From positions 1 through 53,737 of IMG/VR virus record IMGVR_UViG_3300017745_000008: DNA of 53,737 nt. One strand, given 5' to 3'. The position numbers were made by a program, and so were the translations under genes. The stretch comes from a virus. The notes under the pieces were generated by a model that searched no databases, was not told the origin of the DNA, and saw only the letters and a program-made list of their open reading frames with translations. Below, one piece after another: positions 1 to 53,737 of this stretch. Position 1 is the first letter of the stretch; every line of letters starts with the position of its first letter.

Positions 1-129
1 ACTCTGCCCAAAAAACGCTTTCTTCCCATCATCAAGATGCAGATCCCCTCCGTTTATCCTTAAAGTTGTCGATGTATTTACCGATTCTGGTAGAAATATT
101 GCGTCTACGTGATTACCGATATTTGGCAT
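1..129 (-). CDS. Partial virion structural protein (N-terminal 43 residues)
   Basis: Only the first 43 codons are inside the window; the gene runs off the left edge. It starts with an ATG just upstream of the next structural gene's end and reads MPNIGNHVDAIFLPE and onward to a glycine/aspartate-rich stretch (INGGDLHLDDGKKAFFG). Strings of this kind are common near the start of phage fibre or tail-surface repeats. It is the last visible gene of the leftward structural block, so a tail or fibre role is inferred from position; no family is recognised. Confidence 0.6.
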   Translation of the reverse strand, partial: MPNIGNHVDAIFLPESVNTSTTLRINGGDLHLDDGKKAFFGQS

Positions 130-140
130 GATATAATTCC

Positions 141-521
141 TTACGAGGTGATTTCAAGCGCGTTAACAATTACATCAAGGGAGGAGGCTGTGTCCGATGT
201 CACCACAATCTTATCTCCGGCCGAGGCCGTGCCATTATACTCCAGGATTAATTTCTGCCCCGCCATGACTTCTAACGTCGAGCCGGATGGGATCGGGATG
301 TTTTTAGCTAAGTAAACGTCATCAGAAGGAGCCGCTGTCGTACCTGTTGCAGGTCTGTCGATCTGTACATTAACGTTTATAGGAGACGAGTGGATGTTTG
401 ATAACGCAATACCGATGATAATTGCTGTTTTAGTCGAAGCTCCCCCTAGCTCTACTTCGTAAGCCGTAGAGGTAGATGTCCCAACTGCTGATTTTGTGTA
501 TGCTTTAAATGTATTTGCCAT
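141..521 (-). CDS. Small virion structural protein, beta-rich
   Basis: A 126-residue protein starting MANTFKAYTKSAVG, rich in Thr/Ser/Ala/Ile/Val in alternating patterns that suggest an all-beta fold with no membrane segment or signal peptide. The central IPIPSGSTLEVMAGQKLILE resembles beta strands of small virion decoration or tail-surface proteins annotated as structural in marine cyanophages. It lies between the partial structural gene and an 81-residue module on the same strand with short gaps, so it is likely co-transcribed with them. Exact role unknown. Confidence 0.7.
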   Translation of the reverse strand: MANTFKAYTKSAVGTSTSTAYEVELGGASTKTAIIIGIALSNIHSSPINVNVQIDRPATGTTAAPSDDVYLAKNIPIPSGSTLEVMAGQKLILEYNGTASAGDKIVVTSDTASSLDVIVNALEITS

Positions 522-530
522 GGCAATGCG

Positions 531-776
531 TTATCCTAATGCTATTGCCAAAGCGATAATGTCGTCGATTGTGGATCTAGAATCGGCAAGTGTTTTCACT
601 TCGTTTATTGCCGCTACTGCGTTTGTTTTGTTTGTTGTAGTCAGACTAGTTAAGTTACCTACATCAACCAACTGGCCGACGTTTGTAACAACTTCTCTAG
701 TAGGTGTCCCGCTACTATCTACCCCCGTACCTGCAGTTAGGCCATGCCTAACATGAAAATGCTTATTTGTCGCCAT
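531..776 (-). CDS. Small structural protein with a fibre N-terminal module
   Basis: 81 residues. The opening KHFHVRHGLTAGTG matches in pattern the opening of the 562-residue fibre-like protein encoded at 46239 (KKFDVKHGLSVNG). This looks like a short attachment module that heads several structural proteins in this phage. The rest (NKTNAVAAINEVKTLAD) is the helical 'AINE' pattern frequent in phage fibre shafts. A GTTTAAAG motif lies about 45 bases upstream. It may be a free-standing adaptor, or the relic of a longer fibre whose body is now in the neighbouring 678-residue gene. Confidence 0.7.
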   Translation of the reverse strand: MATNKHFHVRHGLTAGTGVDSSGTPTREVVTNVGQLVDVGNLTSLTTTNKTNAVAAINEVKTLADSRSTIDDIIALAIALG

Positions 777-819
777 AGGTTCACTTTCCCCTGTGCCAAG
801 TTGTAATGTCTATTTAAGA

Positions 820-827
820 CTTTAAAC
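820..827 (-). promoter_or_regulatory. GTTTAAAG motif (candidate late promoter)
   Basis: GTTTAAAG read on the minus strand, in the gap upstream of the 81-residue structural gene. One of about ten copies that sit upstream of structural genes in the sense orientation. Confidence 0.45.
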
Positions 828-837
828 AGTAAATGGC

Positions 838-2874
838 CTAAGAGAGGACTGCTGTTCTAACAACTTTTATAGTTATTTCTTTAGGAAATGCTTCGTACCT
901 ACTAAAATAAATTTCTACATTTGATCCGACTACTTCTGCAGAAAAATCTCCCATTCTTTCGCCCGGAGAAGATGCTGTGCCATAGTCAATTATATCAACA
1001 TTTGTTCCGTCGTGAATAGCCAAAAGCTCTGTTATTTGATAATTAGACGTAAATCCAAATCCTTCGTGAGAAACTTGTACAAAGAATTTTGCAGATCTAT
1101 AAGTCGTAGAGAAAGTATCAACAACAGTGAAAGTGGTGGGGAACGTATTTTCAGCCTGGGTCGTTGTGCTAACGTTGGACTGAATTTTGCTTTCAGAATC
1201 TTCGTCCCATAAAAACTCGTAGGCACCAAATTTTATTTCGTCGGATAACCTGATCTCAAGTTCTCCGTCATCAGCTATGTATCTATTAAAATTATTAGTA
1301 TTTAGCCTATGGGCCACAGCGTTATCGCCTGTCACTCCGGCCCAGATATATCCTTCTTGTAATAAGGCCTCTTTGTTAATGTCTGGATGGTTTACAAATA
1401 TGTGGCCGTTTGTTCCATCTTCTTTGAATAAAATGCCAATGGGCTGACGAATCCCGTCTGAGGCTTGAATTGGCGCAAAAGTAAGCCCACCGTTGTTTTT
1501 TACAAATAGCACCCGGCCGGAATCGTCTGCACCCGTAAATTCCCCGTCGATTCCAGAAGTATCGGTTTCTGAGAGTTCTCCGAATACTGTTGCTACCCCG
1601 TACCCCCCTGCTAAAATCTCTGCGTTAGTTATTCCAATAGCATTCATTTTAGAAGAAGTACTCGCCTCTGCAACCCCAACAATCGCCATTTTCTTTATTG
1701 GATCAAATCCCATAAAGTACACAGGAGTAAGAGCGGGGATTGTGCCGCCGCTGCCGTTCTTTATATTAGTAGTAACAGAAGATGATCCTACTTCTGAAAT
1801 TTTATTATCTGCTCGGCTATATACTCTTACATTTCCATTTAAGGTATTTCTATAGATGTCCCATCTATTTTCTTCTATTTGAGAAGTATCAGGTATATCC
1901 TCTAGGCCCTTTACAATAAAACTACCTGACTGAGTTATATTAAAATTTTGATCTAAAATTAGCTTAGGAGAGTACTTTATTCTAACATTTCCAGTGGAAA
2001 GAACGTTACTTGTCCCGTTGTATAATTTGAATGTATTTAGAGACGCCTCTGCAATAACGTAATTACCCTGAGGTACGCCTCCCAAAGTAACACCGTCGTT
2101 AAGGTATTGCTCAACAAAAATTTCTTCTCCGTTAAAAAGACCATGGTCATTATATGTAAAAACGGATTCAGATGACCCTGCTACAGCATCTGTTTGAAAA
2201 GAGTAGGAAGTATCTGAATTTATAGCAATGTTGTCTGCAGTTATGTCTATATCAGATGAATCTATTACAAAGTTATTAGCATTAAGCAAAACACCAGTTG
2301 CAAAGTTATGACCGTCATTGATAACAAGAGTATTTGCTTTTGTGCTATCTGTCTCGTCTTCACTCGGAATACTCGTAGCGTATCCTCTAAGCGCCGACTT
2401 ATTGTTAATTTTTAATTGGTTTCTGTCCGTGTGAATGTAGTCAGACCCGTCAGTTGCGTCTTTGAACTGGTCTAAGTATTTTTCAACAAGAGCATACTTA
2501 AACTCTCCTATCTCAACCCATCCTCCACTCCCAGAGTTTATGTATTTATTCCATACGTGAAGTAACGCGTCTTCAGCCTGAGTGCTGGAGGAATTTGGTG
2601 GATCAACCCTTTCTACCCAGAGTTCGCCATGAGATAAGTCTTGATACCCTCCTACTGATAGCGTAGGGTCTGGCGCTGTATCAGAATAAAATATCCCACC
2701 AACTTTTCTTATCTTATTCTCATTATCTTTTAAGTATAAAGACGTGTCATCTTTATCATAATTTATAGCAATCTCTCCAAGTTGAATATCTATATTCCTT
2801 GGCCTTTTTGCAAATACCTGCGATCTACGATGCAGTATAATATCTCTGGGTGATGAAGGCGGTGAGCTGGGCAT
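838..2874 (-). CDS. Tail fibre-like structural protein
   Basis: 678 residues. The N-terminus (residues about 15-60: RRSQVFAKRP, LGEIAINYDKDDTSLYLKD) is the 'GEIAIN...LYLKD' signature often seen at the start of phage fibre and tail-surface proteins. The middle is beta-rich and repetitive. The last about 95 residues (AKFFVQVSHEG, LLAIHDGTNVDIIDYGT, ending in VVRTAVLS) match in pattern the C-terminus of the fibre-like protein at 46239 (LMLIHDGTDVYMTEYGT, VTRTAIAS), so this terminal domain is a shared module. It follows the 390-residue fibre gene by a single base, so the pair is probably coupled. Host-recognition or fibre-tip role inferred. Confidence 0.75.
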   Translation of the reverse strand: MPSSPPSSPRDIILHRRSQVFAKRPRNIDIQLGEIAINYDKDDTSLYLKDNENKIRKVGGIFYSDTAPDPTLSVGGYQDLSHGELWVERVDPPNSSSTQAEDALLHVWNKYINSGSGGWVEIGEFKYALVEKYLDQFKDATDGSDYIHTDRNQLKINNKSALRGYATSIPSEDETDSTKANTLVINDGHNFATGVLLNANNFVIDSSDIDITADNIAINSDTSYSFQTDAVAGSSESVFTYNDHGLFNGEEIFVEQYLNDGVTLGGVPQGNYVIAEASLNTFKLYNGTSNVLSTGNVRIKYSPKLILDQNFNITQSGSFIVKGLEDIPDTSQIEENRWDIYRNTLNGNVRVYSRADNKISEVGSSSVTTNIKNGSGGTIPALTPVYFMGFDPIKKMAIVGVAEASTSSKMNAIGITNAEILAGGYGVATVFGELSETDTSGIDGEFTGADDSGRVLFVKNNGGLTFAPIQASDGIRQPIGILFKEDGTNGHIFVNHPDINKEALLQEGYIWAGVTGDNAVAHRLNTNNFNRYIADDGELEIRLSDEIKFGAYEFLWDEDSESKIQSNVSTTTQAENTFPTTFTVVDTFSTTYRSAKFFVQVSHEGFGFTSNYQITELLAIHDGTNVDIIDYGTASSPGERMGDFSAEVVGSNVEIYFSRYEAFPKEITIKVVRTAVLS

Positions 2875-2875
2875 T

Positions 2876-4048
2876 TTAGTACTCTAGGGCGTCAATAAGA
2901 TAGTTTTCATCCGAGTCTGTTAAAACATCGTCGATGGTTGTTGTAATAAATCTTTCCATATATGTTTTATTAACCGCGTCTAATTCATTTATTGGCTCTG
3001 CAAGGTTTTCAATTCTTCTCTCATTTATGCTTAGTGCAGCAGCGTCACTATTTACGTTCTCTCCTATACTCACATAGTTTGAAACTATAAACTTTCCATC
3101 TGCATAGATAGAAGCTAAGTGGTCTGTTGAATTGTTTTCCCAGCGTTGAACTTGAGTAGTATCCAGATTATTACTTGACTGTACTATTAAACTAACAGGT
3201 AGAGCCCCATTTATTGGGGTTATTGTTATGTCACTTATAGAAGCAGGACCTTTTGAAAGATAAGAATCCCCCAATGATGCAGAATCTACTAGGCTATCTA
3301 TTTCTGTTTTTGTGTAAAGCTGCGTTTTAAGGTAGTAGTTAGTTGCAACATACGAAGTAACACTCGAAAAACTCGAGCTTACTTCAGAGTCGACGTACGT
3401 AGATAAAGCATAAGTGGATATATTTAACCCACTAATTTTATCATCAACTTCTGTTTTTGCGTAAGTTTCAAGTTTGCTATATACGCTGGAGATATCAGCC
3501 TTTGCGTCAAGATACTTATCTAGTTCTCTTCTTGTATAGAAGTCTTTTGAATTTACTGTCTCTCCTCTGGGATCAGTACTCCTAAATACGTTAGGATTAG
3601 AAGCCACATTTTGAGAAGCAACAACTTGTTGCTTAGGAGAGGGCAACGTTCCTACACCAGACCCACAGCCACCACCACTTGGAGAAGAGTTAACTCTCTG
3701 AAAAGGTGAAGGTAGAGTTCCTCCGTTAGATTCGCCGCTTGTCCCGGCACCAAATACGTTAGTGTCAGGTTTGCTATATACGCCGGAGATATTGGCCTTT
3801 GTGTCAAGATACTTATCTAGTCCTCTTCTTGTATAGAAGCCTTTTGAATTTACTGTCTCTCCTCTGGGATTAGTATTCCTAAATACATTAGGATTAGAAG
3901 CCACATTCAGAGAAGCAACAACTTGTTGCCTAGGAGAGGGCATTGCTCCTACACCGCCACTTGGAGAAGAGTTAACTCGCTGAGAAGGTGAAGGTAGAGT
4001 TCCTCTGTTAAATCCGCCGCTTGCCCCGGCACCAAGTACGTTTGCCAT
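2876..4048 (-). CDS. Tail fibre protein with internal duplication
   Basis: 390 residues in three parts. Residues 3-93 and 97-192 are two near-identical copies of a Gly/Ser/Pro-rich unit containing TLPSP, QRVNSSPSGG, NVASNPNVFR and FYTRR.LDKYLD. Next come YAKTEVDD and YTKTEIDS, the YxKTExD repeats of trimeric fibre shafts. The C-terminus has RRIENLAEPINELDAVNK, a typical fibre segment preceding a knob or chaperone region. Copy two has an extra Gly/Cys insert (GGGCGSGVG). No enzymatic motif is visible. Part of the leftward fibre operon. Confidence 0.8.
   Translation of the reverse strand: MANVLGAGASGGFNRGTLPSPSQRVNSSPSGGVGAMPSPRQQVVASLNVASNPNVFRNTNPRGETVNSKGFYTRRGLDKYLDTKANISGVYSKPDTNVFGAGTSGESNGGTLPSPFQRVNSSPSGGGCGSGVGTLPSPKQQVVASQNVASNPNVFRSTDPRGETVNSKDFYTRRELDKYLDAKADISSVYSKLETYAKTEVDDKISGLNISTYALSTYVDSEVSSSFSSVTSYVATNYYLKTQLYTKTEIDSLVDSASLGDSYLSKGPASISDITITPINGALPVSLIVQSSNNLDTTQVQRWENNSTDHLASIYADGKFIVSNYVSIGENVNSDAAALSINERRIENLAEPINELDAVNKTYMERFITTTIDDVLTDSDENYLIDALEY
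3473..3760 (-). repeat. Direct repeat copy 2 inside the fibre gene
   Basis: Encodes residues 97-192 of the fibre protein. Long identical DNA runs are shared with the adjacent copy, but it is a few codons longer because of a Gly/Cys insert. Confidence 0.85.
3770..4042 (-). repeat. Direct repeat copy 1 inside the fibre gene
   Basis: Encodes residues 3-93 of the fibre protein. It is tandem and in frame with copy 2, indicating a recent unequal duplication or a recombination-prone fibre segment. Confidence 0.85.
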
Positions 4049-4054
4049 AGTCTA

Positions 4055-4062
4055 CTTTAAAC
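4055..4062 (-). promoter_or_regulatory. GTTTAAAG motif (candidate late promoter)
   Basis: GTTTAAAG on the minus strand, seven bases before the ATG of the fibre gene. If it works as a -10-like element, the transcript would be nearly leaderless; otherwise this copy may be chance. Confidence 0.35.
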
Positions 4063-5088
4063 TTAGAGGTTATCAATTTCGTCATCTGTTAACACAGTTC
4101 TAGGTCTTAACGTCGCGGCATCATTTAATGTTTCGTAGCTATTGCACAATTTGTTTCCTTTCAAATCATAAAATGGTATGGGCTGCTCTACGTAGTGTCC
4201 TTCTGATCCTATTTGTACAAGCTGATAATTAGGAAGATCTCGTTGGCGTTGGGGCCCTAAACATTTATTTTTACCAGAGTTTACACAATATAGCTTATCC
4301 CAGTATAAATGTTCTACTCCGTTTTCATCTTTTACCGGGTCAAAATAAGGAAACTTAGCGTGAGCATTTGTATAATAATCACCTGTTGGTATTTTTTTAA
4401 TATTTATCCAGAGACAAAAAGCGTCACTACATTCTGATTCTATCAGAACAAACTCGCCAGGGACATAGTAGTATTCTCTTTTTTCTTTATAATTATTCCA
4501 GCTGTCATCAGAAGGATCAAAGAGATCTTTTTTCCAGCCAGCACTCGCCTCTCCCCACTCTTTTAAGTATAGCTTTAAAAAGTAAGGGTCGTATCTCTCA
4601 ACTAGCTCCTCAACTGTAGGCAATTGAACTGGTTCTGAGACTTCTATACTACAGATTTTTGTCCACTTTGTTCTATCTAGCGGAGGAGATAAGGCAAGGA
4701 TATCTTCGTTTGCTTCGTATAAAGATATAATATATCCGTCGTCTTCTATATATAAAACTCTGTCCCCGATAGAATACGCTACAACTCCTCTATATCTAGA
4801 GATGCTCCACTTATCAATTGTTTCAGAAAAATTTAAGTTGGTAGTACTTTCTTTTATTTCCCAAGGAAAGTACACATCGCCCCAAGATCTATAAATGCCT
4901 TTTTGAAACTCATAAAACTCATAAGTGTCTATAAGCTCTTCTAGGCTAATCCCGCAGCTATTAGTCTCGCGCGCGCAGGACCTATCAACCAGGTCACCCT
5001 CAGCACTTACCGCTTCTACAGCTGCCTTCTGCTCTTCTGTTAGCTCCGAAGAAGCACAGCCCTTAAAAAATAAGTTGGAGGTTGACAT
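4063..5088 (-). CDS. Virion protein with carbohydrate-binding-like modules
   Basis: 341 residues. Two stretches resemble small beta-sandwich carbohydrate-binding modules of the 'Y..GD.V.Y....Y.....N......W' type: one around residues 100-145 (VVAYSIGDRVLYIEDDGY followed by RTKWTKIC), one around residues 205-235 (YYVPGEFVLIESECSDAF). Eleven or so cysteines are present, unusually many for this phage, and some may pair. The C-terminus ends in RPRTVLTDDEIDNL. It lies between the fibre and tail-tube-like genes, suggesting a baseplate or fibre-associated part. The module assignment is by eye and tentative. Confidence 0.6.
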   Translation of the reverse strand: MSTSNLFFKGCASSELTEEQKAAVEAVSAEGDLVDRSCARETNSCGISLEELIDTYEFYEFQKGIYRSWGDVYFPWEIKESTTNLNFSETIDKWSISRYRGVVAYSIGDRVLYIEDDGYIISLYEANEDILALSPPLDRTKWTKICSIEVSEPVQLPTVEELVERYDPYFLKLYLKEWGEASAGWKKDLFDPSDDSWNNYKEKREYYYVPGEFVLIESECSDAFCLWINIKKIPTGDYYTNAHAKFPYFDPVKDENGVEHLYWDKLYCVNSGKNKCLGPQRQRDLPNYQLVQIGSEGHYVEQPIPFYDLKGNKLCNSYETLNDAATLRPRTVLTDDEIDNL

Positions 5089-5110
5089 ACCTCAACTCTC
5101 CTATAATAGA

Positions 5111-5539
5111 TTAGTTATATGTGAATGTATCCATTACAAACGTGAGCTCTAGTGTAGATACGTTTGTAGAGGCTCTATCGGCCTGGCCAAAATTTAACGA
5201 GGTGATCTGAGCGTCTGGGATAGTGATGGTTCTGTTTCCTACAGGACTAGGATCTTCGCCACAACTCACAGGAGTAACTGTAAGAGTGATGTAAGAGCAG
5301 TCATAGGTTTTCCAAAAGTCAACAATGTCGGCGTGCTTTTCAGGGTCAAAAGGAACAGAGACAGTAACTTCTGCAAGGGTGCGAGGACCCTTGAGCTGGA
5401 AGATACGACCTCTTACACCGTCAGCATACTGAGTAGTTCCTGAGGTGTCTCTGATACCAGAAAAAGTTGTAAAATAGTGCTGGAAAGGGGAGGCCTGGAT
5501 CCAGTACTGTGCTTGTGTGATAGGCTTATATGCTAACAT
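5111..5539 (-). CDS. Probable tail tube protein
   Basis: 142 residues, the usual size of a myovirus tail tube subunit. The N-terminal YWIQASPFQHYFTTFSG and the strands AEVTVSVPFDPEKHADIVDFWKT and VSTLELTFVMDTFTY fit the beta-barrel tube fold seen in phage tube proteins, in which a final strand returns to the barrel. It is followed on the same strand by structural genes and preceded by the portal. Assignment rests on length, pattern and context, not on an unmistakable motif; a small baseplate component is the alternative. Confidence 0.5.
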   Translation of the reverse strand: MLAYKPITQAQYWIQASPFQHYFTTFSGIRDTSGTTQYADGVRGRIFQLKGPRTLAEVTVSVPFDPEKHADIVDFWKTYDCSYITLTVTPVSCGEDPSPVGNRTITIPDAQITSLNFGQADRASTNVSTLELTFVMDTFTYN

Positions 5540-5574
5540 AGTACGTTATGTATAATGCAATATTTCTAATAGTA

Positions 5575-5582
5575 TTTTAAAC
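5575..5582 (-). promoter_or_regulatory. GTTTAAAA variant of the candidate late motif
   Basis: Minus-strand GTTTAAAA in the gap between the portal gene and the tube-like gene, 36 bases before the latter's ATG. Confidence 0.35.
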
Positions 5583-5590
5583 TACATGCG

Positions 5591-7462
5591 CTATTGGAAA
5601 TAAGGATCAAACCATCTCCAATATCCTTTGGCCTCTGTATCGATGGTAACTGTCTCGCGGTGGACAATATATCTATTTAGTCTAAAAACTGCGTGATACA
5701 GAGCAATAAGGCTTTCAGAGTCTTGCTCTGAGAGGCCATCTTGATGGACTAAGCCTTTAAATCTTTGTAAATCTGTTTCTAGTCTTGCTTTTACTTCAAA
5801 TGTTTCAATTGGTATTTTGCGAAGGCCTCTAATTTCTTCAAAGAATCTTTCTACAACAAAAATGATCTCTCCAGGAGAAGTAAACTCATCTATGCTAAGC
5901 TTAGAGATGGACATTTCGTTTCCGGTAGAATCAGAAACAATTCGTTGGAATCCAACGTCGTCAAGGTTACCTTTGAAATTAGCAGATATTTCTTGAGATA
6001 TCTTCTGTTTTTCAGAAGGTTCTTCAAAGTCAAATAGCTTCATAAGATCAGCTCCAAACTCCATGTCTTCAGCCATCGGAGCTTCTTCAGCATCTCCTTC
6101 TTCTTCTACAGGTGGCATCATCCCGCCCATCATCCCACCATCAGGCATTTCTTGCTTAGTTAGAGAAGGAATGTTAAGCTTGTCTCTAAGCCAGTCTATA
6201 TCTTCTACTTGATAGCCTATGGCCCCAAGCTGTGAAAGAACCTGAACCATACGAACAGGATCTTCGCGCTGCTTAAGATCTTCAAAGTTACGGACTAATC
6301 TAGGAGGGTTTTTACCGGGATAGTTAAGCTCTACTATCCATCGGACCAAAGTGGAGTTAATTGTTTCGTCAAGCTCTTCAGAAAAAGCCTTTGCTTTACG
6401 CATACGAACAGAGTCGGCAATCTGATCCCGCGCAAACGACCCAACACTTCCCGTCTCCTGGCCAACGGTAGTTTCGCCGTTAATCACAAAACTAATTTGT
6501 TGGTCAATGTACGAGATTAACTGATTATAAAGTTCGGGTCTTCCATTACTTTCTAGCCAGTTAATCTCCATTTCGTCCGGTATAACAACAGCAGTTTCCT
6601 GCCCAAGACGTTGTAAGGCCGTAAATAAGGAATTAACTTCTTCTTCAGGAGTGCCAAGGCTGAACTTACCCACGGCAGTTGGAGTGGTATGCTTATCTGC
6701 GTACTGTAACCAAAAATTAAGCAGAGTTCTTCTAAACTCTACAAGCGGATAGAGTTGGCGACCAAGGCCAGAGCCATGGACATCCATAAAATTGCTATAG
6801 GCCCAGTGCCTATGCATTACCATAGACCTAAGAGGAACGCCCATGCCTTCTACTGGAGAAAACATTGTAATAAGTCTAGGGCTTACAGTCCCATCCTCAT
6901 TAAGCCTAAAAAGAAATCTTCGTGGGTCTCTAGATTTTATTTCTGAAGGTACAATGTACTTTCCTTGCCTCATCCAGCAGATCTCAGCTACTGACATTCC
7001 GAGCACTATAGACTCACACATTCCACGGATGAACGTGTCAAATCCAGAGTTTGCAGAAACTAAAGATTCTTTACCATACGATTGTCGGGTATTACTACCC
7101 ATTCGATTAATTACTTGACGCACAAACTCTGCGACTTCTTCGTCTTCTGAAGAATCAGAAGCAGGATAAACTTCCCAGGGTCTCTGTACAATCTCACCAA
7201 TGAGCTTTTCCCAAGCGGCAAGGATTTGGCTGTCGTTGAACAGCCTCATGTACTTCTCGATGGCTCTAGGTCCACCACCACCCTCTTCCAAGAGGATGTC
7301 GTCTCTACGAGGTAATATTACTCCGCTGGTAAGGTGCGGGGCACCTGAGTAGGAATAAGGATCCGACTTGTATCCAGCTAAGTTACCTTGAGAAACTCCC
7401 AGGGAAAAATACCTGTCGAAAAACCCAGATTTAATATGTCTTTGAGGATTTTCAGAGCTCAT
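5591..7462 (-). CDS. Portal protein, DUF935 / Mu gp29-like
   Basis: 623 residues, forming the dodecameric ring at the head vertex through which DNA is packaged and ejected. Family pattern: an early 'W..LIGEIVQRPWEVYP' segment (about residue 85), 'FDTFIRGMCESIVLGMSVAEICW' (about residue 145), 'VMHRHWAYSNFMDVHGSGLGR', then 'LISYIDQQISFVINGETTVGQETGS' and 'RDQIADSVRMRKAKAFSEELDETIN'. These are the successive landmarks of Mu gp29-type portals. The C-terminal 190 residues are an acidic/Met-Gly-rich linker (GGMMGGMMPP) and a helical tail, longer than in Mu. This points to a Mu-type head, not a T4-type gp20 portal. Confidence 0.88.
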   Translation of the reverse strand: MSSENPQRHIKSGFFDRYFSLGVSQGNLAGYKSDPYSYSGAPHLTSGVILPRRDDILLEEGGGGPRAIEKYMRLFNDSQILAAWEKLIGEIVQRPWEVYPASDSSEDEEVAEFVRQVINRMGSNTRQSYGKESLVSANSGFDTFIRGMCESIVLGMSVAEICWMRQGKYIVPSEIKSRDPRRFLFRLNEDGTVSPRLITMFSPVEGMGVPLRSMVMHRHWAYSNFMDVHGSGLGRQLYPLVEFRRTLLNFWLQYADKHTTPTAVGKFSLGTPEEEVNSLFTALQRLGQETAVVIPDEMEINWLESNGRPELYNQLISYIDQQISFVINGETTVGQETGSVGSFARDQIADSVRMRKAKAFSEELDETINSTLVRWIVELNYPGKNPPRLVRNFEDLKQREDPVRMVQVLSQLGAIGYQVEDIDWLRDKLNIPSLTKQEMPDGGMMGGMMPPVEEEGDAEEAPMAEDMEFGADLMKLFDFEEPSEKQKISQEISANFKGNLDDVGFQRIVSDSTGNEMSISKLSIDEFTSPGEIIFVVERFFEEIRGLRKIPIETFEVKARLETDLQRFKGLVHQDGLSEQDSESLIALYHAVFRLNRYIVHRETVTIDTEAKGYWRWFDPYFQ

Positions 7463-7478
7463 TGGGTACTTTTACACA

Positions 7479-7673
7479 TCATTCTTCGCTATCTTTAAAC
7501 TTACTAGGCTCAACTACCTGGGTTAGATCAATAACAATTGTTTCTAGGTTCATAAGCTGTTCTCTTAGCTCTTCCCGGGTAATGTTTCCATTTTCCCATT
7601 CTTCAATTAGCTCCTCGGCTCCGTCGACTTTAACGTTATGCCCAGTTGTTAAGATGTTAATTCCTTTTTCCAT
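7479..7673 (-). CDS. Small acidic protein upstream of the portal
   Basis: 64 residues from an internal ATG (MEKGINILTTG); a longer reading exists but would lie deep inside the upstream gene. The protein is mostly helical and acidic (AEELIEEWENGNITREELREQL). It overlaps the end of the 321-residue gene by 25 bases and precedes the portal by 16, so translational coupling is likely. Function unknown; a morphogenesis helper is a guess from position. Confidence 0.6.
   Translation of the reverse strand: MEKGINILTTGHNVKVDGAEELIEEWENGNITREELREQLMNLETIVIDLTQVVEPSKFKDSEE
7493..7500 (-). promoter_or_regulatory. GTTTAAAG motif (candidate late promoter) for the portal
   Basis: Minus-strand GTTTAAAG located inside the end of the 64-residue gene, about 30 bases before the portal ATG. 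Confidence 0.4.
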
Positions 7674-8614
7674 AGTTCTTGTTCTTTGTGGATAGATTGA
7701 TACAATGACTTGTAAGTTTTTCTCCAAGCTTCGTCGTATTTTCGTACGTACTTGAAGTAGTTTTCCCCCCAAGAATCTTGGGTGTATAGCTCTTTATACT
7801 TTTCTGGAACGGTCAAGGAAAATGTTTTTAGCTCTATTGCTAAAATAGCGCTTATAAAATCTCCTCTCTTAGCGATCATTTGATCTTTAAGATCTTCTAG
7901 GTCTATATTAGGATGATCTTCTGATATTTTTATAAATAAAGGAGACTTTAAAAGATCAGATTTTTTGGTTATCCTTTCTTTTTTAAAAGTCTCTTCGTAA
8001 GCGTTGTCTAAAACTTGCGCCATGAAGGTCGAATTAAACTCAACTTCGTCTCCGTCATTAACTTCTTTCCAAAACTTTTTAAAAGATTCATAGCATCTAA
8101 CAATAGTTATATCCGCGTAAGACTGAAGTTTTTGTTTAATCTCTCTTTTTGCTGCCTCTACATAATGCATGTCTTTTCCATCTGGCCAAAGAACACTCCG
8201 TTGCGCGAGAGAGTTAGACCAGAGAAAGGTTGTTAAAAGCTTTTTGGTCCTAGAGTCGCTAAGATCTTTTTTAGGCAGGTCGTCTATATCCTTAATAGCT
8301 TTTTTCCATTCGTAAAAAATATCTATTGCTTTGTTTTCTGATGCTTGCCACACCGGGGTTTTTGAAAGCTTTCCGATATGCGTCTCGTCGAGTTCTCCGT
8401 ACCCAGTTAGTTCGTTAATAAGCACGTCGTCTTCAGAGAGATTTTGAGTGGTTATTATTTTAGGTCTTGAGGTACTTTTGATATGTGCATTAAACTCAAC
8501 AACCCACTTGTCGTGAATAAGTTGTTGTTCTAGCTTCCATTTATCATGCGCTAAAATTTTATCCAATGCAGACTCTTCAATATTACACAGCGCTAGAATC
8601 TCCTGGGTTTGCAT
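7649..8614 (-). CDS. Unknown protein of the portal operon
   Basis: 321 residues, charged, predominantly alpha-helical, with many Trp and Lys (ILAHDKWKLEQQLIHDKW near the N-terminus; FKYVRKYDEAWRKTYKSLY near the C-terminus). No catalytic motif, signal or membrane segment is visible. It overlaps the upstream 155-residue gene by 32 bases and the downstream small gene by 25. The position next to the portal suggests head assembly or packaging, but I do not recognise a terminase or minor head protein in it. Confidence 0.65.
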   Translation of the reverse strand: MQTQEILALCNIEESALDKILAHDKWKLEQQLIHDKWVVEFNAHIKSTSRPKIITTQNLSEDDVLINELTGYGELDETHIGKLSKTPVWQASENKAIDIFYEWKKAIKDIDDLPKKDLSDSRTKKLLTTFLWSNSLAQRSVLWPDGKDMHYVEAAKREIKQKLQSYADITIVRCYESFKKFWKEVNDGDEVEFNSTFMAQVLDNAYEETFKKERITKKSDLLKSPLFIKISEDHPNIDLEDLKDQMIAKRGDFISAILAIELKTFSLTVPEKYKELYTQDSWGENYFKYVRKYDEAWRKTYKSLYQSIHKEQELWKKELTS

Positions 8615-9050
8615 TAGCTTCTGACTTTCTTAACTTTAGGTCTATATAGCTCATTATATCACGATAATTCCAACAATGCTCAATTTTTGTAAAAAGTTTA
8701 CTGTCTATTCTATCTAAATCCATGCCGAACGTGAGTAACCTATTTAAATCATCCCAGCAATTACTTCCTGGCTCGTCAAACAAGAATATTTTTTTATCGT
8801 CCTCTACTTCTGTTTTTTCAAGCGTATGAAGTGCAGAGAAAATATTAGAAATTCCTAAAGTGTCCCAACCTATAAAAACAATATAGTCTGAAGATTTTAT
8901 TACGGTCTCTGTAACTGACTGTCTAGTCTTTACCTCAACTCCTTCTTTTTCAGTTAAAACCTGCTCTAAGTGTACAGCCATTTTATTTAGGTCAGAAACT
9001 GTGTCAACAGATTTTGTTTTTATAATAGTAACAGAGATTTTAGAAGGCAT
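8583..9050 (-). CDS. Rossmann-like protein of unknown function
   Basis: 155 residues. Alternating beta/alpha pattern: VTIIKTK, then DYIVFIGWDTLGISNIFSALHTLE, then KKIFLFDEPGSNCWDDLNRLLTFGMD, then a helical end with EHCWNYRDIMSYIDLKL. The layout (strand, glycine-containing turn, helix, strand followed by acidic loop) is reminiscent of LOG/nucleoside-deoxyribosyltransferase or TIR-like folds, but the diagnostic motifs are not complete. First gene of the leftward block from the divergent junction, with a GTTTAAAG motif about 22 bases upstream, so probably expressed late with the portal genes. Confidence 0.6.
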   Translation of the reverse strand: MPSKISVTIIKTKSVDTVSDLNKMAVHLEQVLTEKEGVEVKTRQSVTETVIKSSDYIVFIGWDTLGISNIFSALHTLEKTEVEDDKKIFLFDEPGSNCWDDLNRLLTFGMDLDRIDSKLFTKIEHCWNYRDIMSYIDLKLRKSEANANPGDSSAV

Positions 9051-9071
9051 AGTTTCAAATTTGCTACAAAG

Positions 9072-9099
9072 CTTTAAACTTAAAGTTTAAAGTTTAAAA
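9072..9099. promoter_or_regulatory. Divergent late-promoter candidate with three TTTAAA cores
   Basis: The 62-base gap between divergent genes holds GTTTAAAG on the minus strand (9072-9079) and, on the plus strand, GTTTAAAG (9085-9092) followed by GTTTAAAA (9092-9099). Each copy points toward the gene it would serve. Confidence 0.5.
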
Positions 9100-9112
9100 A
9101 AAGCGTGCGGAT

Positions 9113-12100
9113 ATGCTAACTGCATTAACTCAACAACAAGCGAACGCCATCGCTTCAAATCTTTCTTTCGTGGTAGATCAAGCTCTTAACGCGTATGAGC
9201 AAACGCAAGGAGAAATAGAAATAAGTGCTAAGAGAAAGGCTTATAAAAAATTATACGTCGATTTACTCGGTAACGTACTAAATAGGATATTAGAAGAAAA
9301 ACCTTCGTCTATAATTCCTTTATATAATCAGTTAGCTTTCACGCTAGTGGAGCTAGGATTTAATGTTACTCTATTTGTAACTATACTGGTGTACTGTCAA
9401 GAGGTTTTATTTCAATCTATAGCGCAAAGCGGTGGCAGAAACGCTCAGCTAGAAAATTATATAGAAAGGTACATATCTGAAATTATAAAACAGATTACCC
9501 AAGAAAAATTATTTCAAAAGGGACTAAAGTCAGATCAGCTTATTCAATTAGTAGAAGAATATGCTCCGTCGTTTACTATAGAAAGAGAGGAGTACTTTAA
9601 AGACGAGATTTCAGAAAGAGTCTTGCATACCTTAATTCCTGAGTACCTTTACTGGGAATATCAAAAAGAACAATACAAAGAGGGCACTTCTTTTAGCACA
9701 AAAAGACTTACTATATATAATAAAAGAGTATACTCTTTGAATCAAGGTATAAGCCAACCGACGTTTTGGGATTTTAATAAAGAAGAATGGGCAGAGTTTA
9801 ATTCAAAATTTTTATCCAAAAAAGAAAGATTTTTAGATAAATTAAAAAACAACGCTGAGGTATATGTAAACCAAGTTCTTACTAACTCAAAAGATATTAA
9901 CGGTATTATATCAGATTCTGAAATAAAAGAAGTAAAAAGCTCGCTCACCTACGACGAAAAAGATCTTGGCCTTACATTTGCTGGTAAAGGAAAAGCGGTG
10001 CTAACAAATATTCTTTCACTAAAAGCAACGGTAAACTACTTTGGAGGGTACGAAGGATCTCCCATTGGAGATGTGGATTTTATTGCTAATTTTTGTGAAA
10101 AATTCTATGCAAGCTTATATGGTAGAGTTGCCAACACAGGTTTTGACGGAGAAGAAGGCGTAAGTCTCTTTGGAAGGTTTAACTCTCTTTTTCTTTCTGA
10201 AGAAAAAACAAACAAAATCGCTGGGTTGAATTTCTTAAATAATTTCAAGTCTTTAAGATCTTTCAAGCAAAAATTAAAACTTCCTGAAAGTACCTTAATA
10301 GAAGATAAGCCCGGTGAAGAAAACATTAAGATTATCAGTTATAATCCCATTTACGCTAAGTATAAGGATGGCATAGAAGATAAATATACGTACAAAAATC
10401 CCAATCCGTACTCTGATGAAGCTGACGTTGACATTGTTTTATTTGGAATAGAGAGACTTTTATCGCTTACAAATTTTGTTGCAGACGCTATTGACAGCCT
10501 TAACTCCTCATTAACAAAAGAAGGTCTGTTACCAGGATATGAAGGTTATGGTCCTATATCTATTGAAATTGCAGAACTTGGAAACGTATTTATTCCCACA
10601 AGAGTTCTTGCAGAAGACTATCAAGGCTCTAAAGTCTTACCAGGATTCAATGGCATGCTTTCTTACTTGTTAAGCTCTTATAGAAGGCTGTCAGACGTTT
10701 TATATCGCCCGCCATTAACCTCGGAGTCACTCACAGAGATCGCCTCTTGGGCTAGGAAAATTCAATTTAATCTAGAGCAGCTGAACTCTGGTATAGAAGG
10801 CATTGGGTACCTTCCAGGAAGTTTTGTACCAGATATTTCCTTCAAATTTTCTATTCTTGAAAAGAACGAATTAGCTAATCAGCTGAGATCTTTGAGCTTC
10901 CAAGAAGGAGAAATTGACTTGTTTTTATCTGCTGAATCTTTTGAAGATTTGCTATTAAAGTTTGCTCCAATAACGGACTCTAAAGACCAAATCTCTTTCT
11001 TCAGAGCTTATGAGTTATCTCAGCTAATCTACGAGTATGGTGGGGAAAGCGCAATAGATAGCTATATTAACTATCTCTACTTACAAGACGAAAATAACTT
11101 AGTAAATATATTAAATTTTGCTGTTAAAAATAAAAGCTCAGCGGTTATCTTTAACGAGAGCAAGTATGGGAAGCTAATTGGTTTGCTTATTAATCTCACT
11201 TTTGCAATTAATCCAGACCAACTGCAAGTCTTCAAAAAATATTTATCTGGAAACTATTTAGACCTGTTTGAGTCTATTTCTTATCTATTGCAAAATAAAG
11301 AAACAAATATGCTTCTAGACAAGGATAAAATTAACCTTTTAAAACCCATCACTGAATCTTTAATTTATGGGCAATCCGTCTTTGGTTACAACTCAAATTC
11401 AATAGACTATATGACCGCTAATGAAAATGCTCCTTTAGCCCTAAAGCAGTGGTCTAAGCTTATAGACAAAAACTTAGGAGGAGCATCAACTAATCTTATT
11501 CAGAATTTGTTTGATAAAAGCAACGGTCTAACACCTAAAGAGCTAATTTCTATTTTAAATACTAAAGACGCTAGAGGTCATAATGAATATGAACAGCTAA
11601 TAGATGGGTATAGTGGGGGAAGATTAACAAAAGTAATTAATTATGGATATTTAAGTGGGGTTTTGCAAAAACTTAGTTACTACTCTAATTCTTATCAAGT
11701 TCCTAATTTCTTTATATCTCCAGAAAATCCTATCGAGCTGGGTTCTCTTGTCTTTTTAGTTCAAAATCTATCAACTCTTTTAGATATAACAACTACAAGC
11801 TTTGTTAATTCTTTAGACTATAAGTTTGGCCAAAATGATATTGGGTTATACCCCTTTGAAAATATAGTTAATGCTCAAAATAAAAAGCCAGAAGAGTTCT
11901 TTAAAATAATCAAAGGCCTTATTCCTGTAGACGGAGACCTTACTAATATAGGAAGTCCCAAAGTTGATGGCCTAGCAGAAATCTTTAATTCTCCGGGTAT
12001 AGGTAATTCTCCTGTTCCAGAGTCTATACCTAGAGAAAAATCTATTACGCCAGAGCAGGCTAATTTATTCTCTCCTCAGATTAAAGAAAATTTTTCTTTT

Positions 12101-13012
12101 ATAGCTAATAAGGAGAGTTCTAGTATTACTGCAGCTGATATTATCAGCAAGTTTGTTACATTTGCAAAAGATCATAAGTCTCTCATAGAGGCTAATTCTG
12201 AAGATTTTAGAGATCCTTCTTCTCTTTCTCCGTACAGAAATATCAATAATATCTCTGAAAAAAGATCAAATATACTAGATAACGAAGTAACCAGTACCTT
12301 GAGTGCAGAAAATGCCGGGACGATAGAAAGAGTTGCAGAGATAAAAATTCCATCGACGTATCCTCAAGAAACTAAGGTTCAAGAAAAAATAAAAAACTCT
12401 GTGGCTGATGGACTAATTTCAGAAAAGTTAATTGAAAAATTTAGTCCTTTAGAATCGTGCAAAAAATTTGGCGGAAGTAAATGTGAATCTAGAGTAGAAA
12501 GTAACGTAAACTCTTGTAGTACTGCAATTAATAAGTCTATACTCTCCCAAAGAGATACAACTTCTTTCTCTCCTATAAATAATAACTCTATTATTATAGA
12601 TAGGCCCTACGGCTCTTTTTCTGAACTAAAACCCAAGGCTTTATTCCTACCCTACAGCGCCAACAATAAACCCGCATACTTCAAGCTTTTAGGAAACGAT
12701 CTAAAGATTAGTGATAAGGGAATACCTATTCAAAAGGAAATAAAAACAGATCCTGTAATTTTCTTAAAAAGAGAAGAAGAGGAAGCTAACGAGTCTTTAT
12801 ACGCCTCCTACTATAACACAGAATATGGGCTTATTGAGTCCATTAAGGGAGGCTTTGAAAAAGATGACTCTTTTAAGTGCTCTTTATTAGAGGACCCATA
12901 TGCCCATCTTGCCTGTATGAACCTGCTAAAATGTAAAAGATTTAAGAGAGGGCCGGGCGGCAAATTTTTAAATTTCTGTCCTAAAACTCTTTCTGGAGGC
13001 CTATTCAAATGA
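9113..13012 (+). CDS. Large virion protein candidate, 1299 residues
   Basis: The longest protein of the window, not recognised. Residues 1-130 are helical (ALTQQQANAIASNLSFVVDQALNAYEQTQ) with a hydrophobic stretch around 80-97 (FNVTLFVTILVYCQEVLF). The body is Asn/Leu/Ser-rich with repeated helical segments. The last 170 residues hold a cysteine-rich tail with CKKFGGSKCESR, SCSTA, CSLLEDPYAHLACMNLLKC and a basic FKRGPGGKF before the end. It heads the rightward block with two oriented late motifs and is coupled (ATGA overlap) to an LRR protein. Size and place fit a tape-measure, baseplate hub or ejected protein; which one cannot be decided here. Confidence 0.7.
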   Translation: MLTALTQQQANAIASNLSFVVDQALNAYEQTQGEIEISAKRKAYKKLYVDLLGNVLNRILEEKPSSIIPLYNQLAFTLVELGFNVTLFVTILVYCQEVLFQSIAQSGGRNAQLENYIERYISEIIKQITQEKLFQKGLKSDQLIQLVEEYAPSFTIEREEYFKDEISERVLHTLIPEYLYWEYQKEQYKEGTSFSTKRLTIYNKRVYSLNQGISQPTFWDFNKEEWAEFNSKFLSKKERFLDKLKNNAEVYVNQVLTNSKDINGIISDSEIKEVKSSLTYDEKDLGLTFAGKGKAVLTNILSLKATVNYFGGYEGSPIGDVDFIANFCEKFYASLYGRVANTGFDGEEGVSLFGRFNSLFLSEEKTNKIAGLNFLNNFKSLRSFKQKLKLPESTLIEDKPGEENIKIISYNPIYAKYKDGIEDKYTYKNPNPYSDEADVDIVLFGIERLLSLTNFVADAIDSLNSSLTKEGLLPGYEGYGPISIEIAELGNVFIPTRVLAEDYQGSKVLPGFNGMLSYLLSSYRRLSDVLYRPPLTSESLTEIASWARKIQFNLEQLNSGIEGIGYLPGSFVPDISFKFSILEKNELANQLRSLSFQEGEIDLFLSAESFEDLLLKFAPITDSKDQISFFRAYELSQLIYEYGGESAIDSYINYLYLQDENNLVNILNFAVKNKSSAVIFNESKYGKLIGLLINLTFAINPDQLQVFKKYLSGNYLDLFESISYLLQNKETNMLLDKDKINLLKPITESLIYGQSVFGYNSNSIDYMTANENAPLALKQWSKLIDKNLGGASTNLIQNLFDKSNGLTPKELISILNTKDARGHNEYEQLIDGYSGGRLTKVINYGYLSGVLQKLSYYSNSYQVPNFFISPENPIELGSLVFLVQNLSTLLDITTTSFVNSLDYKFGQNDIGLYPFENIVNAQNKKPEEFFKIIKGLIPVDGDLTNIGSPKVDGLAEIFNSPGIGNSPVPESIPREKSITPEQANLFSPQIKENFSFIANKESSSITAADIISKFVTFAKDHKSLIEANSEDFRDPSSLSPYRNINNISEKRSNILDNEVTSTLSAENAGTIERVAEIKIPSTYPQETKVQEKIKNSVADGLISEKLIEKFSPLESCKKFGGSKCESRVESNVNSCSTAINKSILSQRDTTSFSPINNNSIIIDRPYGSFSELKPKALFLPYSANNKPAYFKLLGNDLKISDKGIPIQKEIKTDPVIFLKREEEEANESLYASYYNTEYGLIESIKGGFEKDDSFKCSLLEDPYAHLACMNLLKCKRFKRGPGGKFLNFCPKTLSGGLFK

Positions 13013-13833
13013 GAATATCTACGAGTTTTTTAATTGACTCTAAAGACGTAAAGATTTTATCTTTTAATAAATCTCAAAGATCATCTTTTAATTACGTTAA
13101 ATTTTTTGACGAAGAAGAGATATCTTCTGACGAAGCGTATTTGTACAAACAAAAAACTAATTCTATGGTAGTATCCATAGACACAAATTCTCCGCAACCA
13201 ATTAAAGAATTTAAGCTTACAAACCAAAATATTTTAACTTGGGATGACCTGTGGATAGAAGAAGATAGCACGTACAGTGTAGATCCAAAAATAGAGGTGA
13301 TGAATTTACAAAGAAACTCTTTGCTCTATGCTAATTTTAACTTAAAAAGAAGCTATTTAAAAAATTTAAATTTAGAAGGAAACCCTGATTTAAAATCTTT
13401 TGTGGCGACAGAGCTAGAAAATTTAGAAGTTTTAAATTTAAATGATTGCTTAAGCTTAGAAGTAATTAACTTGGGATACTCTAAAAATATCAAAGTATTA
13501 AGTTTAAAGAATTGTAGACTTACAGAAGAAGCTATGGAGAGGGCGTTATTTTCTTTTACGCCTACACTAACATCTTCTTCAAATATTATACCCGGAACCA
13601 TTCCGCCCTTTAGAAAGAATTATTCCACTATGATAGATCTACGTGGAAATGATATCAACTGGGGGAATACTAGGATTGCTTCTAAAATAAGATTATTAGT
13701 CACTAATAACTGGCTTGTTTTATGGGATAATCCCCCTCCTACGAGTATAATACCGATACAAATGTACGCATTCTTCCCTAAGAATATTAAAGAAACGCAA
13801 ATTAATCAACACTATGGCAGACCTTCGATCTAG
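13009..13833 (+). CDS. Leucine-rich-repeat protein
   Basis: 274 residues. From about residue 95 to 185 the sequence follows an LRR rhythm: IEVMNLQRNSL, YLKNLNLEGNPDLKSF, LENLEVLNLNDCLSLEVINL, IKVLSLKNCRLTEEAM, then a later MIDLRGNDINW. Repeats are about 20-23 residues with the L..L.L..N core that forms a solenoid binding surface. No signal peptide. The start overlaps the stop of the 1299-residue gene (ATGA), and its end overlaps the next structural gene by 20 bases. It may be a virion adhesion or scaffold part; the ligand is unknown. Confidence 0.75.
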   Translation: MRISTSFLIDSKDVKILSFNKSQRSSFNYVKFFDEEEISSDEAYLYKQKTNSMVVSIDTNSPQPIKEFKLTNQNILTWDDLWIEEDSTYSVDPKIEVMNLQRNSLLYANFNLKRSYLKNLNLEGNPDLKSFVATELENLEVLNLNDCLSLEVINLGYSKNIKVLSLKNCRLTEEAMERALFSFTPTLTSSSNIIPGTIPPFRKNYSTMIDLRGNDINWGNTRIASKIRLLVTNNWLVLWDNPPPTSIIPIQMYAFFPKNIKETQINQHYGRPSI

Positions 13834-14752
13834 ATTTATTGAAGATTACGCCGGAGGATTGTTAAATGTCTCCAGGCAAGAATTGGCCAGCACAGGAGAA
13901 GTGCTTTCTCAAGATGGGCTACTTTCTGACTCCACTCTATTTGTAGAAGATGGATCAGGCACAAAAAGTGGGCTGATGCTTGGCACTTCTTTATGTGAAG
14001 TTGTTGACCCAACAACGGACCAGGGAGCGGTAAACGTCAGATTCGCAAATAGGACTTACGCTGGGATCAGAGACTTAAAAATATTTTCTACAGCAATTGC
14101 CTCTGCGCAAGCAGCATTGGCAGATGCTTCTTCCTCCTCTATTACAAATTTAGAGAACGCTTTCGAGTTATTGGAAGACTCCGTTTCTACTATCGCAAAT
14201 AGCTTTGATTCTAGATCTGACCAGGTAGATTCCAAACTTTCTAGAATTGACGATTTAACCGCGGTAGAGACTAGTTTGACAGAAGTACTTGCTGAGCAGT
14301 CCGCTCTATCAGATAAAAACCAAGTAAACGCTGATTCTATCGAAGATATCTACAAGCGAGTTAGAAAAGTAAATAATCTTGCGCTATCAGCGTTTAATAG
14401 CTTTGGTAGCGTTGTTTCTATCTCGGTTCTTTCATCTGCTAATACTAGTAGGACTGCCGGTAATTACGATATAGATAATTTATCTGGAAGCAACGGATCT
14501 GATTTAGATTTAACAATATCTGTAGATGTAAATGGCTTAGCTTCTATAACCTCTATAGATGACACCGGAGCAAACTTCTTAGAAGGAGAAACTGTTACTA
14601 TTCCAGATTCTGACCTTGGAAACGGAGGAGCTGAAGATCTCAGACTAAGAGTTAGTCAGGTTTCAGAAAATATAACAGACTTAAATAAAATAGTACCTCA
14701 AATTAAAGACTTAATAAGCAAAGTTAATGAAATAATCACAGCTTTTGCTTAG
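13814..14752 (+). CDS. Virion structural protein with coiled-coil shaft
   Basis: 312 residues. The N-terminus RSRFIEDYAGGLLNVSRQEL followed by GEVLSQDGLL is a pattern I associate with virion structural proteins in marine cyanophages. Residues about 85-190 are a long helical/coiled-coil region (SITNLENAFELLEDSVSTIANSFDSR, DDLTAVETSLTEVLAEQSAL), then a Gly/Asp/Thr beta segment (ISVDVNGLASITSIDDTGANF) and a final helix. Likely baseplate or fibre-associated. It ends convergently against a minus-strand gene with a 4-base overlap. Confidence 0.7.
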   Translation: MADLRSRFIEDYAGGLLNVSRQELASTGEVLSQDGLLSDSTLFVEDGSGTKSGLMLGTSLCEVVDPTTDQGAVNVRFANRTYAGIRDLKIFSTAIASAQAALADASSSSITNLENAFELLEDSVSTIANSFDSRSDQVDSKLSRIDDLTAVETSLTEVLAEQSALSDKNQVNADSIEDIYKRVRKVNNLALSAFNSFGSVVSISVLSSANTSRTAGNYDIDNLSGSNGSDLDLTISVDVNGLASITSIDDTGANFLEGETVTIPDSDLGNGGAEDLRLRVSQVSENITDLNKIVPQIKDLISKVNEIITAFA

Positions 14753-15093
14753 GCAAAAGTTTCTTGGAGAATTGCTCTTTCTAGTCTTACGGAGTATAAA
14801 GGTCCTATTTTTTTAAATATAATAAATATTATTCCTTCTTCTTTGTCTTTTTCTGTAGGTAGGAGTTGGTCTGTTACACTGTCCAAAGTATCTTTACCTC
14901 CAAGCATTTCGCTAATATCATCTTTATCGAACATCCAAGTAATATCGCTATTGTCTTTAGTCGCAACATACAAGGCAATAGGACCTCCATCTTGAGCGAT
15001 TTTTTTGAACATAGGAGTAAGCTCTTTCTCATCACGAGAAAGATTTTCAAAAATAGATTTTATCTTTTTTCGATCTTGTGGACTTTCAAACAT
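14749..15093 (-). CDS. Unknown 114-residue protein
   Basis: Small soluble alpha/beta protein (MFESPQDRKKIKSIFENLSRDEKEL at the start; GIIFIIFKKIGPLYSVRLERAIL near the end). No family recognised. Its ATG overlaps the stop of the dCMP deaminase gene (TAATG), so the two are translationally coupled. It overlaps the convergent plus-strand gene by four bases. Confidence 0.6.
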   Translation of the reverse strand: MFESPQDRKKIKSIFENLSRDEKELTPMFKKIAQDGGPIALYVATKDNSDITWMFDKDDISEMLGGKDTLDSVTDQLLPTEKDKEEGIIFIIFKKIGPLYSVRLERAILQETFA

Positions 15094-15500
15094 TACATTT
15101 TTTCTACGTTAACGCCTAATTTTCTTAGTACGTTTATACCATCTCCAATGCGGTACTCATTTCTATAGTATACAGTTTTAATACCGCTTTGTGCAATCAT
15201 TTTAGAGCAATCTGGACAAGGACTGTGAGTGCAAAATAGCTCGGACTTATCAATTGATTCTGAAGACTTAGCCATTTTTATAAGAGCATTCTGTTCGGCG
15301 TGAAGAACAAAGGGATTTGTACTGCCATCTTCTAGTTCGCAGCAATTAGTGTGAAAACCAGACGGTGTACCGTTCCAGCCATGCGCCAAGATACTTCCGT
15401 TTTTAACCACAATTGCTCCTACTTTTAATTTAGTACAATTTGAAACCTGGGCAAAAAGTTCAGCTGTTTTCATATATGCTTCTTTTATTTCTGGTTTCAT
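15093..15500 (-). CDS. dCMP deaminase (ComEB/DCTD family)
   Basis: 135 residues, converting dCMP to dUMP, the substrate of thymidylate synthase, which suits a phage that needs dTTP. The zinc and catalytic motifs are complete: HAEQNAL with His67 and the proton-shuttling Glu69, and SPCPDC with Cys95 and Cys98. The early TKLKVGAIVVKNG and NGTPSGFHTNCCE segments match dCMP deaminases more than cytidine deaminases. It is the third gene of a short leftward cluster inside the structural region; a -10-like TATAAT lies at 15522-15527 without a good -35. Confidence 0.9.
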   Translation of the reverse strand: MKPEIKEAYMKTAELFAQVSNCTKLKVGAIVVKNGSILAHGWNGTPSGFHTNCCELEDGSTNPFVLHAEQNALIKMAKSSESIDKSELFCTHSPCPDCSKMIAQSGIKTVYYRNEYRIGDGINVLRKLGVNVEKM

Positions 15501-15530
15501 AGTCTTAGTATATCTGACTATATTATATCA

Positions 15531-15791
15531 TTAAATAGGCTTATGTTTGATATCTTTAATACCTTGTTCTTCTTTTAGGTACTTTTTATACGCCTCAAAA
15601 TGCCGCATGTCCTCTTCACCTAAAAAAACTTTACCGGTTTTAAATGGCCGAACCCTCTTCTTCTCTGCGGGTTTTTCTTCAACCTCACTCGGCTCGGGGT
15701 CCGTAAAAAAGTTCTCGAGCTCTTCTTGAGGGATTTTTGACGGAGTTTCGTCTTTAGTCAGCTTGCTTAGCCTTGCTTTTCTAGTAGTCAT
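15531..15791 (-). CDS. Small charged protein
   Basis: 86 residues from the ATG that overlaps the upstream stop as ATGA; an upstream in-frame Met exists but would sit inside the previous gene, so this start is chosen. Lys/Glu/Pro-rich and probably unstructured at its centre (PEPSEVEEKPAEKKRVRPF), ending with a helix (MRHFEAYKKYLKEEQGIKD). Function unknown. Confidence 0.65.
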   Translation of the reverse strand: MTTRKARLSKLTKDETPSKIPQEELENFFTDPEPSEVEEKPAEKKRVRPFKTGKVFLGEEDMRHFEAYKKYLKEEQGIKDIKHKPI

Positions 15792-16189
15792 ATTCTTCTT
15801 CTCTTGCAACTTGAGCACCCAGCCCAACCCTGCACTCTAGAAGGCCCGGGGTACTGAGTACCAGGAGCGTCTCCCGTGGGACTTACTTCGTAAAGGCCTG
15901 GAGCAAGAGTCGAGGCATTTTTTGTCTTGGCTTTTTCTGTCCAGTTTTGCCATCCCCACATGTCTTCTGAGCCGTATACGTGAGGATTTTGTTCTGTGTC
16001 TTGTGCCATTATTCTTCGTGTGTTGTACTGAGGGCCTTGATTGACTCTGTTAGAGCTTCTTAAATATCTTTCTTGAGCTAGTGCTTGTTTGACATAATCA
16101 TTGTTTTGAGTAGGTCTTGCTCTATAGTCCGAATTTGTACGAGATTCAGTCCAATGCCCGTACGGAGAACTTGAAGAATTTATTGCCAT
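15788..16189 (-). CDS. Unknown 133-residue protein, Asn/Gln/Arg-rich
   Basis: Hydrophilic, low-complexity protein (MAINSSSSPYGHWTESRTNSD at the start) ending in a CSSCKRRRI tail whose Cys pair and basic run could bind metal or nucleic acid. It is the first gene leftward of a divergent junction, with a minus-oriented GTTTAAAG 22 bases upstream, so probably late. No family recognised. Confidence 0.6.
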   Translation of the reverse strand: MAINSSSSPYGHWTESRTNSDYRARPTQNNDYVKQALAQERYLRSSNRVNQGPQYNTRRIMAQDTEQNPHVYGSEDMWGWQNWTEKAKTKNASTLAPGLYEVSPTGDAPGTQYPGPSRVQGWAGCSSCKRRRI

Positions 16190-16210
16190 ATCTTATCTCT
16201 TCTAAGATGT

Positions 16211-16243
16211 CTTTAAACAAAAAATCAAAATTAAGGTTTAAAG
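16211..16243. promoter_or_regulatory. Divergent late-promoter candidate
   Basis: The 81-base divergent gap has GTTTAAAG on the minus strand (16211-16218) facing the leftward gene and GTTTAAAG on the plus strand (16236-16243) facing the rightward gene, 28 bases before its ATG. This is the same arrangement as the junction near 9080. Confidence 0.5.
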
Positions 16244-16270
16244 AAAGTTACGTATATATAATCACAAACC

Positions 16271-16615
16271 ATGCCTTCTAGCAAAATGTCACGGCCAGGA
16301 GTAGAAGAAGATCAAGAAAGTAGCTTTGAAAATTTTGATTTCGGCGAACCAGAAATAATCCCTGTAGAGATATCTCAAGGGAAGTATCTCTATCTAAAAG
16401 AGCCTTGTGCTGACGACCTTATTAATATTTCTGAAATTAATAGTAACGAGAAAATTAGTGAAATTGAAGCGACTCTTCAAACAATTTGTGTTCTTCATTA
16501 TCCTCAAAATGGCGGCAAAAGACTCTCTTTAAAAGATGCAAAAAAATTAACTGCGCGGCATCTTAAGAAGATTGGTGAAGCATTGAACACCTTATTAGGT
16601 GGTGATGAACAATAA
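16271..16615 (+). CDS. Probable tail assembly chaperone
   Basis: 114 residues. The pattern 'IPVEISQGKYLYLKEPCADDLINISEINSN', 'ICVLHYPQNGGKRLSLKDAKKL', 'LKKIGEALNTLLG' resembles small phage tail assembly chaperones, in which a short beta segment with '..EP..DDL' precedes helices and a 'l...D...l' motif. It is the first gene upstream of the sheath and overlaps the next small gene by 11 bases. Paired tail chaperone genes before tail genes are common, but family membership is not certain. Confidence 0.5.
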   Translation: MPSSKMSRPGVEEDQESSFENFDFGEPEIIPVEISQGKYLYLKEPCADDLINISEINSNEKISEIEATLQTICVLHYPQNGGKRLSLKDAKKLTARHLKKIGEALNTLLGGDEQ

Positions 16616-17030
16616 ATACTCTTTGAGTAGAGAGCACAATTATACGATTTTAATAACCGATAAAAATAAAAAGTCACTTTCATTTAGAGATATTACGGGG
16701 GAAGACCTAGAATACTTAGAAAGATTTTTTCAAGAAGGTAAGACTCTATCTATAGAGGAAACTATAGGTATTTTAGAGCTCGTAAACGTATCTGATGTAC
16801 GAATTAGTAAGCTTACGTTAAGAGTAATAAGGGAAGTATTTGATATAGTTACAAAAGAAATACTTTGTAATTATATGCCTAAATTTAAGTGGTTAGAAGT
16901 TTGTTACGCTCTACAAAATAATTCCTTTGTCGCGCTGAAATTTTTTGAATCACAACCAATGACAAAAGTAATGGCGATGATTCAAGTACATCAAAATGCA
17001 ATTGCTGAAATGAAGAAACCCCAAAAATAA
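16605..17030 (+). CDS. Second small protein upstream of the sheath
   Basis: 141 residues from ATG (MNNKYSLSREHNYTIL); a GTG six bases earlier is possible. The order of its parts repeats that of the gene before it (beta start SLSFRDITGEDLEYLERFF, helical remainder), so the two may be paralogous tail-assembly factors. It directly abuts the next gene (stop followed at once by ATG). Confidence 0.55.
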   Translation: MNNKYSLSREHNYTILITDKNKKSLSFRDITGEDLEYLERFFQEGKTLSIEETIGILELVNVSDVRISKLTLRVIREVFDIVTKEILCNYMPKFKWLEVCYALQNNSFVALKFFESQPMTKVMAMIQVHQNAIAEMKKPQK

Positions 17031-17273
17031 ATGACCGATGAACTTCGCCTAAAACTTATCCTTATTCTTTGCTCGATAGCCACTCAGCAAGATCAAATTA
17101 GGCTAAAAGAGTTCGTGCTAGTTTGCTCTTACCATGTAACAGACGTAGATTTTAATAAAATAATGAGAAAAGCTTTAAAAATATTAGATATTCAAAAATG
17201 CGGGTCTGAAAGCTGCCCAGACTGGCTAATGAATAACCTTTTTGAATTGTATAGAAATAGTACAGAAGATTAA
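17031..17273 (+). CDS. Small helical protein upstream of the sheath
   Basis: 80 residues, helical (ELRLKLILILCSIATQQDQIRLKEF), with CGSESCPDW near its C-terminus. Its ATG directly follows the previous stop codon. Third member of the small-gene set preceding the sheath. Unknown function. Confidence 0.6.
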   Translation: MTDELRLKLILILCSIATQQDQIRLKEFVLVCSYHVTDVDFNKIMRKALKILDIQKCGSESCPDWLMNNLFELYRNSTED

Positions 17274-17292
17274 AGATTAAAAAAGACTGTTT

Positions 17293-17300
17293 GTTTAAAG
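17293..17300 (+). promoter_or_regulatory. GTTTAAAG motif (candidate late promoter) for the sheath
   Basis: Plus-strand GTTTAAAG in the 66-base gap before the sheath gene, 40 bases from its ATG. Confidence 0.5.
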
Positions 17301-17339
17301 GTCTTCTGAAAGGCCTCTTACTTTGTAAAGAATTATTTT

Positions 17340-20300
17340 ATGGCTAATCCTGTAAACATTAATGTAGGCGCTATTCAGCGTCCTGGAGTGTTTGTTACTC
17401 AGTCATCGACTGGTGGATTACCTCAACCCATAGCTTCTCATGCTATTGGTTATATCTTTGGATCTACTCCTGTAGACCCATATGATACAAATCCCGTTGA
17501 CGAGTATTCAGCTCTCCCACCATATCAACCAACACAGATTGGTTCATTAGAAGATTTTGTTCAAAAAGCAGGCGGTACGCCATCTGCTTCGACTAACCCG
17601 CAATCAATGATCTCTTACGATTCCGTAAAGTCATTCTTTGAAAACGTGGGTGTGAACGGAATCCTCTATTATACCCGCGTAACCCCAACACCCGAGTCGA
17701 AGGTTGTTGTAAATAAAGGCGCTGGTTGGAATCTTTTTGCTTTAAAGATCGGCGATCGTTACTTTGGAGATAAATCCTTAGGTGTTAACGACTCGGACGG
17801 TGTTGCTATTAAAGTGATCACAACTACAGCTCTTGATGCTGACGACAACGCCTTTGATATCGTCGGCTACCTTGGCAAAACTGATCCTGATTTTAACACA
17901 TTCTATAAGATTGAGCAAGACGAAGTAGAAGCATCGAACGCAACTTTTAGAATTTATTCTAAAGACTCCCGCGTAATTCCAGCCATTCAAAGCTTTAAAG
18001 GATATAAAATCTCTGATACCGCTTATGCATCTCCTACGGATGCTGGTGTTGTTAGTCGTTATATCCCCGTTAAAGAACTCAACTTCCGTTGTGTTTCTAG
18101 AGACGTATCCACACAAGAGCCTATTCTCTTTGTATCTGGTGCCGCGATCGGAAACTTCTTAGGAGAAACTTCTAAGACCGTTAAAACAGATTCTTCGGCC
18201 GCCTTTACTGCCTCTACCGGAGTGGTAAAAGTTGCAGACATCGATGATCTTACGATCGGCGGTGTGGCTCTTGCTGCAGGCGACAAGATCGCATTTGAAG
18301 GAGCAGCTGGTGAACTTCCTACTGGAAATATCTTCTATAGCACAGTATATTCAGTATTAAGTGTAGATGCTGGCACTGACACCTTTATTATTAATAACGG
18401 ATCAAATGCGGCTCTTACATTTACCAGCAACGACTTAACGTCTGTAGTTACAGTTCGCAGACTTGCCTATGACCCTTCAGTTGCTGCTGATAACCAGCAA
18501 GCAATCGAGGACTTCCTGGTTGACCAAGAAGTATATGCTTCTGCTTCTGCCATCCCTGATGACAAAATCGTTGCAATTTCAACAGACGAAAGAGTTGGAA
18601 AAGACGATCATGTTCGTTGGGCCGATGCTGCCGCTGCTTACTATCAGTGGAACGCTTCTGGCCTTACCTTTACTCCTGGTGCTGATGGAACAGGTCTTAC
18701 TAAAATTCCTCAAGGAACAATTACTTCCGTTGGTGGCAACGTAAATAGACTTGGATATGTTCCTGACACTATTCAATCCTTCTACGTTAACATTGCTGGA
18801 GAAAACAGGGTAATCATTGCTAACGGCGCTACTCCTGCTGAGCTCACAGAGAGTGTTTCTTCTTCTATTAGAGAAATCCTTGAAGAGAAAGAGCTAGAAG
18901 CTTTCTATGATGTTGAGTCAGTTTTAGAAGACTACGAGACATCTCTTGGAACAAACCAATATGCTCCTAATAACGGCGAAGCAATTGGCGCTAGCTTAAG
19001 TGTAACAGGTGCTCCGGCACTTCGTCCTTCCAACGATGGAAAGGCACTTACAGGGGCCGTTTTAGTTACCTCTGGTTCTACAACTATCCAAGGATTTGTT
19101 TCTCCTCAGACAAGCAATAGCCAAACAGTTGAACTCTTGGCAAGCGGAGCTTTATTAGGTTCAGGCACGGAATTCCTTTCATCCATTGCCCCCGGATACA
19201 GAATCCTTATTGGATCTAACAGTTATGAAGTTGTTGAAGTTACTTCTAACACTCAGGCTATCGTAAGTAACCTTGCTGGAGCCACCGAAAATAGTAGTTC
19301 ATCTTGGAGCGTTGTATCTACAAGATTTACTGAAGACTTATATGCTGGATCCTATGTTGTTATCAACGGATACAGATTTGAAGTTGCCAGTGTGACTAAT
19401 GACGCAGCTTTCGTAGTAACGACCGCTCCTGCATTCACTGCTAGCTCTACCACAGTCTTCCTAGACAGTTCTATCGCCAACGGATTCTATCGTCACGATT
19501 ATGTTCTTAAGGTAAAGATTACATCTAAAAATGGTATTCCTTCCCCTGTTGTTGCTGGTCTTGACCGCTATGGCAAAAAGGATTCTAACGTTTCAAGAGT
19601 TAACTCTTTGAGTGAAGCTGCTGACTTTGTTAACTACAAACTCTCGGCAAAAGCGCGCTCTCAAGACTTTGTGTACGCTATTGAGCAAGGTATGGGATCA
19701 GGCGATTATCGCCCCGGATTCTTACTTGCACCTGAAGCGTTCGGTTCATTCAAAGCCACTGCAGGCGGAATGACTAAAACTCAAGCTCGTGAGGAAAGAG
19801 TAAAAGTTACCCAATCATTACTCAGAGCTGCCGAAGGTAAGCTTGGAGAAGTTGAGGGTATCTCTGGAACTCAGCATATCGCTCTCATTGATTGCGGAGC
19901 TGATGAACTCAGTCTTAGCGAAGTGCAAGATGAGCTTGCCTTTGTTAAAGGAGCCGCCGGCGTACCTTTTGGTCACGGTGCTTTCTACGCTCCTTACATT
20001 AAAAACTCAAGCGGACGTTTTGTGCCGCCTAGTAGCTTTATTGCCGGTATTGCCTGTTCTCGTTATGTGAACGAAGGCTTCCAGCAAGCACCTGCAGGAG
20101 CAAGATATCCACTAAGAGGAGCCACTGGCCTCCGCTTTGATATCACGGCTCAGCAACAAGAAGTTACTTATCCTTTAGGCCTCAATCCAATTAGGAGCCT
20201 TCCTAATAGAGGAATTGTTGCTTGGGGTGCTCGTACAATGAGCTCCAATGCGCTCTTTAAGTTTGTCAACACACGTGCGATTCTAAACGTACTTCTTGAC

Positions 20301-20660
20301 ATACTTGCAAGAAGCTTTGATGATGTTCTTTTTGAGCAAATTGACTCTGCTGGTACACTTTACGCTAGGGCCAAGTCTATCGCCTCTCAGGTAATGGGAC
20401 AACTCTATCGCCAAGGTGCACTCTTTGGAGCTAGACCAGAACAAGCTTACTTAGTTGTTTGTTCTGATGCTAATAACGCTGTTAGTGATCTAGAAAACGG
20501 AACGTTAAGACTCGATGCTTATGTGGCTACTTCGCCAACTCTTGAGCGTCTTCTTGTTACCGTTGTAAGAACACCTGCTGGTCAGGTTGCTCAGGTACAA
20601 GATGCCTTCTCTAGAAATGTTGACAGATTCGATTACTTACTTAACGCAACTACGGTCTAA
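17340..20660 (+). CDS. Contractile tail sheath protein
   Basis: 1106 residues, the subunit whose contraction drives the tube through the cell envelope. The N-terminal GAIQRPGVFVTQSSTGG and the C-terminal landmarks PLRGATGLRFDITAQQQE, LPNRGIVAWGARTMSS, FKFVNTRAILNVLLDIL, and the last domain (GQLYRQGALFGARPEQAY, then RLLVTVVRTPAGQVAQVQ) are characteristic of myovirus sheath proteins. It is much longer than T4 gp18 (659 residues); the extra length lies in beta-rich Ser/Thr segments in the middle, probably domains exposed on the sheath surface. It shows that the phage is a myovirus. Confidence 0.93.
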   Translation: MANPVNINVGAIQRPGVFVTQSSTGGLPQPIASHAIGYIFGSTPVDPYDTNPVDEYSALPPYQPTQIGSLEDFVQKAGGTPSASTNPQSMISYDSVKSFFENVGVNGILYYTRVTPTPESKVVVNKGAGWNLFALKIGDRYFGDKSLGVNDSDGVAIKVITTTALDADDNAFDIVGYLGKTDPDFNTFYKIEQDEVEASNATFRIYSKDSRVIPAIQSFKGYKISDTAYASPTDAGVVSRYIPVKELNFRCVSRDVSTQEPILFVSGAAIGNFLGETSKTVKTDSSAAFTASTGVVKVADIDDLTIGGVALAAGDKIAFEGAAGELPTGNIFYSTVYSVLSVDAGTDTFIINNGSNAALTFTSNDLTSVVTVRRLAYDPSVAADNQQAIEDFLVDQEVYASASAIPDDKIVAISTDERVGKDDHVRWADAAAAYYQWNASGLTFTPGADGTGLTKIPQGTITSVGGNVNRLGYVPDTIQSFYVNIAGENRVIIANGATPAELTESVSSSIREILEEKELEAFYDVESVLEDYETSLGTNQYAPNNGEAIGASLSVTGAPALRPSNDGKALTGAVLVTSGSTTIQGFVSPQTSNSQTVELLASGALLGSGTEFLSSIAPGYRILIGSNSYEVVEVTSNTQAIVSNLAGATENSSSSWSVVSTRFTEDLYAGSYVVINGYRFEVASVTNDAAFVVTTAPAFTASSTTVFLDSSIANGFYRHDYVLKVKITSKNGIPSPVVAGLDRYGKKDSNVSRVNSLSEAADFVNYKLSAKARSQDFVYAIEQGMGSGDYRPGFLLAPEAFGSFKATAGGMTKTQAREERVKVTQSLLRAAEGKLGEVEGISGTQHIALIDCGADELSLSEVQDELAFVKGAAGVPFGHGAFYAPYIKNSSGRFVPPSSFIAGIACSRYVNEGFQQAPAGARYPLRGATGLRFDITAQQQEVTYPLGLNPIRSLPNRGIVAWGARTMSSNALFKFVNTRAILNVLLDILARSFDDVLFEQIDSAGTLYARAKSIASQVMGQLYRQGALFGARPEQAYLVVCSDANNAVSDLENGTLRLDAYVATSPTLERLLVTVVRTPAGQVAQVQDAFSRNVDRFDYLLNATTV

Positions 20661-20669
20661 TAATTAAAA

Positions 20670-22562
20670 ATGTCTAATAATAAGGAGCAAATTTTAAACG
20701 CTAAAGGGCCACTTTCTTCTCAACAGCCCAAAAAGGCCGTGCACATCGAAATGTTCAGGGCTGGTCCTCAGATCAGTTCCGCCGGGCAAAAAATGATGTT
20801 CACTGAGGAGGATTTGGACCAGGTGGTCGGTACTTACGTTCCTGGCCAACATGAAGCTCCGTTAATTATTGGGCACGATCAAACGGACTCTACACCTGCG
20901 TTAGGGTGGGTAAAAAATCTTTGGAGAAAAGGTAAAGCATTATGGGGTAACGTCGAACTTACCCCTAAGGCTGAAAAACTGATTAAAGATGGAGTGTTCA
21001 AGAAAGTAAGTAGTTCTTTCTACTTACCAGACGCGGAAACAAATCCGCACCCTGGAAAATTGGCGCTCCGCCATCTTGGATTAGTTTCGATTCCCGCCGT
21101 AAAGGGACTCACTGCTTTTTCCGAAGGTGAATTTAACGACGAAAAAATTATCAATTTAGCTCCTGAAGAGGGAGAAACCGTTATTTCGTTTAAAGAAGCC
21201 TTAGAAACAAACAACTCTACTATGACTAGAAAAAGAAAAACTGCTGACGAGGTTCAGGAGGTCTCAGTAGATCAGAGTGTTGATCATGCTGAGGGTGGAA
21301 TGACCGTCAATATCAACATAGGAGGCGGTAAGCCTTCTGTATATGACGACTCTGGTAACCAGGTCGATGAAACAGGCGCTCCAGCCGACTACAAGATGGA
21401 GTACGCCTCCGACGAAGAAACAGATGAAGAAATGGCCCCTGAAGCCGATGCTGAAGCCCTTGAAGGTGAAGGTGAAGGCGACGACATGGGTCTAGAGGAC
21501 GAGGGTGGTGAAGAGGCACCTGAGGCTCCTGAAGAAGAGGGAGAAGCACCTGCTGAAGAAGTCGGTGAAGAAGAGATGGATTCCGAGGGAGAAGGCGATG
21601 AGCCTGCTAAAGAGGACGGCGCGGAAGATATTTCTGGCGAGATGGAAAATGACGATAAGAAAATTGCCTCTCTAGCTGCCGAATACGACGAAGACGAGCT
21701 CTTCCAAGCATTGGCTCTCAAGAAACAAGCTACCTCCATGATGGAGAAAGATATGTCCTACGGCGAAATGCCCGAAGGCCTTAAAAAGCACATGGAAGAG
21801 AAAGAGGGTAAAGAGGAAGGAGACGACGAAGAGAAGAAAGAAGAAGTCAGTGACAACGCCGAAGAGGTAGTTGATAATGCTGAAGAAACTTCTGAAAAAG
21901 AAGAGGAAAAGAAAGAGAAAGAAGAAGAGACTGAAGCCAAGGCTGATATGGCCGAGGATGAGAAAGAAGAGGACGAAGACGAAGAAAAGAAAACTGACAT
22001 GTCCGAAGAGGTTAAAGAAGAAAAGAAAGAAGAGTCAGCCGACCACGCTGAAGAAGCTGCACCTGTGGCTACCGAATCTCTAGACCATGGCGAATCCGCC
22101 ATTGGAGATCAGAGTGTTGACAACCTCAACGCTCGTGTAGCCGAACTCGAGGAAGAGCTTAATAAGCAAAGAAAGCTAGCTCGCGAGAAAGAAATTTCTT
22201 CGTTTGCTGAAGGACTCTATGAGTCTGGTAAGCTTACCGAACAAGTTGTACCTAAGGGTGACCTTGTTCGTTTCATGGAGACTCCTAACCATAAGAACTC
22301 TGTGAATTTCTCGGAGACCGGAAAGGCATCTCAATTTGACTTCATGCGTGGAGTTCTTGATTCCTTACCATCTATGGTCTCGTTTGAAGAGTTTGCAACA
22401 CCAACTTCAGCGCCTCAAAAGTCGAAGTCGGTTGAGCCCAACGCTTCTGGATACGCTTACGATCCAAACACCGCTCACGTTCATTCGGAGGCATTATCTT
22501 ATGCTGAAGAGAACGACTGCGATTACTTAACAGCTGTTAAGTTTGTTATTAACAACAACTAA
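20670..22562 (+). CDS. Prohead protease/scaffold fusion, Mu gpI-like
   Basis: 630 residues. The first about 190 residues match the Mu I-type head maturation protease: VHIEMFRAGPQISSAGQKM, FTEEDLDQVVGTY, HEAPLIIGHDQTDSTPALGWVKNL, GVFKKVSSSFYLPD. The middle (about 240-480) is extremely acidic, with runs of Glu/Asp/Lys and low complexity, acting as scaffold. The C-terminal helix (NLNARVAELEEELNKQRKLAREKE) and the last segment resemble the scaffold tail that contacts the capsid. As in Mu, protease and scaffold are one polypeptide. It sits between sheath and decoration/capsid genes. No separate internal scaffold start was identified with certainty. Confidence 0.88.
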   Translation: MSNNKEQILNAKGPLSSQQPKKAVHIEMFRAGPQISSAGQKMMFTEEDLDQVVGTYVPGQHEAPLIIGHDQTDSTPALGWVKNLWRKGKALWGNVELTPKAEKLIKDGVFKKVSSSFYLPDAETNPHPGKLALRHLGLVSIPAVKGLTAFSEGEFNDEKIINLAPEEGETVISFKEALETNNSTMTRKRKTADEVQEVSVDQSVDHAEGGMTVNINIGGGKPSVYDDSGNQVDETGAPADYKMEYASDEETDEEMAPEADAEALEGEGEGDDMGLEDEGGEEAPEAPEEEGEAPAEEVGEEEMDSEGEGDEPAKEDGAEDISGEMENDDKKIASLAAEYDEDELFQALALKKQATSMMEKDMSYGEMPEGLKKHMEEKEGKEEGDDEEKKEEVSDNAEEVVDNAEETSEKEEEKKEKEEETEAKADMAEDEKEEDEDEEKKTDMSEEVKEEKKEESADHAEEAAPVATESLDHGESAIGDQSVDNLNARVAELEEELNKQRKLAREKEISSFAEGLYESGKLTEQVVPKGDLVRFMETPNHKNSVNFSETGKASQFDFMRGVLDSLPSMVSFEEFATPTSAPQKSKSVEPNASGYAYDPNTAHVHSEALSYAEENDCDYLTAVKFVINNN

Positions 22563-22573
22563 GGTAAATACTA

Positions 22574-23074
22574 ATGGCAACAGACCCCCGCTATATGTCT
22601 TTTGACCACCAGTATGTCGAAACTGTATCGACCAGCGCCACAATTGCTGCTCACCGTTTCGTAACTCGTGCTGGTGCATACCCCGCCGCTGATGGCGATT
22701 TCGCCTCTGGCGTTACTATTTTTGATGCTCCTGGTCAAGGTCAACTGACCGCTAAGGGCTATCAAGTCAATGATGGATCTACTCTCGTCTATGAGGGTCA
22801 GCTTAACCCATCCACAACTCCTGCTAAGCCTGGAGTGTTTCCATACCAAGGCCTCCTTTCTGTAGTAACAGAAGGAATCGTTATTGTAGAGGTTGACGCC
22901 ACTTCTGGTGCAATCGCTGTTGATGCCGCCGTATACGCGTCCGACTCCGGAGAAGCTCTTGCTTCTGGTGGTGGCGGTACAAACTTCATTCTTGGTCGAG
23001 CTCTTGACACTGCCGCTGGTACTACAGCCGGTCAGTTTATCAGAGTTAAGCTAGGTTCTGAAGGCGCTTCTTGA
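22574..23074 (+). CDS. Capsid decoration protein, DUF2190-like
   Basis: 166 residues. Ala/Gly/Thr-rich beta protein with a pattern typical of small head-stabilising proteins: TSATIAAHRFVTRAG, LLSVVTEGIVIVEVDATSGAIAVDAAVYASDSG, ILGRALDTAAGTTAGQFIRVKL. These strings are the hallmark of DUF2190 proteins, which lie next to the capsid gene in many phages. Located between protease and major capsid genes. Confidence 0.85.
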   Translation: MATDPRYMSFDHQYVETVSTSATIAAHRFVTRAGAYPAADGDFASGVTIFDAPGQGQLTAKGYQVNDGSTLVYEGQLNPSTTPAKPGVFPYQGLLSVVTEGIVIVEVDATSGAIAVDAAVYASDSGEALASGGGGTNFILGRALDTAAGTTAGQFIRVKLGSEGAS

Positions 23075-23098
23075 TAAAATAAGGAGAATTTTAAAATC

Positions 23099-24079
23099 AT
23101 GATGAATCTAGATCAAGTACGCGTAATCGATCCTATTCTTACGCAACTCGCCCAAGGCTACAAAAACGCTGAAGGCGTGGCTACATTCTTCGGTCCAGCG
23201 GTATCTATGAATACACGTGCTGGCCGTACACTCGTATTCGGCAAGGAAGCCTTTGCCGCTCAGAATTTCCTCCGCGCTCCTGGAACTAACATCCAGAAGA
23301 TCCAGAACGAGTTCGGAACCAGAAGCTTCTCGCTCCGTCAAGAAGCTATCAGCTGGGAAATCGCTGAGGAAATCGCAGCAGAAGCCAAGAATGGCGCTGC
23401 TCAGCTTGACCTTCGTCAGTACGCTGCTAAGGACGCTGCAAATCGTCTTATGCAGTCCTGGGAGATCACCGTTGCAACTGCTGTCCAAGACGACACTCTT
23501 TATGAAGCAGACAACGTATTTGACCTTGCTACTCGCGCCTCTGGTGCAGACAAGTTCAATGCTGCTACTTCTGACATCGAGGTTCTAATTGACGAAGCTA
23601 AGGAAGCTGTTCGCGCTCAGATCGGTACCTATCCTAATAAGATGGTTATCTCCCCTGACGCTTTCAACGCCCTCAAGCGTAACAAGAGAATCAGAGACTT
23701 CATGCAGCGTGGCGTTCTCGTCAACGAAGCAACTCTCGCCAACATCTTTGGCCTTGACGAGATTCGTGTTGCACGTCGTCTTAAGCTTAACCAGTCCACT
23801 GGTTCACTTGAGAACATCTATAGCAACATTGCTGTTCTCTTCTACCAGCCTTCTGGTGCTACCGATGGTTTTGCTCCCGCTCTGGATGCAAACTACGGTA
23901 ACCCTGCTTTCGGATACACCTACACTCTTGCTGGTTATCCTATTGCTACTCCTGAGCGTTTCAACATCGAGCGCCGCGTATTCACCGGTGACATCCTTGT
24001 CGAGCGTTCCTTCGAGCTAGTCGGCATGGGCGAAAACGGTAAAGTTGGTGCTGGCGCTATTCTTAAGAACTGCGTCTGA
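23099..24079 (+). CDS. Major capsid protein, Mu gpT-like
   Basis: 326 residues, forming the icosahedral shell (HK97 fold by family). Landmarks: GVATFFGPAVSMNTRAGRT, FGTRSFSLRQEAISWEIAEE, AAKDAANRLMQSWEITVA, YPNKMVISPDAFNALKRNKRIRD, LANIFGLDEIRVARRL, and the end VFTGDILVERSFELVGMG. It is preceded by a good Shine-Dalgarno (AAGGAG) and followed by the strongest terminator in the window, both expected for the most abundant virion protein. No N-terminal prodomain, as in Mu-type capsids with an external protease/scaffold. Codon use is richer in GC-ending codons than its neighbours, consistent with high expression. Confidence 0.9.
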   Translation: MMNLDQVRVIDPILTQLAQGYKNAEGVATFFGPAVSMNTRAGRTLVFGKEAFAAQNFLRAPGTNIQKIQNEFGTRSFSLRQEAISWEIAEEIAAEAKNGAAQLDLRQYAAKDAANRLMQSWEITVATAVQDDTLYEADNVFDLATRASGADKFNAATSDIEVLIDEAKEAVRAQIGTYPNKMVISPDAFNALKRNKRIRDFMQRGVLVNEATLANIFGLDEIRVARRLKLNQSTGSLENIYSNIAVLFYQPSGATDGFAPALDANYGNPAFGYTYTLAGYPIATPERFNIERRVFTGDILVERSFELVGMGENGKVGAGAILKNCV

Positions 24080-24104
24080 TCAATCGTTAAAAACTTGATA
24101 AACT

Positions 24105-24130
24105 GGCTGGCCTTCGGGTCGGCCCTTTTT
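24105..24130 (+). terminator. Rho-independent terminator after the capsid gene
   Basis: An 8-bp stem (GGCTGGCC/GGTCGGCC, two G-U pairs) closed by the stable TTCG tetraloop and followed by CTTTTT. It ends the protease-decoration-capsid transcript and is followed at once by a GTTTAAAG motif for the next operon. Confidence 0.93.
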
Positions 24131-24138
24131 GTTTAAAG
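24131..24138 (+). promoter_or_regulatory. GTTTAAAG motif (candidate late promoter) after the terminator
   Basis: It begins directly after the U-tract of the terminator and 24 bases before the next ATG. A transcriptional restart exactly here would be required for the neck genes. Confidence 0.55.
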
Positions 24139-24161
24139 TAAAACAGAAGAAAATATGATCT

Positions 24162-24959
24162 ATGTCAGGTCCTCAACCACCTAGAGATATACACGGAGCC
24201 GCGAATAATTGCTCGCCCGCCACAGTGGATTATTTTATTTCTGTGTTTGGTTTTCAAGAAGCTGTAGAGCTATCTAACATTGAAGATCCAACTGGAAACA
24301 ATATTGATGTTACTAAGATTCAATTAGCCTTAAATGACGCAGGTCAGCTAATTAACAATTATATAGATAGCGCCCCACCGCAAGGAAAAGTCTTAATTGC
24401 CGGTTCTTATAGAAGAACTCAAGCAACAATTGCTAGGTACTATCTAGATGTATTAAGACCACGTACTCAAGTCCAAGAGGCGTCAGAAAAAGCCCTCCAG
24501 CAACTAGAGATGTGGGCCGCTAAAGGCAGCCCAAGTACTGGGTTTAAATGGCAAGAAGCTTATGCTTACTGGAGATCTGGTTGCTCGATGACAAAAAGCT
24601 CCTATCAGAGAGGAAGAAGCTTCACCGATCCTTCTCTTAATAAGTGGGTACTTCGTGAAGGAAGTAACGACCGTGGATTCCCGTTCGCGAATAGAGAAGC
24701 TGTTGTACTCAATAGAAACTCAGATAAAAGCCTTGCTTTAGAAACCCAAGGGGTTAAAGAAGTTATTCCAGACAGCGCATATGAAATGAATGAGCTCGTA
24801 GATGCTCTTGAGTCTACAAGAGGCCTTTCTAGTTTTACAAATACAGACCAAGCTACAAGTCCTGCAGAAGGAGACGGCTTAGTTGCAAATAATGACACCG
24901 CTTCCGCCGACGGTGAGTTCGATAACTATGGCGGATTAACTACTAACGATACGTTCTAA
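24162..24959 (+). CDS. Head-tail connector, Mu gp36 / DUF1320-like
   Basis: 265 residues. The N-terminal half fits DUF1320: SPATVDYFISVFGFQEAVELS, IQLALNDAGQLINNYIDS, RRTQATIARYYLDVLRPR and ALQQLEMWAAKGSP, the same order of helices as in Mu gp36, which lies next to the capsid gene. The C-terminal 110 residues are a Ser/Asn-rich extension not seen in Mu. Probably an adaptor between portal and tail. Confidence 0.75.
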   Translation: MSGPQPPRDIHGAANNCSPATVDYFISVFGFQEAVELSNIEDPTGNNIDVTKIQLALNDAGQLINNYIDSAPPQGKVLIAGSYRRTQATIARYYLDVLRPRTQVQEASEKALQQLEMWAAKGSPSTGFKWQEAYAYWRSGCSMTKSSYQRGRSFTDPSLNKWVLREGSNDRGFPFANREAVVLNRNSDKSLALETQGVKEVIPDSAYEMNELVDALESTRGLSSFTNTDQATSPAEGDGLVANNDTASADGEFDNYGGLTTNDTF

Positions 24960-25285
24960 TGGCCACTAACTCATATAAAGGATACAACCCATTTTATCCA
25001 ACAAATGCTGGAGGCGGAGCATTTTATCTAACAAATAACGACGCCGGAAACTGCTACGGGTATAGAACCGGCCTTAAAAGTGCTGTTTTTCCTGATGGCA
25101 CAAAATATAAAGAAGACGCTGATGCCCTTCGTCAATATATTATAGAGCTTGAATCTACAAGAAAATTACAGGATCTTGTAAACGTAGAGTTTTCTAGAGA
25201 TGTTAAAAAAGGTGATTTTTTGGTGTATGATAACACTAAAGGAAAATGGGTGCTTACAGATTTTCTATCCGGCGGTGAGTTCTGA
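24959..25285 (+). CDS. Small neck-region structural protein
   Basis: 108 residues, with an Asn/Gly/Tyr-rich start (NPFYPTNAGGGAFYLTNNDAGN) and a C-terminal beta part (RDVKKGDFLVYDNTKGKWVLTD). Its start overlaps the preceding stop as TAATG and its stop overlaps the next start as TGATG, so all three neck genes are coupled. The position suggests a head completion or connector protein; no family recognised. Confidence 0.65.
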   Translation: MATNSYKGYNPFYPTNAGGGAFYLTNNDAGNCYGYRTGLKSAVFPDGTKYKEDADALRQYIIELESTRKLQDLVNVEFSRDVKKGDFLVYDNTKGKWVLTDFLSGGEF

Positions 25286-26226
25286 TGCTTTTAGAAATTG
25301 AAAATCAACTCCATCGTAGAGTTCATTCTACCTTGGGGCAAAGCGCTGTTGTACTTCGCTTAGCTGAAGAATTAGATCAATCGGGAAGGGTTGCAGAGCA
25401 AGCCATGATAATTGTTAGCTTTGTTTCTGCAAACACAGCAAATGAGATGGGTGGCGGAGCGTACATTCCCACAATTCGTTCTAGGAAAATGACCTACACC
25501 GTCACACTAGTTCAAAAGCAAACTCAAAGAGAAGGGCATAGCTTTTCACTACCTTTATTAGATCTTATTGCTGATGCAGTTACGGGGTGGGTGCCTGAAG
25601 TTCCTGGGTTAGAGTTTGCTACCGGATTTGAATTAGAAGCGGAAAGGTTCGTACAAGTAACAGATGCTTCTCAATTTATATACGAACAGAGCTATTCAGT
25701 AACTGTTACTATATCAGACGGAAGATTTTATAGCCAGCCATGTGCTGCATTTGATCCCATATCCATTGAGGATTTCTTGCCGAAAAGAAAATGCTTACTC
25801 ACTCCTTCTGGAGAAAATACAGGGCTCGCAGTTTGGACTAGAATAACAGGTCCTGAAAGCACCGAAAGCTTTATTGTAGAGGACTCTCGAACTTGCAAGA
25901 GATACTTAGGAGATAGATTGGAGCTAACTTGCGGGAGCGATTTAGATGGTACTGCAACTTATAAGTTCATTCCAGAAAAAGCGATTACTTACGATTCCCA
26001 AGGAGTTGCTACTGTAAAAGATTCTTTAACTGCTTCTGGACCTTTATCTAACGTTTGGAAATGCGATAAAGATAGAAAAACAGATTTACCACCGTGGTTT
26101 AAGCTAGATGTAGACTTCGGGCTGTGGAGAAATGAAGCAGGAACTATTGCAAATCAAGATCCTTTAACATCTGCAGTTCAAAAAACAAAATTTAATCCAG
26201 ACACAGAATATTTTCGACCTGACTAA
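25285..26226 (+). CDS. Tail terminator/connector, Mu gp37-like with C-terminal extension
   Basis: 313 residues. Residues 1-150 follow the gp37/DUF1834 pattern: AMIIVSFVSANTANE, RKMTYTVTLVQKQTQREGHSF, LLDLIADAVTGWVPE, and FIYEQSYSVTVTISD as the returning final strand. Mu gp37 is a tail-terminator-type neck protein. Residues 150-313 are an additional beta domain with Cys and Pro (CLLTPSGENTGL), possibly exposed on the neck. Ends in a 4-base convergent overlap with a minus-strand gene. Confidence 0.68.
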   Translation: MLLEIENQLHRRVHSTLGQSAVVLRLAEELDQSGRVAEQAMIIVSFVSANTANEMGGGAYIPTIRSRKMTYTVTLVQKQTQREGHSFSLPLLDLIADAVTGWVPEVPGLEFATGFELEAERFVQVTDASQFIYEQSYSVTVTISDGRFYSQPCAAFDPISIEDFLPKRKCLLTPSGENTGLAVWTRITGPESTESFIVEDSRTCKRYLGDRLELTCGSDLDGTATYKFIPEKAITYDSQGVATVKDSLTASGPLSNVWKCDKDRKTDLPPWFKLDVDFGLWRNEAGTIANQDPLTSAVQKTKFNPDTEYFRPD

Positions 26227-26540
26227 GTTCTCATAAATAACATCTTATCTTTCTGAATATTATTACGCAGAGTATTGAGTGTAATGCATCGGTGCCCTGC
26301 GTTTTTTGTCATGTTTGCTTTTTTAGGGTACTTTGTTGTAAAGTCACCATTAGCTTTTAATAGAGCAATCTCTGTGCTATTTATCCCCACCCAGTATTGA
26401 GGTTTTTTGCCGCTCATTAAATAAGGCTCCTCTTGCATAAAAAGAGAAAGCCCGTACTTGAGCTTAAAATATTTGTTTATTTCGTCAAAGGTCTTCAAAG
26501 ACGGGGATGAGGTCTTTAATTGTAACTGAGTGTCCATCAT
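26223..26540 (-). CDS. Unknown protein overlapping the polymerase gene
   Basis: 105 residues from tandem Met codons (MMDTQLQLKTSS); a longer reading continues upstream only inside the polymerase gene. It has an alpha/beta pattern with SLKTFDEINKYFKLKYGLSLF, KKPQYWVGINSTEIALLKANGDF and a C-terminal helix. The start lies inside the end of the polymerase gene (56-base overlap), so it is translated from the polymerase transcript. No function recognised; a replication accessory role would be a guess. Confidence 0.55.
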   Translation of the reverse strand: MMDTQLQLKTSSPSLKTFDEINKYFKLKYGLSLFMQEEPYLMSGKKPQYWVGINSTEIALLKANGDFTTKYPKKANMTKNAGHRCITLNTLRNNIQKDKMLFMRT

Positions 26541-29169
26541 TTTCTTTCTTTTGTTGAGATACAGTGTTAGTGCTAGAGTCGGCAGCTTTGCGGAAAATAA
26601 GATCAATTTCAATAGATGAGAGCCACGCGTTTGCCACAGGAAGCTCATAAATCTCGTAATTGTATCTCATCCAGGCCCAACACCAAGCATGAGCAACTTG
26701 GAATAAAGCCGCGAGCCTTTCTGCTTCTTCCTTTGGACACATATACAGAATACTGTCATGTACTGACATATTGAACTTAGCATTGAGTTTGTGGTCTTTG
26801 ATAAGCCATTCCATCGCGGTCATAAATGCATGAAGCATAGCACTACCCGTGGATTGAATACACCAGTTATTTCTCATTGTCCAGAAGTCGTCGCCAACTG
26901 ATGATGGACGGAAGGCAGTTGACATTTTTGTGCCACTTAGAGGATTAATAGGCGTCTTTTCACAGGCAATCTTAGCCATTTCATTGTAGGCATAAGAGTC
27001 AGATCCGCCGATTAGTTCTCTCATTCCTCGATAAGCTTTCCGGCCTTTCTTAATCTCGATGAGTTTCTTACCCATGTCTACGGCCTGTTTCATAGAGATG
27101 GATTTGTTTCCTTTACGGATAGTGTTAGCCAAGGTCTTAGCTCCGCATCCATAAAGCATCCCGTAGTTACATCCTTTAGCAACGGCTCTGGAGATCCCAA
27201 TCGCCCTGGCGGTCATCGAGTGCATGTCAGTTCCGTTGTCTTTTGACCCTGCAAGAATGGCGTGCGAGTACTGAGTTGACCCAGCCACTTTGTAATAGGA
27301 ATCAGCAAAGATGGAAGCAACAACAGCTTCTTGGGCATCAAAATCTGATTCAACAAAAACCCAACCATCAGGAGCTTGTACTCGGGTTTTGATCTCGGAT
27401 CCAATTTTATCATACTTTGGATCAGGAACGGTGAGCCAGAGATTTTCTCCAGCACGATTAGTAGAAGTATTGTGAGGGACCGATGCTGGAACAATAAGAT
27501 TGAATTCTTTACCGAGAGGATTTTTGACTTTAGCGACATTTTGTTCACGAACTCGGCTTCTAACCGATGTCCAATAGGATACGTTAATTGCAAGCTTAAT
27601 TAGTTCTTTAGCTTGAGGGAGATCAGAGCTAAGCATCCCAGACTCAAAATCGTCGTTGTAGTCTTTTGACAATACTCCTCCGACATTCTCTCCTTCTCCT
27701 TTAGGGTGGGGAAGCCTAACGTACTCTCCTATATCTTTGCTAAAGAAGCACCAGCCTCTATCAGAAAAATAGGTCATAGGCTTATCATCCCACTTAAGAC
27801 GAAGTAGGAAGTGAGATAGACGATTCTTAGTAGAGATACCACCGATAACAAGTTTATTACCTTCTTCGGTTTCTTGGATTTCTGAAACGCTTCTTAGCCA
27901 CTTGGGGATTCCGTACCACTTAGAAGAGGGTTTCCCAGCTTTTGTGAGTTTGAAGTTACACTCCCAATCCATCTGAGATAGCCAAGGATCAGAATCTGCA
28001 TCAATCTCTCCTTGGTTCCAGGCGTTATAGATCTCTTGAGCCATCTCTCCTAGAATCTCTTCCTGTCTAGAGATGGAGTCTCTCCAAATTTTCTCGCAGC
28101 CTTCAAACCACTCAGCCCAGTCATCTACAACAGGAAGGAAAGCCGAAGAGATTCCAAAGTGCCCAAGTAGAGTAGTTAGAGACGGGTTGTTCTGAAGGTA
28201 CTTAAGAATGACAATAGAGAAGAGCTCTTGAGTAATCTCTGCGTCTTTAAGAGCGTATTGAGTCAAATCTTCATGGAGCTCACAAATTTGCTCCATGGTC
28301 TCGCTAACTACAAACACGTCCCTAATCTTTTTATCTGCCGGCTCCAAACGTTTCATCGGCCGACAATGAAAGTTATAGCAATCAATAAGGCTATTAAGTG
28401 ATCCTTTATCCGCCCAGATAGGATCAGCTTTGTAACTAGATTTTTTAGTTGCTTTTTGTACGTACCACCATCTCTGCCCGGAAGCCAGTCCACTCACGTT
28501 AATATGAGCAGACATGGTATCAAACCAGTAATTCTTCTTGGCGATATCGTAAGATTCTTCACAACGAGCTCGGTCATAAGCAACGTTATGAGCGATGAAG
28601 ATCTTATCATTACCTACAGGGACAAGAGTGGTGTAATACTCGATAGAAGGATCTACGTAGCACTCGTGCATCCAGATATAGTAAGCAGTATCGGTGACTG
28701 CAGTGGCAAGGATAGGATGAGAGAAGTCAGATCCTTTAACAAAGGTCTCGCAGTCAAAAACAGCAATGGCTTCTTCGATTCCTTCTGGATGAGTAGTTTT
28801 AAATCCAGTTTTAGTCGGAGTATACTTGGTCCATCCCGGCGTGTTAACGATATATTCTGTATCAGGCTTTTTAGGCAGCTCAGAGTAAGCAAAATCTTTC
28901 ATGATTTTGATTTGGTCCGATACAAGAGCTTTAGAGATATTTTCAAAGTGCTCTTTAATATTATCTCCTTTTAACCCCGGAAGTTTGAAATCTTCCATGA
29001 AAAACTCTTTTGGGTTTTCTATGGGAAAAGTTACACCGAAGTTCTCCATAGAAGACTTGATGCTTTTGACGGTATCTTGTCTTACTGGCGTCGTGTCTAC
29101 ATTACCAAAAACCTGCCTGTTCATTTTGTCTGAGAGAACTGCGTATCCCAGAGCATTAAGCTTAGACAT
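26485..29169 (-). CDS. Family A DNA polymerase, mitochondrial Pol gamma-like
   Basis: 894 residues, the replicative DNA polymerase. Proofreading domain: Exo I FDCETF (Asp139, Glu141), Exo II AHNVAYDRA (Asp199), Exo III YALKDAEIT (Asp310). Polymerase domain: motif A VESDFDAQE (Asp609), motif B as RAVAKGCNYGMLYG, motif C SVHDS (His804-Asp805). Segments special to Pol gamma are also present: FDTMSAHINVSGLASGQR, LPHPKGEGENVG, RVQAPDGW.FVESDFDAQE, NGTDMHSMTARAIGISR, and an NNWCIQSTGSAMLH equivalent. The ATG at 29169 is chosen because a longer reading would begin with TTG inside the promoter. The spacer/thumb region is shorter than in human Pol gamma. All catalytic carboxylates are intact, so the enzyme should polymerise and proofread. 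Confidence 0.93.
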   Translation of the reverse strand: MSKLNALGYAVLSDKMNRQVFGNVDTTPVRQDTVKSIKSSMENFGVTFPIENPKEFFMEDFKLPGLKGDNIKEHFENISKALVSDQIKIMKDFAYSELPKKPDTEYIVNTPGWTKYTPTKTGFKTTHPEGIEEAIAVFDCETFVKGSDFSHPILATAVTDTAYYIWMHECYVDPSIEYYTTLVPVGNDKIFIAHNVAYDRARCEESYDIAKKNYWFDTMSAHINVSGLASGQRWWYVQKATKKSSYKADPIWADKGSLNSLIDCYNFHCRPMKRLEPADKKIRDVFVVSETMEQICELHEDLTQYALKDAEITQELFSIVILKYLQNNPSLTTLLGHFGISSAFLPVVDDWAEWFEGCEKIWRDSISRQEEILGEMAQEIYNAWNQGEIDADSDPWLSQMDWECNFKLTKAGKPSSKWYGIPKWLRSVSEIQETEEGNKLVIGGISTKNRLSHFLLRLKWDDKPMTYFSDRGWCFFSKDIGEYVRLPHPKGEGENVGGVLSKDYNDDFESGMLSSDLPQAKELIKLAINVSYWTSVRSRVREQNVAKVKNPLGKEFNLIVPASVPHNTSTNRAGENLWLTVPDPKYDKIGSEIKTRVQAPDGWVFVESDFDAQEAVVASIFADSYYKVAGSTQYSHAILAGSKDNGTDMHSMTARAIGISRAVAKGCNYGMLYGCGAKTLANTIRKGNKSISMKQAVDMGKKLIEIKKGRKAYRGMRELIGGSDSYAYNEMAKIACEKTPINPLSGTKMSTAFRPSSVGDDFWTMRNNWCIQSTGSAMLHAFMTAMEWLIKDHKLNAKFNMSVHDSILYMCPKEEAERLAALFQVAHAWCWAWMRYNYEIYELPVANAWLSSIEIDLIFRKAADSSTNTVSQQKKENDGHSVTIKDLIPVFEDL

Positions 29170-29191
29170 AGGTTGCTGAGTAGTTTTTACT

Positions 29192-29220
29192 ATTATAGAC
29201 CATACAAAGCTTTTTGTCAA
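29192..29220 (-). promoter_or_regulatory. Perfect sigma-70 promoter for the DNA polymerase
   Basis: On the minus strand TTGACA (29215-29220), 17 bases, TATAAT (29192-29197): both hexamers match the consensus exactly. The TGA stop codon of the phosphoesterase gene upstream lies inside the TTGACA. Expected to be read by the host housekeeping sigma factor early in infection. Confidence 0.9.
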
Positions 29221-29918
29221 TACTGAATTAAAAACTCTTCACGGTCAATATAGTACATCCCTACTCCCTCGAAGTTAGTGGCGTCGATTATTCGCAAGTT
29301 CTTGCGTATGTACGGATAGCCGTAGTGCCCGAATATATAGATATCATCTTTGCGAGTACAATAGTTTTCAAGATTATCTTTCCACCAAGGAAAGCCTGGG
29401 CCTGAAAGAATACTGTTTCTATTTAATTTTGTAATCTCTTCTGAGTATAGCGCGTGACCCAGCCTATATTTTTTGTTGTTTGCTTGTACTGTTGCCGTAA
29501 GAGGGCATCTTGCTAGCCAAGAAATGATGTCTAGTCTATCGTTAAAATTTAAATCTTTAAGAGACCTTAGGGTATATTTTGTTTCTTTTTTAATAATTTT
29601 TTCTTCTGGAGTAACTAAGTTCTCTAAAATATAATTCTCGTTGTTTCCTAGCAACAGAGTTATTTTTCCCTGCATGCTTTTATTTATAACGTACTGAAGC
29701 ATTCTTACAGGAGAAGTTTTCTTTGTCTTCTTAAAGAAAGGTTTGTGATGAATTACGTCTCCTATTAGTATGTAATGATACTCAGGAGACTTATTTACAA
29801 TTTTTTCTAGAGTGTCGATTCTTCCATGTAAATCTCCAATAACGCAGTACTTATCCCTCTGCGGCAATAATAGGTGACCACCAATGTGGGGTTTCAGTTT
29901 TCCAAGTGGCAAATTCAT
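29217..29918 (-). CDS. Calcineurin-like metallophosphoesterase
   Basis: 233 residues. Dinuclear metal motifs in order: GDLHGR (about residue 28), GDVIHHK (about 52), GNNEN (about 90), a His in GHALYS and GHYGYP (about 195). This is the layout of the bis(5'-nucleosyl)-tetraphosphatase / serine-threonine phosphatase group; GDxxDRG and GNHE are altered (GDVIHH, GNNE), suggesting divergent substrate choice. The start lies inside the upstream gene (68-base overlap), so a nearer non-ATG start is possible. Substrate could be ApppA-type alarmones, a phosphoprotein or nucleic-acid ends. Confidence 0.8.
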   Translation of the reverse strand: MNLPLGKLKPHIGGHLLLPQRDKYCVIGDLHGRIDTLEKIVNKSPEYHYILIGDVIHHKPFFKKTKKTSPVRMLQYVINKSMQGKITLLLGNNENYILENLVTPEEKIIKKETKYTLRSLKDLNFNDRLDIISWLARCPLTATVQANNKKYRLGHALYSEEITKLNRNSILSGPGFPWWKDNLENYCTRKDDIYIFGHYGYPYIRKNLRIIDATNFEGVGMYYIDREEFLIQY

Positions 29919-30366
29919 GTTTATGCATACAATAATACTTACGGTAAGCCGCTACAGCATCGCCTTCTATTTTACACTCATCCGGCATTGCTTGAGTAAA
30001 GTCTGTCATATCATGGGGGAGCTTTTTAGACAGAGCAATACGGGTTCTGAGCAAAGACTTAAGACTATCTTTGCCTCCGTGGGGATGGCCAAATCGCTTT
30101 TCAAATTCAGAGCAAAGGGCCTCTGTCAGGTGGTAGGCAAAAGCCCAGTTTCCAAAAGACTTACCCATCCATAGAGTACAAGGATGTTTCCTGAACATCT
30201 TTGTTTTATAGAACTCACCATTAGTTCGTCTTGCGGGATCAAGGTCATTAACTACAGCAACAATGCTCATCATTTGAAGATGTTCAACAATCATCTTGTT
30301 AACATGCTTGTCGCAATGGTATTGTGCTGCCTTAACCGGATCTTTATCCAGTACAAATACATTCAT
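29851..30366 (-). CDS. Conserved phage protein of unknown function (MNVFVLDxDP family)
   Basis: 171 residues. The start MNVFVLDKDPVKAAQYHCDKHVNKMIVE and the end ATWKTETPHWW mark a family I know from many phage genomes, usually left as hypothetical. Conserved His/Cys/Asp (YHCDKHV) suggest metal binding or catalysis, but no reaction is established. It is the first gene after a promoter with a consensus -35, upstream of the phosphoesterase and polymerase, so it probably belongs to the early replication operon. Confidence 0.75.
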   Translation of the reverse strand: MNVFVLDKDPVKAAQYHCDKHVNKMIVEHLQMMSIVAVVNDLDPARRTNGEFYKTKMFRKHPCTLWMGKSFGNWAFAYHLTEALCSEFEKRFGHPHGGKDSLKSLLRTRIALSKKLPHDMTDFTQAMPDECKIEGDAVAAYRKYYCMHKHEFATWKTETPHWWSPIIAAEG

Positions 30367-30389
30367 AGCACTTTAGCTTATACTATATA

Positions 30390-30418
30390 ATCTTAGACTA
30401 AAACGATGTATATGTCAA
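30390..30418 (-). promoter_or_regulatory. Sigma-70-like promoter (TTGACA, 17 bp, TAAGAT)
   Basis: Perfect -35 (30413-30418) and a 4/6 match -10 (30390-30395) on the minus strand. The TGA stop of the 42-residue membrane peptide gene is inside the -35. It would drive the MNVFVLD protein, phosphoesterase and polymerase genes. Confidence 0.75.
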
Positions 30419-30543
30419 CTGTTATTGAGTTCGTCAGCCGCCAGCTTTAAGATATAATAAATTGCGTAGGTTGCGCCTAGTACGCACAGAGCAACCATTA
30501 TGTTTACGCTCCACACCGGATCAGCAACGTTAGATAGTCCCAT
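30415..30543 (-). CDS. 42-residue single-pass membrane peptide
   Basis: Short N-terminus (MGLSNVADPVW), one hydrophobic helix (VNIMVALCVLGATYAIYYIL) and a polar end (LAADELNNS). ATG start; the stop codon is embedded in the downstream promoter's -35. Last member of a run of three tiny membrane-peptide genes. Size and shape resemble small photosystem or cytochrome b6f subunits, but no identity can be claimed. Confidence 0.6.
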   Translation of the reverse strand: MGLSNVADPVWSVNIMVALCVLGATYAIYYILKLAADELNNS

Positions 30544-30551
30544 TGTTATAC

Positions 30552-30638
30552 CTAGTTAGGATAAGCGTTATTAAGACCCCACAACACAAAAATTAAGATG
30601 GAAGAGGTCAATAGTAAAGACGTGAAATATAGTTTCAT
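30552..30638 (-). CDS. 28-residue membrane peptide
   Basis: A hydrophobic helix close to the N-terminus (KLYFTSLLLTSSILIFVLWGL) with a four-residue polar tail. The ATG overlaps the preceding stop (TGATG), which strongly supports translation by coupling. Function unknown. Confidence 0.55.
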   Translation of the reverse strand: MKLYFTSLLLTSSILIFVLWGLNNAYPN

Positions 30639-30718
30639 CAGTTAGAGAGTATAGATAGTATAAATAAAAAAATGCCAAATAACAAAAAAATAATAATTAC
30701 TGCAATTTGAGTTTCCAT
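30638..30718 (-). CDS. 26-residue membrane peptide
   Basis: METQIAV followed by a continuous hydrophobic stretch (IIIFLLFGIFLFILSILS). It starts inside the end of the 99-residue gene (22-base overlap) and ends overlapping the next ATG. The form is like single-helix photosystem proteins such as PsbT or PsbM, but the sequence is too short to decide. Confidence 0.5.
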   Translation of the reverse strand: METQIAVIIIFLLFGIFLFILSILSN

Positions 30719-30996
30719 AGTTCTAAAAAATAGCGATCAACTATATATAAGTCTCTTGTAGGAGGCTTAAGCTCCACGTTCTCGGCCCATTCTTTGCACA
30801 ATGCTTTCATATCTGGAGATATTTTATTCGGTAAAAACATCCTTCCAAAAGAAGACATCGCAAAAGCGTACCTCATTTTAATGTGCTGTTCCATTTCCCT
30901 TGTACTTGTCGGATTCATAATAGACATTTTCACCCTTTCTGTACCCGAAATATGCGGTGGCACATAGAAAGGGTAGTGTTCCCCAAAGTAAGACAT
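30697..30996 (-). CDS. Unknown 99-residue protein
   Basis: Soluble, helical protein (MSYFGEHYPFYVPPHISGTERV at the start; ALCKEWAENVELKPPTRDL near the end). No membrane segment or motif. First of the coupled set of four genes leading to the polymerase operon. Unknown. Confidence 0.6.
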   Translation of the reverse strand: MSYFGEHYPFYVPPHISGTERVKMSIMNPTSTREMEQHIKMRYAFAMSSFGRMFLPNKISPDMKALCKEWAENVELKPPTRDLYIVDRYFLELWKLKLQ

Positions 30997-31008
30997 TGGC
31001 TAAAGTCA

Positions 31009-31197
31009 TCAGTTTTTTTCCTCGTAGCTCTTAATCAACCTTGTTACTTGTTTTTTATCGCATCCGCAAGGAGCATTGTTTAGGCACCTAAGGATTAATT
31101 CGTTGTCTGTGATAGAAGGTTTAATTGTAAACCCCCACTTATCTACTTCACCTTCAGTAGGTGCTTCTACGCTGGTGATCCTAAAAAGGTCTGTCAT
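31009..31197 (-). CDS. Small protein coupled to gnd
   Basis: 62 residues with a Cys pair (NNAPCGCDKKQV) in a helical C-terminal half. The ATG overlaps the gnd stop as ATGA, so it is co-translated with the dehydrogenase. Unknown. Confidence 0.6.
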   Translation of the reverse strand: MTDLFRITSVEAPTEGEVDKWGFTIKPSITDNELILRCLNNAPCGCDKKQVTRLIKSYEEKN

Positions 31198-32243
31198 CTT
31201 ACGTTGTGACCTCCAAACATGTATCGCATCCCGTTAAGAACTTTATTAGCAAATGTTCCTAATCCTCTAGAGTTGAACCGCTCAAATAATGCGGCACTAA
31301 GGACAGGAGCAGGAACCCCAAGATCCACAGCAGCATGAACAGTCCAGCGTCCCTCGCCGCTATCACTAACACCCCCATCAAATCTATCAAGTTTTTTATC
31401 CTCCCGGAGTGCAGCAGCTGTAAGATCGAGTAACCAGCTCCCAACAACGCTACCACGGCGCCAAAGCTCAGCCACCTCACTAACGTCAACATCATAGCAA
31501 TAGGACTCAGGATCCGCCATAGGTGCAACCTCAGCGTCTCCTTTTTTAACGTATTCTGATCCTGCGTTTGCTTCATTTAAAATGTTAAAACCTTCGGCAT
31601 ATGCCTGCATAATTCCGTACTCTATGCCATTATGAACCATTTTTACAAAGTGGCCGGCTCCAGCGGGACCACAATGCAACCATCCGTTTTCTGCAGATGT
31701 CTCTCGGCCTAAAGGATCTGTGCGAGTGGCAGCTCCAAGACCTGGGGCAAGTGCTCGAAAAATTGGGGAACAGACGGAAACCGCATGAGTTGAACCGCCG
31801 ACCATGAGGCAATACCCACGCTCCAGACCATAAACTCCACCAGAAGTGCCACAGTCAATATACTGAATACCCAGCTTTTCAAGTCGTTCCGCCCTTTTAC
31901 GGGAATCTTTAAAATTGCTATTACCATGATCGATGATAATATCGCCTTCATTGCAACCAGCTTGTATAAGATCATTAATTGTTTCCTCAACGAGTTCTGC
32001 AGGAATGACTAGCTGAAAAATGCCTGGGATTTTTCCGGCGCTAGTATGTGAGGCAGCATCACTTTTAACTGCTTGTACAAGGTACTTTAACGAGGTAGTA
32101 AAGCCACTAATATACCCAGCTTCGTATTGCTCTTCTGCTTTTGCTACATTGTTTCTGTAGCCCCAGGTTTCAATACCGGCCTTTATCATGCGGCGAGACA
32201 TTCCCTCGCCCATACGACCCAACCCAATAATTCCTACTTTCAT
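31194..32243 (-). CDS. gnd: 6-phosphogluconate dehydrogenase, decarboxylating
   Basis: 349 residues, oxidising 6-phosphogluconate to ribulose 5-phosphate with NAD(P)H release in the oxidative pentose phosphate pathway. The N-terminal Rossmann motif IGLGRMG (residues 6-12), the substrate loop GTSGGVYGLERGYCLMVGG, and the catalytic segment GAGHFVKMVHNGIEYG with Lys and His-Asn are all present. Length fits the short form of the family (about 300-340) rather than the 470-residue form. With cp12 and talC close by, it would raise NADPH and pentose supply during infection. Confidence 0.95.
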   Translation of the reverse strand: MKVGIIGLGRMGEGMSRRMIKAGIETWGYRNNVAKAEEQYEAGYISGFTTSLKYLVQAVKSDAASHTSAGKIPGIFQLVIPAELVEETINDLIQAGCNEGDIIIDHGNSNFKDSRKRAERLEKLGIQYIDCGTSGGVYGLERGYCLMVGGSTHAVSVCSPIFRALAPGLGAATRTDPLGRETSAENGWLHCGPAGAGHFVKMVHNGIEYGIMQAYAEGFNILNEANAGSEYVKKGDAEVAPMADPESYCYDVDVSEVAELWRRGSVVGSWLLDLTAAALREDKKLDRFDGGVSDSGEGRWTVHAAVDLGVPAPVLSAALFERFNSRGLGTFANKVLNGMRYMFGGHNVR

Positions 32244-32352
32244 TTGGTTTTGTGTGCTATTAGTATTTTAACTAGTTTTTGTCTATTTGGGAACCATGTT
32301 ATGCATTGAGTATATTTACTCTAAGTTCTTGCGGCAATCAACTATTTTTTTT

Positions 32353-32943
32353 TTAACAGTCATTAAATACACTACCGACTTGCGAACCAAGTGATGATCC
32401 TGCCTTCTGTCCTAAGAGCAATGCCCATCCACCCGCCAACCAACCTACATAAGGAATACTAGAAACTGCAGGAACCACCACACCGGCGGCGATAGCGCTA
32501 CCTGCCATCGCACCTTGTGACCGTGCTCCAGCGTCCGCCGCTATGCACTCTGCGCTTTTTGCACTCAACTTTCCCTCAGGGTCTAAGACGCTACCTCCCA
32601 TGTTACGAGTACCTTCCATAGTAAATTGATCGCTACGGAATTCAGTCCTCTTTTCAGTTCCTCCACCGAACCAGCCTTTCTTGGTTGCATCAAGTGTCAT
32701 GGATCTATTCGACTCTAGGACTTTGGGATCATTAGCACGATACTCGATCTCGTACCCATTTTTACCCGCTTTAAGTGTATAAGATGAATATTCACCCTTA
32801 GGGATATTGATCATTGGCGCAGACGGCTCAGGCTTTATTAAGTAACCTAAGATGCCAATGTGGGCTACGCCAACCAATGTTCCTACTCCTAGGGCAAACC
32901 ATTTGAGCGAGGATGCCTTATTTTTATCGTTGTTTTCTACCAT
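32353..32943 (-). CDS. Membrane-anchored protein with glycine-rich C-terminus
   Basis: 196 residues. One membrane helix near the N-terminus (residues about 13-37, WFALGVGTLVGVAHIGILGYLI), a polar middle (EIEYRANDPKVLES, KKGWFGGGTEKRTEF), and a Gly/Ala-rich hydrophobic C-terminus (SAIAAGVVVPAVSSIPYVGW) ending in a Cys. The final part resembles glycine-zipper membrane segments. I believe related proteins occur in other cyanophages without a known role. Preceded by a Shine-Dalgarno (GGAGA) right after a terminator. Confidence 0.65.
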   Translation of the reverse strand: MVENNDKNKASSLKWFALGVGTLVGVAHIGILGYLIKPEPSAPMINIPKGEYSSYTLKAGKNGYEIEYRANDPKVLESNRSMTLDATKKGWFGGGTEKRTEFRSDQFTMEGTRNMGGSVLDPEGKLSAKSAECIAADAGARSQGAMAGSAIAAGVVVPAVSSIPYVGWLAGGWALLLGQKAGSSLGSQVGSVFNDC

Positions 32944-32962
32944 ATAGTCTCCTCTACATAAT

Positions 32963-32985
32963 AAAAAAGACCCTGTACTAGGGCC
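32963..32985 (-). terminator. Rho-independent terminator after cp12
   Basis: On the minus strand a short GC-rich stem (GGCCCT/AGGGTC with one G-U pair, five-base loop) followed by TTTTTT. It lies between the stop of cp12 and the next gene's ribosome binding site. Confidence 0.75.
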
Positions 32986-32998
32986 CGTTATTTATCCT

Positions 32999-33211
32999 TT
33001 AATCTTCATAGATCCGACACTCGTCGGTCTCAGGATTCATCTCGCAATATAACTCTAGCGGAGAAGGATCGTGATGGTCCTCTGGATGCTCTTTATGATA
33101 GTATTCTAGTTCTTCAAGCTCTCCCTCAATATGACGTCGTTGATTAGGTGAGGTCATGGGGTTGTCAAGGATTTCTTTGTCCTTGGCGATATGTTCTTCG
33201 ATGTTTTTCAT
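32999..33211 (-). CDS. cp12: CP12-like Calvin cycle inhibitor
   Basis: 70 residues. The C-terminal PLELYCEMNPETDECRIYED holds the CP12 signature (a Cys, eight residues, a second Cys in a 'YC..NP...ECR.Y' frame) that ties phosphoribulokinase to GAPDH and stops carbon fixation. The N-terminal part is helical and lacks the first Cys pair of plant-type CP12, as often in cyanobacterial and phage forms. Its stop is followed by a terminator; it lies directly downstream of the nuclease gene. With gnd and talC it makes a set that favours the pentose phosphate pathway. Confidence 0.88.
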   Translation of the reverse strand: MKNIEEHIAKDKEILDNPMTSPNQRRHIEGELEELEYYHKEHPEDHHDPSPLELYCEMNPETDECRIYED

Positions 33212-33213
33212 GT

Positions 33214-33642
33214 TTACTTGGATTCTTTGTATTCAGAGAAAGAGGCGTACCCTCTTAGTTTTACCAATTGGTCATAAGCACCGCCACCCTTTTCTATTTT
33301 AGTCCCTCCATCATAACACCATGCGAAGCCATCTTCAACAATTTTTTTGTTAAAACATTCTTCACCTTTGTAAAACCAGCCGAGCATACGGCCGTATTTT
33401 CCGTCCTTTTCGGTCCTTACTTCAATCTCCTTAGGGTCGCAACCAAACCAGTTTTCTGCATATTCAGTTGCATCTAACCCTAGGAGCTTCTCGTCTTTGT
33501 CTCTAGTGCGTTTTTCTGGAGTATCGATCCCAGCAATCCTACAACGTTCTTTTTTATATAGACCAAATCCTAGATCAAGGATAACATCAACAGTATCTCC
33601 GTCGACTACTCTAGCTACTTCTTTAATTCTGTATTCGTACAT
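33214..33642 (-). CDS. Thermonuclease-family (SNase) nuclease
   Basis: 142 residues, one OB-fold SNase domain. Motifs: VVDGDTVDVILDLGFG with the metal-binding Asp, RIAGIDTPE (catalytic Arg, second Asp, Glu), and KDGKYGRMLGWF with the second catalytic Arg. No signal peptide, so probably cytoplasmic, where it could help degrade host DNA. The start overlaps the small upstream gene by 28 bases; the stop is two bases before the cp12 ATG. Confidence 0.88.
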   Translation of the reverse strand: MYEYRIKEVARVVDGDTVDVILDLGFGLYKKERCRIAGIDTPEKRTRDKDEKLLGLDATEYAENWFGCDPKEIEVRTEKDGKYGRMLGWFYKGEECFNKKIVEDGFAWCYDGGTKIEKGGGAYDQLVKLRGYASFSEYKESK

Positions 33643-33731
33643 GAGCTTTTTTCTTTCTTTAATCTAGAAAGAATTAACTTTGCGTACGATACATCGGCAT
33701 CAGAATAATTGCTAGGATATTTTTTAGCCAT
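33615..33731 (-). CDS. 38-residue basic protein
   Basis: Short Lys/Ser/Tyr-rich protein (MAKKYPSNYSDADVSYAKLI, ending TELKK). ATG start overlaps the previous gene's end by 8 bases, and its end overlaps the nuclease start by 28. Not a shadow of a longer frame. Function unknown; expression is supported only by gene packing. Confidence 0.45.
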   Translation of the reverse strand: MAKKYPSNYSDADVSYAKLILSRLKKEKSSCTNTELKK

Positions 33732-33975
33732 TTTTATTATCTTTTTTGCTGCTTTTCTTGTATGCTTTTTCTTCATCTTGTCTTAGTACCTCGACGTCTT
33801 CTATATATCTTATAAACTCTTTTGCAATGTTGTTTATATTTTTGTTCCCTTGAGAAACCCAGAAGTCACAAAATTCGTAGACTTCGCGCTTTAGCGTAAA
33901 CATTTTACCTAGAAGTAACAAGGACCTCGCCCTTAGGTCCATGCGTTCTTTAGAATATCTCCAGTCGTTGTCCAT
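33724..33975 (-). CDS. Unknown 83-residue protein
   Basis: Start set at the ATG of MDNDWRYSKERMDLRAR. A longer reading would translate the tRNA-Val gene and is rejected. Helical protein rich in Arg/Lys with REVYEFCDFWVSQGNKNI in the middle and a basic C-terminus (KSSKKDNKNG). No family recognised. It follows tRNA-Val closely and could share its transcript. Confidence 0.6.
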   Translation of the reverse strand: MDNDWRYSKERMDLRARSLLLLGKMFTLKREVYEFCDFWVSQGNKNINNIAKEFIRYIEDVEVLRQDEEKAYKKSSKKDNKNG

Positions 33976-33993
33976 GATTCTGTAATTTACAAA

Positions 33994-34065
33994 TGCTCGA
34001 AGAGGGGATCGAACCCCCGACAATCTCGGTGTAAACGAGGTGCTCTACCGCTGAGCTATTCGAGC
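33994..34065 (-). tRNA. tRNA-Val (UAC)
   Basis: 72-nt cloverleaf: seven-pair acceptor stem (GCTCGAA/TTCGAGC), D arm GCTC/GAGC, anticodon loop TTTACAC with anticodon TAC, T arm with TTCGATC loop. One mismatch at the top of the anticodon stem. CCA is not encoded. Confidence 0.95.
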
Positions 34066-34071
34066 TAAGGC

Positions 34072-34743
34072 CTAAGCCTTTAAAAGAGTCTTTACTTCGT
34101 CCCAATCTTTGTCAAACTGGGCAAGTCCTGAGTCGGTTAGTACGTGGTTGTACATCTTCTCAAACACTTCTGGAGGCATAGTAACAATATGAGCTCCGTT
34201 ATAGAAAGCCCTAGTTACTTTATATACATCTCTAATAGACGCTGCCAACACTTTAGTCCTAACTCCTTGTTGGCAATATACTCCTGAGATAGACCTGACA
34301 ACCTCAGCTCCTGCTACGGAGTTATCATCGCATCTACCAATAAAGGGAGATACGTACGTTGCTCCTGCTTTTGCAGAGAGTATAGCCTGAGCGGCACTGA
34401 AGATAAGAGTTACATTAACTCTAATCCCCTGCTCAGAAAGAACTTTACAGGCAAATAGCCCTTCTTTAGTACATGGGACTTTAATTGTAGTAACATCTCC
34501 AAATTTCTCAAAGAGTCTCTTGCCTTCTTCGATCATTTGAAAGCCTGATCCAACAACCTCCATGCTAATGTCCTGAATACCAATGTCTTTGATCTCTTGG
34601 TATACATCGTCAGGCTTACGCCCATTCTTCCACAGTAAATCCTTTACAATGAGAGTTGGGTTGGTCGTAACACCATCGATGAGTCCAGTGGCAAAGTGAT
34701 TACGGATGACCTCTGTCTCGGCGGTGTCTAGAAAGATTTTCAT
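34072..34743 (-). CDS. talC: Transaldolase TalC (fructose-6-phosphate aldolase type)
   Basis: 223 residues, the short TalC form common in cyanophages. It transfers dihydroxyacetone units between sugar phosphates in the non-oxidative pentose phosphate pathway. The Schiff-base lysine is in TTIKVPCT (Lys88). Other family marks: MKIFLDTAE at the start, GVTTNPTL, NVTLIFSAAQA, YVSPFIGR and AASIR. An upstream TATAAT at 34782-34787 has only a weak -35. It lies between tRNA-Val and tRNA-Gly. Confidence 0.95.
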   Translation of the reverse strand: MKIFLDTAETEVIRNHFATGLIDGVTTNPTLIVKDLLWKNGRKPDDVYQEIKDIGIQDISMEVVGSGFQMIEEGKRLFEKFGDVTTIKVPCTKEGLFACKVLSEQGIRVNVTLIFSAAQAILSAKAGATYVSPFIGRCDDNSVAGAEVVRSISGVYCQQGVRTKVLAASIRDVYKVTRAFYNGAHIVTMPPEVFEKMYNHVLTDSGLAQFDKDWDEVKTLLKA

Positions 34744-34956
34744 ATATATGGCTTAAAATGTTGGTTGGATGAAAGGATTACATTATACCTTCACTAAGAG
34801 GGAATCACTAATGCTAATAGGACTCTCAGACTTTCGGACGCCTTGGTATTGGCTTCTGACCGTAGTCAGCGGGCACCACCCCTGTCCTAATATACATTAC
34901 CCCGTGCCTCCACAAGGGTTATTCTGTCACATCCTATGGAACTGATCAAGTTCCAA
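34744..34956. other. 213-base segment between talC and tRNA-Gly without an assured gene
   Basis: It holds a minus-strand TATAAT near talC (34782-34787) and a small hairpin (CTGAC-CGTA-GTCAG, around 34856-34869). A plus-strand ORF of 58 codons (34769-34945) has no ribosome binding site I can see and runs against all neighbours. Base composition is more GC-rich than usual spacers here, so an RNA role is possible. Confidence 0.35.
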
Positions 34957-35028
34957 AGCGGGATATCGGACTCGAACCGACGACATTCAGCTTGGAAGGC
35001 TGACGTTCTACCACTGAACTAATCCCGC
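34957..35028 (-). tRNA. tRNA-Gly (UCC)
   Basis: 72 nt; acceptor GCGGGAT/ATCCCGC, D arm GTTC/GAAC, anticodon stem TCAGC/GCTGA around loop CTTCCAA (anticodon TCC), T arm GTCGG/CCGAT with TTCGAGT. All stems pair well. An extended -10 (TGGTATAAT, with TATAAT at 35039-35044) is just upstream. Confidence 0.96.
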
Positions 35029-35039
35029 GATAGTACACA

Positions 35040-35642
35040 TTATACCATGTACTTCAACTTATTTACGTAGTCGTAGGCGTAAACCTCGCGGTTGCCTTTG
35101 ATACCCCATCCCAACCAATAGTAGGCGGGGATCATGTAATGAGTTACAGTTTGACCTCCACCCTCAAACCTAGGAAGAACGCGTTGAAAGATTGGTTCAT
35201 TAATCATCCATCGAGTCTGACCTTCTAATGACGAAGGATCACATTGAAACTTGGCACAGAAATTACCGAGCCCCTTGTACCTTCCAATAGAAGTCCATTG
35301 GATCAAACCGTACCCACCAACTTTACATTCTGTATATGAAACTCTAGCTCCACCTTCACAGATATCAGGGATAAATTTGCTCTCTTGCTTGATGTTACCC
35401 ATCAAAGTAGCAAGAGCGTTGCGGTCATAAATTTTTGTGCTTTCTTGTAATTTCTTGAGTACGTATTGCTCCTCTTTGGTGCAGTCTGGACATTTCCAGG
35501 TGGCTGCCACTTCTACTTCTGGCTTTGCTTCAACAGTCACCACGGCTTCAAGGGAAGGGGGTGGCGGAGCTATGAAAGGGAGTGCAGCAGCTCCTGCAAT
35601 GGAAGCTAAAACTACAAGCTGACTAATCATTTTAATTCTCAT
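35040..35642 (-). CDS. Secreted or anchored phage lysozyme-like endolysin
   Basis: 200 residues from ATG (MRIKMISQLVVLASIAGAA); a TTG three codons earlier is less likely. N-terminal hydrophobic signal/anchor (about residues 5-25), a Pro-rich linker (APPPPSLEAV), a Cys pair (CPDC), then a catalytic domain with ATLMGNIKQESKF (catalytic Glu in the 'N..QES' frame), GGYGLIQWTS and FDxx-like RWMINEP. This layout fits the Phage_lysozyme2 (tail-lysozyme type) group, which cleaves peptidoglycan. Placement among tRNA genes and not with virion genes argues for a lysis role. Confidence 0.8.
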   Translation of the reverse strand: MRIKMISQLVVLASIAGAAALPFIAPPPPSLEAVVTVEAKPEVEVAATWKCPDCTKEEQYVLKKLQESTKIYDRNALATLMGNIKQESKFIPDICEGGARVSYTECKVGGYGLIQWTSIGRYKGLGNFCAKFQCDPSSLEGQTRWMINEPIFQRVLPRFEGGGQTVTHYMIPAYYWLGWGIKGNREVYAYDYVNKLKYMV

Positions 35643-35652
35643 AACAAACAAA

Positions 35653-35735
35653 TGCGCAAGAAAGGACTTGAACCTTCACGCCGCTAGGGCACAGGTACCT
35701 AAAACCTGGGCGTCTACCAATTCCGCCACTTGCGC
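35653..35735 (-). tRNA. tRNA-Leu (UAG)
   Basis: 83 nt, with the long variable arm of leucine tRNAs. Acceptor GCGCAAG/CTTGCGC, anticodon stem CAGGT/ACCTG with loop TTTAGGT-type reading TAG, T loop TTCAAGT. Immediately downstream of a perfect promoter. Confidence 0.95.
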
Positions 35736-35746
35736 ATTACTAGACA

Positions 35747-35775
35747 ATTATACCAGAAAAGGCCTAGGCTGTCAA
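35747..35775 (-). promoter_or_regulatory. Perfect sigma-70 promoter upstream of tRNA-Leu(UAG)
   Basis: Minus strand TTGACA (35770-35775), 17 bases, TATAAT (35747-35752), with an added TGG before the -10 (extended -10). The TAG stop of the upstream membrane-protein gene directly precedes the -35. Confidence 0.9.
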
Positions 35776-36024
35776 CTAGAAGGGGAGAGCTGGACCTGTA
35801 CTAGAAGGAACTGTAGGAATCTCTGGCATTTCTGGGATCTCTACAACAGAGTTAATAATGCTTGGGAGCGCTTTTGTAATTTCTGCGGTAATTGTAGTTT
35901 TTGCGTTATCTACAACTTCTGTGATGATCTTGTCTTTGTTGAGGTAAAGATACGCCCCGCCGCCAACAAGACTAGCAGATACAGCAAAAGACGAAATGGC
36001 CATTAGGTTAAATAAACCTTGCAT
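35776..36024 (-). CDS. Small membrane protein
   Basis: 82 residues. One membrane helix near the N-terminus (about 5-28, FNLMAISSFAVSASLVGGGAYLYL), an amphipathic helix (DKIITEVVDNAKTTITAEITKAL) and a Pro-rich end (PEMPEIPTVPSSTGPALPF). I recall similar proteins of unknown role in other cyanophages. It ends just before the tRNA-Leu promoter. Confidence 0.65.
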   Translation of the reverse strand: MQGLFNLMAISSFAVSASLVGGGAYLYLNKDKIITEVVDNAKTTITAEITKALPSIINSVVEIPEMPEIPTVPSSTGPALPF

Positions 36025-36049
36025 AATATTTTCTAGATTGCAAAAAACT

Positions 36050-36262
36050 TTAATCTAATAAAGAACTTTCTTGTCTTTTCTGTTTGAAATATATTTTATA
36101 GTAACGTTTTTTAATCTCTTCTAGGGTTTTTGTATCTTCTTCAAAGCCCATATACTTTAGCAACTGATAAGATCCTTCAAGTTCGCTGATCAGTCGTAGT
36201 ATATTAGCAGGTTCTCTTTTAAGCCCTCCTGGCTGGTACTCTAATGTATCGTAATTGCCCAT
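36050..36262 (-). CDS. Unknown 70-residue helical protein
   Basis: Starts MGNYDTLEYQPGGLKREP; remainder is a helix-rich charged domain (ILRLISELEGSYQLLKYMGF, LEEIKKRYYKIYFKQKRQE). No motif. Part of the dense leftward run of small genes. Confidence 0.6.
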   Translation of the reverse strand: MGNYDTLEYQPGGLKREPANILRLISELEGSYQLLKYMGFEEDTKTLEEIKKRYYKIYFKQKRQESSLLD

Positions 36263-36273
36263 AAGTTTGCACC

Positions 36274-36546
36274 CTATTCTAGGTCTACAGATGGAGGGCG
36301 ATTGCCTAGCATTAGCTCGTATAGATTTTGTGCCTTATTTAAAAATTTTTTATGGTAATCAATACAAATTTGAACTTCAGATAGTATCTCTTCATAGACC
36401 TGGCGAGAAGTGGTTGCTTCATCTGAAAGATAATCAAATATTGAATCGCCCATCCTGTCTTTACGTTGCTTGCAATAAGCATCGGGAAGTACCCACTCTT
36501 CGCTGTTTGAATTCTTCATACCAACATTTAAGTTTCTTTGTTCCAT
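36274..36546 (-). CDS. Unknown 90-residue protein
   Basis: Contains EEWVLPDAYCKQRKDRMGDSI then a helical part (VYEEILSEVQICIDYHKKFL) and an acidic end. Soluble, no recognised motif. The start overlaps the end of a 43-residue membrane peptide gene by 19 bases. Confidence 0.6.
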   Translation of the reverse strand: MEQRNLNVGMKNSNSEEWVLPDAYCKQRKDRMGDSIFDYLSDEATTSRQVYEEILSEVQICIDYHKKFLNKAQNLYELMLGNRPPSVDLE

Positions 36547-36659
36547 TCTACCATGGTTTTAGGCATAAACATCTTTTCTTTATAAAGAATTCCAGCGGTT
36601 ACTAGAAAAGAACCAACTAACAATAAAATTAAAAAGTCCCTTGTAGTTTCATTGCTCAT
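36528..36659 (-). CDS. 43-residue single-pass membrane peptide
   Basis: Short polar start (MSNETTRD), one helix (FLILLLVGSFLVTAGILY) and a basic/polar tail (KEKMFMPKTMVEWNKET). The ATG overlaps the end of the glutaredoxin-like gene by 11 bases and its stop lies within the next gene. Type and size match the other tiny membrane peptides of this phage. Confidence 0.6.
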   Translation of the reverse strand: MSNETTRDFLILLLVGSFLVTAGILYKEKMFMPKTMVEWNKET

Positions 36660-36897
36660 TAAGCATTCCTCTGCTCGACATGTATTTTAGGGTTTCGTTC
36701 ATGCTACCAATATGCTTATACCCAATAGAAACTTGAGGATAGGTTGCTTCTTCTCCGAACTCAGAGTAAAAAGCTTTGCTATCAAAATCTTGATCTAGAG
36801 AGTACTCGTGTAAATCTTCACCTAGATTTTCAAGCAAAAATTTCATTCGCTCGCATTCTTGGCTTCCGTTAGAATAAATTACTGCTACTTCAGTCAC
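36649..36897 (-). CDS. Glutaredoxin-like protein lacking the nucleophilic Cys
   Basis: 82 residues with the thioredoxin/glutaredoxin fold pattern: VAVIYSNGSQECERMKFLLE, EYSLDQDF, the cis-proline loop TYPQVSIG, and HIGSMNETLKYM. In the place of the usual CxxC is Ser12-Gln-Glu-Cys15: the N-terminal reactive Cys is Ser, the second Cys remains. So it may bind glutathione or a metal cluster or act as a partner protein and not as a normal dithiol reductase. Overlaps the upstream gene by eight bases. Confidence 0.8.
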   Translation of the reverse strand: MTEVAVIYSNGSQECERMKFLLENLGEDLHEYSLDQDFDSKAFYSEFGEEATYPQVSIGYKHIGSMNETLKYMSSRGMLNEQ

Positions 36898-37216
36898 GCC
36901 AGTTACATCCTGTTAGTTGAGTTAGTTTGTTTCTAAGTTGTTTTTTAACACCCTTGTAGTAGTCTATAGAAGACTGATCTAACGCTTTACCCATATATTG
37001 CTCAAGCCCATAAGCAAGTTCGTCTAACTCTTGAATAGAGGCCTTAGACTTTATAAGAGCTAGTCTAGAGCACAAATTAATTTGTTTTTCATTGATTTTT
37101 AAAAGCATTTGATTATACTTTACAAGCGACGCCTTATCTTTTTTAGAATTTAAAATTTGAGCCTCGTATATAAGATCATTGATTTCTTGTCTTGACTTTC
37201 CCAGTTCATCACTCAT
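36890..37216 (-). CDS. Coiled-coil protein of unknown function
   Basis: 108 residues from MSDELGKSRQEINDL, whose ATG is one base after the preceding stop; an earlier Met (MTGDNETK) is possible with overlap. Long helices (INDLIYEAQILNSKKDKASL, IQELDELAYGLEQYMGKAL) and a final CNWRD. Likely a small helical bundle. Unknown. Confidence 0.6.
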   Translation of the reverse strand: MSDELGKSRQEINDLIYEAQILNSKKDKASLVKYNQMLLKINEKQINLCSRLALIKSKASIQELDELAYGLEQYMGKALDQSSIDYYKGVKKQLRNKLTQLTGCNWRD

Positions 37217-37217
37217 T

Positions 37218-37532
37218 TTAGTCTCGTTGTCTCCAGTCATCAGGTTTATCTTGGTGAAACCAACTCTTAATATCGTCGGCATCAATGAATCCCTTCTTAT
37301 GGTTGGACGGGTCGGGATCGCCAAGTCCCATCCTATTCAGAAAATCGTCTGTGCTACCTTCTTCAATCTGTTGCGAATGCTGACGTCGTGCCATCTTTAA
37401 CATCTCGTTAGCAGTAGTGTTTGCCTTTGCGAGTTTCTGTGCCCAGACCATATCATCTAGTTTTACCTCTTCACCATTAGCAATACATTTACAGATAAAC
37501 TCCAGTTTTAGTCGGTATTGTGTAGACAGCAT
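37218..37532 (-). CDS. Conserved cyanophage hypothetical protein
   Basis: 104 residues: helical N-terminus with EEVKLDDMVWAQKLAKANTT and LKMARRQ, then STDDFLNRMGLGDPDP. I associate this pattern with hypothetical proteins of T4-like cyanophages. No reaction known. Confidence 0.65.
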   Translation of the reverse strand: MLSTQYRLKLEFICKCIANGEEVKLDDMVWAQKLAKANTTANEMLKMARRQHSQQIEEGSTDDFLNRMGLGDPDPSNHKKGFIDADDIKSWFHQDKPDDWRQRD

Positions 37533-37557
37533 ATTTTTTAATACTCTAATGTTTACT

Positions 37558-37746
37558 TTAATCTAGAAGTCTACTTTGTTGATCTTTCAATACATCACCA
37601 CAGAGGTCTTTAGAAAGCTTGTCTCTAAGGCTATTAATTTTTTGATCTGTGAATTCTTTAAATTGACCTCGCTTTTCTACTTTTTTATAGTAGTGAAGAG
37701 CATTAAGTATAATTGTAAAGTCCTCTATAGAAATGTCTATATTCAT
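37558..37746 (-). CDS. Unknown 62-residue protein
   Basis: Small helical protein (MNIDISIEDFTIILNALHYY then LRDKLSKDLCGDVLKDQQ). The ATG overlaps the previous stop (TAATG). No family recognised. Confidence 0.6.
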   Translation of the reverse strand: MNIDISIEDFTIILNALHYYKKVEKRGQFKEFTDQKINSLRDKLSKDLCGDVLKDQQSRLLD

Positions 37747-37910
37747 TAGATTTTTGAAATTACTTCTTGCTGTTTCATATAGAGTTTTATGTAAGTTTTA
37801 GCAAGATTCTTAAGAGCTTCTTTGTCGTCGATCAAGTCAATAGCTCTTGCAAGCTTCTCGTAAGAAAACTGTCTTGTTGTTGTACGTAACTCTACTTCTT
37901 CAGGTTTCAT
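37746..37910 (-). CDS. Conserved cyanophage small protein
   Basis: 54 residues: KPEEVELRTTTRQFSYEKLARAI, then LAKTYIKLYMKQQEV. I recall this pattern as a conserved hypothetical of marine cyanophages. Overlaps the upstream gene by four bases (ATGA) and the downstream start by one (TAATG). Function unknown. Confidence 0.7.
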   Translation of the reverse strand: MKPEEVELRTTTRQFSYEKLARAIDLIDDKEALKNLAKTYIKLYMKQQEVISKI

Positions 37911-38353
37911 GGTGACTTCTCAGAATTGTTTTCAACCCACCTTTTAAGAGATAGATACCTGGTTTCCCAAATTTTCTCTTGGCTTGTAGGCTTGCCTAAA
38001 CCATCAACTACTAGCATACCAGCAAAAAACGTAATCTCTAGAGAGGGAAGCGGAGCATAGTGGGTGTCCCATTTTGCAGGGCACACATTAATTGTTTTGG
38101 TTAAGTTGCATGGAGAGACCGTGCCGTGAGTGCCATTAGGTACTATTTTAAAAATGTCCCATTGCGATTCTGACTCCTCAAGAGATTTCATCTCCCAAGC
38201 TTGGGTTCCAGAGTACTCTACTTTAAATAACTGGCCATTTGGGTCTATCCAGTAAAACTCCAAAAGGTTATCTAAGTCCTTTGTTTGCAAGTCTTTGTTG
38301 TAAAACCCGGGACCTAGGTCATATGAAGTTCTTATGGTGTCAAACATTCCCAT
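37907..38353 (-). CDS. Conserved hypothetical protein (MGMFDTI family)
   Basis: 148 residues from ATG (MGMFDTIRTSYDLGPGF); a TTG three codons earlier would also read. Beta-rich with EFYWIDPNGQLFKVEYSG, and VVDGLGKP near the end. The MGMFDTI start and 'YWIDPNGQL' string are shared by hypothetical proteins in other cyanophages to my knowledge. Unknown role. Confidence 0.7.
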   Translation of the reverse strand: MGMFDTIRTSYDLGPGFYNKDLQTKDLDNLLEFYWIDPNGQLFKVEYSGTQAWEMKSLEESESQWDIFKIVPNGTHGTVSPCNLTKTINVCPAKWDTHYAPLPSLEITFFAGMLVVDGLGKPTSQEKIWETRYLSLKRWVENNSEKSP

Positions 38354-38392
38354 GGTTCTCAAGAGGTACGTTATTCCAGTGCCTTATTGCAT

Positions 38393-39073
38393 TTATCTAA
38401 TAAACCCTTCATCTATCAAATATTTTTTGGTAAGGGGTGTTGGGGGATAAATGTCCCACATTGCCCCCGTCGAACAAGCGTTAAGAGCATCCACCGTCAT
38501 CCCTTTGGTTTTACCCGCCCAAGTTGCCTCTGCTTCCCATATAACTGCAGAAGGAGGATAAGTGCGCTCGACCATCTCTCTCCAGAAAGTAGGCACTTCG
38601 TCTTCAGGCTTGATTAGTGCAATAAACGAGTTATCAATTGTTCCGGCCATGCAGTCTTGCGCCGCGTGCCAGCCTTCATGACGCATTACAGAAAGAAGCA
38701 CGTTGGGCAAGTCCATATAGTCTCTATTCAGATAAAACTTATTAGAAACAGTGTGGTATACTCCACGATGCCTCACTGGGAAATATTTTTCTGGAGCGAG
38801 GTACACTCCTACGCCTGCAATTTTAAATGCTTCAAGTAACTCGGTTATTTCTTCAATTTGGTCTGATGAAGCATTAGTGCTATCCCAGGCTGCAGGATAT
38901 AGCTCTATGAGTTGAGACCAGTGGTGAAGTTGCTCTACGTTATCTGTACATTCTTCGAGAAGCATGCATCCTAAAGAGTCCATAGTTTTGTACCCTTTAA
39001 TTGCTGCTTCCTTCGCCAAAACTATAGAAGGAAGAATTGTAAATACGCTGAGTGCTAGAAGAAGTTTTTTCAT
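38393..39073 (-). CDS. Exported zinc-metalloprotease-like protein
   Basis: 226 residues from MKKLLLALSVFTILPSIVLAKEA, a clear signal peptide (basic n-region, hydrophobic core, cleavage near Ala19). The mature part has HEGWH (His132-Glu133-His136), an HExxH zinc motif, within LLSVMRHEGWHAAQDC. A downstream acidic helix (VIWEAEATWAG, Glu180/Glu182) could supply the third ligand in gluzincin manner. Five or so cysteines suit an exported protein. Probably acts in the periplasm or at the envelope; substrate unknown. Confidence 0.7.
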   Translation of the reverse strand: MKKLLLALSVFTILPSIVLAKEAAIKGYKTMDSLGCMLLEECTDNVEQLHHWSQLIELYPAAWDSTNASSDQIEEITELLEAFKIAGVGVYLAPEKYFPVRHRGVYHTVSNKFYLNRDYMDLPNVLLSVMRHEGWHAAQDCMAGTIDNSFIALIKPEDEVPTFWREMVERTYPPSAVIWEAEATWAGKTKGMTVDALNACSTGAMWDIYPPTPLTKKYLIDEGFIR

Positions 39074-39088
39074 AATTTTATTATAAAA

Positions 39089-39173
39089 TGCGAGTAGGGA
39101 GACTTGAACTCCCACGGGATTTACTCCCAACAGATTTTAAGTCTGGTGCGTCTACCGATTCCGCCATACTCGC
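39089..39173 (-). tRNA. tRNA-Leu (UAA)
   Basis: 85 nt with a long variable arm. Acceptor GCGAGTA/TACTCGC, anticodon stem CAGAC/ATCTG-type with loop CTTAAAA (anticodon TAA), T loop TTCAAGT. Confidence 0.94.
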
Positions 39174-39178
39174 AAAAG

Positions 39179-39349
39179 TTAAATAATTGGATTACCTAAT
39201 TTGTCGTGAGTAGGGACTTGAATAAAACAATGCTTATTAAAGATGGCCCTCATTTCTTCGTCGGTTAGATTGCAATTACGAGCAGCTCTAGGTAAGTTCC
39301 ATTTTGCTTTAAAAAGCATGTCAAGTGACTCTTTTACTTTAGGCTCCAT
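39179..39349 (-). CDS. Small conserved protein between tRNA genes
   Basis: 56 residues: MEPKVKESLDMLFKAKWNLP, AARNCNLTDEEMRAIFNKHC, and an end in NPII. The centre looks like a short helix-turn-helix (AARNCNLTDEEMRAIF), so DNA binding is thinkable but not shown. Confidence 0.6.
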   Translation of the reverse strand: MEPKVKESLDMLFKAKWNLPRAARNCNLTDEEMRAIFNKHCFIQVPTHDKLGNPII

Positions 39350-39364
39350 AGTTAAAATTTTAGG

Positions 39365-39437
39365 TGCTCCTTGCGTGGATCGAACACGCCTTAGGCGAAT
39401 TATGAGTTCGCTGCATTCACCAGATTGCTAAAGGAGC
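39365..39437 (-). tRNA. tRNA with CAU anticodon (Met, or Ile if modified)
   Basis: 73 nt: acceptor GCTCCTT/AAGGAGC, D stem GCA/TGC, anticodon stem GCGAA/TTCGC with loop CTCATAA, T arm GCGTG/CACGC with TTCGATC. A G1-C72 pair excludes a bacterial initiator (which has an unpaired 1-72). Elongator Met and lysidine-modified Ile cannot be told apart here. Confidence 0.93.
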
Positions 39438-39481
39438 ATATTTTTAACGAGTCAGAGAAATGGTACTTACACTTAAAAGAC

Positions 39482-39985
39482 TCACTCGTCTCCTTCTTCC
39501 TCACCACCAACAGGGACTAGGCGAATTGATTTTTTCCCGAGCTTGATGATGAATTCGTCACCAACTTGGAGATCGAGCATGGCTGTATATGCCTTGCCAA
39601 CCAGAAGATTGCCGTTGCCCTGAACTGTTGTTCTATAAGAAAGCTTGCGGCCGGTTCCAATGTCGCCGAGATAAATGCCCTTGGCATTTAGAAGAGCTTC
39701 ATAAAAGCCTGTGAAATCCACTCGGATGCTTCCGTCTTTCTTTCGGGAGACGTAGCCGCATGCTGTAGCAAGGTCAGTTTTGGATATGTCGCCAAGGTCT
39801 TTGACCTTTGTGATCAGCTCGGATCCGGTAAGTTTTCTACAACTGAGTTGGTTCTTCTGGTGGATCATCAAACGGTGGTCTCCTTGGTAATCTATCGCAG
39901 GGTCCCAATGGTCCGGCCGTTCATAGCCTGAGTCTAAATTCTTCCCCCAGGATGTAATTGATTTAAGCAGAGATTTGAAGTTCAT
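39482..39985 (-). CDS. Cyanobacterial-type AbrB transcriptional regulator
   Basis: 167 residues from MNFKSLLKSI; a longer reading would run through tRNA-like sequence. The middle has LTGSELITKVKDLGDISKTD, ATACGYVSRKKDGS and FTGFYEALLNAKGI, and the C-terminal swapped-hairpin part has LSYRTTVQGNGNLLVGKAY and LQVGDEFIIKLGKKSIRLVPVG. This is the arrangement of cyAbrB proteins, global regulators of carbon/nitrogen genes in cyanobacteria; the closeness suggests acquisition from a host. An N-terminal stretch of about 45 residues is extra. It could compete with or imitate the host regulator. Confidence 0.88.
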   Translation of the reverse strand: MNFKSLLKSITSWGKNLDSGYERPDHWDPAIDYQGDHRLMIHQKNQLSCRKLTGSELITKVKDLGDISKTDLATACGYVSRKKDGSIRVDFTGFYEALLNAKGIYLGDIGTGRKLSYRTTVQGNGNLLVGKAYTAMLDLQVGDEFIIKLGKKSIRLVPVGGEEEGDE

Positions 39986-40021
39986 ACTTTTTTTTTTACT
40001 TATCAGAGATAAAATCTTGAT

Positions 40022-40088
40022 AGAAGATTTGCACCTTCTACAATTTAGCAAACTGTTGCTTTCGACCACCATCCTAACAGGTGCTTCT
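40022..40088 (-). pseudogene. tRNA-Ser(GCU)-like remnant
   Basis: On the minus strand a D-arm/anticodon-arm string (GGTCGAAAGCAACAGTTTGC) is typical of tRNA-Ser with anticodon GCU in loop TTGCTAA. No normal T arm or long variable arm follows. The ends can pair (AGAAGCACC with GGTGC-AAAT-CTTCT), giving an armless tRNA-like shape. Probably a decayed or shortened tRNA, not a working one. Confidence 0.4.
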
Positions 40089-40095
40089 CTAGTAC

Positions 40096-40260
40096 TTATC
40101 TTGTGTAGAAGTCGCCAGGTAGTTGGTCGATGGGCATAATCAAACAACGAGTGGGGCCGTTGGTGATTGTGAAAGTCTCGCCATTTTCTACTCTCTCAAA
40201 GAGAGCATCGAAGTTGGCTTCAAACTCTTCTACAGTAAATTCTTTTTTAGTTAGTTCCAT
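40096..40260 (-). CDS. Phd/YefM antitoxin-like small protein
   Basis: 54 residues: MELTKKEFTVEEFEANFDAL, FERVENGETFTITNGP, then a short end. The 'F....F.ANFDALFERVENGETF.ITNG' arrangement resembles the DNA-binding N-terminal domain of Phd/YefM antitoxins, without the toxin-binding C-terminus. No toxin gene is adjacent. The promoter just upstream has a TATAAT -10. It may be a stand-alone repressor or a decoy antitoxin that keeps host toxins quiet. Confidence 0.65.
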   Translation of the reverse strand: MELTKKEFTVEEFEANFDALFERVENGETFTITNGPTRCLIMPIDQLPGDFYTR

Positions 40261-40408
40261 CGGGACTTTTTCGATGTATATACATTATACCAAGGATCGG
40301 CCCAATAGTCAACCCCAGTCCCGCAAAGAATATGAAGATAGGGTTAGGAGTCACGCTCGCCAAGTTTTTCAGGAGAGGCTGGAGCTGAATAAATAGCTGG
40401 GAGTTCAT
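40247..40408 (-). CDS. 53-residue membrane peptide (tentative)
   Basis: MNSQLFIQLQPLLKNLASV, a hydrophobic helix (PIFIFFAGLGLTIGPILGIM), then a basic end (YIHRKSPDGTN). It starts inside the end of the 235-residue gene (65-base overlap), spans the promoter, and overlaps the Phd-like start by 14 bases. The amino-acid pattern is convincing for a membrane peptide, but the double use of the promoter DNA lowers confidence. Confidence 0.42.
   Translation of the reverse strand: MNSQLFIQLQPLLKNLASVTPNPIFIFFAGLGLTIGPILGIMYIHRKSPDGTN
40284..40312 (-). promoter_or_regulatory. Sigma-70 promoter (TTGACT, 17 bp, TATAAT) for the Phd-like gene
   Basis: Minus strand -35 TTGACT (40307-40312; 5/6) and perfect -10 (40284-40289) preceded by TGG, an extended -10. 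The ATG of the Phd-like gene is about 24 bases downstream. Confidence 0.82.
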
Positions 40409-41051
40409 TTCTTTCTTCTGGAGTTTTGTATTGCCATTCTTTAGTATCACCAACTGACCAAGAAGGGTCAGTCTCTACGGCGAAGTCTTTAGTCGAGACT
40501 TTAAAGTCCGGGGTCAGAGTGTCCCTAGGGATCATGGAAGCCTCGTACCATAGCACCCGGTTATTTGGCTGAGCGGCGTATTGCCCGTTATCTAACGCAA
40601 TTACGTTGAAGGACTTATGCTCGTCTGGGGTCTCTGACAACCCAAGCCTAGGCCTGTTATAATCTGGCTCACAAGCATCGATAGTAAACATGTACTCTCC
40701 ATGGTGCCATTGCCTATCCTTACCTAGGAACTTACAACGCAACCCGGCTAACGTGAACTTCTCTAGGATTGTGATGTCATAGCTAAAACAATCCCATAGC
40801 TCTATTACATCAAGCGGAAGGTCTGGAGAAGGAGTCTCTGGATCGGACACAAACGCAGCTAGTGGGAGCTTGTCGTAGAGGGCTCCGTACTCGGGCAAAA
40901 GCGCTTCGATGTATATAGCTCTGCGAGCGATGGATTTTACGCTAATCCATATCGCCTCTGTAAATTCTCCATGACCTTTTTCTAGATCGTATAAATACTC
41001 TTTCCTCACGTAGCATTTGTGCGGAGGTGTATTTGCTATTAAAAAACTCAT
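40344..41051 (-). CDS. Conserved phage protein of unknown function
   Basis: 235 residues: MSFLIANTPPHKCYVRKEYL, EFTEAIWISVKSIARRAIYIEALLPEYGALYDKLPLAAF, CFSYDITILEKFTLAGLRC, HHGEYMFTIDAC. I recall the family as hypothetical in cyanophages. Soluble alpha/beta, with a Pro/Ser-rich C-terminal tail. First gene of its run; no promoter better than average upstream. Confidence 0.68.
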   Translation of the reverse strand: MSFLIANTPPHKCYVRKEYLYDLEKGHGEFTEAIWISVKSIARRAIYIEALLPEYGALYDKLPLAAFVSDPETPSPDLPLDVIELWDCFSYDITILEKFTLAGLRCKFLGKDRQWHHGEYMFTIDACEPDYNRPRLGLSETPDEHKSFNVIALDNGQYAAQPNNRVLWYEASMIPRDTLTPDFKVSTKDFAVETDPSWSVGDTKEWQYKTPEERNELPAIYSAPASPEKLGERDS

Positions 41052-41080
41052 AGTTAACTTATTAACTACGAGACTTTACA

Positions 41081-41476
41081 CTATTTAACTAACTCTTGTA
41101 GCACGGGAATAGGCACCTGGTTAAACGAAGGTATTATTTGTCCTATGAACAAACCAACAATAACTAACCCACCAGCAACTAAGTATCTCCATTTAGTGAG
41201 CTCTTCTACTTTGCTTTCTATCTTATCTATCCTAGCATTGAGTTCTTGGTGCTCTTCATGCGATTGATTTTTAATCTCATCCAGCTTTTCATAAATGGCA
41301 TCTTCCTCAAGAACGCGCTCCTCAAGCTTACTTTCGTGCTTAATAAGCATTTCCTTGATGCTAAGAGAAACGTCGCTAAGTTTCTCAATAGACTCTTCTA
41401 TCTTAATAAAATATTTTTCGTGAGTATTAAGTCTTTCTTCTATTACAGAAACTCTACTGTCATTAAAGGGAGGCAT
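41081..41476 (-). CDS. Coiled-coil protein with C-terminal membrane anchor (XhlA-like)
   Basis: 131 residues. Heptad-type helices over residues about 8-95 (VIEERLNTHEKYFIKIEES, LNARIDKIESKVEELTKW), then one membrane helix (YLVAGGLVIVGLFIGQIIPSF) and a short end. This is the XhlA/hemolysin-like arrangement of phage membrane-surface proteins, often near lysis genes. It may be an accessory to holin function; sequence identity to XhlA is not established. Confidence 0.6.
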   Translation of the reverse strand: MPPFNDSRVSVIEERLNTHEKYFIKIEESIEKLSDVSLSIKEMLIKHESKLEERVLEEDAIYEKLDEIKNQSHEEHQELNARIDKIESKVEELTKWRYLVAGGLVIVGLFIGQIIPSFNQVPIPVLQELVK

Positions 41477-41508
41477 TAAACCAGAATGTCTTCTTATTCA
41501 ATAGTAAT

Positions 41509-41688
41509 TTAAACCACCGAGACCTCGAGTCTTTTTTCTTCTAAGTAAGTAAGAACTGCATCTCTCCACTCCATAAGTTCGTTATAGCATTCCTGAGAAT
41601 GGGCCTCTGCCCTGAGTTCGTTATCCGGCTTAATTACGGATTCTACAAAAAGGCCGTGAGCAAGCAAGGTGCGTTCTTTTTTATTCAT
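41509..41688 (-). CDS. Unknown 59-residue protein
   Basis: From MNKKERTLLAHGLFVESVIKP; the longer reading with an Arg-rich start is unlikely because it overlaps the upstream small gene. Helical, with ECYNELMEWRDAVLTYLEEKR. Unknown. Confidence 0.55.
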   Translation of the reverse strand: MNKKERTLLAHGLFVESVIKPDNELRAEAHSQECYNELMEWRDAVLTYLEEKRLEVSVV

Positions 41689-41696
41689 TGAGTTAA

Positions 41697-41825
41697 TCAG
41701 TAGTTGTGTTGCTCGTCTTCTTCGTCTTCCCAATAGCAGGGTTCGTGAAAAAGCTCTTGCATCTTTATTTCTTTCATCCGTTTTTCTAGGATTTTAAGAT
41801 CTTCTTCTGAAAGATTTTCTGGCAT
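41697..41825 (-). CDS. Small acidic protein, 42 residues
   Basis: MPENLSEEDLKILEKRMKEI, then a strongly acidic end (CYWEDEEDEQHNY). Its ATG directly follows the stop of the 76-residue gene. Unknown role. Confidence 0.55.
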   Translation of the reverse strand: MPENLSEEDLKILEKRMKEIKMQELFHEPCYWEDEEDEQHNY

Positions 41826-42056
41826 TTACTCCTCTTCTTCTCCTAATAAAGTTTTAAGACCCTCAAATCTGCTCTCCCAGCTATCTCCACTTGTTGAGCC
41901 CTTGCAAGGATTAATACATGTCTCATTGCCAAGACTGTTGCAAACCAAACCCGCAAGATCGTGGGGATCGCCTAATGAGCCTGTTGACCAATATAGTTGC
42001 CCGTCAATCCACTTTGCCCCGCATCTAGGACATTCAGAGAGCGCTTGGTTATTCAT
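41826..42056 (-). CDS. Zinc-ribbon-like small protein
   Basis: 76 residues. CPRCGAKW near the N-terminus with later Cys in LVCNSLGNETCINPCKG gives five cysteines in a short space, compatible with a zinc ribbon. The end is acidic (LLGEEEE). Possibly nucleic-acid or protein binding. Overlaps the upstream gene by eight bases. Confidence 0.6.
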   Translation of the reverse strand: MNNQALSECPRCGAKWIDGQLYWSTGSLGDPHDLAGLVCNSLGNETCINPCKGSTSGDSWESRFEGLKTLLGEEEE

Positions 42057-42264
42057 GAGTGTTTTTTTGTAGTTGTTTTATAAAAGAATCTAGATCTTTT
42101 TTAAGTTTTTTCTTTAGTCTATTAGCTTTGAATTCAATCCAGGCTAACTTAATTTTTAATTCAACGAAACGAACTAAATTTAAAATGTTTTCCGGTCCTG
42201 CGTAGGCGATTGCCCCTAAGACTACGGCTACTGTACAATAGAATCCAATTAGATCGTTACTCAT
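42049..42264 (-). CDS. Small membrane protein with basic tail
   Basis: 71 residues: one N-terminal membrane helix (LIGFYCTVAVVLGAIAYAG), then an amphipathic, Lys-rich helix (IKLAWIEFKANRLKKKLKKDL). Unknown function. Confidence 0.6.
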   Translation of the reverse strand: MSNDLIGFYCTVAVVLGAIAYAGPENILNLVRFVELKIKLAWIEFKANRLKKKLKKDLDSFIKQLQKNTHE

Positions 42265-42273
42265 ACTAGTTAG

Positions 42274-42441
42274 TTAATACCTATATTCATTAATTATATC
42301 AACTACCTTTGATAAAGCTTCATCAACAGCTTTCTTTTGTGGTGCAGGTAGTTCTGGGCTATAGCTACCGTCGTGTAGTTCATTCTTCATCTTTATAACT
42401 CTTGAAAGAATGTCTATCTTTGTTAGTTGGCTTCTTGGCAT
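42274..42441 (-). CDS. Conserved small cyanophage protein
   Basis: 55 residues: MPRSQLTKIDILSRVIKMKN, ELPAPQKKAVDEALSKVVDI, ending NEYRY. I associate the PRSxLTK start and EYRY end with conserved cyanophage hypotheticals. Unknown. Confidence 0.62.
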   Translation of the reverse strand: MPRSQLTKIDILSRVIKMKNELHDGSYSPELPAPQKKAVDEALSKVVDIINEYRY

Positions 42442-42443
42442 AA

Positions 42444-42536
42444 TTAAAAAATTGTTCCGTTATAACATCTGCCGCATAATAGCGACAGCCCTAATATAAC
42501 CGACAGTAGGAGTAATGCAAGCTGGTATTTGCACAT
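42444..42536 (-). CDS. 30-residue membrane or lipoprotein-like peptide (tentative)
   Basis: MCKYQLALLLLSVILGLSLL followed by CGRCYNGTIF. The hydrophobic core followed by Cys looks like a very short lipoprotein signal. It lies between a terminator and the next gene, with three bases to each, so position supports it; size does not. Confidence 0.42.
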   Translation of the reverse strand: MCKYQLALLLLSVILGLSLLCGRCYNGTIF

Positions 42537-42538
42537 AA

Positions 42539-42563
42539 TAAAAAGAGGGGCCGATTTCCCCTC
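42539..42563 (-). terminator. Rho-independent terminator after the hli operon
   Basis: Minus strand stem GAGGGG/CCCCTC with a seven-base loop, followed by TTTTTATT. It closes the transcript from the hli promoter near 43620. Confidence 0.85.
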
Positions 42564-42610
42564 TCTTTAAAGTTTAATCTGTACTTTACAATTTAATTAA
42601 ATCTTTATAT

Positions 42611-42724
42611 TTAAAATATGCCTGGAATAATCTGACCTGTAGTTACGTAAGTTCCTACAGCAATAATAAATCCTAGCATTGCAAGTCTGCCATTAAGTGT
42701 TTCTGCGTTTTTGTTAAATCCCAT
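42611..42724 (-). CDS. hli: High light-inducible protein (short)
   Basis: 37 residues with the Hli signature NGRLAMLGFIIAVGTYVTTGQIIPGIF read in pieces: NGRLAMLGF is the chlorophyll-binding helix start. Hli proteins sit in thylakoid membranes, bind chlorophyll and carotenoid and protect photosystem II during assembly or stress. The N-terminal part before the helix is only eight residues. Too short for automatic ORF lists. Its start overlaps the upstream 56-residue gene by 11 bases. Confidence 0.93.
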   Translation of the reverse strand: MGFNKNAETLNGRLAMLGFIIAVGTYVTTGQIIPGIF

Positions 42725-42884
42725 TGTTTGTCTCCTGTTGTGTTTTGTTTCTAATAATGACCCTACCGCTACCTTTATGGTATTCAATGGTGAACTCTAG
42801 TTCATCATCGGGCCCCCAGCAGAGTTCTTCGTAAAGGGCGTTTAGCTTCTCCATATCTTCATACAGAGCATTAGGGTTGGGCAT
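42714..42884 (-). CDS. Unknown 56-residue protein between hli genes
   Basis: MPNPNALYEDMEKLNALYEE, then a beta segment (DELEFTIEYHKGSGRVIIRN). Soluble and acidic. Its coupling to hli suggests joint expression under light stress functions, but its role is unknown. Confidence 0.6.
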   Translation of the reverse strand: MPNPNALYEDMEKLNALYEELCWGPDDELEFTIEYHKGSGRVIIRNKTQQETNNGI

Positions 42885-42886
42885 GG

Positions 42887-43210
42887 TTATTTGCTGTAAG
42901 TGTCGTAGCCAAACTCGTCATCTAGCTGTTTGTCTAAGTTAGACTCTTTAAGATGGTGTGGCTTAAACTCTCTTTGCATAGATAGAGAGGGCTCCCATTT
43001 ATTTCTTGATAGATTTTTAATCACAAGAAATGCATCTTTGTTGTATTTACGAGTCCCAATAGGTGATTGCCACTTCTTGTTGTACTCTTCACCAACATCA
43101 ATGCCTGAAACCTGAGTACCTCCTACCTCAATTGCAATATCGTCAGAGTCTAGGTCCCATCCTAGAGTCTTTAAAGCATTTGAAAGAGATTCTTCTGAAA
43201 AGGGGTACAT
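42887..43210 (-). CDS. Unknown 107-residue protein between hli genes
   Basis: MYPFSEESLSNALKTLGWDL, then a beta-rich part (IAIEVGGTQVSGIDVGEEYN) and a charged end. No membrane helix. The ATG overlaps the stop of the 28-residue peptide gene (TAATG). Unknown. Confidence 0.6.
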   Translation of the reverse strand: MYPFSEESLSNALKTLGWDLDSDDIAIEVGGTQVSGIDVGEEYNKKWQSPIGTRKYNKDAFLVIKNLSRNKWEPSLSMQREFKPHHLKESNLDKQLDDEFGYDTYSK

Positions 43211-43296
43211 TAGTACGTTTCTGCGAGTTGTTCTATAGAGTATCCTAACAAAACAAGTAATGAAATGCTAGTTAATGTAATAATTATTTCACTCAT
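43210..43296 (-). CDS. 28-residue membrane peptide in the hli operon (b)
   Basis: MSEIIITLTSISLLVLLGYS then IEQLAETY: one helix with a short acidic end. Overlaps its upstream neighbour by eight bases (ATGAGTGA) and its downstream neighbour by one. Coupling on both sides is the main evidence. Confidence 0.58.
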   Translation of the reverse strand: MSEIIITLTSISLLVLLGYSIEQLAETY

Positions 43297-43375
43297 TTTC
43301 TTCACCGTTCTGTGTTAGTAAAGCTCCCATTACAAAGGAAGCAAAGAGGAAAACCCCTACGGCTAAAAAGCCCAT
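43289..43375 (-). CDS. 28-residue membrane peptide in the hli operon (a)
   Basis: MGFLAVGVFLFASFVMGALL then TQNGEENE: one helix with an acidic end. Its ATG overlaps the stop of the upstream hli gene (TGATG). The form resembles small thylakoid subunits of photosystem II or cytochrome b6f, but identity is not proven. Confidence 0.6.
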   Translation of the reverse strand: MGFLAVGVFLFASFVMGALLTQNGEENE

Positions 43376-43584
43376 CAGAAGATACCAAAGAAAAACTTAC
43401 CTGTTGCTGCATAAGAAACTAGTCCTGCTACAATACCAATCATTGACCATCTGCCATTTGTTTTTTCGGCTCTTTCGGCATGGGTTTCAAGGCCGTACCT
43501 CTCCGTGTAAGACGGGTCTACAAACATTTGGGGCTCTTGAGCAAACATGTTTTGCTTGCCAAATTCGTCGGTTGTAACAGTCAT
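43375..43584 (-). CDS. hli: High light-inducible protein
   Basis: 69 residues. The C-terminal half AERAEKTNGRWSMIGIVAGLVSYAATGKF shows the Hli/CAB helix with TNGRWSMIG. The N-terminal 35 residues (KQNMFAQEPQMFVDPSYTERYG) are typical of the longer phage form. First gene of a five- to six-gene coupled operon that ends with a second, shorter hli. Confidence 0.94.
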   Translation of the reverse strand: MTVTTDEFGKQNMFAQEPQMFVDPSYTERYGLETHAERAEKTNGRWSMIGIVAGLVSYAATGKFFFGIF

Positions 43585-43608
43585 AGTGTTAAGATTTGTA
43601 ACTATATA

Positions 43609-43637
43609 ATTATAAACTATTTATAGTTATATGTAAA
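43609..43637 (-). promoter_or_regulatory. Sigma-70 promoter (TTTACA, 17 bp, TATAAT) for the hli operon
   Basis: Minus strand -35 TTTACA (43632-43637; 5/6) and perfect -10 (43609-43614), 25 bases before the hli ATG. It starts four bases after the stop of the upstream gene. Confidence 0.85.
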
Positions 43638-43640
43638 TGG

Positions 43641-43829
43641 CTAATAGCTGTATTTCTTCAAAAAGTCTTTATTTTTTCTAACAAATTTGGTGCAATAGCC
43701 TCCCACGTCTTTATCCATTGTTAAGTGAGCCGACGTATGAATTCCTTGAATAAAAATAAGTAGGCCAAGTAGTATAAAAACTAATTGAAAAGCTGGATTT
43801 GAAATCGATTGTAAAAACTTTTCTTTCAT
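43641..43829 (-). CDS. Small membrane protein
   Basis: 62 residues: one helix (NPAFQLVFILLGLLIFIQGI), then a basic tail (CTKFVRKNKDFLKKYSY). The ATG directly follows the terminator's T-run. Unknown. Confidence 0.6.
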   Translation of the reverse strand: MKEKFLQSISNPAFQLVFILLGLLIFIQGIHTSAHLTMDKDVGGYCTKFVRKNKDFLKKYSY

Positions 43830-43855
43830 AAAAAAAGAGGGCCGAATGGACCCTC
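43830..43855 (-). terminator. Rho-independent terminator after the beta-barrel gene
   Basis: Minus strand stem GAGGGTC/GGCCCTC (one G-U pair, five-base loop) followed by TTTTTTT, ending right at the next gene's ATG. Confidence 0.87.
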
Positions 43856-43880
43856 AGAATAACTAAGTTATTTATTTAGC

Positions 43881-44252
43881 TCAGAAGCTGTACTTCAAGC
43901 CAAGCTTAGCGCCGTATCCACGGTCAAGATCTGCGTCTCCAGAACCAACAAAGCTAATTTCGCCGTAAGCTCCAAGACCGTCGGTCAAAGCAACACCAGC
44001 ACCTGCCTTACCAGAGGGAACAGTATCAGTCTCGCCACCGTCAGGTGAAAGCAAAGTTGCGCCGCCTTGAACGTAGTAGGAAGCAGAACCACCAAGGTCT
44101 CCTTCGTAGCCAACGTGAAGATCGGTGTTTGTACCGCCGTACTCAGAACCGGTCCAACCGGCGTTTGCTTCAACGTTAACATAGGGACCTGCGAAAGCAG
44201 CACCAGCGGACATGGACAAAGCAGCAGCTGCTGCGAATACAGATTTAATCAT
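43881..44252 (-). CDS. Exported beta-barrel-like protein
   Basis: 123 residues with a signal peptide (IKSVFAAAAALSMSAGAAFA, cleavage before GPYVN). The mature part has amphipathic beta strands and Gly/Asp turns (YVNVEANAGWTGSEYG, LHVGYEGDLGGSASYYVQGG) and ends LGLKYSF with a C-terminal Phe, as in outer-membrane barrels. Too short for a full porin by itself; it may form an oligomeric or eight-strand barrel. I believe similar proteins occur in other cyanophages. It has its own perfect promoter, a structured leader and a terminator: a strongly expressed single gene. Confidence 0.78.
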   Translation of the reverse strand: MIKSVFAAAAALSMSAGAAFAGPYVNVEANAGWTGSEYGGTNTDLHVGYEGDLGGSASYYVQGGATLLSPDGGETDTVPSGKAGAGVALTDGLGAYGEISFVGSGDADLDRGYGAKLGLKYSF

Positions 44253-44362
44253 AATAATTTAAGTAGTATCTCGGAAGGAATTAATTATTTCCTTGAGGAT
44301 GGAAGAGATCTCGACATGATCTCTTGTGGAAGTTGTTACTCTGTGTAAAGGAAGCTTGCCAC
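44253..44362 (-). promoter_or_regulatory. Structured 5' leader of the beta-barrel gene
   Basis: The about 110-base leader can form two hairpins on the minus strand: AAGAGATC/GATCTCTT with a seven-base loop (around 44305-44330) and AAGGAA/TTCCTT (around 44275-44297), the second ending close to the start region. It may set RNA stability or translation. Confidence 0.5.
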
Positions 44363-44368
44363 TAGTAT

Positions 44369-44397
44369 ATTATAAACTGATTCTGCTGGTTTGTCAA
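44369..44397 (-). promoter_or_regulatory. Perfect sigma-70 promoter for the beta-barrel gene
   Basis: Minus strand TTGACA (44392-44397), 17 bases, TATAAT (44369-44374). The TGA stop codon of the kinase gene is inside the -35. Confidence 0.9.
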
Positions 44398-45224
44398 CCG
44401 CCTAAAGCACCTAGTCTTCCTACGTATTCTTGGGCTATCTCTGTGCGTTTCTGCTTTGCTGCTTTAGACTGTCCTTTAGCCTCTTGGTATTTGCGCACAG
44501 TTGATCGGACAAGTTGAGCATATAGACTCTTATCAAGCTCAGGACGATCAATATCAATAAGTTTGTATATTTTGTTAAAGTCAATTATTGCTTTTGTGGG
44601 ATTCTCTTCTATCTTTCCACTGAGACCGAAGTCAATAAGCGTAGACTCACTACCACCTTCACCGTCTGTCATAAACTGCTGGTTATGCATGTCTCCGTGA
44701 TAGTAGCCCATCTTATGGAGATCACGGATCGCCCGAAGAGACTTACGAGCTTGGTTTTCGGTCATTGCAAGACCCCGCTCCTTCTCTTCTGGAGTGCGGT
44801 TGTATCCGTTACCCCATAATGGAGCTCCGTCAATGGCATCCATCTCAATGTGTTCATCAGATGCAGAGTGGACTGTTGGAGAGTGACCTAGCTTAGCCAT
44901 ACGTTTGCCGAGCTCTACCTCATGAGGTCCCCACTCTTTCCCCTCCTTGAGGGTTTTTACAACACGATTTTGCTTGTCGTCTTTGTAGACGATCCCGTAG
45001 TTTCCTTCGGCAAGTTTCTTCATCTTAGAGACGTCGGGGATAGAGGGCTTTGAAGGCTTTGCCTTCTGTTTCATTCTATCATTCCCTTGCACCAATTTCC
45101 ACCGGCCATTAGCCTGTTTCTGAAGTGTACGACCAGACTTGGGATTCTGGTAAACAGCGCCAGGACGCGCTGTCTTCCTTAGTGCCTCGGGCACCATTTC
45201 ATCTGAGTAGTTTACTCTTGCCAT
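44394..45224 (-). CDS. Protein kinase-like protein (Bud32/RIO-type fold)
   Basis: 276 residues. The kinase core is intact: Gly-rich loop LAEGNYGIVYK (72-81), ATP-anchoring Lys90 in VVKTL, Glu in HEVELGKRM (about 102), catalytic loop YYHGDMHNQQ (Asp178), metal-binding IDFGLSG (Asp198). The N-terminal 65 residues are basic and contain SGRTLQKQANGRWKLVQ, perhaps a substrate or nucleic-acid contact. The short helical C-terminus is Lys/Ala-rich. The compact lobe and HGDxHxxN-like loop suggest a Bud32/RIO or aminoglycoside-kinase-type enzyme; target unknown. Confidence 0.8.
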   Translation of the reverse strand: MARVNYSDEMVPEALRKTARPGAVYQNPKSGRTLQKQANGRWKLVQGNDRMKQKAKPSKPSIPDVSKMKKLAEGNYGIVYKDDKQNRVVKTLKEGKEWGPHEVELGKRMAKLGHSPTVHSASDEHIEMDAIDGAPLWGNGYNRTPEEKERGLAMTENQARKSLRAIRDLHKMGYYHGDMHNQQFMTDGEGGSESTLIDFGLSGKIEENPTKAIIDFNKIYKLIDIDRPELDKSLYAQLVRSTVRKYQEAKGQSKAAKQKRTEIAQEYVGRLGALGG

Positions 45225-45253
45225 ATTAAAAGGATATGAAGTTCTTTCAACAA

Positions 45254-45327
45254 CGATTCAGGCTGGACTCGAACCAGCGACCGACTGCTTAGAAGGCAGT
45301 TGCTCTATCCAGCTGAGCTACTGAACC
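45254..45327 (-). tRNA. tRNA-Arg (UCU)
   Basis: 74 nt; acceptor GGTTCAG/CTGAATC with one G-U pair, D arm GCTC/GAGC, anticodon stem ACTGC/GCAGT with loop CTTCTAA (anticodon TCT), T arm GCTGG/CCAGC with TTCGAGT. It reads AGA/AGG, codons frequent in this AT-rich genome but rare in many hosts. Confidence 0.96.
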
Positions 45328-45332
45328 AAGTG

Positions 45333-45503
45333 TTAGTCAGGAAACTTAGTTTGTAGGATATACTCTACAGTATTAGCAACGTCGTTCATTGCCTCCCTGA
45401 GATCTTCTCTTTGTCCTGACTCTTGTACCATTGTATCACGTTCGTCAGCTAACGTCCATCGCCACTGTTGCATTTCTGAGCTATACCAGAGATTAATTTT
45501 CAT
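45333..45503 (-). CDS. Conserved small cyanophage protein
   Basis: 56 residues from MKINLWYSSEMQQWRWTLAD (a longer reading adds eight residues). Ends with REAMNDVANTVEYIL. I recall the 'MKINLWY....QWRWTL' start as a conserved cyanophage hypothetical. Unknown. Confidence 0.68.
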   Translation of the reverse strand: MKINLWYSSEMQQWRWTLADERDTMVQESGQREDLREAMNDVANTVEYILQTKFPD

Positions 45504-45646
45504 AAAACTTGGATTTTTTGTGACCAACCTTAATAATCGGATCTACCCAGATATTATACCCGAGCTATCGCGCATCGATACAGAATGCAACGTCTTCAGA
45601 GCACGTATCTTGCGTTGGTCCGATGGATAAAGTTAATAAGTTAGAC

Positions 45647-46144
45647 CTATTCGGCAGGAGCCTCATCCGAAGCTTCTTCTTCGGCTTCAGCTTCAGCTTC
45701 AGCTTCGGGTGCTGGAGGGGTATAAACGTAATCAGAAGCACCAGCCGGATCAGTACCAGATACTTGAGCAGAAACCTCTTTAGTATGCTCGTAAATACGC
45801 TTGGCGATATTCTCGATAGAAGACTTTACATAACTAAATTCTTCCACTGTAGATACGCTTTCACTGGCAAGAAGCCAGTCTTTGATCGTGTCTTTAGTGA
45901 CGGAATCAAAGTTTACAAAAGTCTCAGCGCTCAGTCCATCAACAGAAAATGTCCTGTACCCGCCGCAGCTATAGGAGAACGAGGGCTGTGTAACCACAAG
46001 GTCTCCGCCCTCCTCAGATCCTGTTGTAACCGCATCAGATTGAGCAGAGACACCAAAGGAAGCCTCGACGATTACGTTTGAAAACTCTCCCTCTGTTAAT
46101 CTTTTCTTTACGCTCCCAATATTTAAAGAGTATTTAACGGCCAT
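45647..46144 (-). CDS. Conserved protein with acidic repeat tail
   Basis: 165 residues. Folded part: SVKKRLTEGEFSNVIVEASFGVSAQS, YSCGGYRTFSVDGLSAE, TKDTIKDWLLASESVSTVEEF. The tail is a Pro-Ala-Glu stretch (EAEAEAEAEEEASDEAPAE) built on a six-base repeat. I believe related proteins occur in other cyanophages. An extended -10 promoter is upstream. Unknown function. Confidence 0.68.
   Translation of the reverse strand: MAVKYSLNIGSVKKRLTEGEFSNVIVEASFGVSAQSDAVTTGSEEGGDLVVTQPSFSYSCGGYRTFSVDGLSAETFVNFDSVTKDTIKDWLLASESVSTVEEFSYVKSSIENIAKRIYEHTKEVSAQVSGTDPAGASDYVYTPPAPEAEAEAEAEEEASDEAPAE
45684..45706 (-). repeat. Hexanucleotide repeat coding Glu-Ala
   Basis: Nearly four tandem copies of GCTTCA (plus strand), read as Glu-Ala pairs in the C-terminal tail of the 165-residue protein. 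Likely slippage-prone, but every change of one unit stays in frame. Confidence 0.85.
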
Positions 46145-46238
46145 GGGCTATTATTGCAAATAAGTTATATTATACCATAAACCTCAAACGTAGCAGTAGT
46201 TTAAGGAATATCTAGAATACTAGCGTTAACTTTATACA
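46145..46238. promoter_or_regulatory. Divergent promoter region between early-type and late-type genes
   Basis: Minus strand: extended -10 TGGTATAAT (-10 at 46169-46174) with no good -35, facing the 165-residue gene. Plus strand: GTTTAAGG (46199-46206), one base from the candidate late motif, 33 bases before the fibre gene. The two sides appear to use different promoter types. Confidence 0.45.
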
Positions 46239-47927
46239 ATGCCAGCTAACTTTAAGAAGTTTGACGTAAAACATGGCCTATCTGTTAACGGCCTAGAGTT
46301 TGTCGACGCCAACCGCAATGTTACCCTAAACAACCTAACTGTTCAAGGTACATCCACTGTAGTAGATACTAGAACCGTTTCTACAACAGACCCCATTATT
46401 AGCCTGGGGGCCTCTGGTAGCACTAGAACAATTTCCTCTATAACGGCCGCTACTCCGGGAAGACTATTTTTTAGCGCTGACGATTTTGCAGACGTCGCTG
46501 TAGGAGATTCTTTTGAGTATAACTCTGCAGGATCCGCTGCTGCTCCTCTTGTAAGCGGGACGATCTACTATGTTCTTGCTAGAGAAACAGATGTAAATAG
46601 CTCTAATTATAGAAGTATCACGATTGCGGCTTCTCAGGGTGGAACCGCAATAAATATTACAAACGCGGGGTCAGGTGCTCAGACCGCAAAGCTAAATCCT
46701 TTACAAGATCTAGGGCAAGATCTTGGTATTGAATTTAATTACGTTAGTGGGGGCGCTAAAAAAGGTTTCTTTGGCTACGACGAAAGCGAAGGACACTTTA
46801 CGTTTTTATTAGATACCACGTACAGCGGATCGAGTACTGTATCCGATACGACAAGCCCAGTTTTCACTGGTACTAAATCTGGCGCAGAATTTAGTTACGC
46901 AAAATTACAACCAACTGGCTCATTAACTTCTAACGCCTCGGCTTTAGATATAGATCAGACTTGGAACGCAGGTGGTGCAACGTTTAAAGCCGTTGAGATT
47001 GACGTTGTAGATACCGCTTCTGCAGCTGATTCTAGCTTACTGGATATCTCAGTTGGCGGTAACCAAGAGCTACTGCTTCGTAAAGACGGGGTCTTATCGT
47101 TAAACACTAGTAACCAAACTGGTGTATTGACGTTAGTCCAAGATTCTGGCACTCAGGCTACTACCACTAACTTAATCGATGGTACTTCAACTTGGAACGC
47201 TGGTGGGTCCACATTTATCGGACTAGACCTAAGCTTTACTCAGACTGCTTATGCCGCAGCTTCTAAGCTTGTCTCCATCTCTGCTAGTGCTGATAGAAAC
47301 TTTGTAATTAACGCTGAAGGCGAAATTGTTTCTAGATCTGAGTTTACAGGCGGCGGGCTTCAAACAGGCTTATTAGTCGATGTTACAGATACGTCATCGG
47401 CGAATAACTCCTTGTTGTTAGACCTTCAAGTTGGTAATACATCTAAGTTTAGCGTAGACAAAGATGGAGACGTAATTGCAGCCGGTGATTTAACGATAGA
47501 AGGATCTGTTACTATTAATGGTACTGGAAACTTTGAGGATACAGTTACAATTCAGTCCCAGACAAATGGCACTGGAACTTACTCTGACTCTACAGAGCTT
47601 CAGTCTTCTACAGCTACTATTTCGGCAGGATCAAGTGCAGCTACTAACGTTAATTCGTTTACTGCATCTTCTTTCACAACTGCTAAGCTATTAGTTCAAG
47701 TTAAGCAGGGATCAAATATTCACTCAACAGAGTTAATGCTCATCCATGACGGGACCGACGTATACATGACGGAATACGGAACCGTATATAATAGCGATAT
47801 TATAGTTACATTTGACGCTATAGTAACAGGAGGCAATGTAGAAGTAAGACTCACTAAAACTGCTGCTGCTATTACGGCTAACTCTCTAGCTACCGTTAAG
47901 GTAACTAGGACTGCTATTGCATCTTAA
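46239..47927 (+). CDS. Fibre-like virion structural protein
   Basis: 562 residues. N-terminus KKFDVKHGLSVNG, then NVTLNNLTVQGTSTVVDTRT, a fibre-type start. The body has at least two repeats of an 'ALDIDQTWNAGG.TF.A.EI' unit (also as TWNAGGSTFIGLDLSF) and ends in the C-terminal module LMLIHDGTDVYMTEYGT...VTRTAIAS that the 678-residue fibre protein also carries. The only plus-strand structural gene among early-type genes; a late-motif variant precedes it. Probably a tail or whisker fibre. Confidence 0.78.
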   Translation: MPANFKKFDVKHGLSVNGLEFVDANRNVTLNNLTVQGTSTVVDTRTVSTTDPIISLGASGSTRTISSITAATPGRLFFSADDFADVAVGDSFEYNSAGSAAAPLVSGTIYYVLARETDVNSSNYRSITIAASQGGTAINITNAGSGAQTAKLNPLQDLGQDLGIEFNYVSGGAKKGFFGYDESEGHFTFLLDTTYSGSSTVSDTTSPVFTGTKSGAEFSYAKLQPTGSLTSNASALDIDQTWNAGGATFKAVEIDVVDTASAADSSLLDISVGGNQELLLRKDGVLSLNTSNQTGVLTLVQDSGTQATTTNLIDGTSTWNAGGSTFIGLDLSFTQTAYAAASKLVSISASADRNFVINAEGEIVSRSEFTGGGLQTGLLVDVTDTSSANNSLLLDLQVGNTSKFSVDKDGDVIAAGDLTIEGSVTINGTGNFEDTVTIQSQTNGTGTYSDSTELQSSTATISAGSSAATNVNSFTASSFTTAKLLVQVKQGSNIHSTELMLIHDGTDVYMTEYGTVYNSDIIVTFDAIVTGGNVEVRLTKTAAAITANSLATVKVTRTAIAS

Positions 47928-47934
47928 CCTGGGT

Positions 47935-48075
47935 TTATTTACCCTGGCCTCTATATTTTTTCTTTTTGCCGTTACGACTAGTTGCGGCAAATTTAGTACG
48001 TTTGCCCATACCCTGCCTAGTGTTTTTAGGCTTGCCTTCAATATGATCAATTCCAGAAAAAGATCGCATTGCCAT
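47935..48075 (-). CDS. Small basic protein, conserved in cyanophages
   Basis: 46 residues (start MAMRSFSGIDHIEG; MRSFSG two codons later is also possible), very basic: KPKNTRQGMGKRTKFAATSR, NGKKKKYRGQGK. I recall this as a conserved small cyanophage protein. Charge suggests RNA or DNA binding. It faces the fibre gene end across a seven-base convergent gap. Confidence 0.68.
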   Translation of the reverse strand: MAMRSFSGIDHIEGKPKNTRQGMGKRTKFAATSRNGKKKKYRGQGK

Positions 48076-48113
48076 TGTCTTTCTTAATAAAGTTACTTAT
48101 ATATTATATCACA

Positions 48114-48458
48114 TTATCTAGCAATCTTGTTTAAGTTGTAATCTGTAGGAGAAAACCACTTTATAACTTCTAGAGCAATCTGCTCTGTTCTTGCACCTCC
48201 GCAAGTAAATATATCACAAGCAGCTATCCCTCTTTCGGGCCAGGTATGAATAGAGAAGTGCGATTCTGAAAGCAAGAACAATGCTGTAAAGCCCTGAGGC
48301 TGAAATTTATGCTTCTGAATACTTAGGACATTACATTCAAAATCCCATAAGGTGCCTTCCATAAATTTTATAAAATCTTCCATAGAGTCTAGAAGTAAAA
48401 AGTCAGAACCTTTGACGTCTAAGATTAAATGTGTTCCTATTGAGTTTGAAAATTCCAT
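48114..48458 (-). CDS. speD: S-adenosylmethionine decarboxylase
   Basis: 114 residues, bacterial-type SpeD. The self-processing site is in LLSESHFSIHTWPE (cleavage between Glu65 and Ser66, which becomes the pyruvoyl group), with CDIFTCG later. It makes decarboxylated AdoMet for spermidine, which can neutralise packaged DNA; cyanophages carry speD often. The start overlaps the stop of the methyltransferase-like gene by one base. Confidence 0.93.
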   Translation of the reverse strand: MEFSNSIGTHLILDVKGSDFLLLDSMEDFIKFMEGTLWDFECNVLSIQKHKFQPQGFTALFLLSESHFSIHTWPERGIAACDIFTCGGARTEQIALEVIKWFSPTDYNLNKIAR

Positions 48459-49252
48459 TAAAAATTAAAGATAAAAATATCTGAAGAAGCATACAGGCTA
48501 TCTTCTTTAAACTGCGAAATAACTTTGCTATAATAGTTTTTAGACCAAGATAGAATTTTTTTGTCTACAAGACCTCTGCTTAAAAGCCTTGCGCTTAATA
48601 AAAATTTAAATCCCTTAGAGCTAATATAATCAATGTATTCTAAATATTCTCTCTTTAAATGCTGAGGTGAAGGAAAAGGAACATTTAGATATACGATAGA
48701 CTTTTTAGTTAGTAGGTTTTCGTCTAGAGAACCAAACTTACCCAGCTGTATAATAAAATCAGAGCTAACGAGTTTTTTATTATTAACCCTAATATTTTCT
48801 ACACTTAAAGGATGCGGGAAGTATTCTCCTTTAAAGTTTCCGTACTTATCAAATTTATATCTGAATCCAGAACAAGCCAACAAACAATATAGCTTTGCTA
48901 TAGTTCTTCTTGAGGGGTCTTTTAACTCAGAGTTAACTTCTCTTCTTAGCCTATAAAATTTTCTCGGATTCCAAGCTTTTTGAAAACTAGTTTTAAACTC
49001 TTCTAAAATTAGATCTTCAGCATATGGCATTCTAACAAGATCGTGAAGATGAAATATATGGGGTTCTTTTGTTATCCCCATTCCCCCCTTACATCCGTAT
49101 AGTACCTCTCCTGTAGAGAGCTTAAGATCATAGATATAACTGTCACTAAGACCTAATTTTAGGCCGAAAAAAGTTTCTTTCGACCCTTCAAGCAGCTGTT
49201 GTCCAGCATATGGTAAAATATACCTATTTAAGCTTTCTCCAGGATCTGCCAT
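48458..49252 (-). CDS. D12-class (Dam-like) adenine methyltransferase relative, probably inactive
   Basis: 264 residues. The order of segments resembles Dam-type N6-adenine methyltransferases: RYILPYAGQQLLEG (compare motif I, PFAGGG), LLACSGFRYKFDKYGNFKGEY (compare the N..R.N..G.FN.P.G stretch), then SSDFI and IVYLNVPFPS, at the place of the catalytic DPPY. The catalytic motif reads NVPF, with Asp to Asn and Pro to Val, and the AdoMet loop lacks the usual glycines. Hence a decayed enzyme or one reused for binding. It is coupled to speD, whose product uses AdoMet. Family assignment is by eye. Confidence 0.5.
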   Translation of the reverse strand: MADPGESLNRYILPYAGQQLLEGSKETFFGLKLGLSDSYIYDLKLSTGEVLYGCKGGMGITKEPHIFHLHDLVRMPYAEDLILEEFKTSFQKAWNPRKFYRLRREVNSELKDPSRRTIAKLYCLLACSGFRYKFDKYGNFKGEYFPHPLSVENIRVNNKKLVSSDFIIQLGKFGSLDENLLTKKSIVYLNVPFPSPQHLKREYLEYIDYISSKGFKFLLSARLLSRGLVDKKILSWSKNYYSKVISQFKEDSLYASSDIFIFNF

Positions 49253-49568
49253 TAAAGAAACAAAACAAGTTTTTACTGTATATTCTTATTGTACCAGGAG
49301 GAGTCTTTTTATAGGAGCTCCTGTCACCAAATGTATCTAAGAGCAGATATTCTGTGTATTCTTCTGTGTTCTCTACTATAGACATGGACTTTTCAAGTAA
49401 CTTTTTAATTACTATTAGAGGAACTTTAATATTCTTCTCAAAGGGGTAGTAGAACTGCCCCATTTTTTCAATACGCCTTTCCACAAACAAAAGGTGGTGA
49501 GGTCTGAACTCTAAATATTTATCCGATCTTATCCTGAAGGGTGATGGTAACAAGGATTCTCCTTTCAT
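49224..49568 (-). CDS. Unknown 114-residue protein
   Basis: Basic, with beta segments (YYPFEKNIKVPLIVIKKLL, TIRIYSKNLFCFFNGRSW) and no clear motif. Its end overlaps the start of the methyltransferase-like gene by 29 bases. Unknown. Confidence 0.55.
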   Translation of the reverse strand: MKGESLLPSPFRIRSDKYLEFRPHHLLFVERRIEKMGQFYYPFEKNIKVPLIVIKKLLEKSMSIVENTEEYTEYLLLDTFGDRSSYKKTPPGTIRIYSKNLFCFFNGRSWRKLK

Positions 49569-49587
49569 CGGATTATATTATATCAGA

Positions 49588-49893
49588 TTACTTCTTAGGC
49601 TCAATAGCTGATTTTACAGGAGGTTGAGTTGTGGAAGCCTGAGAATTGTTGTTGTTTTTAGCGTTCTTAGCAGTGGCCAAACCAAATGAGGCCATCGCTC
49701 CACTAAATACAGAAGCAATAAACGTTGGGTCAAACTCTAGTAATCTCTTGCCATCAGGGAGCCTAACGTAAGAAAAAGTAAGCAAAGCGGCGGACCAAAC
49801 TAAAATAGTAACTTTAACTAAATCCTCTAGTCTCTCTTTGAGCATATCTTCTTTCTCTTCTTTGGGTTTTTCGGTGGTTTGATCTACATCCAT
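49588..49893 (-). CDS. Two-helix membrane protein, holin candidate
   Basis: 101 residues: charged N-terminus (EKPKEEKEDMLKERLEDL), first membrane helix (VKVTILVWSAALLTFSYV), loop with LPDGKRLLEF, second membrane helix (FIASVFSGAMASFGLATA), then a polar basic tail. This is class II holin-like topology, but so are many other small membrane proteins. A GTTTAAAA variant lies 29 bases upstream, in keeping with late expression. Confidence 0.5.
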   Translation of the reverse strand: MDVDQTTEKPKEEKEDMLKERLEDLVKVTILVWSAALLTFSYVRLPDGKRLLEFDPTFIASVFSGAMASFGLATAKNAKNNNNSQASTTQPPVKSAIEPKK

Positions 49894-49921
49894 ATTATAT
49901 ACACAATAAGTCTCTGAATAA

Positions 49922-49929
49922 TTTTAAAC
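49922..49929 (-). promoter_or_regulatory. GTTTAAAA variant of the candidate late motif
   Basis: Minus strand, 29 bases before the holin-candidate ATG. Confidence 0.3.
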
Positions 49930-49954
49930 AATAGACTTTTAGCGCATATAAAAC

Positions 49955-50098
49955 TTATTTCTTATCAAAAGTTATAGGATAAAGCTGGTTTAAAATCTCG
50001 TCGTATTCTTTGTACCAACCGCTCCCCGGTACCTCTTTTTGTTGCTGTTTTCTAACCGAGCTAAAAATTAGCTTCCATTGGTGATTACTAAATTCCAT
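49955..50098 (-). CDS. Conserved small cyanophage protein
   Basis: 47 residues: MEFSNHQWKLIFSSVRKQQQ, then SGWYKEYDEILNQLYPI. I recall the form 'W..I...VR..Q' as a conserved small cyanophage protein. The ATG lies right at the terminator's T-run. Unknown. Confidence 0.62.
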   Translation of the reverse strand: MEFSNHQWKLIFSSVRKQQQKEVPGSGWYKEYDEILNQLYPITFDKK

Positions 50099-50122
50099 AA
50101 AAAAGAGGACCGCTACGGTCCT
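50099..50122 (-). terminator. Rho-independent terminator after the purine gene cluster
   Basis: Minus strand perfect 7-bp stem AGGACCG/CGGTCCT with a three-base loop, followed by CTTTTTT. Confidence 0.9.
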
Positions 50123-50148
50123 TTAATCTAAATTCTTAACTTTAACAT

Positions 50149-50442
50149 TTACAAGGTCCTTTCTAGTCGATTTGTTGCTTGGTCGGGGAAGTCTCTAGGT
50201 CGACTATCACCGGCATTATCGGTTCTAGCAGAACCTTCATTTGCTTTCATTGTGTGCTGAAAATTTGCTCTTTTATATCTCAGACCAAGCGGATCAGGCA
50301 TCCAATATGTTACTTGCCAGTCTTGTTCTGGACATAACTCAAGATGTTTTTCTACAGAGTGGTTGAAAATGCCCATTTGAACGTGGCCGTCGTGAGTAAC
50401 ACATCTGCCGAATCCGATGTCGACTAGGAAAAGCATTTTCAT
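50149..50442 (-). CDS. Unknown protein coupled to purM
   Basis: 97 residues: MKMLFLVDIGFGRCVTHDGH, then LELCPEQDWQVTYWMPDPLG and a basic, Asn/Asp-rich end. The ATG overlaps the purM stop (ATGA). No family recognised. Confidence 0.6.
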   Translation of the reverse strand: MKMLFLVDIGFGRCVTHDGHVQMGIFNHSVEKHLELCPEQDWQVTYWMPDPLGLRYKRANFQHTMKANEGSARTDNAGDSRPRDFPDQATNRLERTL

Positions 50443-51368
50443 TTAACCTCGCCGATCACCCAAGACCGCATGCCAAACGGCGTATCAGCAATCACCTCCT
50501 GCGTGAGTTGAACAGCATCTCTAGGCACAACTAAGCAAAATCCTATGCCGAGGTTAAATACATTTCTCATTTCTTCTTCCGCTATGTCTCCAGCCTCTTG
50601 AATCTTATTGAAGAGTTCTGGTCTCTCCCAGGAGTTGTAGTCTACATCAACAGTCATACCTTTAGGGAGACACCTAGGAAGGTTTTCAGGTATACCGCCA
50701 CCAGTGATATGTGACATACCTAGAATAGGAACCACATCTAACAGATCCTGAATTAGTGGAGAATAGATGGTGGTTGGAACTATCAACTCTGGCATCAACG
50801 AATAATAGATAAGTTTTTTCCATATCATATCATTAATCAGTGTGTATCCATTACTATGAAGTCCGCTACTCTCAATACCAATGACTACATCACCAGGTCT
50901 GATGTTACTACCGTCAACAATCTGATTCTTCTCTACAACACCAGTACAGAATCCAGCAAGGTCATAGTCAGTTGCTCTAAAATGTTCGGCAGTTTCTCCA
51001 CCTAGTAGTTCCATTCCAGCCATCGCACATCCAGTAGCAACTCCATGCACAATGTCAGTGACATTAGCATCTAGTGTTTTGGTTGAGATATAATCTAGAA
51101 AATATAATGGTTTAGCGCCAGAACATATAACGTCATTGACGCACATAGCAACGAGATCCTGACCAATAGTGGTGTAATCATTAGCAATCCTACAAATGTT
51201 AATTTTAGTACCGACGCCATCAGCACCAGATACCAGCACAGGTTTCTCGTATCCTGATGGGATCTCCATCATTCCATTGAACCCACCAATACTAGGTGCT
51301 AATGCTTTGAGATATTCTACAAAGGATCTACCTTTGATAATGTCAACACCAGAAGTTTTGTAGTCCAT
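50439..51368 (-). CDS. purM: Phosphoribosylaminoimidazole (AIR) synthetase
   Basis: 309 residues. It closes FGAM to AIR in purine synthesis with ATP. Family marks: MDYKTSGVDIIKG at the start, VLVSGADGVGTKI, GQDLVAMCVNDVICSGAKPLYFLDY, ELLGGETAEH, GDVVIGIESSGLHSNGYTL and HITGGGIPENLPR. Somewhat shorter than the 345-residue bacterial enzyme. Works in one pathway with PurS and PurC of this cluster. Confidence 0.96.
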   Translation of the reverse strand: MDYKTSGVDIIKGRSFVEYLKALAPSIGGFNGMMEIPSGYEKPVLVSGADGVGTKINICRIANDYTTIGQDLVAMCVNDVICSGAKPLYFLDYISTKTLDANVTDIVHGVATGCAMAGMELLGGETAEHFRATDYDLAGFCTGVVEKNQIVDGSNIRPGDVVIGIESSGLHSNGYTLINDMIWKKLIYYSLMPELIVPTTIYSPLIQDLLDVVPILGMSHITGGGIPENLPRCLPKGMTVDVDYNSWERPELFNKIQEAGDIAEEEMRNVFNLGIGFCLVVPRDAVQLTQEVIADTPFGMRSWVIGEVK

Positions 51369-51538
51369 TAATCTCTCCCTAAACGAATGTACAATGTGAT
51401 GAGTGATTGTGAGATTAGATCACAAGAATATGTAAATCCTTGTTTGTTTTCTTCATCCCAGTGTTCTCTTTGACTTTTAAGAATAGCAGAAAACTCTTTA
51501 ATCTTAGACCTCATCTCTTCTTTTGTCAACTTATCCAA
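51368..51538 (-). CDS. Small helical protein between purM and the 90-residue gene
   Basis: 56 residues from a TTG start preceded by a strong Shine-Dalgarno (AAAGGAG, six bases before); a GTG nine codons earlier would give 65 residues. Helical (KEEMRSKIKEFSAILKSQRE). The stop overlaps the purM ATG by one base. Unknown. Confidence 0.55.
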   Translation of the reverse strand: MDKLTKEEMRSKIKEFSAILKSQREHWDEENKQGFTYSCDLISQSLITLYIRLGRD

Positions 51539-51803
51539 TGATTTCTCCTTTAGCAATTTGTTCACGACGTTTTAGTTTCCATACGATGTAATCCATTGTA
51601 GGGATACACATGGGATTCCAACCAACAAAGGTAGTTGATTCTCCACTAGGTATCTTCCAACACTCAGCATTATCATTCTCAAGGTCTAATGACTTACGAT
51701 ACTCATCCTCACCAAACATAACAACAGCACGTTCTGCTTGGTTCAAACTTCTAAAGCAATCGAAACCAAGTTTTCTAATCTCATCAGGGACGTGGTGTTT
51801 CAT
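51531..51803 (-). CDS. Unknown 90-residue protein downstream of purC
   Basis: MKHHVPDEIRKLGFDCFRSL, AVVMFGEDEYRKSLDLEND, ECWKIPSGESTTFVGWNPM. Soluble, no motif. Overlaps the purC stop by four bases. Unknown. Confidence 0.6.
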   Translation of the reverse strand: MKHHVPDEIRKLGFDCFRSLNQAERAVVMFGEDEYRKSLDLENDNAECWKIPSGESTTFVGWNPMCIPTMDYIVWKLKRREQIAKGEIIG

Positions 51804-52498
51804 TGAATAGCAAGTGGTTGTAGTTTATCAAGGATTTGACGATAGGCAGGCACAATATCACCTTCATCCTTTCGGAATAGATCCTTATCGAATCTTTCGT
51901 TACTACCAATCTTCCATAGTCTCATACTATCAGGACTAATCTCATCAGCAAGTAGCAACTCACCGTGAGCAGTATAACCATACTCAACTTTAAAATCTAC
52001 AAGATCAATACCCATGATGTAGAACATCTGTCGAAGATAATCGTTAATCCGTAGCGTCATCTCAATAAAGGGCTCGGGATCATATCCCATCAGACGCACC
52101 CGATCTTTAGTGAGAAGTGGATCTTGCTTGCTATCATCTTTAAGAAAAAACTCAACGATAGGAAAAGGTAGCGAATAACCCTCTTTAAGAGTTGTCTCGC
52201 GAACAATAGATCCAGCAGCCCGGTTTCTACAAATAACTTCTAAGGGAACAATATCTACCTTCTTACAGATCATCTTGTTAGCGCCAACCATATTAATGTA
52301 ATGAGTTGGGATATTGTCTTTAGCAAGTTTCTCAAAAATAACGGACGAGATGCTACAACAAAGAGACCCTTTTCCTAAAGGATGGTCTTCCTTCTCTCCA
52401 TTACCAGCAGTCACTTTATCATGATACTCAATGATGACACGATCAGCATCATCACCAGCGTATACAGTTTTGACCTTGCCTTCTACAATTACTTCCAT
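51800..52498 (-). CDS. purC: SAICAR synthetase
   Basis: 232 residues. It joins aspartate to CAIR with ATP in purine synthesis. Marks: VIVEGKVKTVYAGDD, ITVTAGNGEK-like KVTAGNGEKEDHPLGKG, VICRNRAAGSIVRE, FFLKDDSKQDPLLT, LVDFKVEYG and LLADEISPDSMRLW. Length matches the family. The stop overlaps the next gene by four bases. Confidence 0.96.
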   Translation of the reverse strand: MEVIVEGKVKTVYAGDDADRVIIEYHDKVTAGNGEKEDHPLGKGSLCCSISSVIFEKLAKDNIPTHYINMVGANKMICKKVDIVPLEVICRNRAAGSIVRETTLKEGYSLPFPIVEFFLKDDSKQDPLLTKDRVRLMGYDPEPFIEMTLRINDYLRQMFYIMGIDLVDFKVEYGYTAHGELLLADEISPDSMRLWKIGSNERFDKDLFRKDEGDIVPAYRQILDKLQPLAIQ

Positions 52499-52692
52499 CA
52501 GTCATCCTCCATTTTATATGTAATAGTAATTTGATTATACACTTCGTCTCTATTGTCACTGTTGTATACATGGCAGCGTTCTACCTTAGCATCTAACAAT
52601 TTTTCTATATTTTTAAGTTGCCATTCAGCGGCATACTTATTAAACCCATCGTTCATCCAACTCTTATTAGATCCTGGTGTGTTAAATTCCAT
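52498..52692 (-). CDS. Unknown 64-residue protein between purS and purC
   Basis: MEFNTPGSNKSWMNDGFNKY, then a beta end (NQITITYKMEDD). Coupled by one-base overlaps at both ends with purS and purC. Unknown. Confidence 0.6.
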   Translation of the reverse strand: MEFNTPGSNKSWMNDGFNKYAAEWQLKNIEKLLDAKVERCHVYNSDNRDEVYNQITITYKMEDD

Positions 52693-52967
52693 TATTCAAT
52701 ACCTGGTGGGAAGGCTTCAATCTCTGATAATTCGTAGTCCCAGTCTTCCATAACAACATTCGCGTAGAGACGATCAGAAAGGGTTTCAATTTCTTTTTCT
52801 GCATACTCCCTGCTTGGAGCTTCTAACCAAACATCAATTACTTTGCCTAGCCTAAGCTTTTTAATGTCTAGCTCGGACAACCGCTTAGAGGCGTCTCTTA
52901 CGGCATTGCCAGGAGAATCATCCACCTGAGATCTGAGACGGATGAATATTAATGCTTTAAATCTCAT
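52692..52967 (-). CDS. purS: FGAM synthase small subunit
   Basis: 91 residues. PurS is needed with PurL and PurQ to make FGAM. Marks: FKALIFIRLRSQVDDSPGNAV, LRLGKVIDVWLEA, AEKEIETLSDRLYANVVMEDWDYEL. It has a perfect promoter and is the first gene of the purine operon in the window. Confidence 0.9.
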   Translation of the reverse strand: MRFKALIFIRLRSQVDDSPGNAVRDASKRLSELDIKKLRLGKVIDVWLEAPSREYAEKEIETLSDRLYANVVMEDWDYELSEIEAFPPGIE

Positions 52968-52990
52968 CTGGGTTTACTTAACATATAACG

Positions 52991-53019
52991 ATTATACAAT
53001 AAAAAACCACCCCTGTCAA
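52991..53019 (-). promoter_or_regulatory. Perfect sigma-70 promoter for the purine operon, inside the psbD terminator
   Basis: Minus strand TTGACA (53014-53019), 17 bases, TATAAT (52991-52996). The TTGACA is exactly the loop of the psbD terminator hairpin, and the T-run is in the spacer. Confidence 0.88.
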
Positions 53020-53026
53020 GAGGTGG
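52999..53026 (-). terminator. Rho-independent terminator after psbD
   Basis: Minus strand 7-bp stem CCACCTC/GGGGTGG (one G-U pair), loop TTGACA, then TTTTTT. The loop is also the -35 of the next promoter. Confidence 0.87.
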
Positions 53027-53046
53027 TGGACGGTTTAGGAAGTGGT

Positions 53047-53737
53047 TTAGAGTGCGTTACCTCTCGGAAGAACTTCCTCTGGAAATACAAACCGTTCATG
53101 GGGTTGGTCAACAGGTGCCAACCAAGCACGTAGTCCCTCGTTTAATAATATGTTCTTTGTATAGAACGTTTCAAACTCAGGATCTTCTGCTGCTCTAATC
53201 TCTTGACTCACAAAATCATAAGCACGAAGATTAAGAGCAAGCCCAATGATCCCAATAGAAGAGACCCAAAGACCCATGACAGGAACAAACAGCATAAAGA
53301 AGTGCAACCAACGCTTATTGCTAAACGCAACCCCGAAGATCTGCGACCAAAAACGGTTCGCAGTAACCATCGAGTAGGTCTCCTCCTCCTGAGTGGAATC
53401 GAACGCTTTAAATGTGTTTGCTTGATCGCCATCTTCATACAATGTGTTCTCTACTGTGACACCATGGATAGCGCTGAGTAGCGCTCCTCCTAGTATACCA
53501 GCAACTCCCATCATATGGAACGGGTTGAGCGTCCAGTTGTGGAAACCCTGTAGGAAGAGTAGGAACCTAAAGATCGCTGCAACGCCAAACGACGGCGCAA
53601 AGAACCAACTGGATTGTCCGAGAGGATAGATGAGAAACACACTGACAAAAACAGCGATAGGCCCAGAGAACGCAATAGCATTATACGGACGAATTCCAAT
53701 TAACCTAGCCAACTCGAACTGACGAAGCATGAAGCCA
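53047..53737 (-). CDS. psbD: Photosystem II D2 reaction-centre protein, C-terminal two thirds
   Basis: The gene runs off the right edge; about 230 codons are visible, ending in the conserved [16 protein letters not shown]2 pairs with D1 to form the PSII reaction centre. Marks: [94 protein letters not shown]. It keeps photosynthetic electron transport going while host synthesis falls. Near-host sequence; GC content is higher than in neighbouring phage genes, typical of host-derived psbD. Confidence 0.98.

Follow-up and report, generated by a model that had tools for sequence, protein, structure and literature searches.

A predicted nested terminator-promoter element at the left boundary of a cyanophage purine island

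The junction between psbD and purS

The window, by which we mean the whole 53,737-nucleotide stretch of viral DNA analysed here, carries at one end the 3′ part of psbD (53047..53737, minus strand), encoding a PsbD-family protein (Photo_RC, 2.5e-52), followed on the same strand by purS (52692..52967; Pfam PurS, 4e-16), a pairing that a first-pass annotation had assigned and that these domain matches uphold. The psbD stop directly adjoins a 37-base element (minus strand, 53027-52991), the window reading TAA and then ACCACTTCC..., and purS is the first gene downstream of this element, which in full reads 5′-ACCACCTCT TGAC AGGGGTGGT TTTTT A TTG TATAAT-3′. Its 5′ portion, ACCACCTCT-TGAC-AGGGGTGGT (53006..53027), forms a putative terminator hairpin of 9 bp, including one G-T and a closing T-A pair, with the left arm at 53027-53019, the loop at 53018-53015 and the right arm at 53014-53006, and is followed on its 3′ side by a T-run (U-tract; 53001..53006). 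The hairpin loop holds a -35 box, TTGACA (53014..53019), and the 17-nt spacer (52997..53013) that separates it from the -10 box, TATAAT (52991..52996), is composed of the right arm (GGGGTGG), the T-run and ATTG. The first-pass annotation had placed TATAAT exactly 17 bases after TTGACA, with the right arm and T-run inside the spacer, and both statements can be read directly from the bases (53019-53014 and 52996-52991). Its further claim that TTGACA is the terminator loop needs refinement: the -35 box does sit in the loop, but the T and the A at its two ends can pair with each other and so close the stem, leaving TGAC as the strict loop.

Terminator and promoter scans converged on the same bases of the minus strand (53027-52991). 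The element heads the terminator list for the last 13.7 kb of the window (9 pairs, 5 of them G-C), its GC-rich hairpin with a U-tract directly 3′ has the sequence form of an intrinsic terminator, and its promoter agrees with the sigma-70 consensus (TTGACA, 16-18 nt spacer, TATAAT) at 12/12 positions with a 17-nt spacer. Accordingly positioned 3′ and 5′ RNA ends are predicted at ~52999-53003 for the upstream transcript and, from the location of the -10 box, at 52984 (+/- 2 nt) for the purine transcript, whose leader would span ~17 nt and contain no hairpin. Comparison with the known structured RNA families of Rfam 15, using covariance models, gave no match near the gathering score, and a known RNA family for the element was dropped from consideration.

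The window has four perfect TTGACA-N17-TATAAT sites, each of them on the minus strand, versus none for the reversed control pattern; when one mismatch is tolerated the number rises to 6, versus 0.46 expected, a count reached in 0 of 100 shuffles. The hairpin has a folding energy of -12.8 kcal/mol as RNA (RNAfold), and the stability of the hairpin region alone is mildly above that of shuffles (z = -1.0). The significance of the element derives from conservation and co-location, not from fold energy.

Two other perfect promoters of the window have features of their own. One (35747-35775, minus strand) is surrounded by a weaker hairpin around its TTGACA (TCTAG-TTGACAGC-CTAGG, then CCTTTT) and lies between the stop of an ORF, which it closely follows, and a tRNA-Leu gene immediately downstream, in a tRNA region common to S-TIM5-like phages. 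The other (44397-44369, at the head of a minus-strand segment spanning 43837-44397) lies upstream of the gene for a 123-aa, apparently secreted, porin-like protein (MIKSVFAAAAALSMSAGAAFAGPYVNVEANAGW...), which is followed by a strong terminator (43855-43837).

The purine island and its changing neighbours

Similarity between the window and S-TIM5 covers psbD to 53051 and resumes at 50129, and the block between has no counterpart there; no PurS match was found in S-TIM5. This purine island (50130..53046, minus strand) contains the composite element, purS, a small ORF, purC, two small ORFs, purM and a further small ORF. Homology to the T4-like phages S-CAM8 and ACG-2014b begins at exactly 53046, and the segment 53046-50445 is homologous to T4-like cyanophages. 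Past the other end of the island, in a stretch common to S-TIM5, lies a terminator-like hairpin (AGGACCG-TAG-CGGTCCT plus a T-run; 50106..50122, minus strand) that would end the purine unit. Judged from these alignments, the element marks the left edge of a purine island of 2.9 kb (purS to purM) relative to S-TIM5, and the stretch that begins with the composite, contains purS, purC and purM and finishes at the 50122-50106 terminator reads as a complete transcription unit. The structural genes of the window (17400-25200) match only five S-TIM5-like records (Aurunvirus), at ~77% identity, and the best matches of its 40-48 kb region are also to S-TIM5-like phages; a T4-like nature of the window was rejected, its backbone being S-TIM5-like. 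L009/L282 is identical to the window at the psbD-composite junction, which is therefore not an error of a single assembly.

The gene upstream of the element varies. In L008 and L281, which are closest to the window, psbD is set apart from the element by ~0.84 kb that contains small genes. Elsewhere, the element sits between a hypothetical gene and purS (S-CAM8, ACG-2014b), purC (S-CAM4) or nrdC (the nrdC region of ACG-2014h), between psbD and GC684 (Syn1) or a hypothetical gene (S-CAM9, with a degraded -35 box), upstream of hli03 and downstream of GC355 (S-PM2) or a 2OG-Fe(II) oxygenase gene (Syn1), and, in S-SSM5, both between gp23 and a hypothetical gene and between GC622 and a helicase gene; regA is also among the genes that such elements follow. 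Given the intervening 0.84 kb in L008/L281 and the other upstream genes elsewhere, a psbD-specific terminator was rejected. The first-pass proposal that the same bases end the psbD transcript and start the purine transcript survives in that they read as both an intrinsic terminator and a consensus sigma-70 promoter, and fails in its designation of a specifically psbD terminator: psbD is a lineage-specific neighbour, and left boundary of the purine island is the better description. At several junctions a structural or photosynthesis gene lies upstream and a small or early-type gene downstream, and the element borders may separate late from early transcription.

A small Cys-rich ORF (RGCCGAGCPDCPFRP), which in L008/L281 is 40 aa long and belongs to the additional ~0.84 kb, and which has a weak DUF5522 match below the cut-off, has its TGA stop inside the TTGACA of the composite, so that the same bases belong to a stop codon, a -35 box and a terminator loop. 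It is found at L008 2599-2721 (reverse strand), L281 1329-1451, L006 5305-5388, L005 5378-5500 and L010 1937-2020 (reverse strand).

Recurrence and conservation of the nested design

We scanned viral contigs with the pattern TTGACA-N7-T5-N5-TATAAT, which places a T-run in the spacer and contains no stem, so that sites were not selected for a hairpin, and scored a hairpin around TTGACA where a stem of ≥5 bp, ≥4 of them G-C, could form. Among the matches listed, 44 of 114 distinct viral sites carry such a hairpin and 70 lack one by this criterion, while re-dealing the left flanks among the 114 listed sites gave 6.3 hairpins on average and 12 at most. With the same pattern, bacterial and archaeal genomes yielded a hairpin in 2 of 119 sites among the matches listed (0.2 expected), most of these matches coming from Clostridia, which makes the viral/bacterial contrast indicative and not a census. 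Nested and non-nested viral promoters showed no difference in the orientation of the upstream gene.

In a whole-genome scan of 14 phages, using our own terminator and promoter criteria, nested elements were detected in Syn1 (3), S-SSM5 (4), S-PM2 (2), S-CAM7 (2), P-SSM2 (2) and S-CAM8 (1), that is, in six of the eight T4-like cyanophages scanned; the seventh, ACG-2014b, has an imperfect one, overlooked by the scan owing to a stem mismatch. Staphylococcus phage K has five by the same scan, and none was found in RB49, phi1, T4, KVP40, Syn9 or HTVC008M, nor in any Markov-shuffled genome. Several of the detected elements have promoters matching at 11-12/12 positions and some at 10/12, and not all will be real. 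Chance co-location of promoter and terminator was ruled out by the window shuffles, the viral T-run promoter set and the whole-genome scan taken together, and by these matches the nested design recurs between many different pairs of genes and in several lineages of phages.

Two other promoter layouts were encountered. In the first, which also recurs (L005:1261, L006:1078, L053, L058, L060, L066 and L068), a CTGGC(5-6 nt)CCAG inverted repeat directly precedes TTGACAC(C)..., and the spacer contains a T-run; this type lies one gene upstream of psbA in ACG-2014b and S-CAM8. In the second, the 17-nt spacer of a perfect sigma-70 promoter is itself a hairpin, as in TTGACA-GGGGATC-GGT-GATCCCC-TATAAT, with examples in RB49 (W04; 115005-115033 and 121708-121736) and Syn9 (W08; 18628-18656).

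At the purS boundary, relatives retain TTGACA, the U-tract and TATAAT or TATGAT, while the sequence of the stem varies, being CCACCTC/GGGGTGG in the window, AGCACTC/GGGTGCT in ACG-2014b and CCACCAC/GTGGTGG in L281. Across relatives, hairpin energies lie between -9 and -13 kcal/mol despite these differing sequences. Among 13 cassettes in the same register, 89% of stem cells are paired, versus 82% in shuffles and 44-59% when slid, and three stem pairs show changes on both sides (compensatory changes). The stem covariation score of 0.301, versus 0.163 for shuffles, was reached by 0 of 500 shuffles, which ignore kinship among the 13 sequences. The first-pass annotation had staked its reading on the loop TTGACA being kept in close relatives, and there the -35 box is indeed kept and changes in the stem are compensated.

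Conservation at purS does not extend far. Just five purS loci retain the element; in the 130 nt preceding purS, 35 loci have nothing that resembles a promoter, and among the remaining 41 most have weak sites only. At greater distance (PurS ~85-91% identical), the majority of loci lack the element upstream of purS, and an element tied to purS as such was rejected. This absence indicates that the element belongs to the boundary and not to purS, and that it is not required for purS expression, which fits a movable boundary.

Mechanism, alternatives and known systems

We consider a nested terminator-promoter boundary cassette, including the predicted termination and initiation, to be the best explanation of these observations and very probably the correct one. 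One 37-base element apparently ends the upstream message, here psbD, and starts the purine message, and it seems to be a compact and transferable border separating transcription units. Host RNA polymerase arriving from psbD would transcribe the hairpin and U-tract and be released at ~53000, and host sigma-70 holoenzyme would use the -35 box in the loop together with TATAAT to start the purine transcript at ~52984. A right arm of 7-8 nt, a U-tract of 5-7 nt and a further 3-4 nt make up the 17-bp sigma-70 spacer, so that a terminator with TTGACA in its loop becomes a promoter by gaining TATAAT alone; this geometry accounts for the recurrence of the nested form. A cassette of <40 bp would insulate an early-type unit, early timing being presumed, from upstream transcription, and would serve as a transferable left end for the purine island in an S-TIM5-like phage and for other modules in T4-like cyanophages.

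If this is true, phages possess a boundary of <40 bp at which one transcription unit stops and its successor begins, which would explain how host-derived islands (purine, psbD, hli) move between unrelated cyanophages and are still correctly expressed and insulated. It would also provide a readable mark of transcription-unit borders in phage metagenomes, where routine scans report the terminator and the promoter as two entries and overlook that they form one object, and would open to direct test the coupling of termination to initiation on a shared piece of DNA.

The element could instead be a promoter alone, with the dyad around its -35 box acting as a repressor or activator operator and no terminator being present. 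A dyad over the -35 box is a common operator layout and the CCACC/GGTGG stem is repeated across many cyanophages, but we regard this as very improbable: stems differ widely between phages while complementarity is kept, which argues against a fixed protein site, the T-run lies on the 3′ side only and in terminator register, and the S-SSM5 element directly follows gp23, a gene that is followed by a predicted terminator in other T4-like phages (PMC1524935). That the terminator alone matters, TTGACA-N17-TATAAT having arisen by accident in T-rich, AT-rich surroundings and purS being read from elsewhere, would agree with the more distant relatives in which purS has no promoter directly upstream; this seems scarcely credible given a 12/12 promoter at exact spacing, far above chance and kept while the stem changes, and given that several scanned nested elements match at 11-12/12 positions. 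The nested form might also be mainly a recombination site, whose short shared homology shuffles modules and for which regulation is secondary. Near-identical cassettes between unrelated genes, a window junction 27 nt upstream of the -35 box and the recombination between promoter-early stem-loops (PeSLs) proposed for T4-like phages in a passage of PMC4503421 that cites Arbiol 2010 and Comeau 2014 all speak for it; the shared stretch is, however, just ~35-45 bp, and covarying stems with conserved promoter boxes point to selection on regulatory function, making this reading rather unlikely.

Active coupling, in which psbD transcription sets purine expression, would add to the boundary cassette and not exclude it. 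Polymerase released at the U-tract might restart from the nested promoter (recycling), or that promoter might be occluded by transcription from upstream; by geometry, a polymerase that pauses on the U-tract would sit over the -10 box, and we speculate that termination and initiation thereby exclude each other in time. Single-molecule work has found that polymerase usually remains on DNA after termination and can restart, but the restarts are usually antisense (PMC6978322), and the change of upstream partner between phages speaks against a link specific to psbD and purS; we consider such coupling doubtful. Equally tentative is the broader proposal that loop-nested promoters are a general phage device, employed by several unrelated lineages and seldom seen in bacterial chromosomes, with right arm and U-tract forming the sigma-70 spacer and the shared bases making termination and initiation exclusive, so that upstream (late) transcription would silence the nested early promoter as a self-timed early-to-late switch without a regulator.

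Among known systems, the nearest are the PeSLs, reportedly composite promoter-terminator cassettes of T4-like phages that are linked to module shuffling. The element resembles them in combining an intrinsic terminator with a strong sigma-70 early promoter, in lying at the edges of variable modules, in being repeated per genome and in its association with module exchange. A hairpin with a strong sigma-70 promoter recurs as an intergenic unit at unrelated cyanophage junctions, and module breakpoints coincide with it, as the island starts at 53046 relative to both S-TIM5 and S-CAM8 and the 0.84-kb difference of L008/L281 joins at the cassette. The tandem order of hairpin, T-run and promoter seen in RB49/phi1 is absent from the element: there, by our measurements, the -35 box follows the loop centre by 26-29 or 40-44 nt, whereas in the window it lies in the loop, as it does in 13 of 35 nearby terminator-promoter pairs in cyanophages. 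The carrier phage also departs from the T4-like type, with S-TIM5-like (Aurunvirus) structural genes and an island related to T4-like cyanophages. Simple membership of the RB49-type PeSLs was rejected on layout, and the element is best read as working like a PeSL while differing from RB49-type PeSLs in layout, the layout being that measured in the RB49/phi1 genomes.

A likeness in layout outside cyanophages is seen in kayviruses, phage K showing the same nested arrangement, although phage K and fRuSau02 belong to an unrelated family (Herelleviridae) with a staphylococcal host. Two of phage K's five nested elements are identical in sequence and probably represent a single site present in both terminal repeats, and ~8 tandem elements occur beside the nested ones. 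In the GenBank record of fRuSau02, an annotated promoter (33413-33441) overlaps a terminator (33416-33459), and promoter/terminator overlap is thus already recorded in a kayvirus annotation; the portions of the kayvirus literature available to us list promoters and terminators, and a discussion of their overlap was not found in those portions. The purine island is also reminiscent of the morons of lambdoid phages, inserted genes with their own promoter and terminator (PMC1524935), in being an inserted transcription unit that would run from its own promoter to a terminator. It differs from them in being multi-gene, metabolic and phage-derived, and in that its incoming boundary would also end the upstream transcript, in the promoter's own bases.
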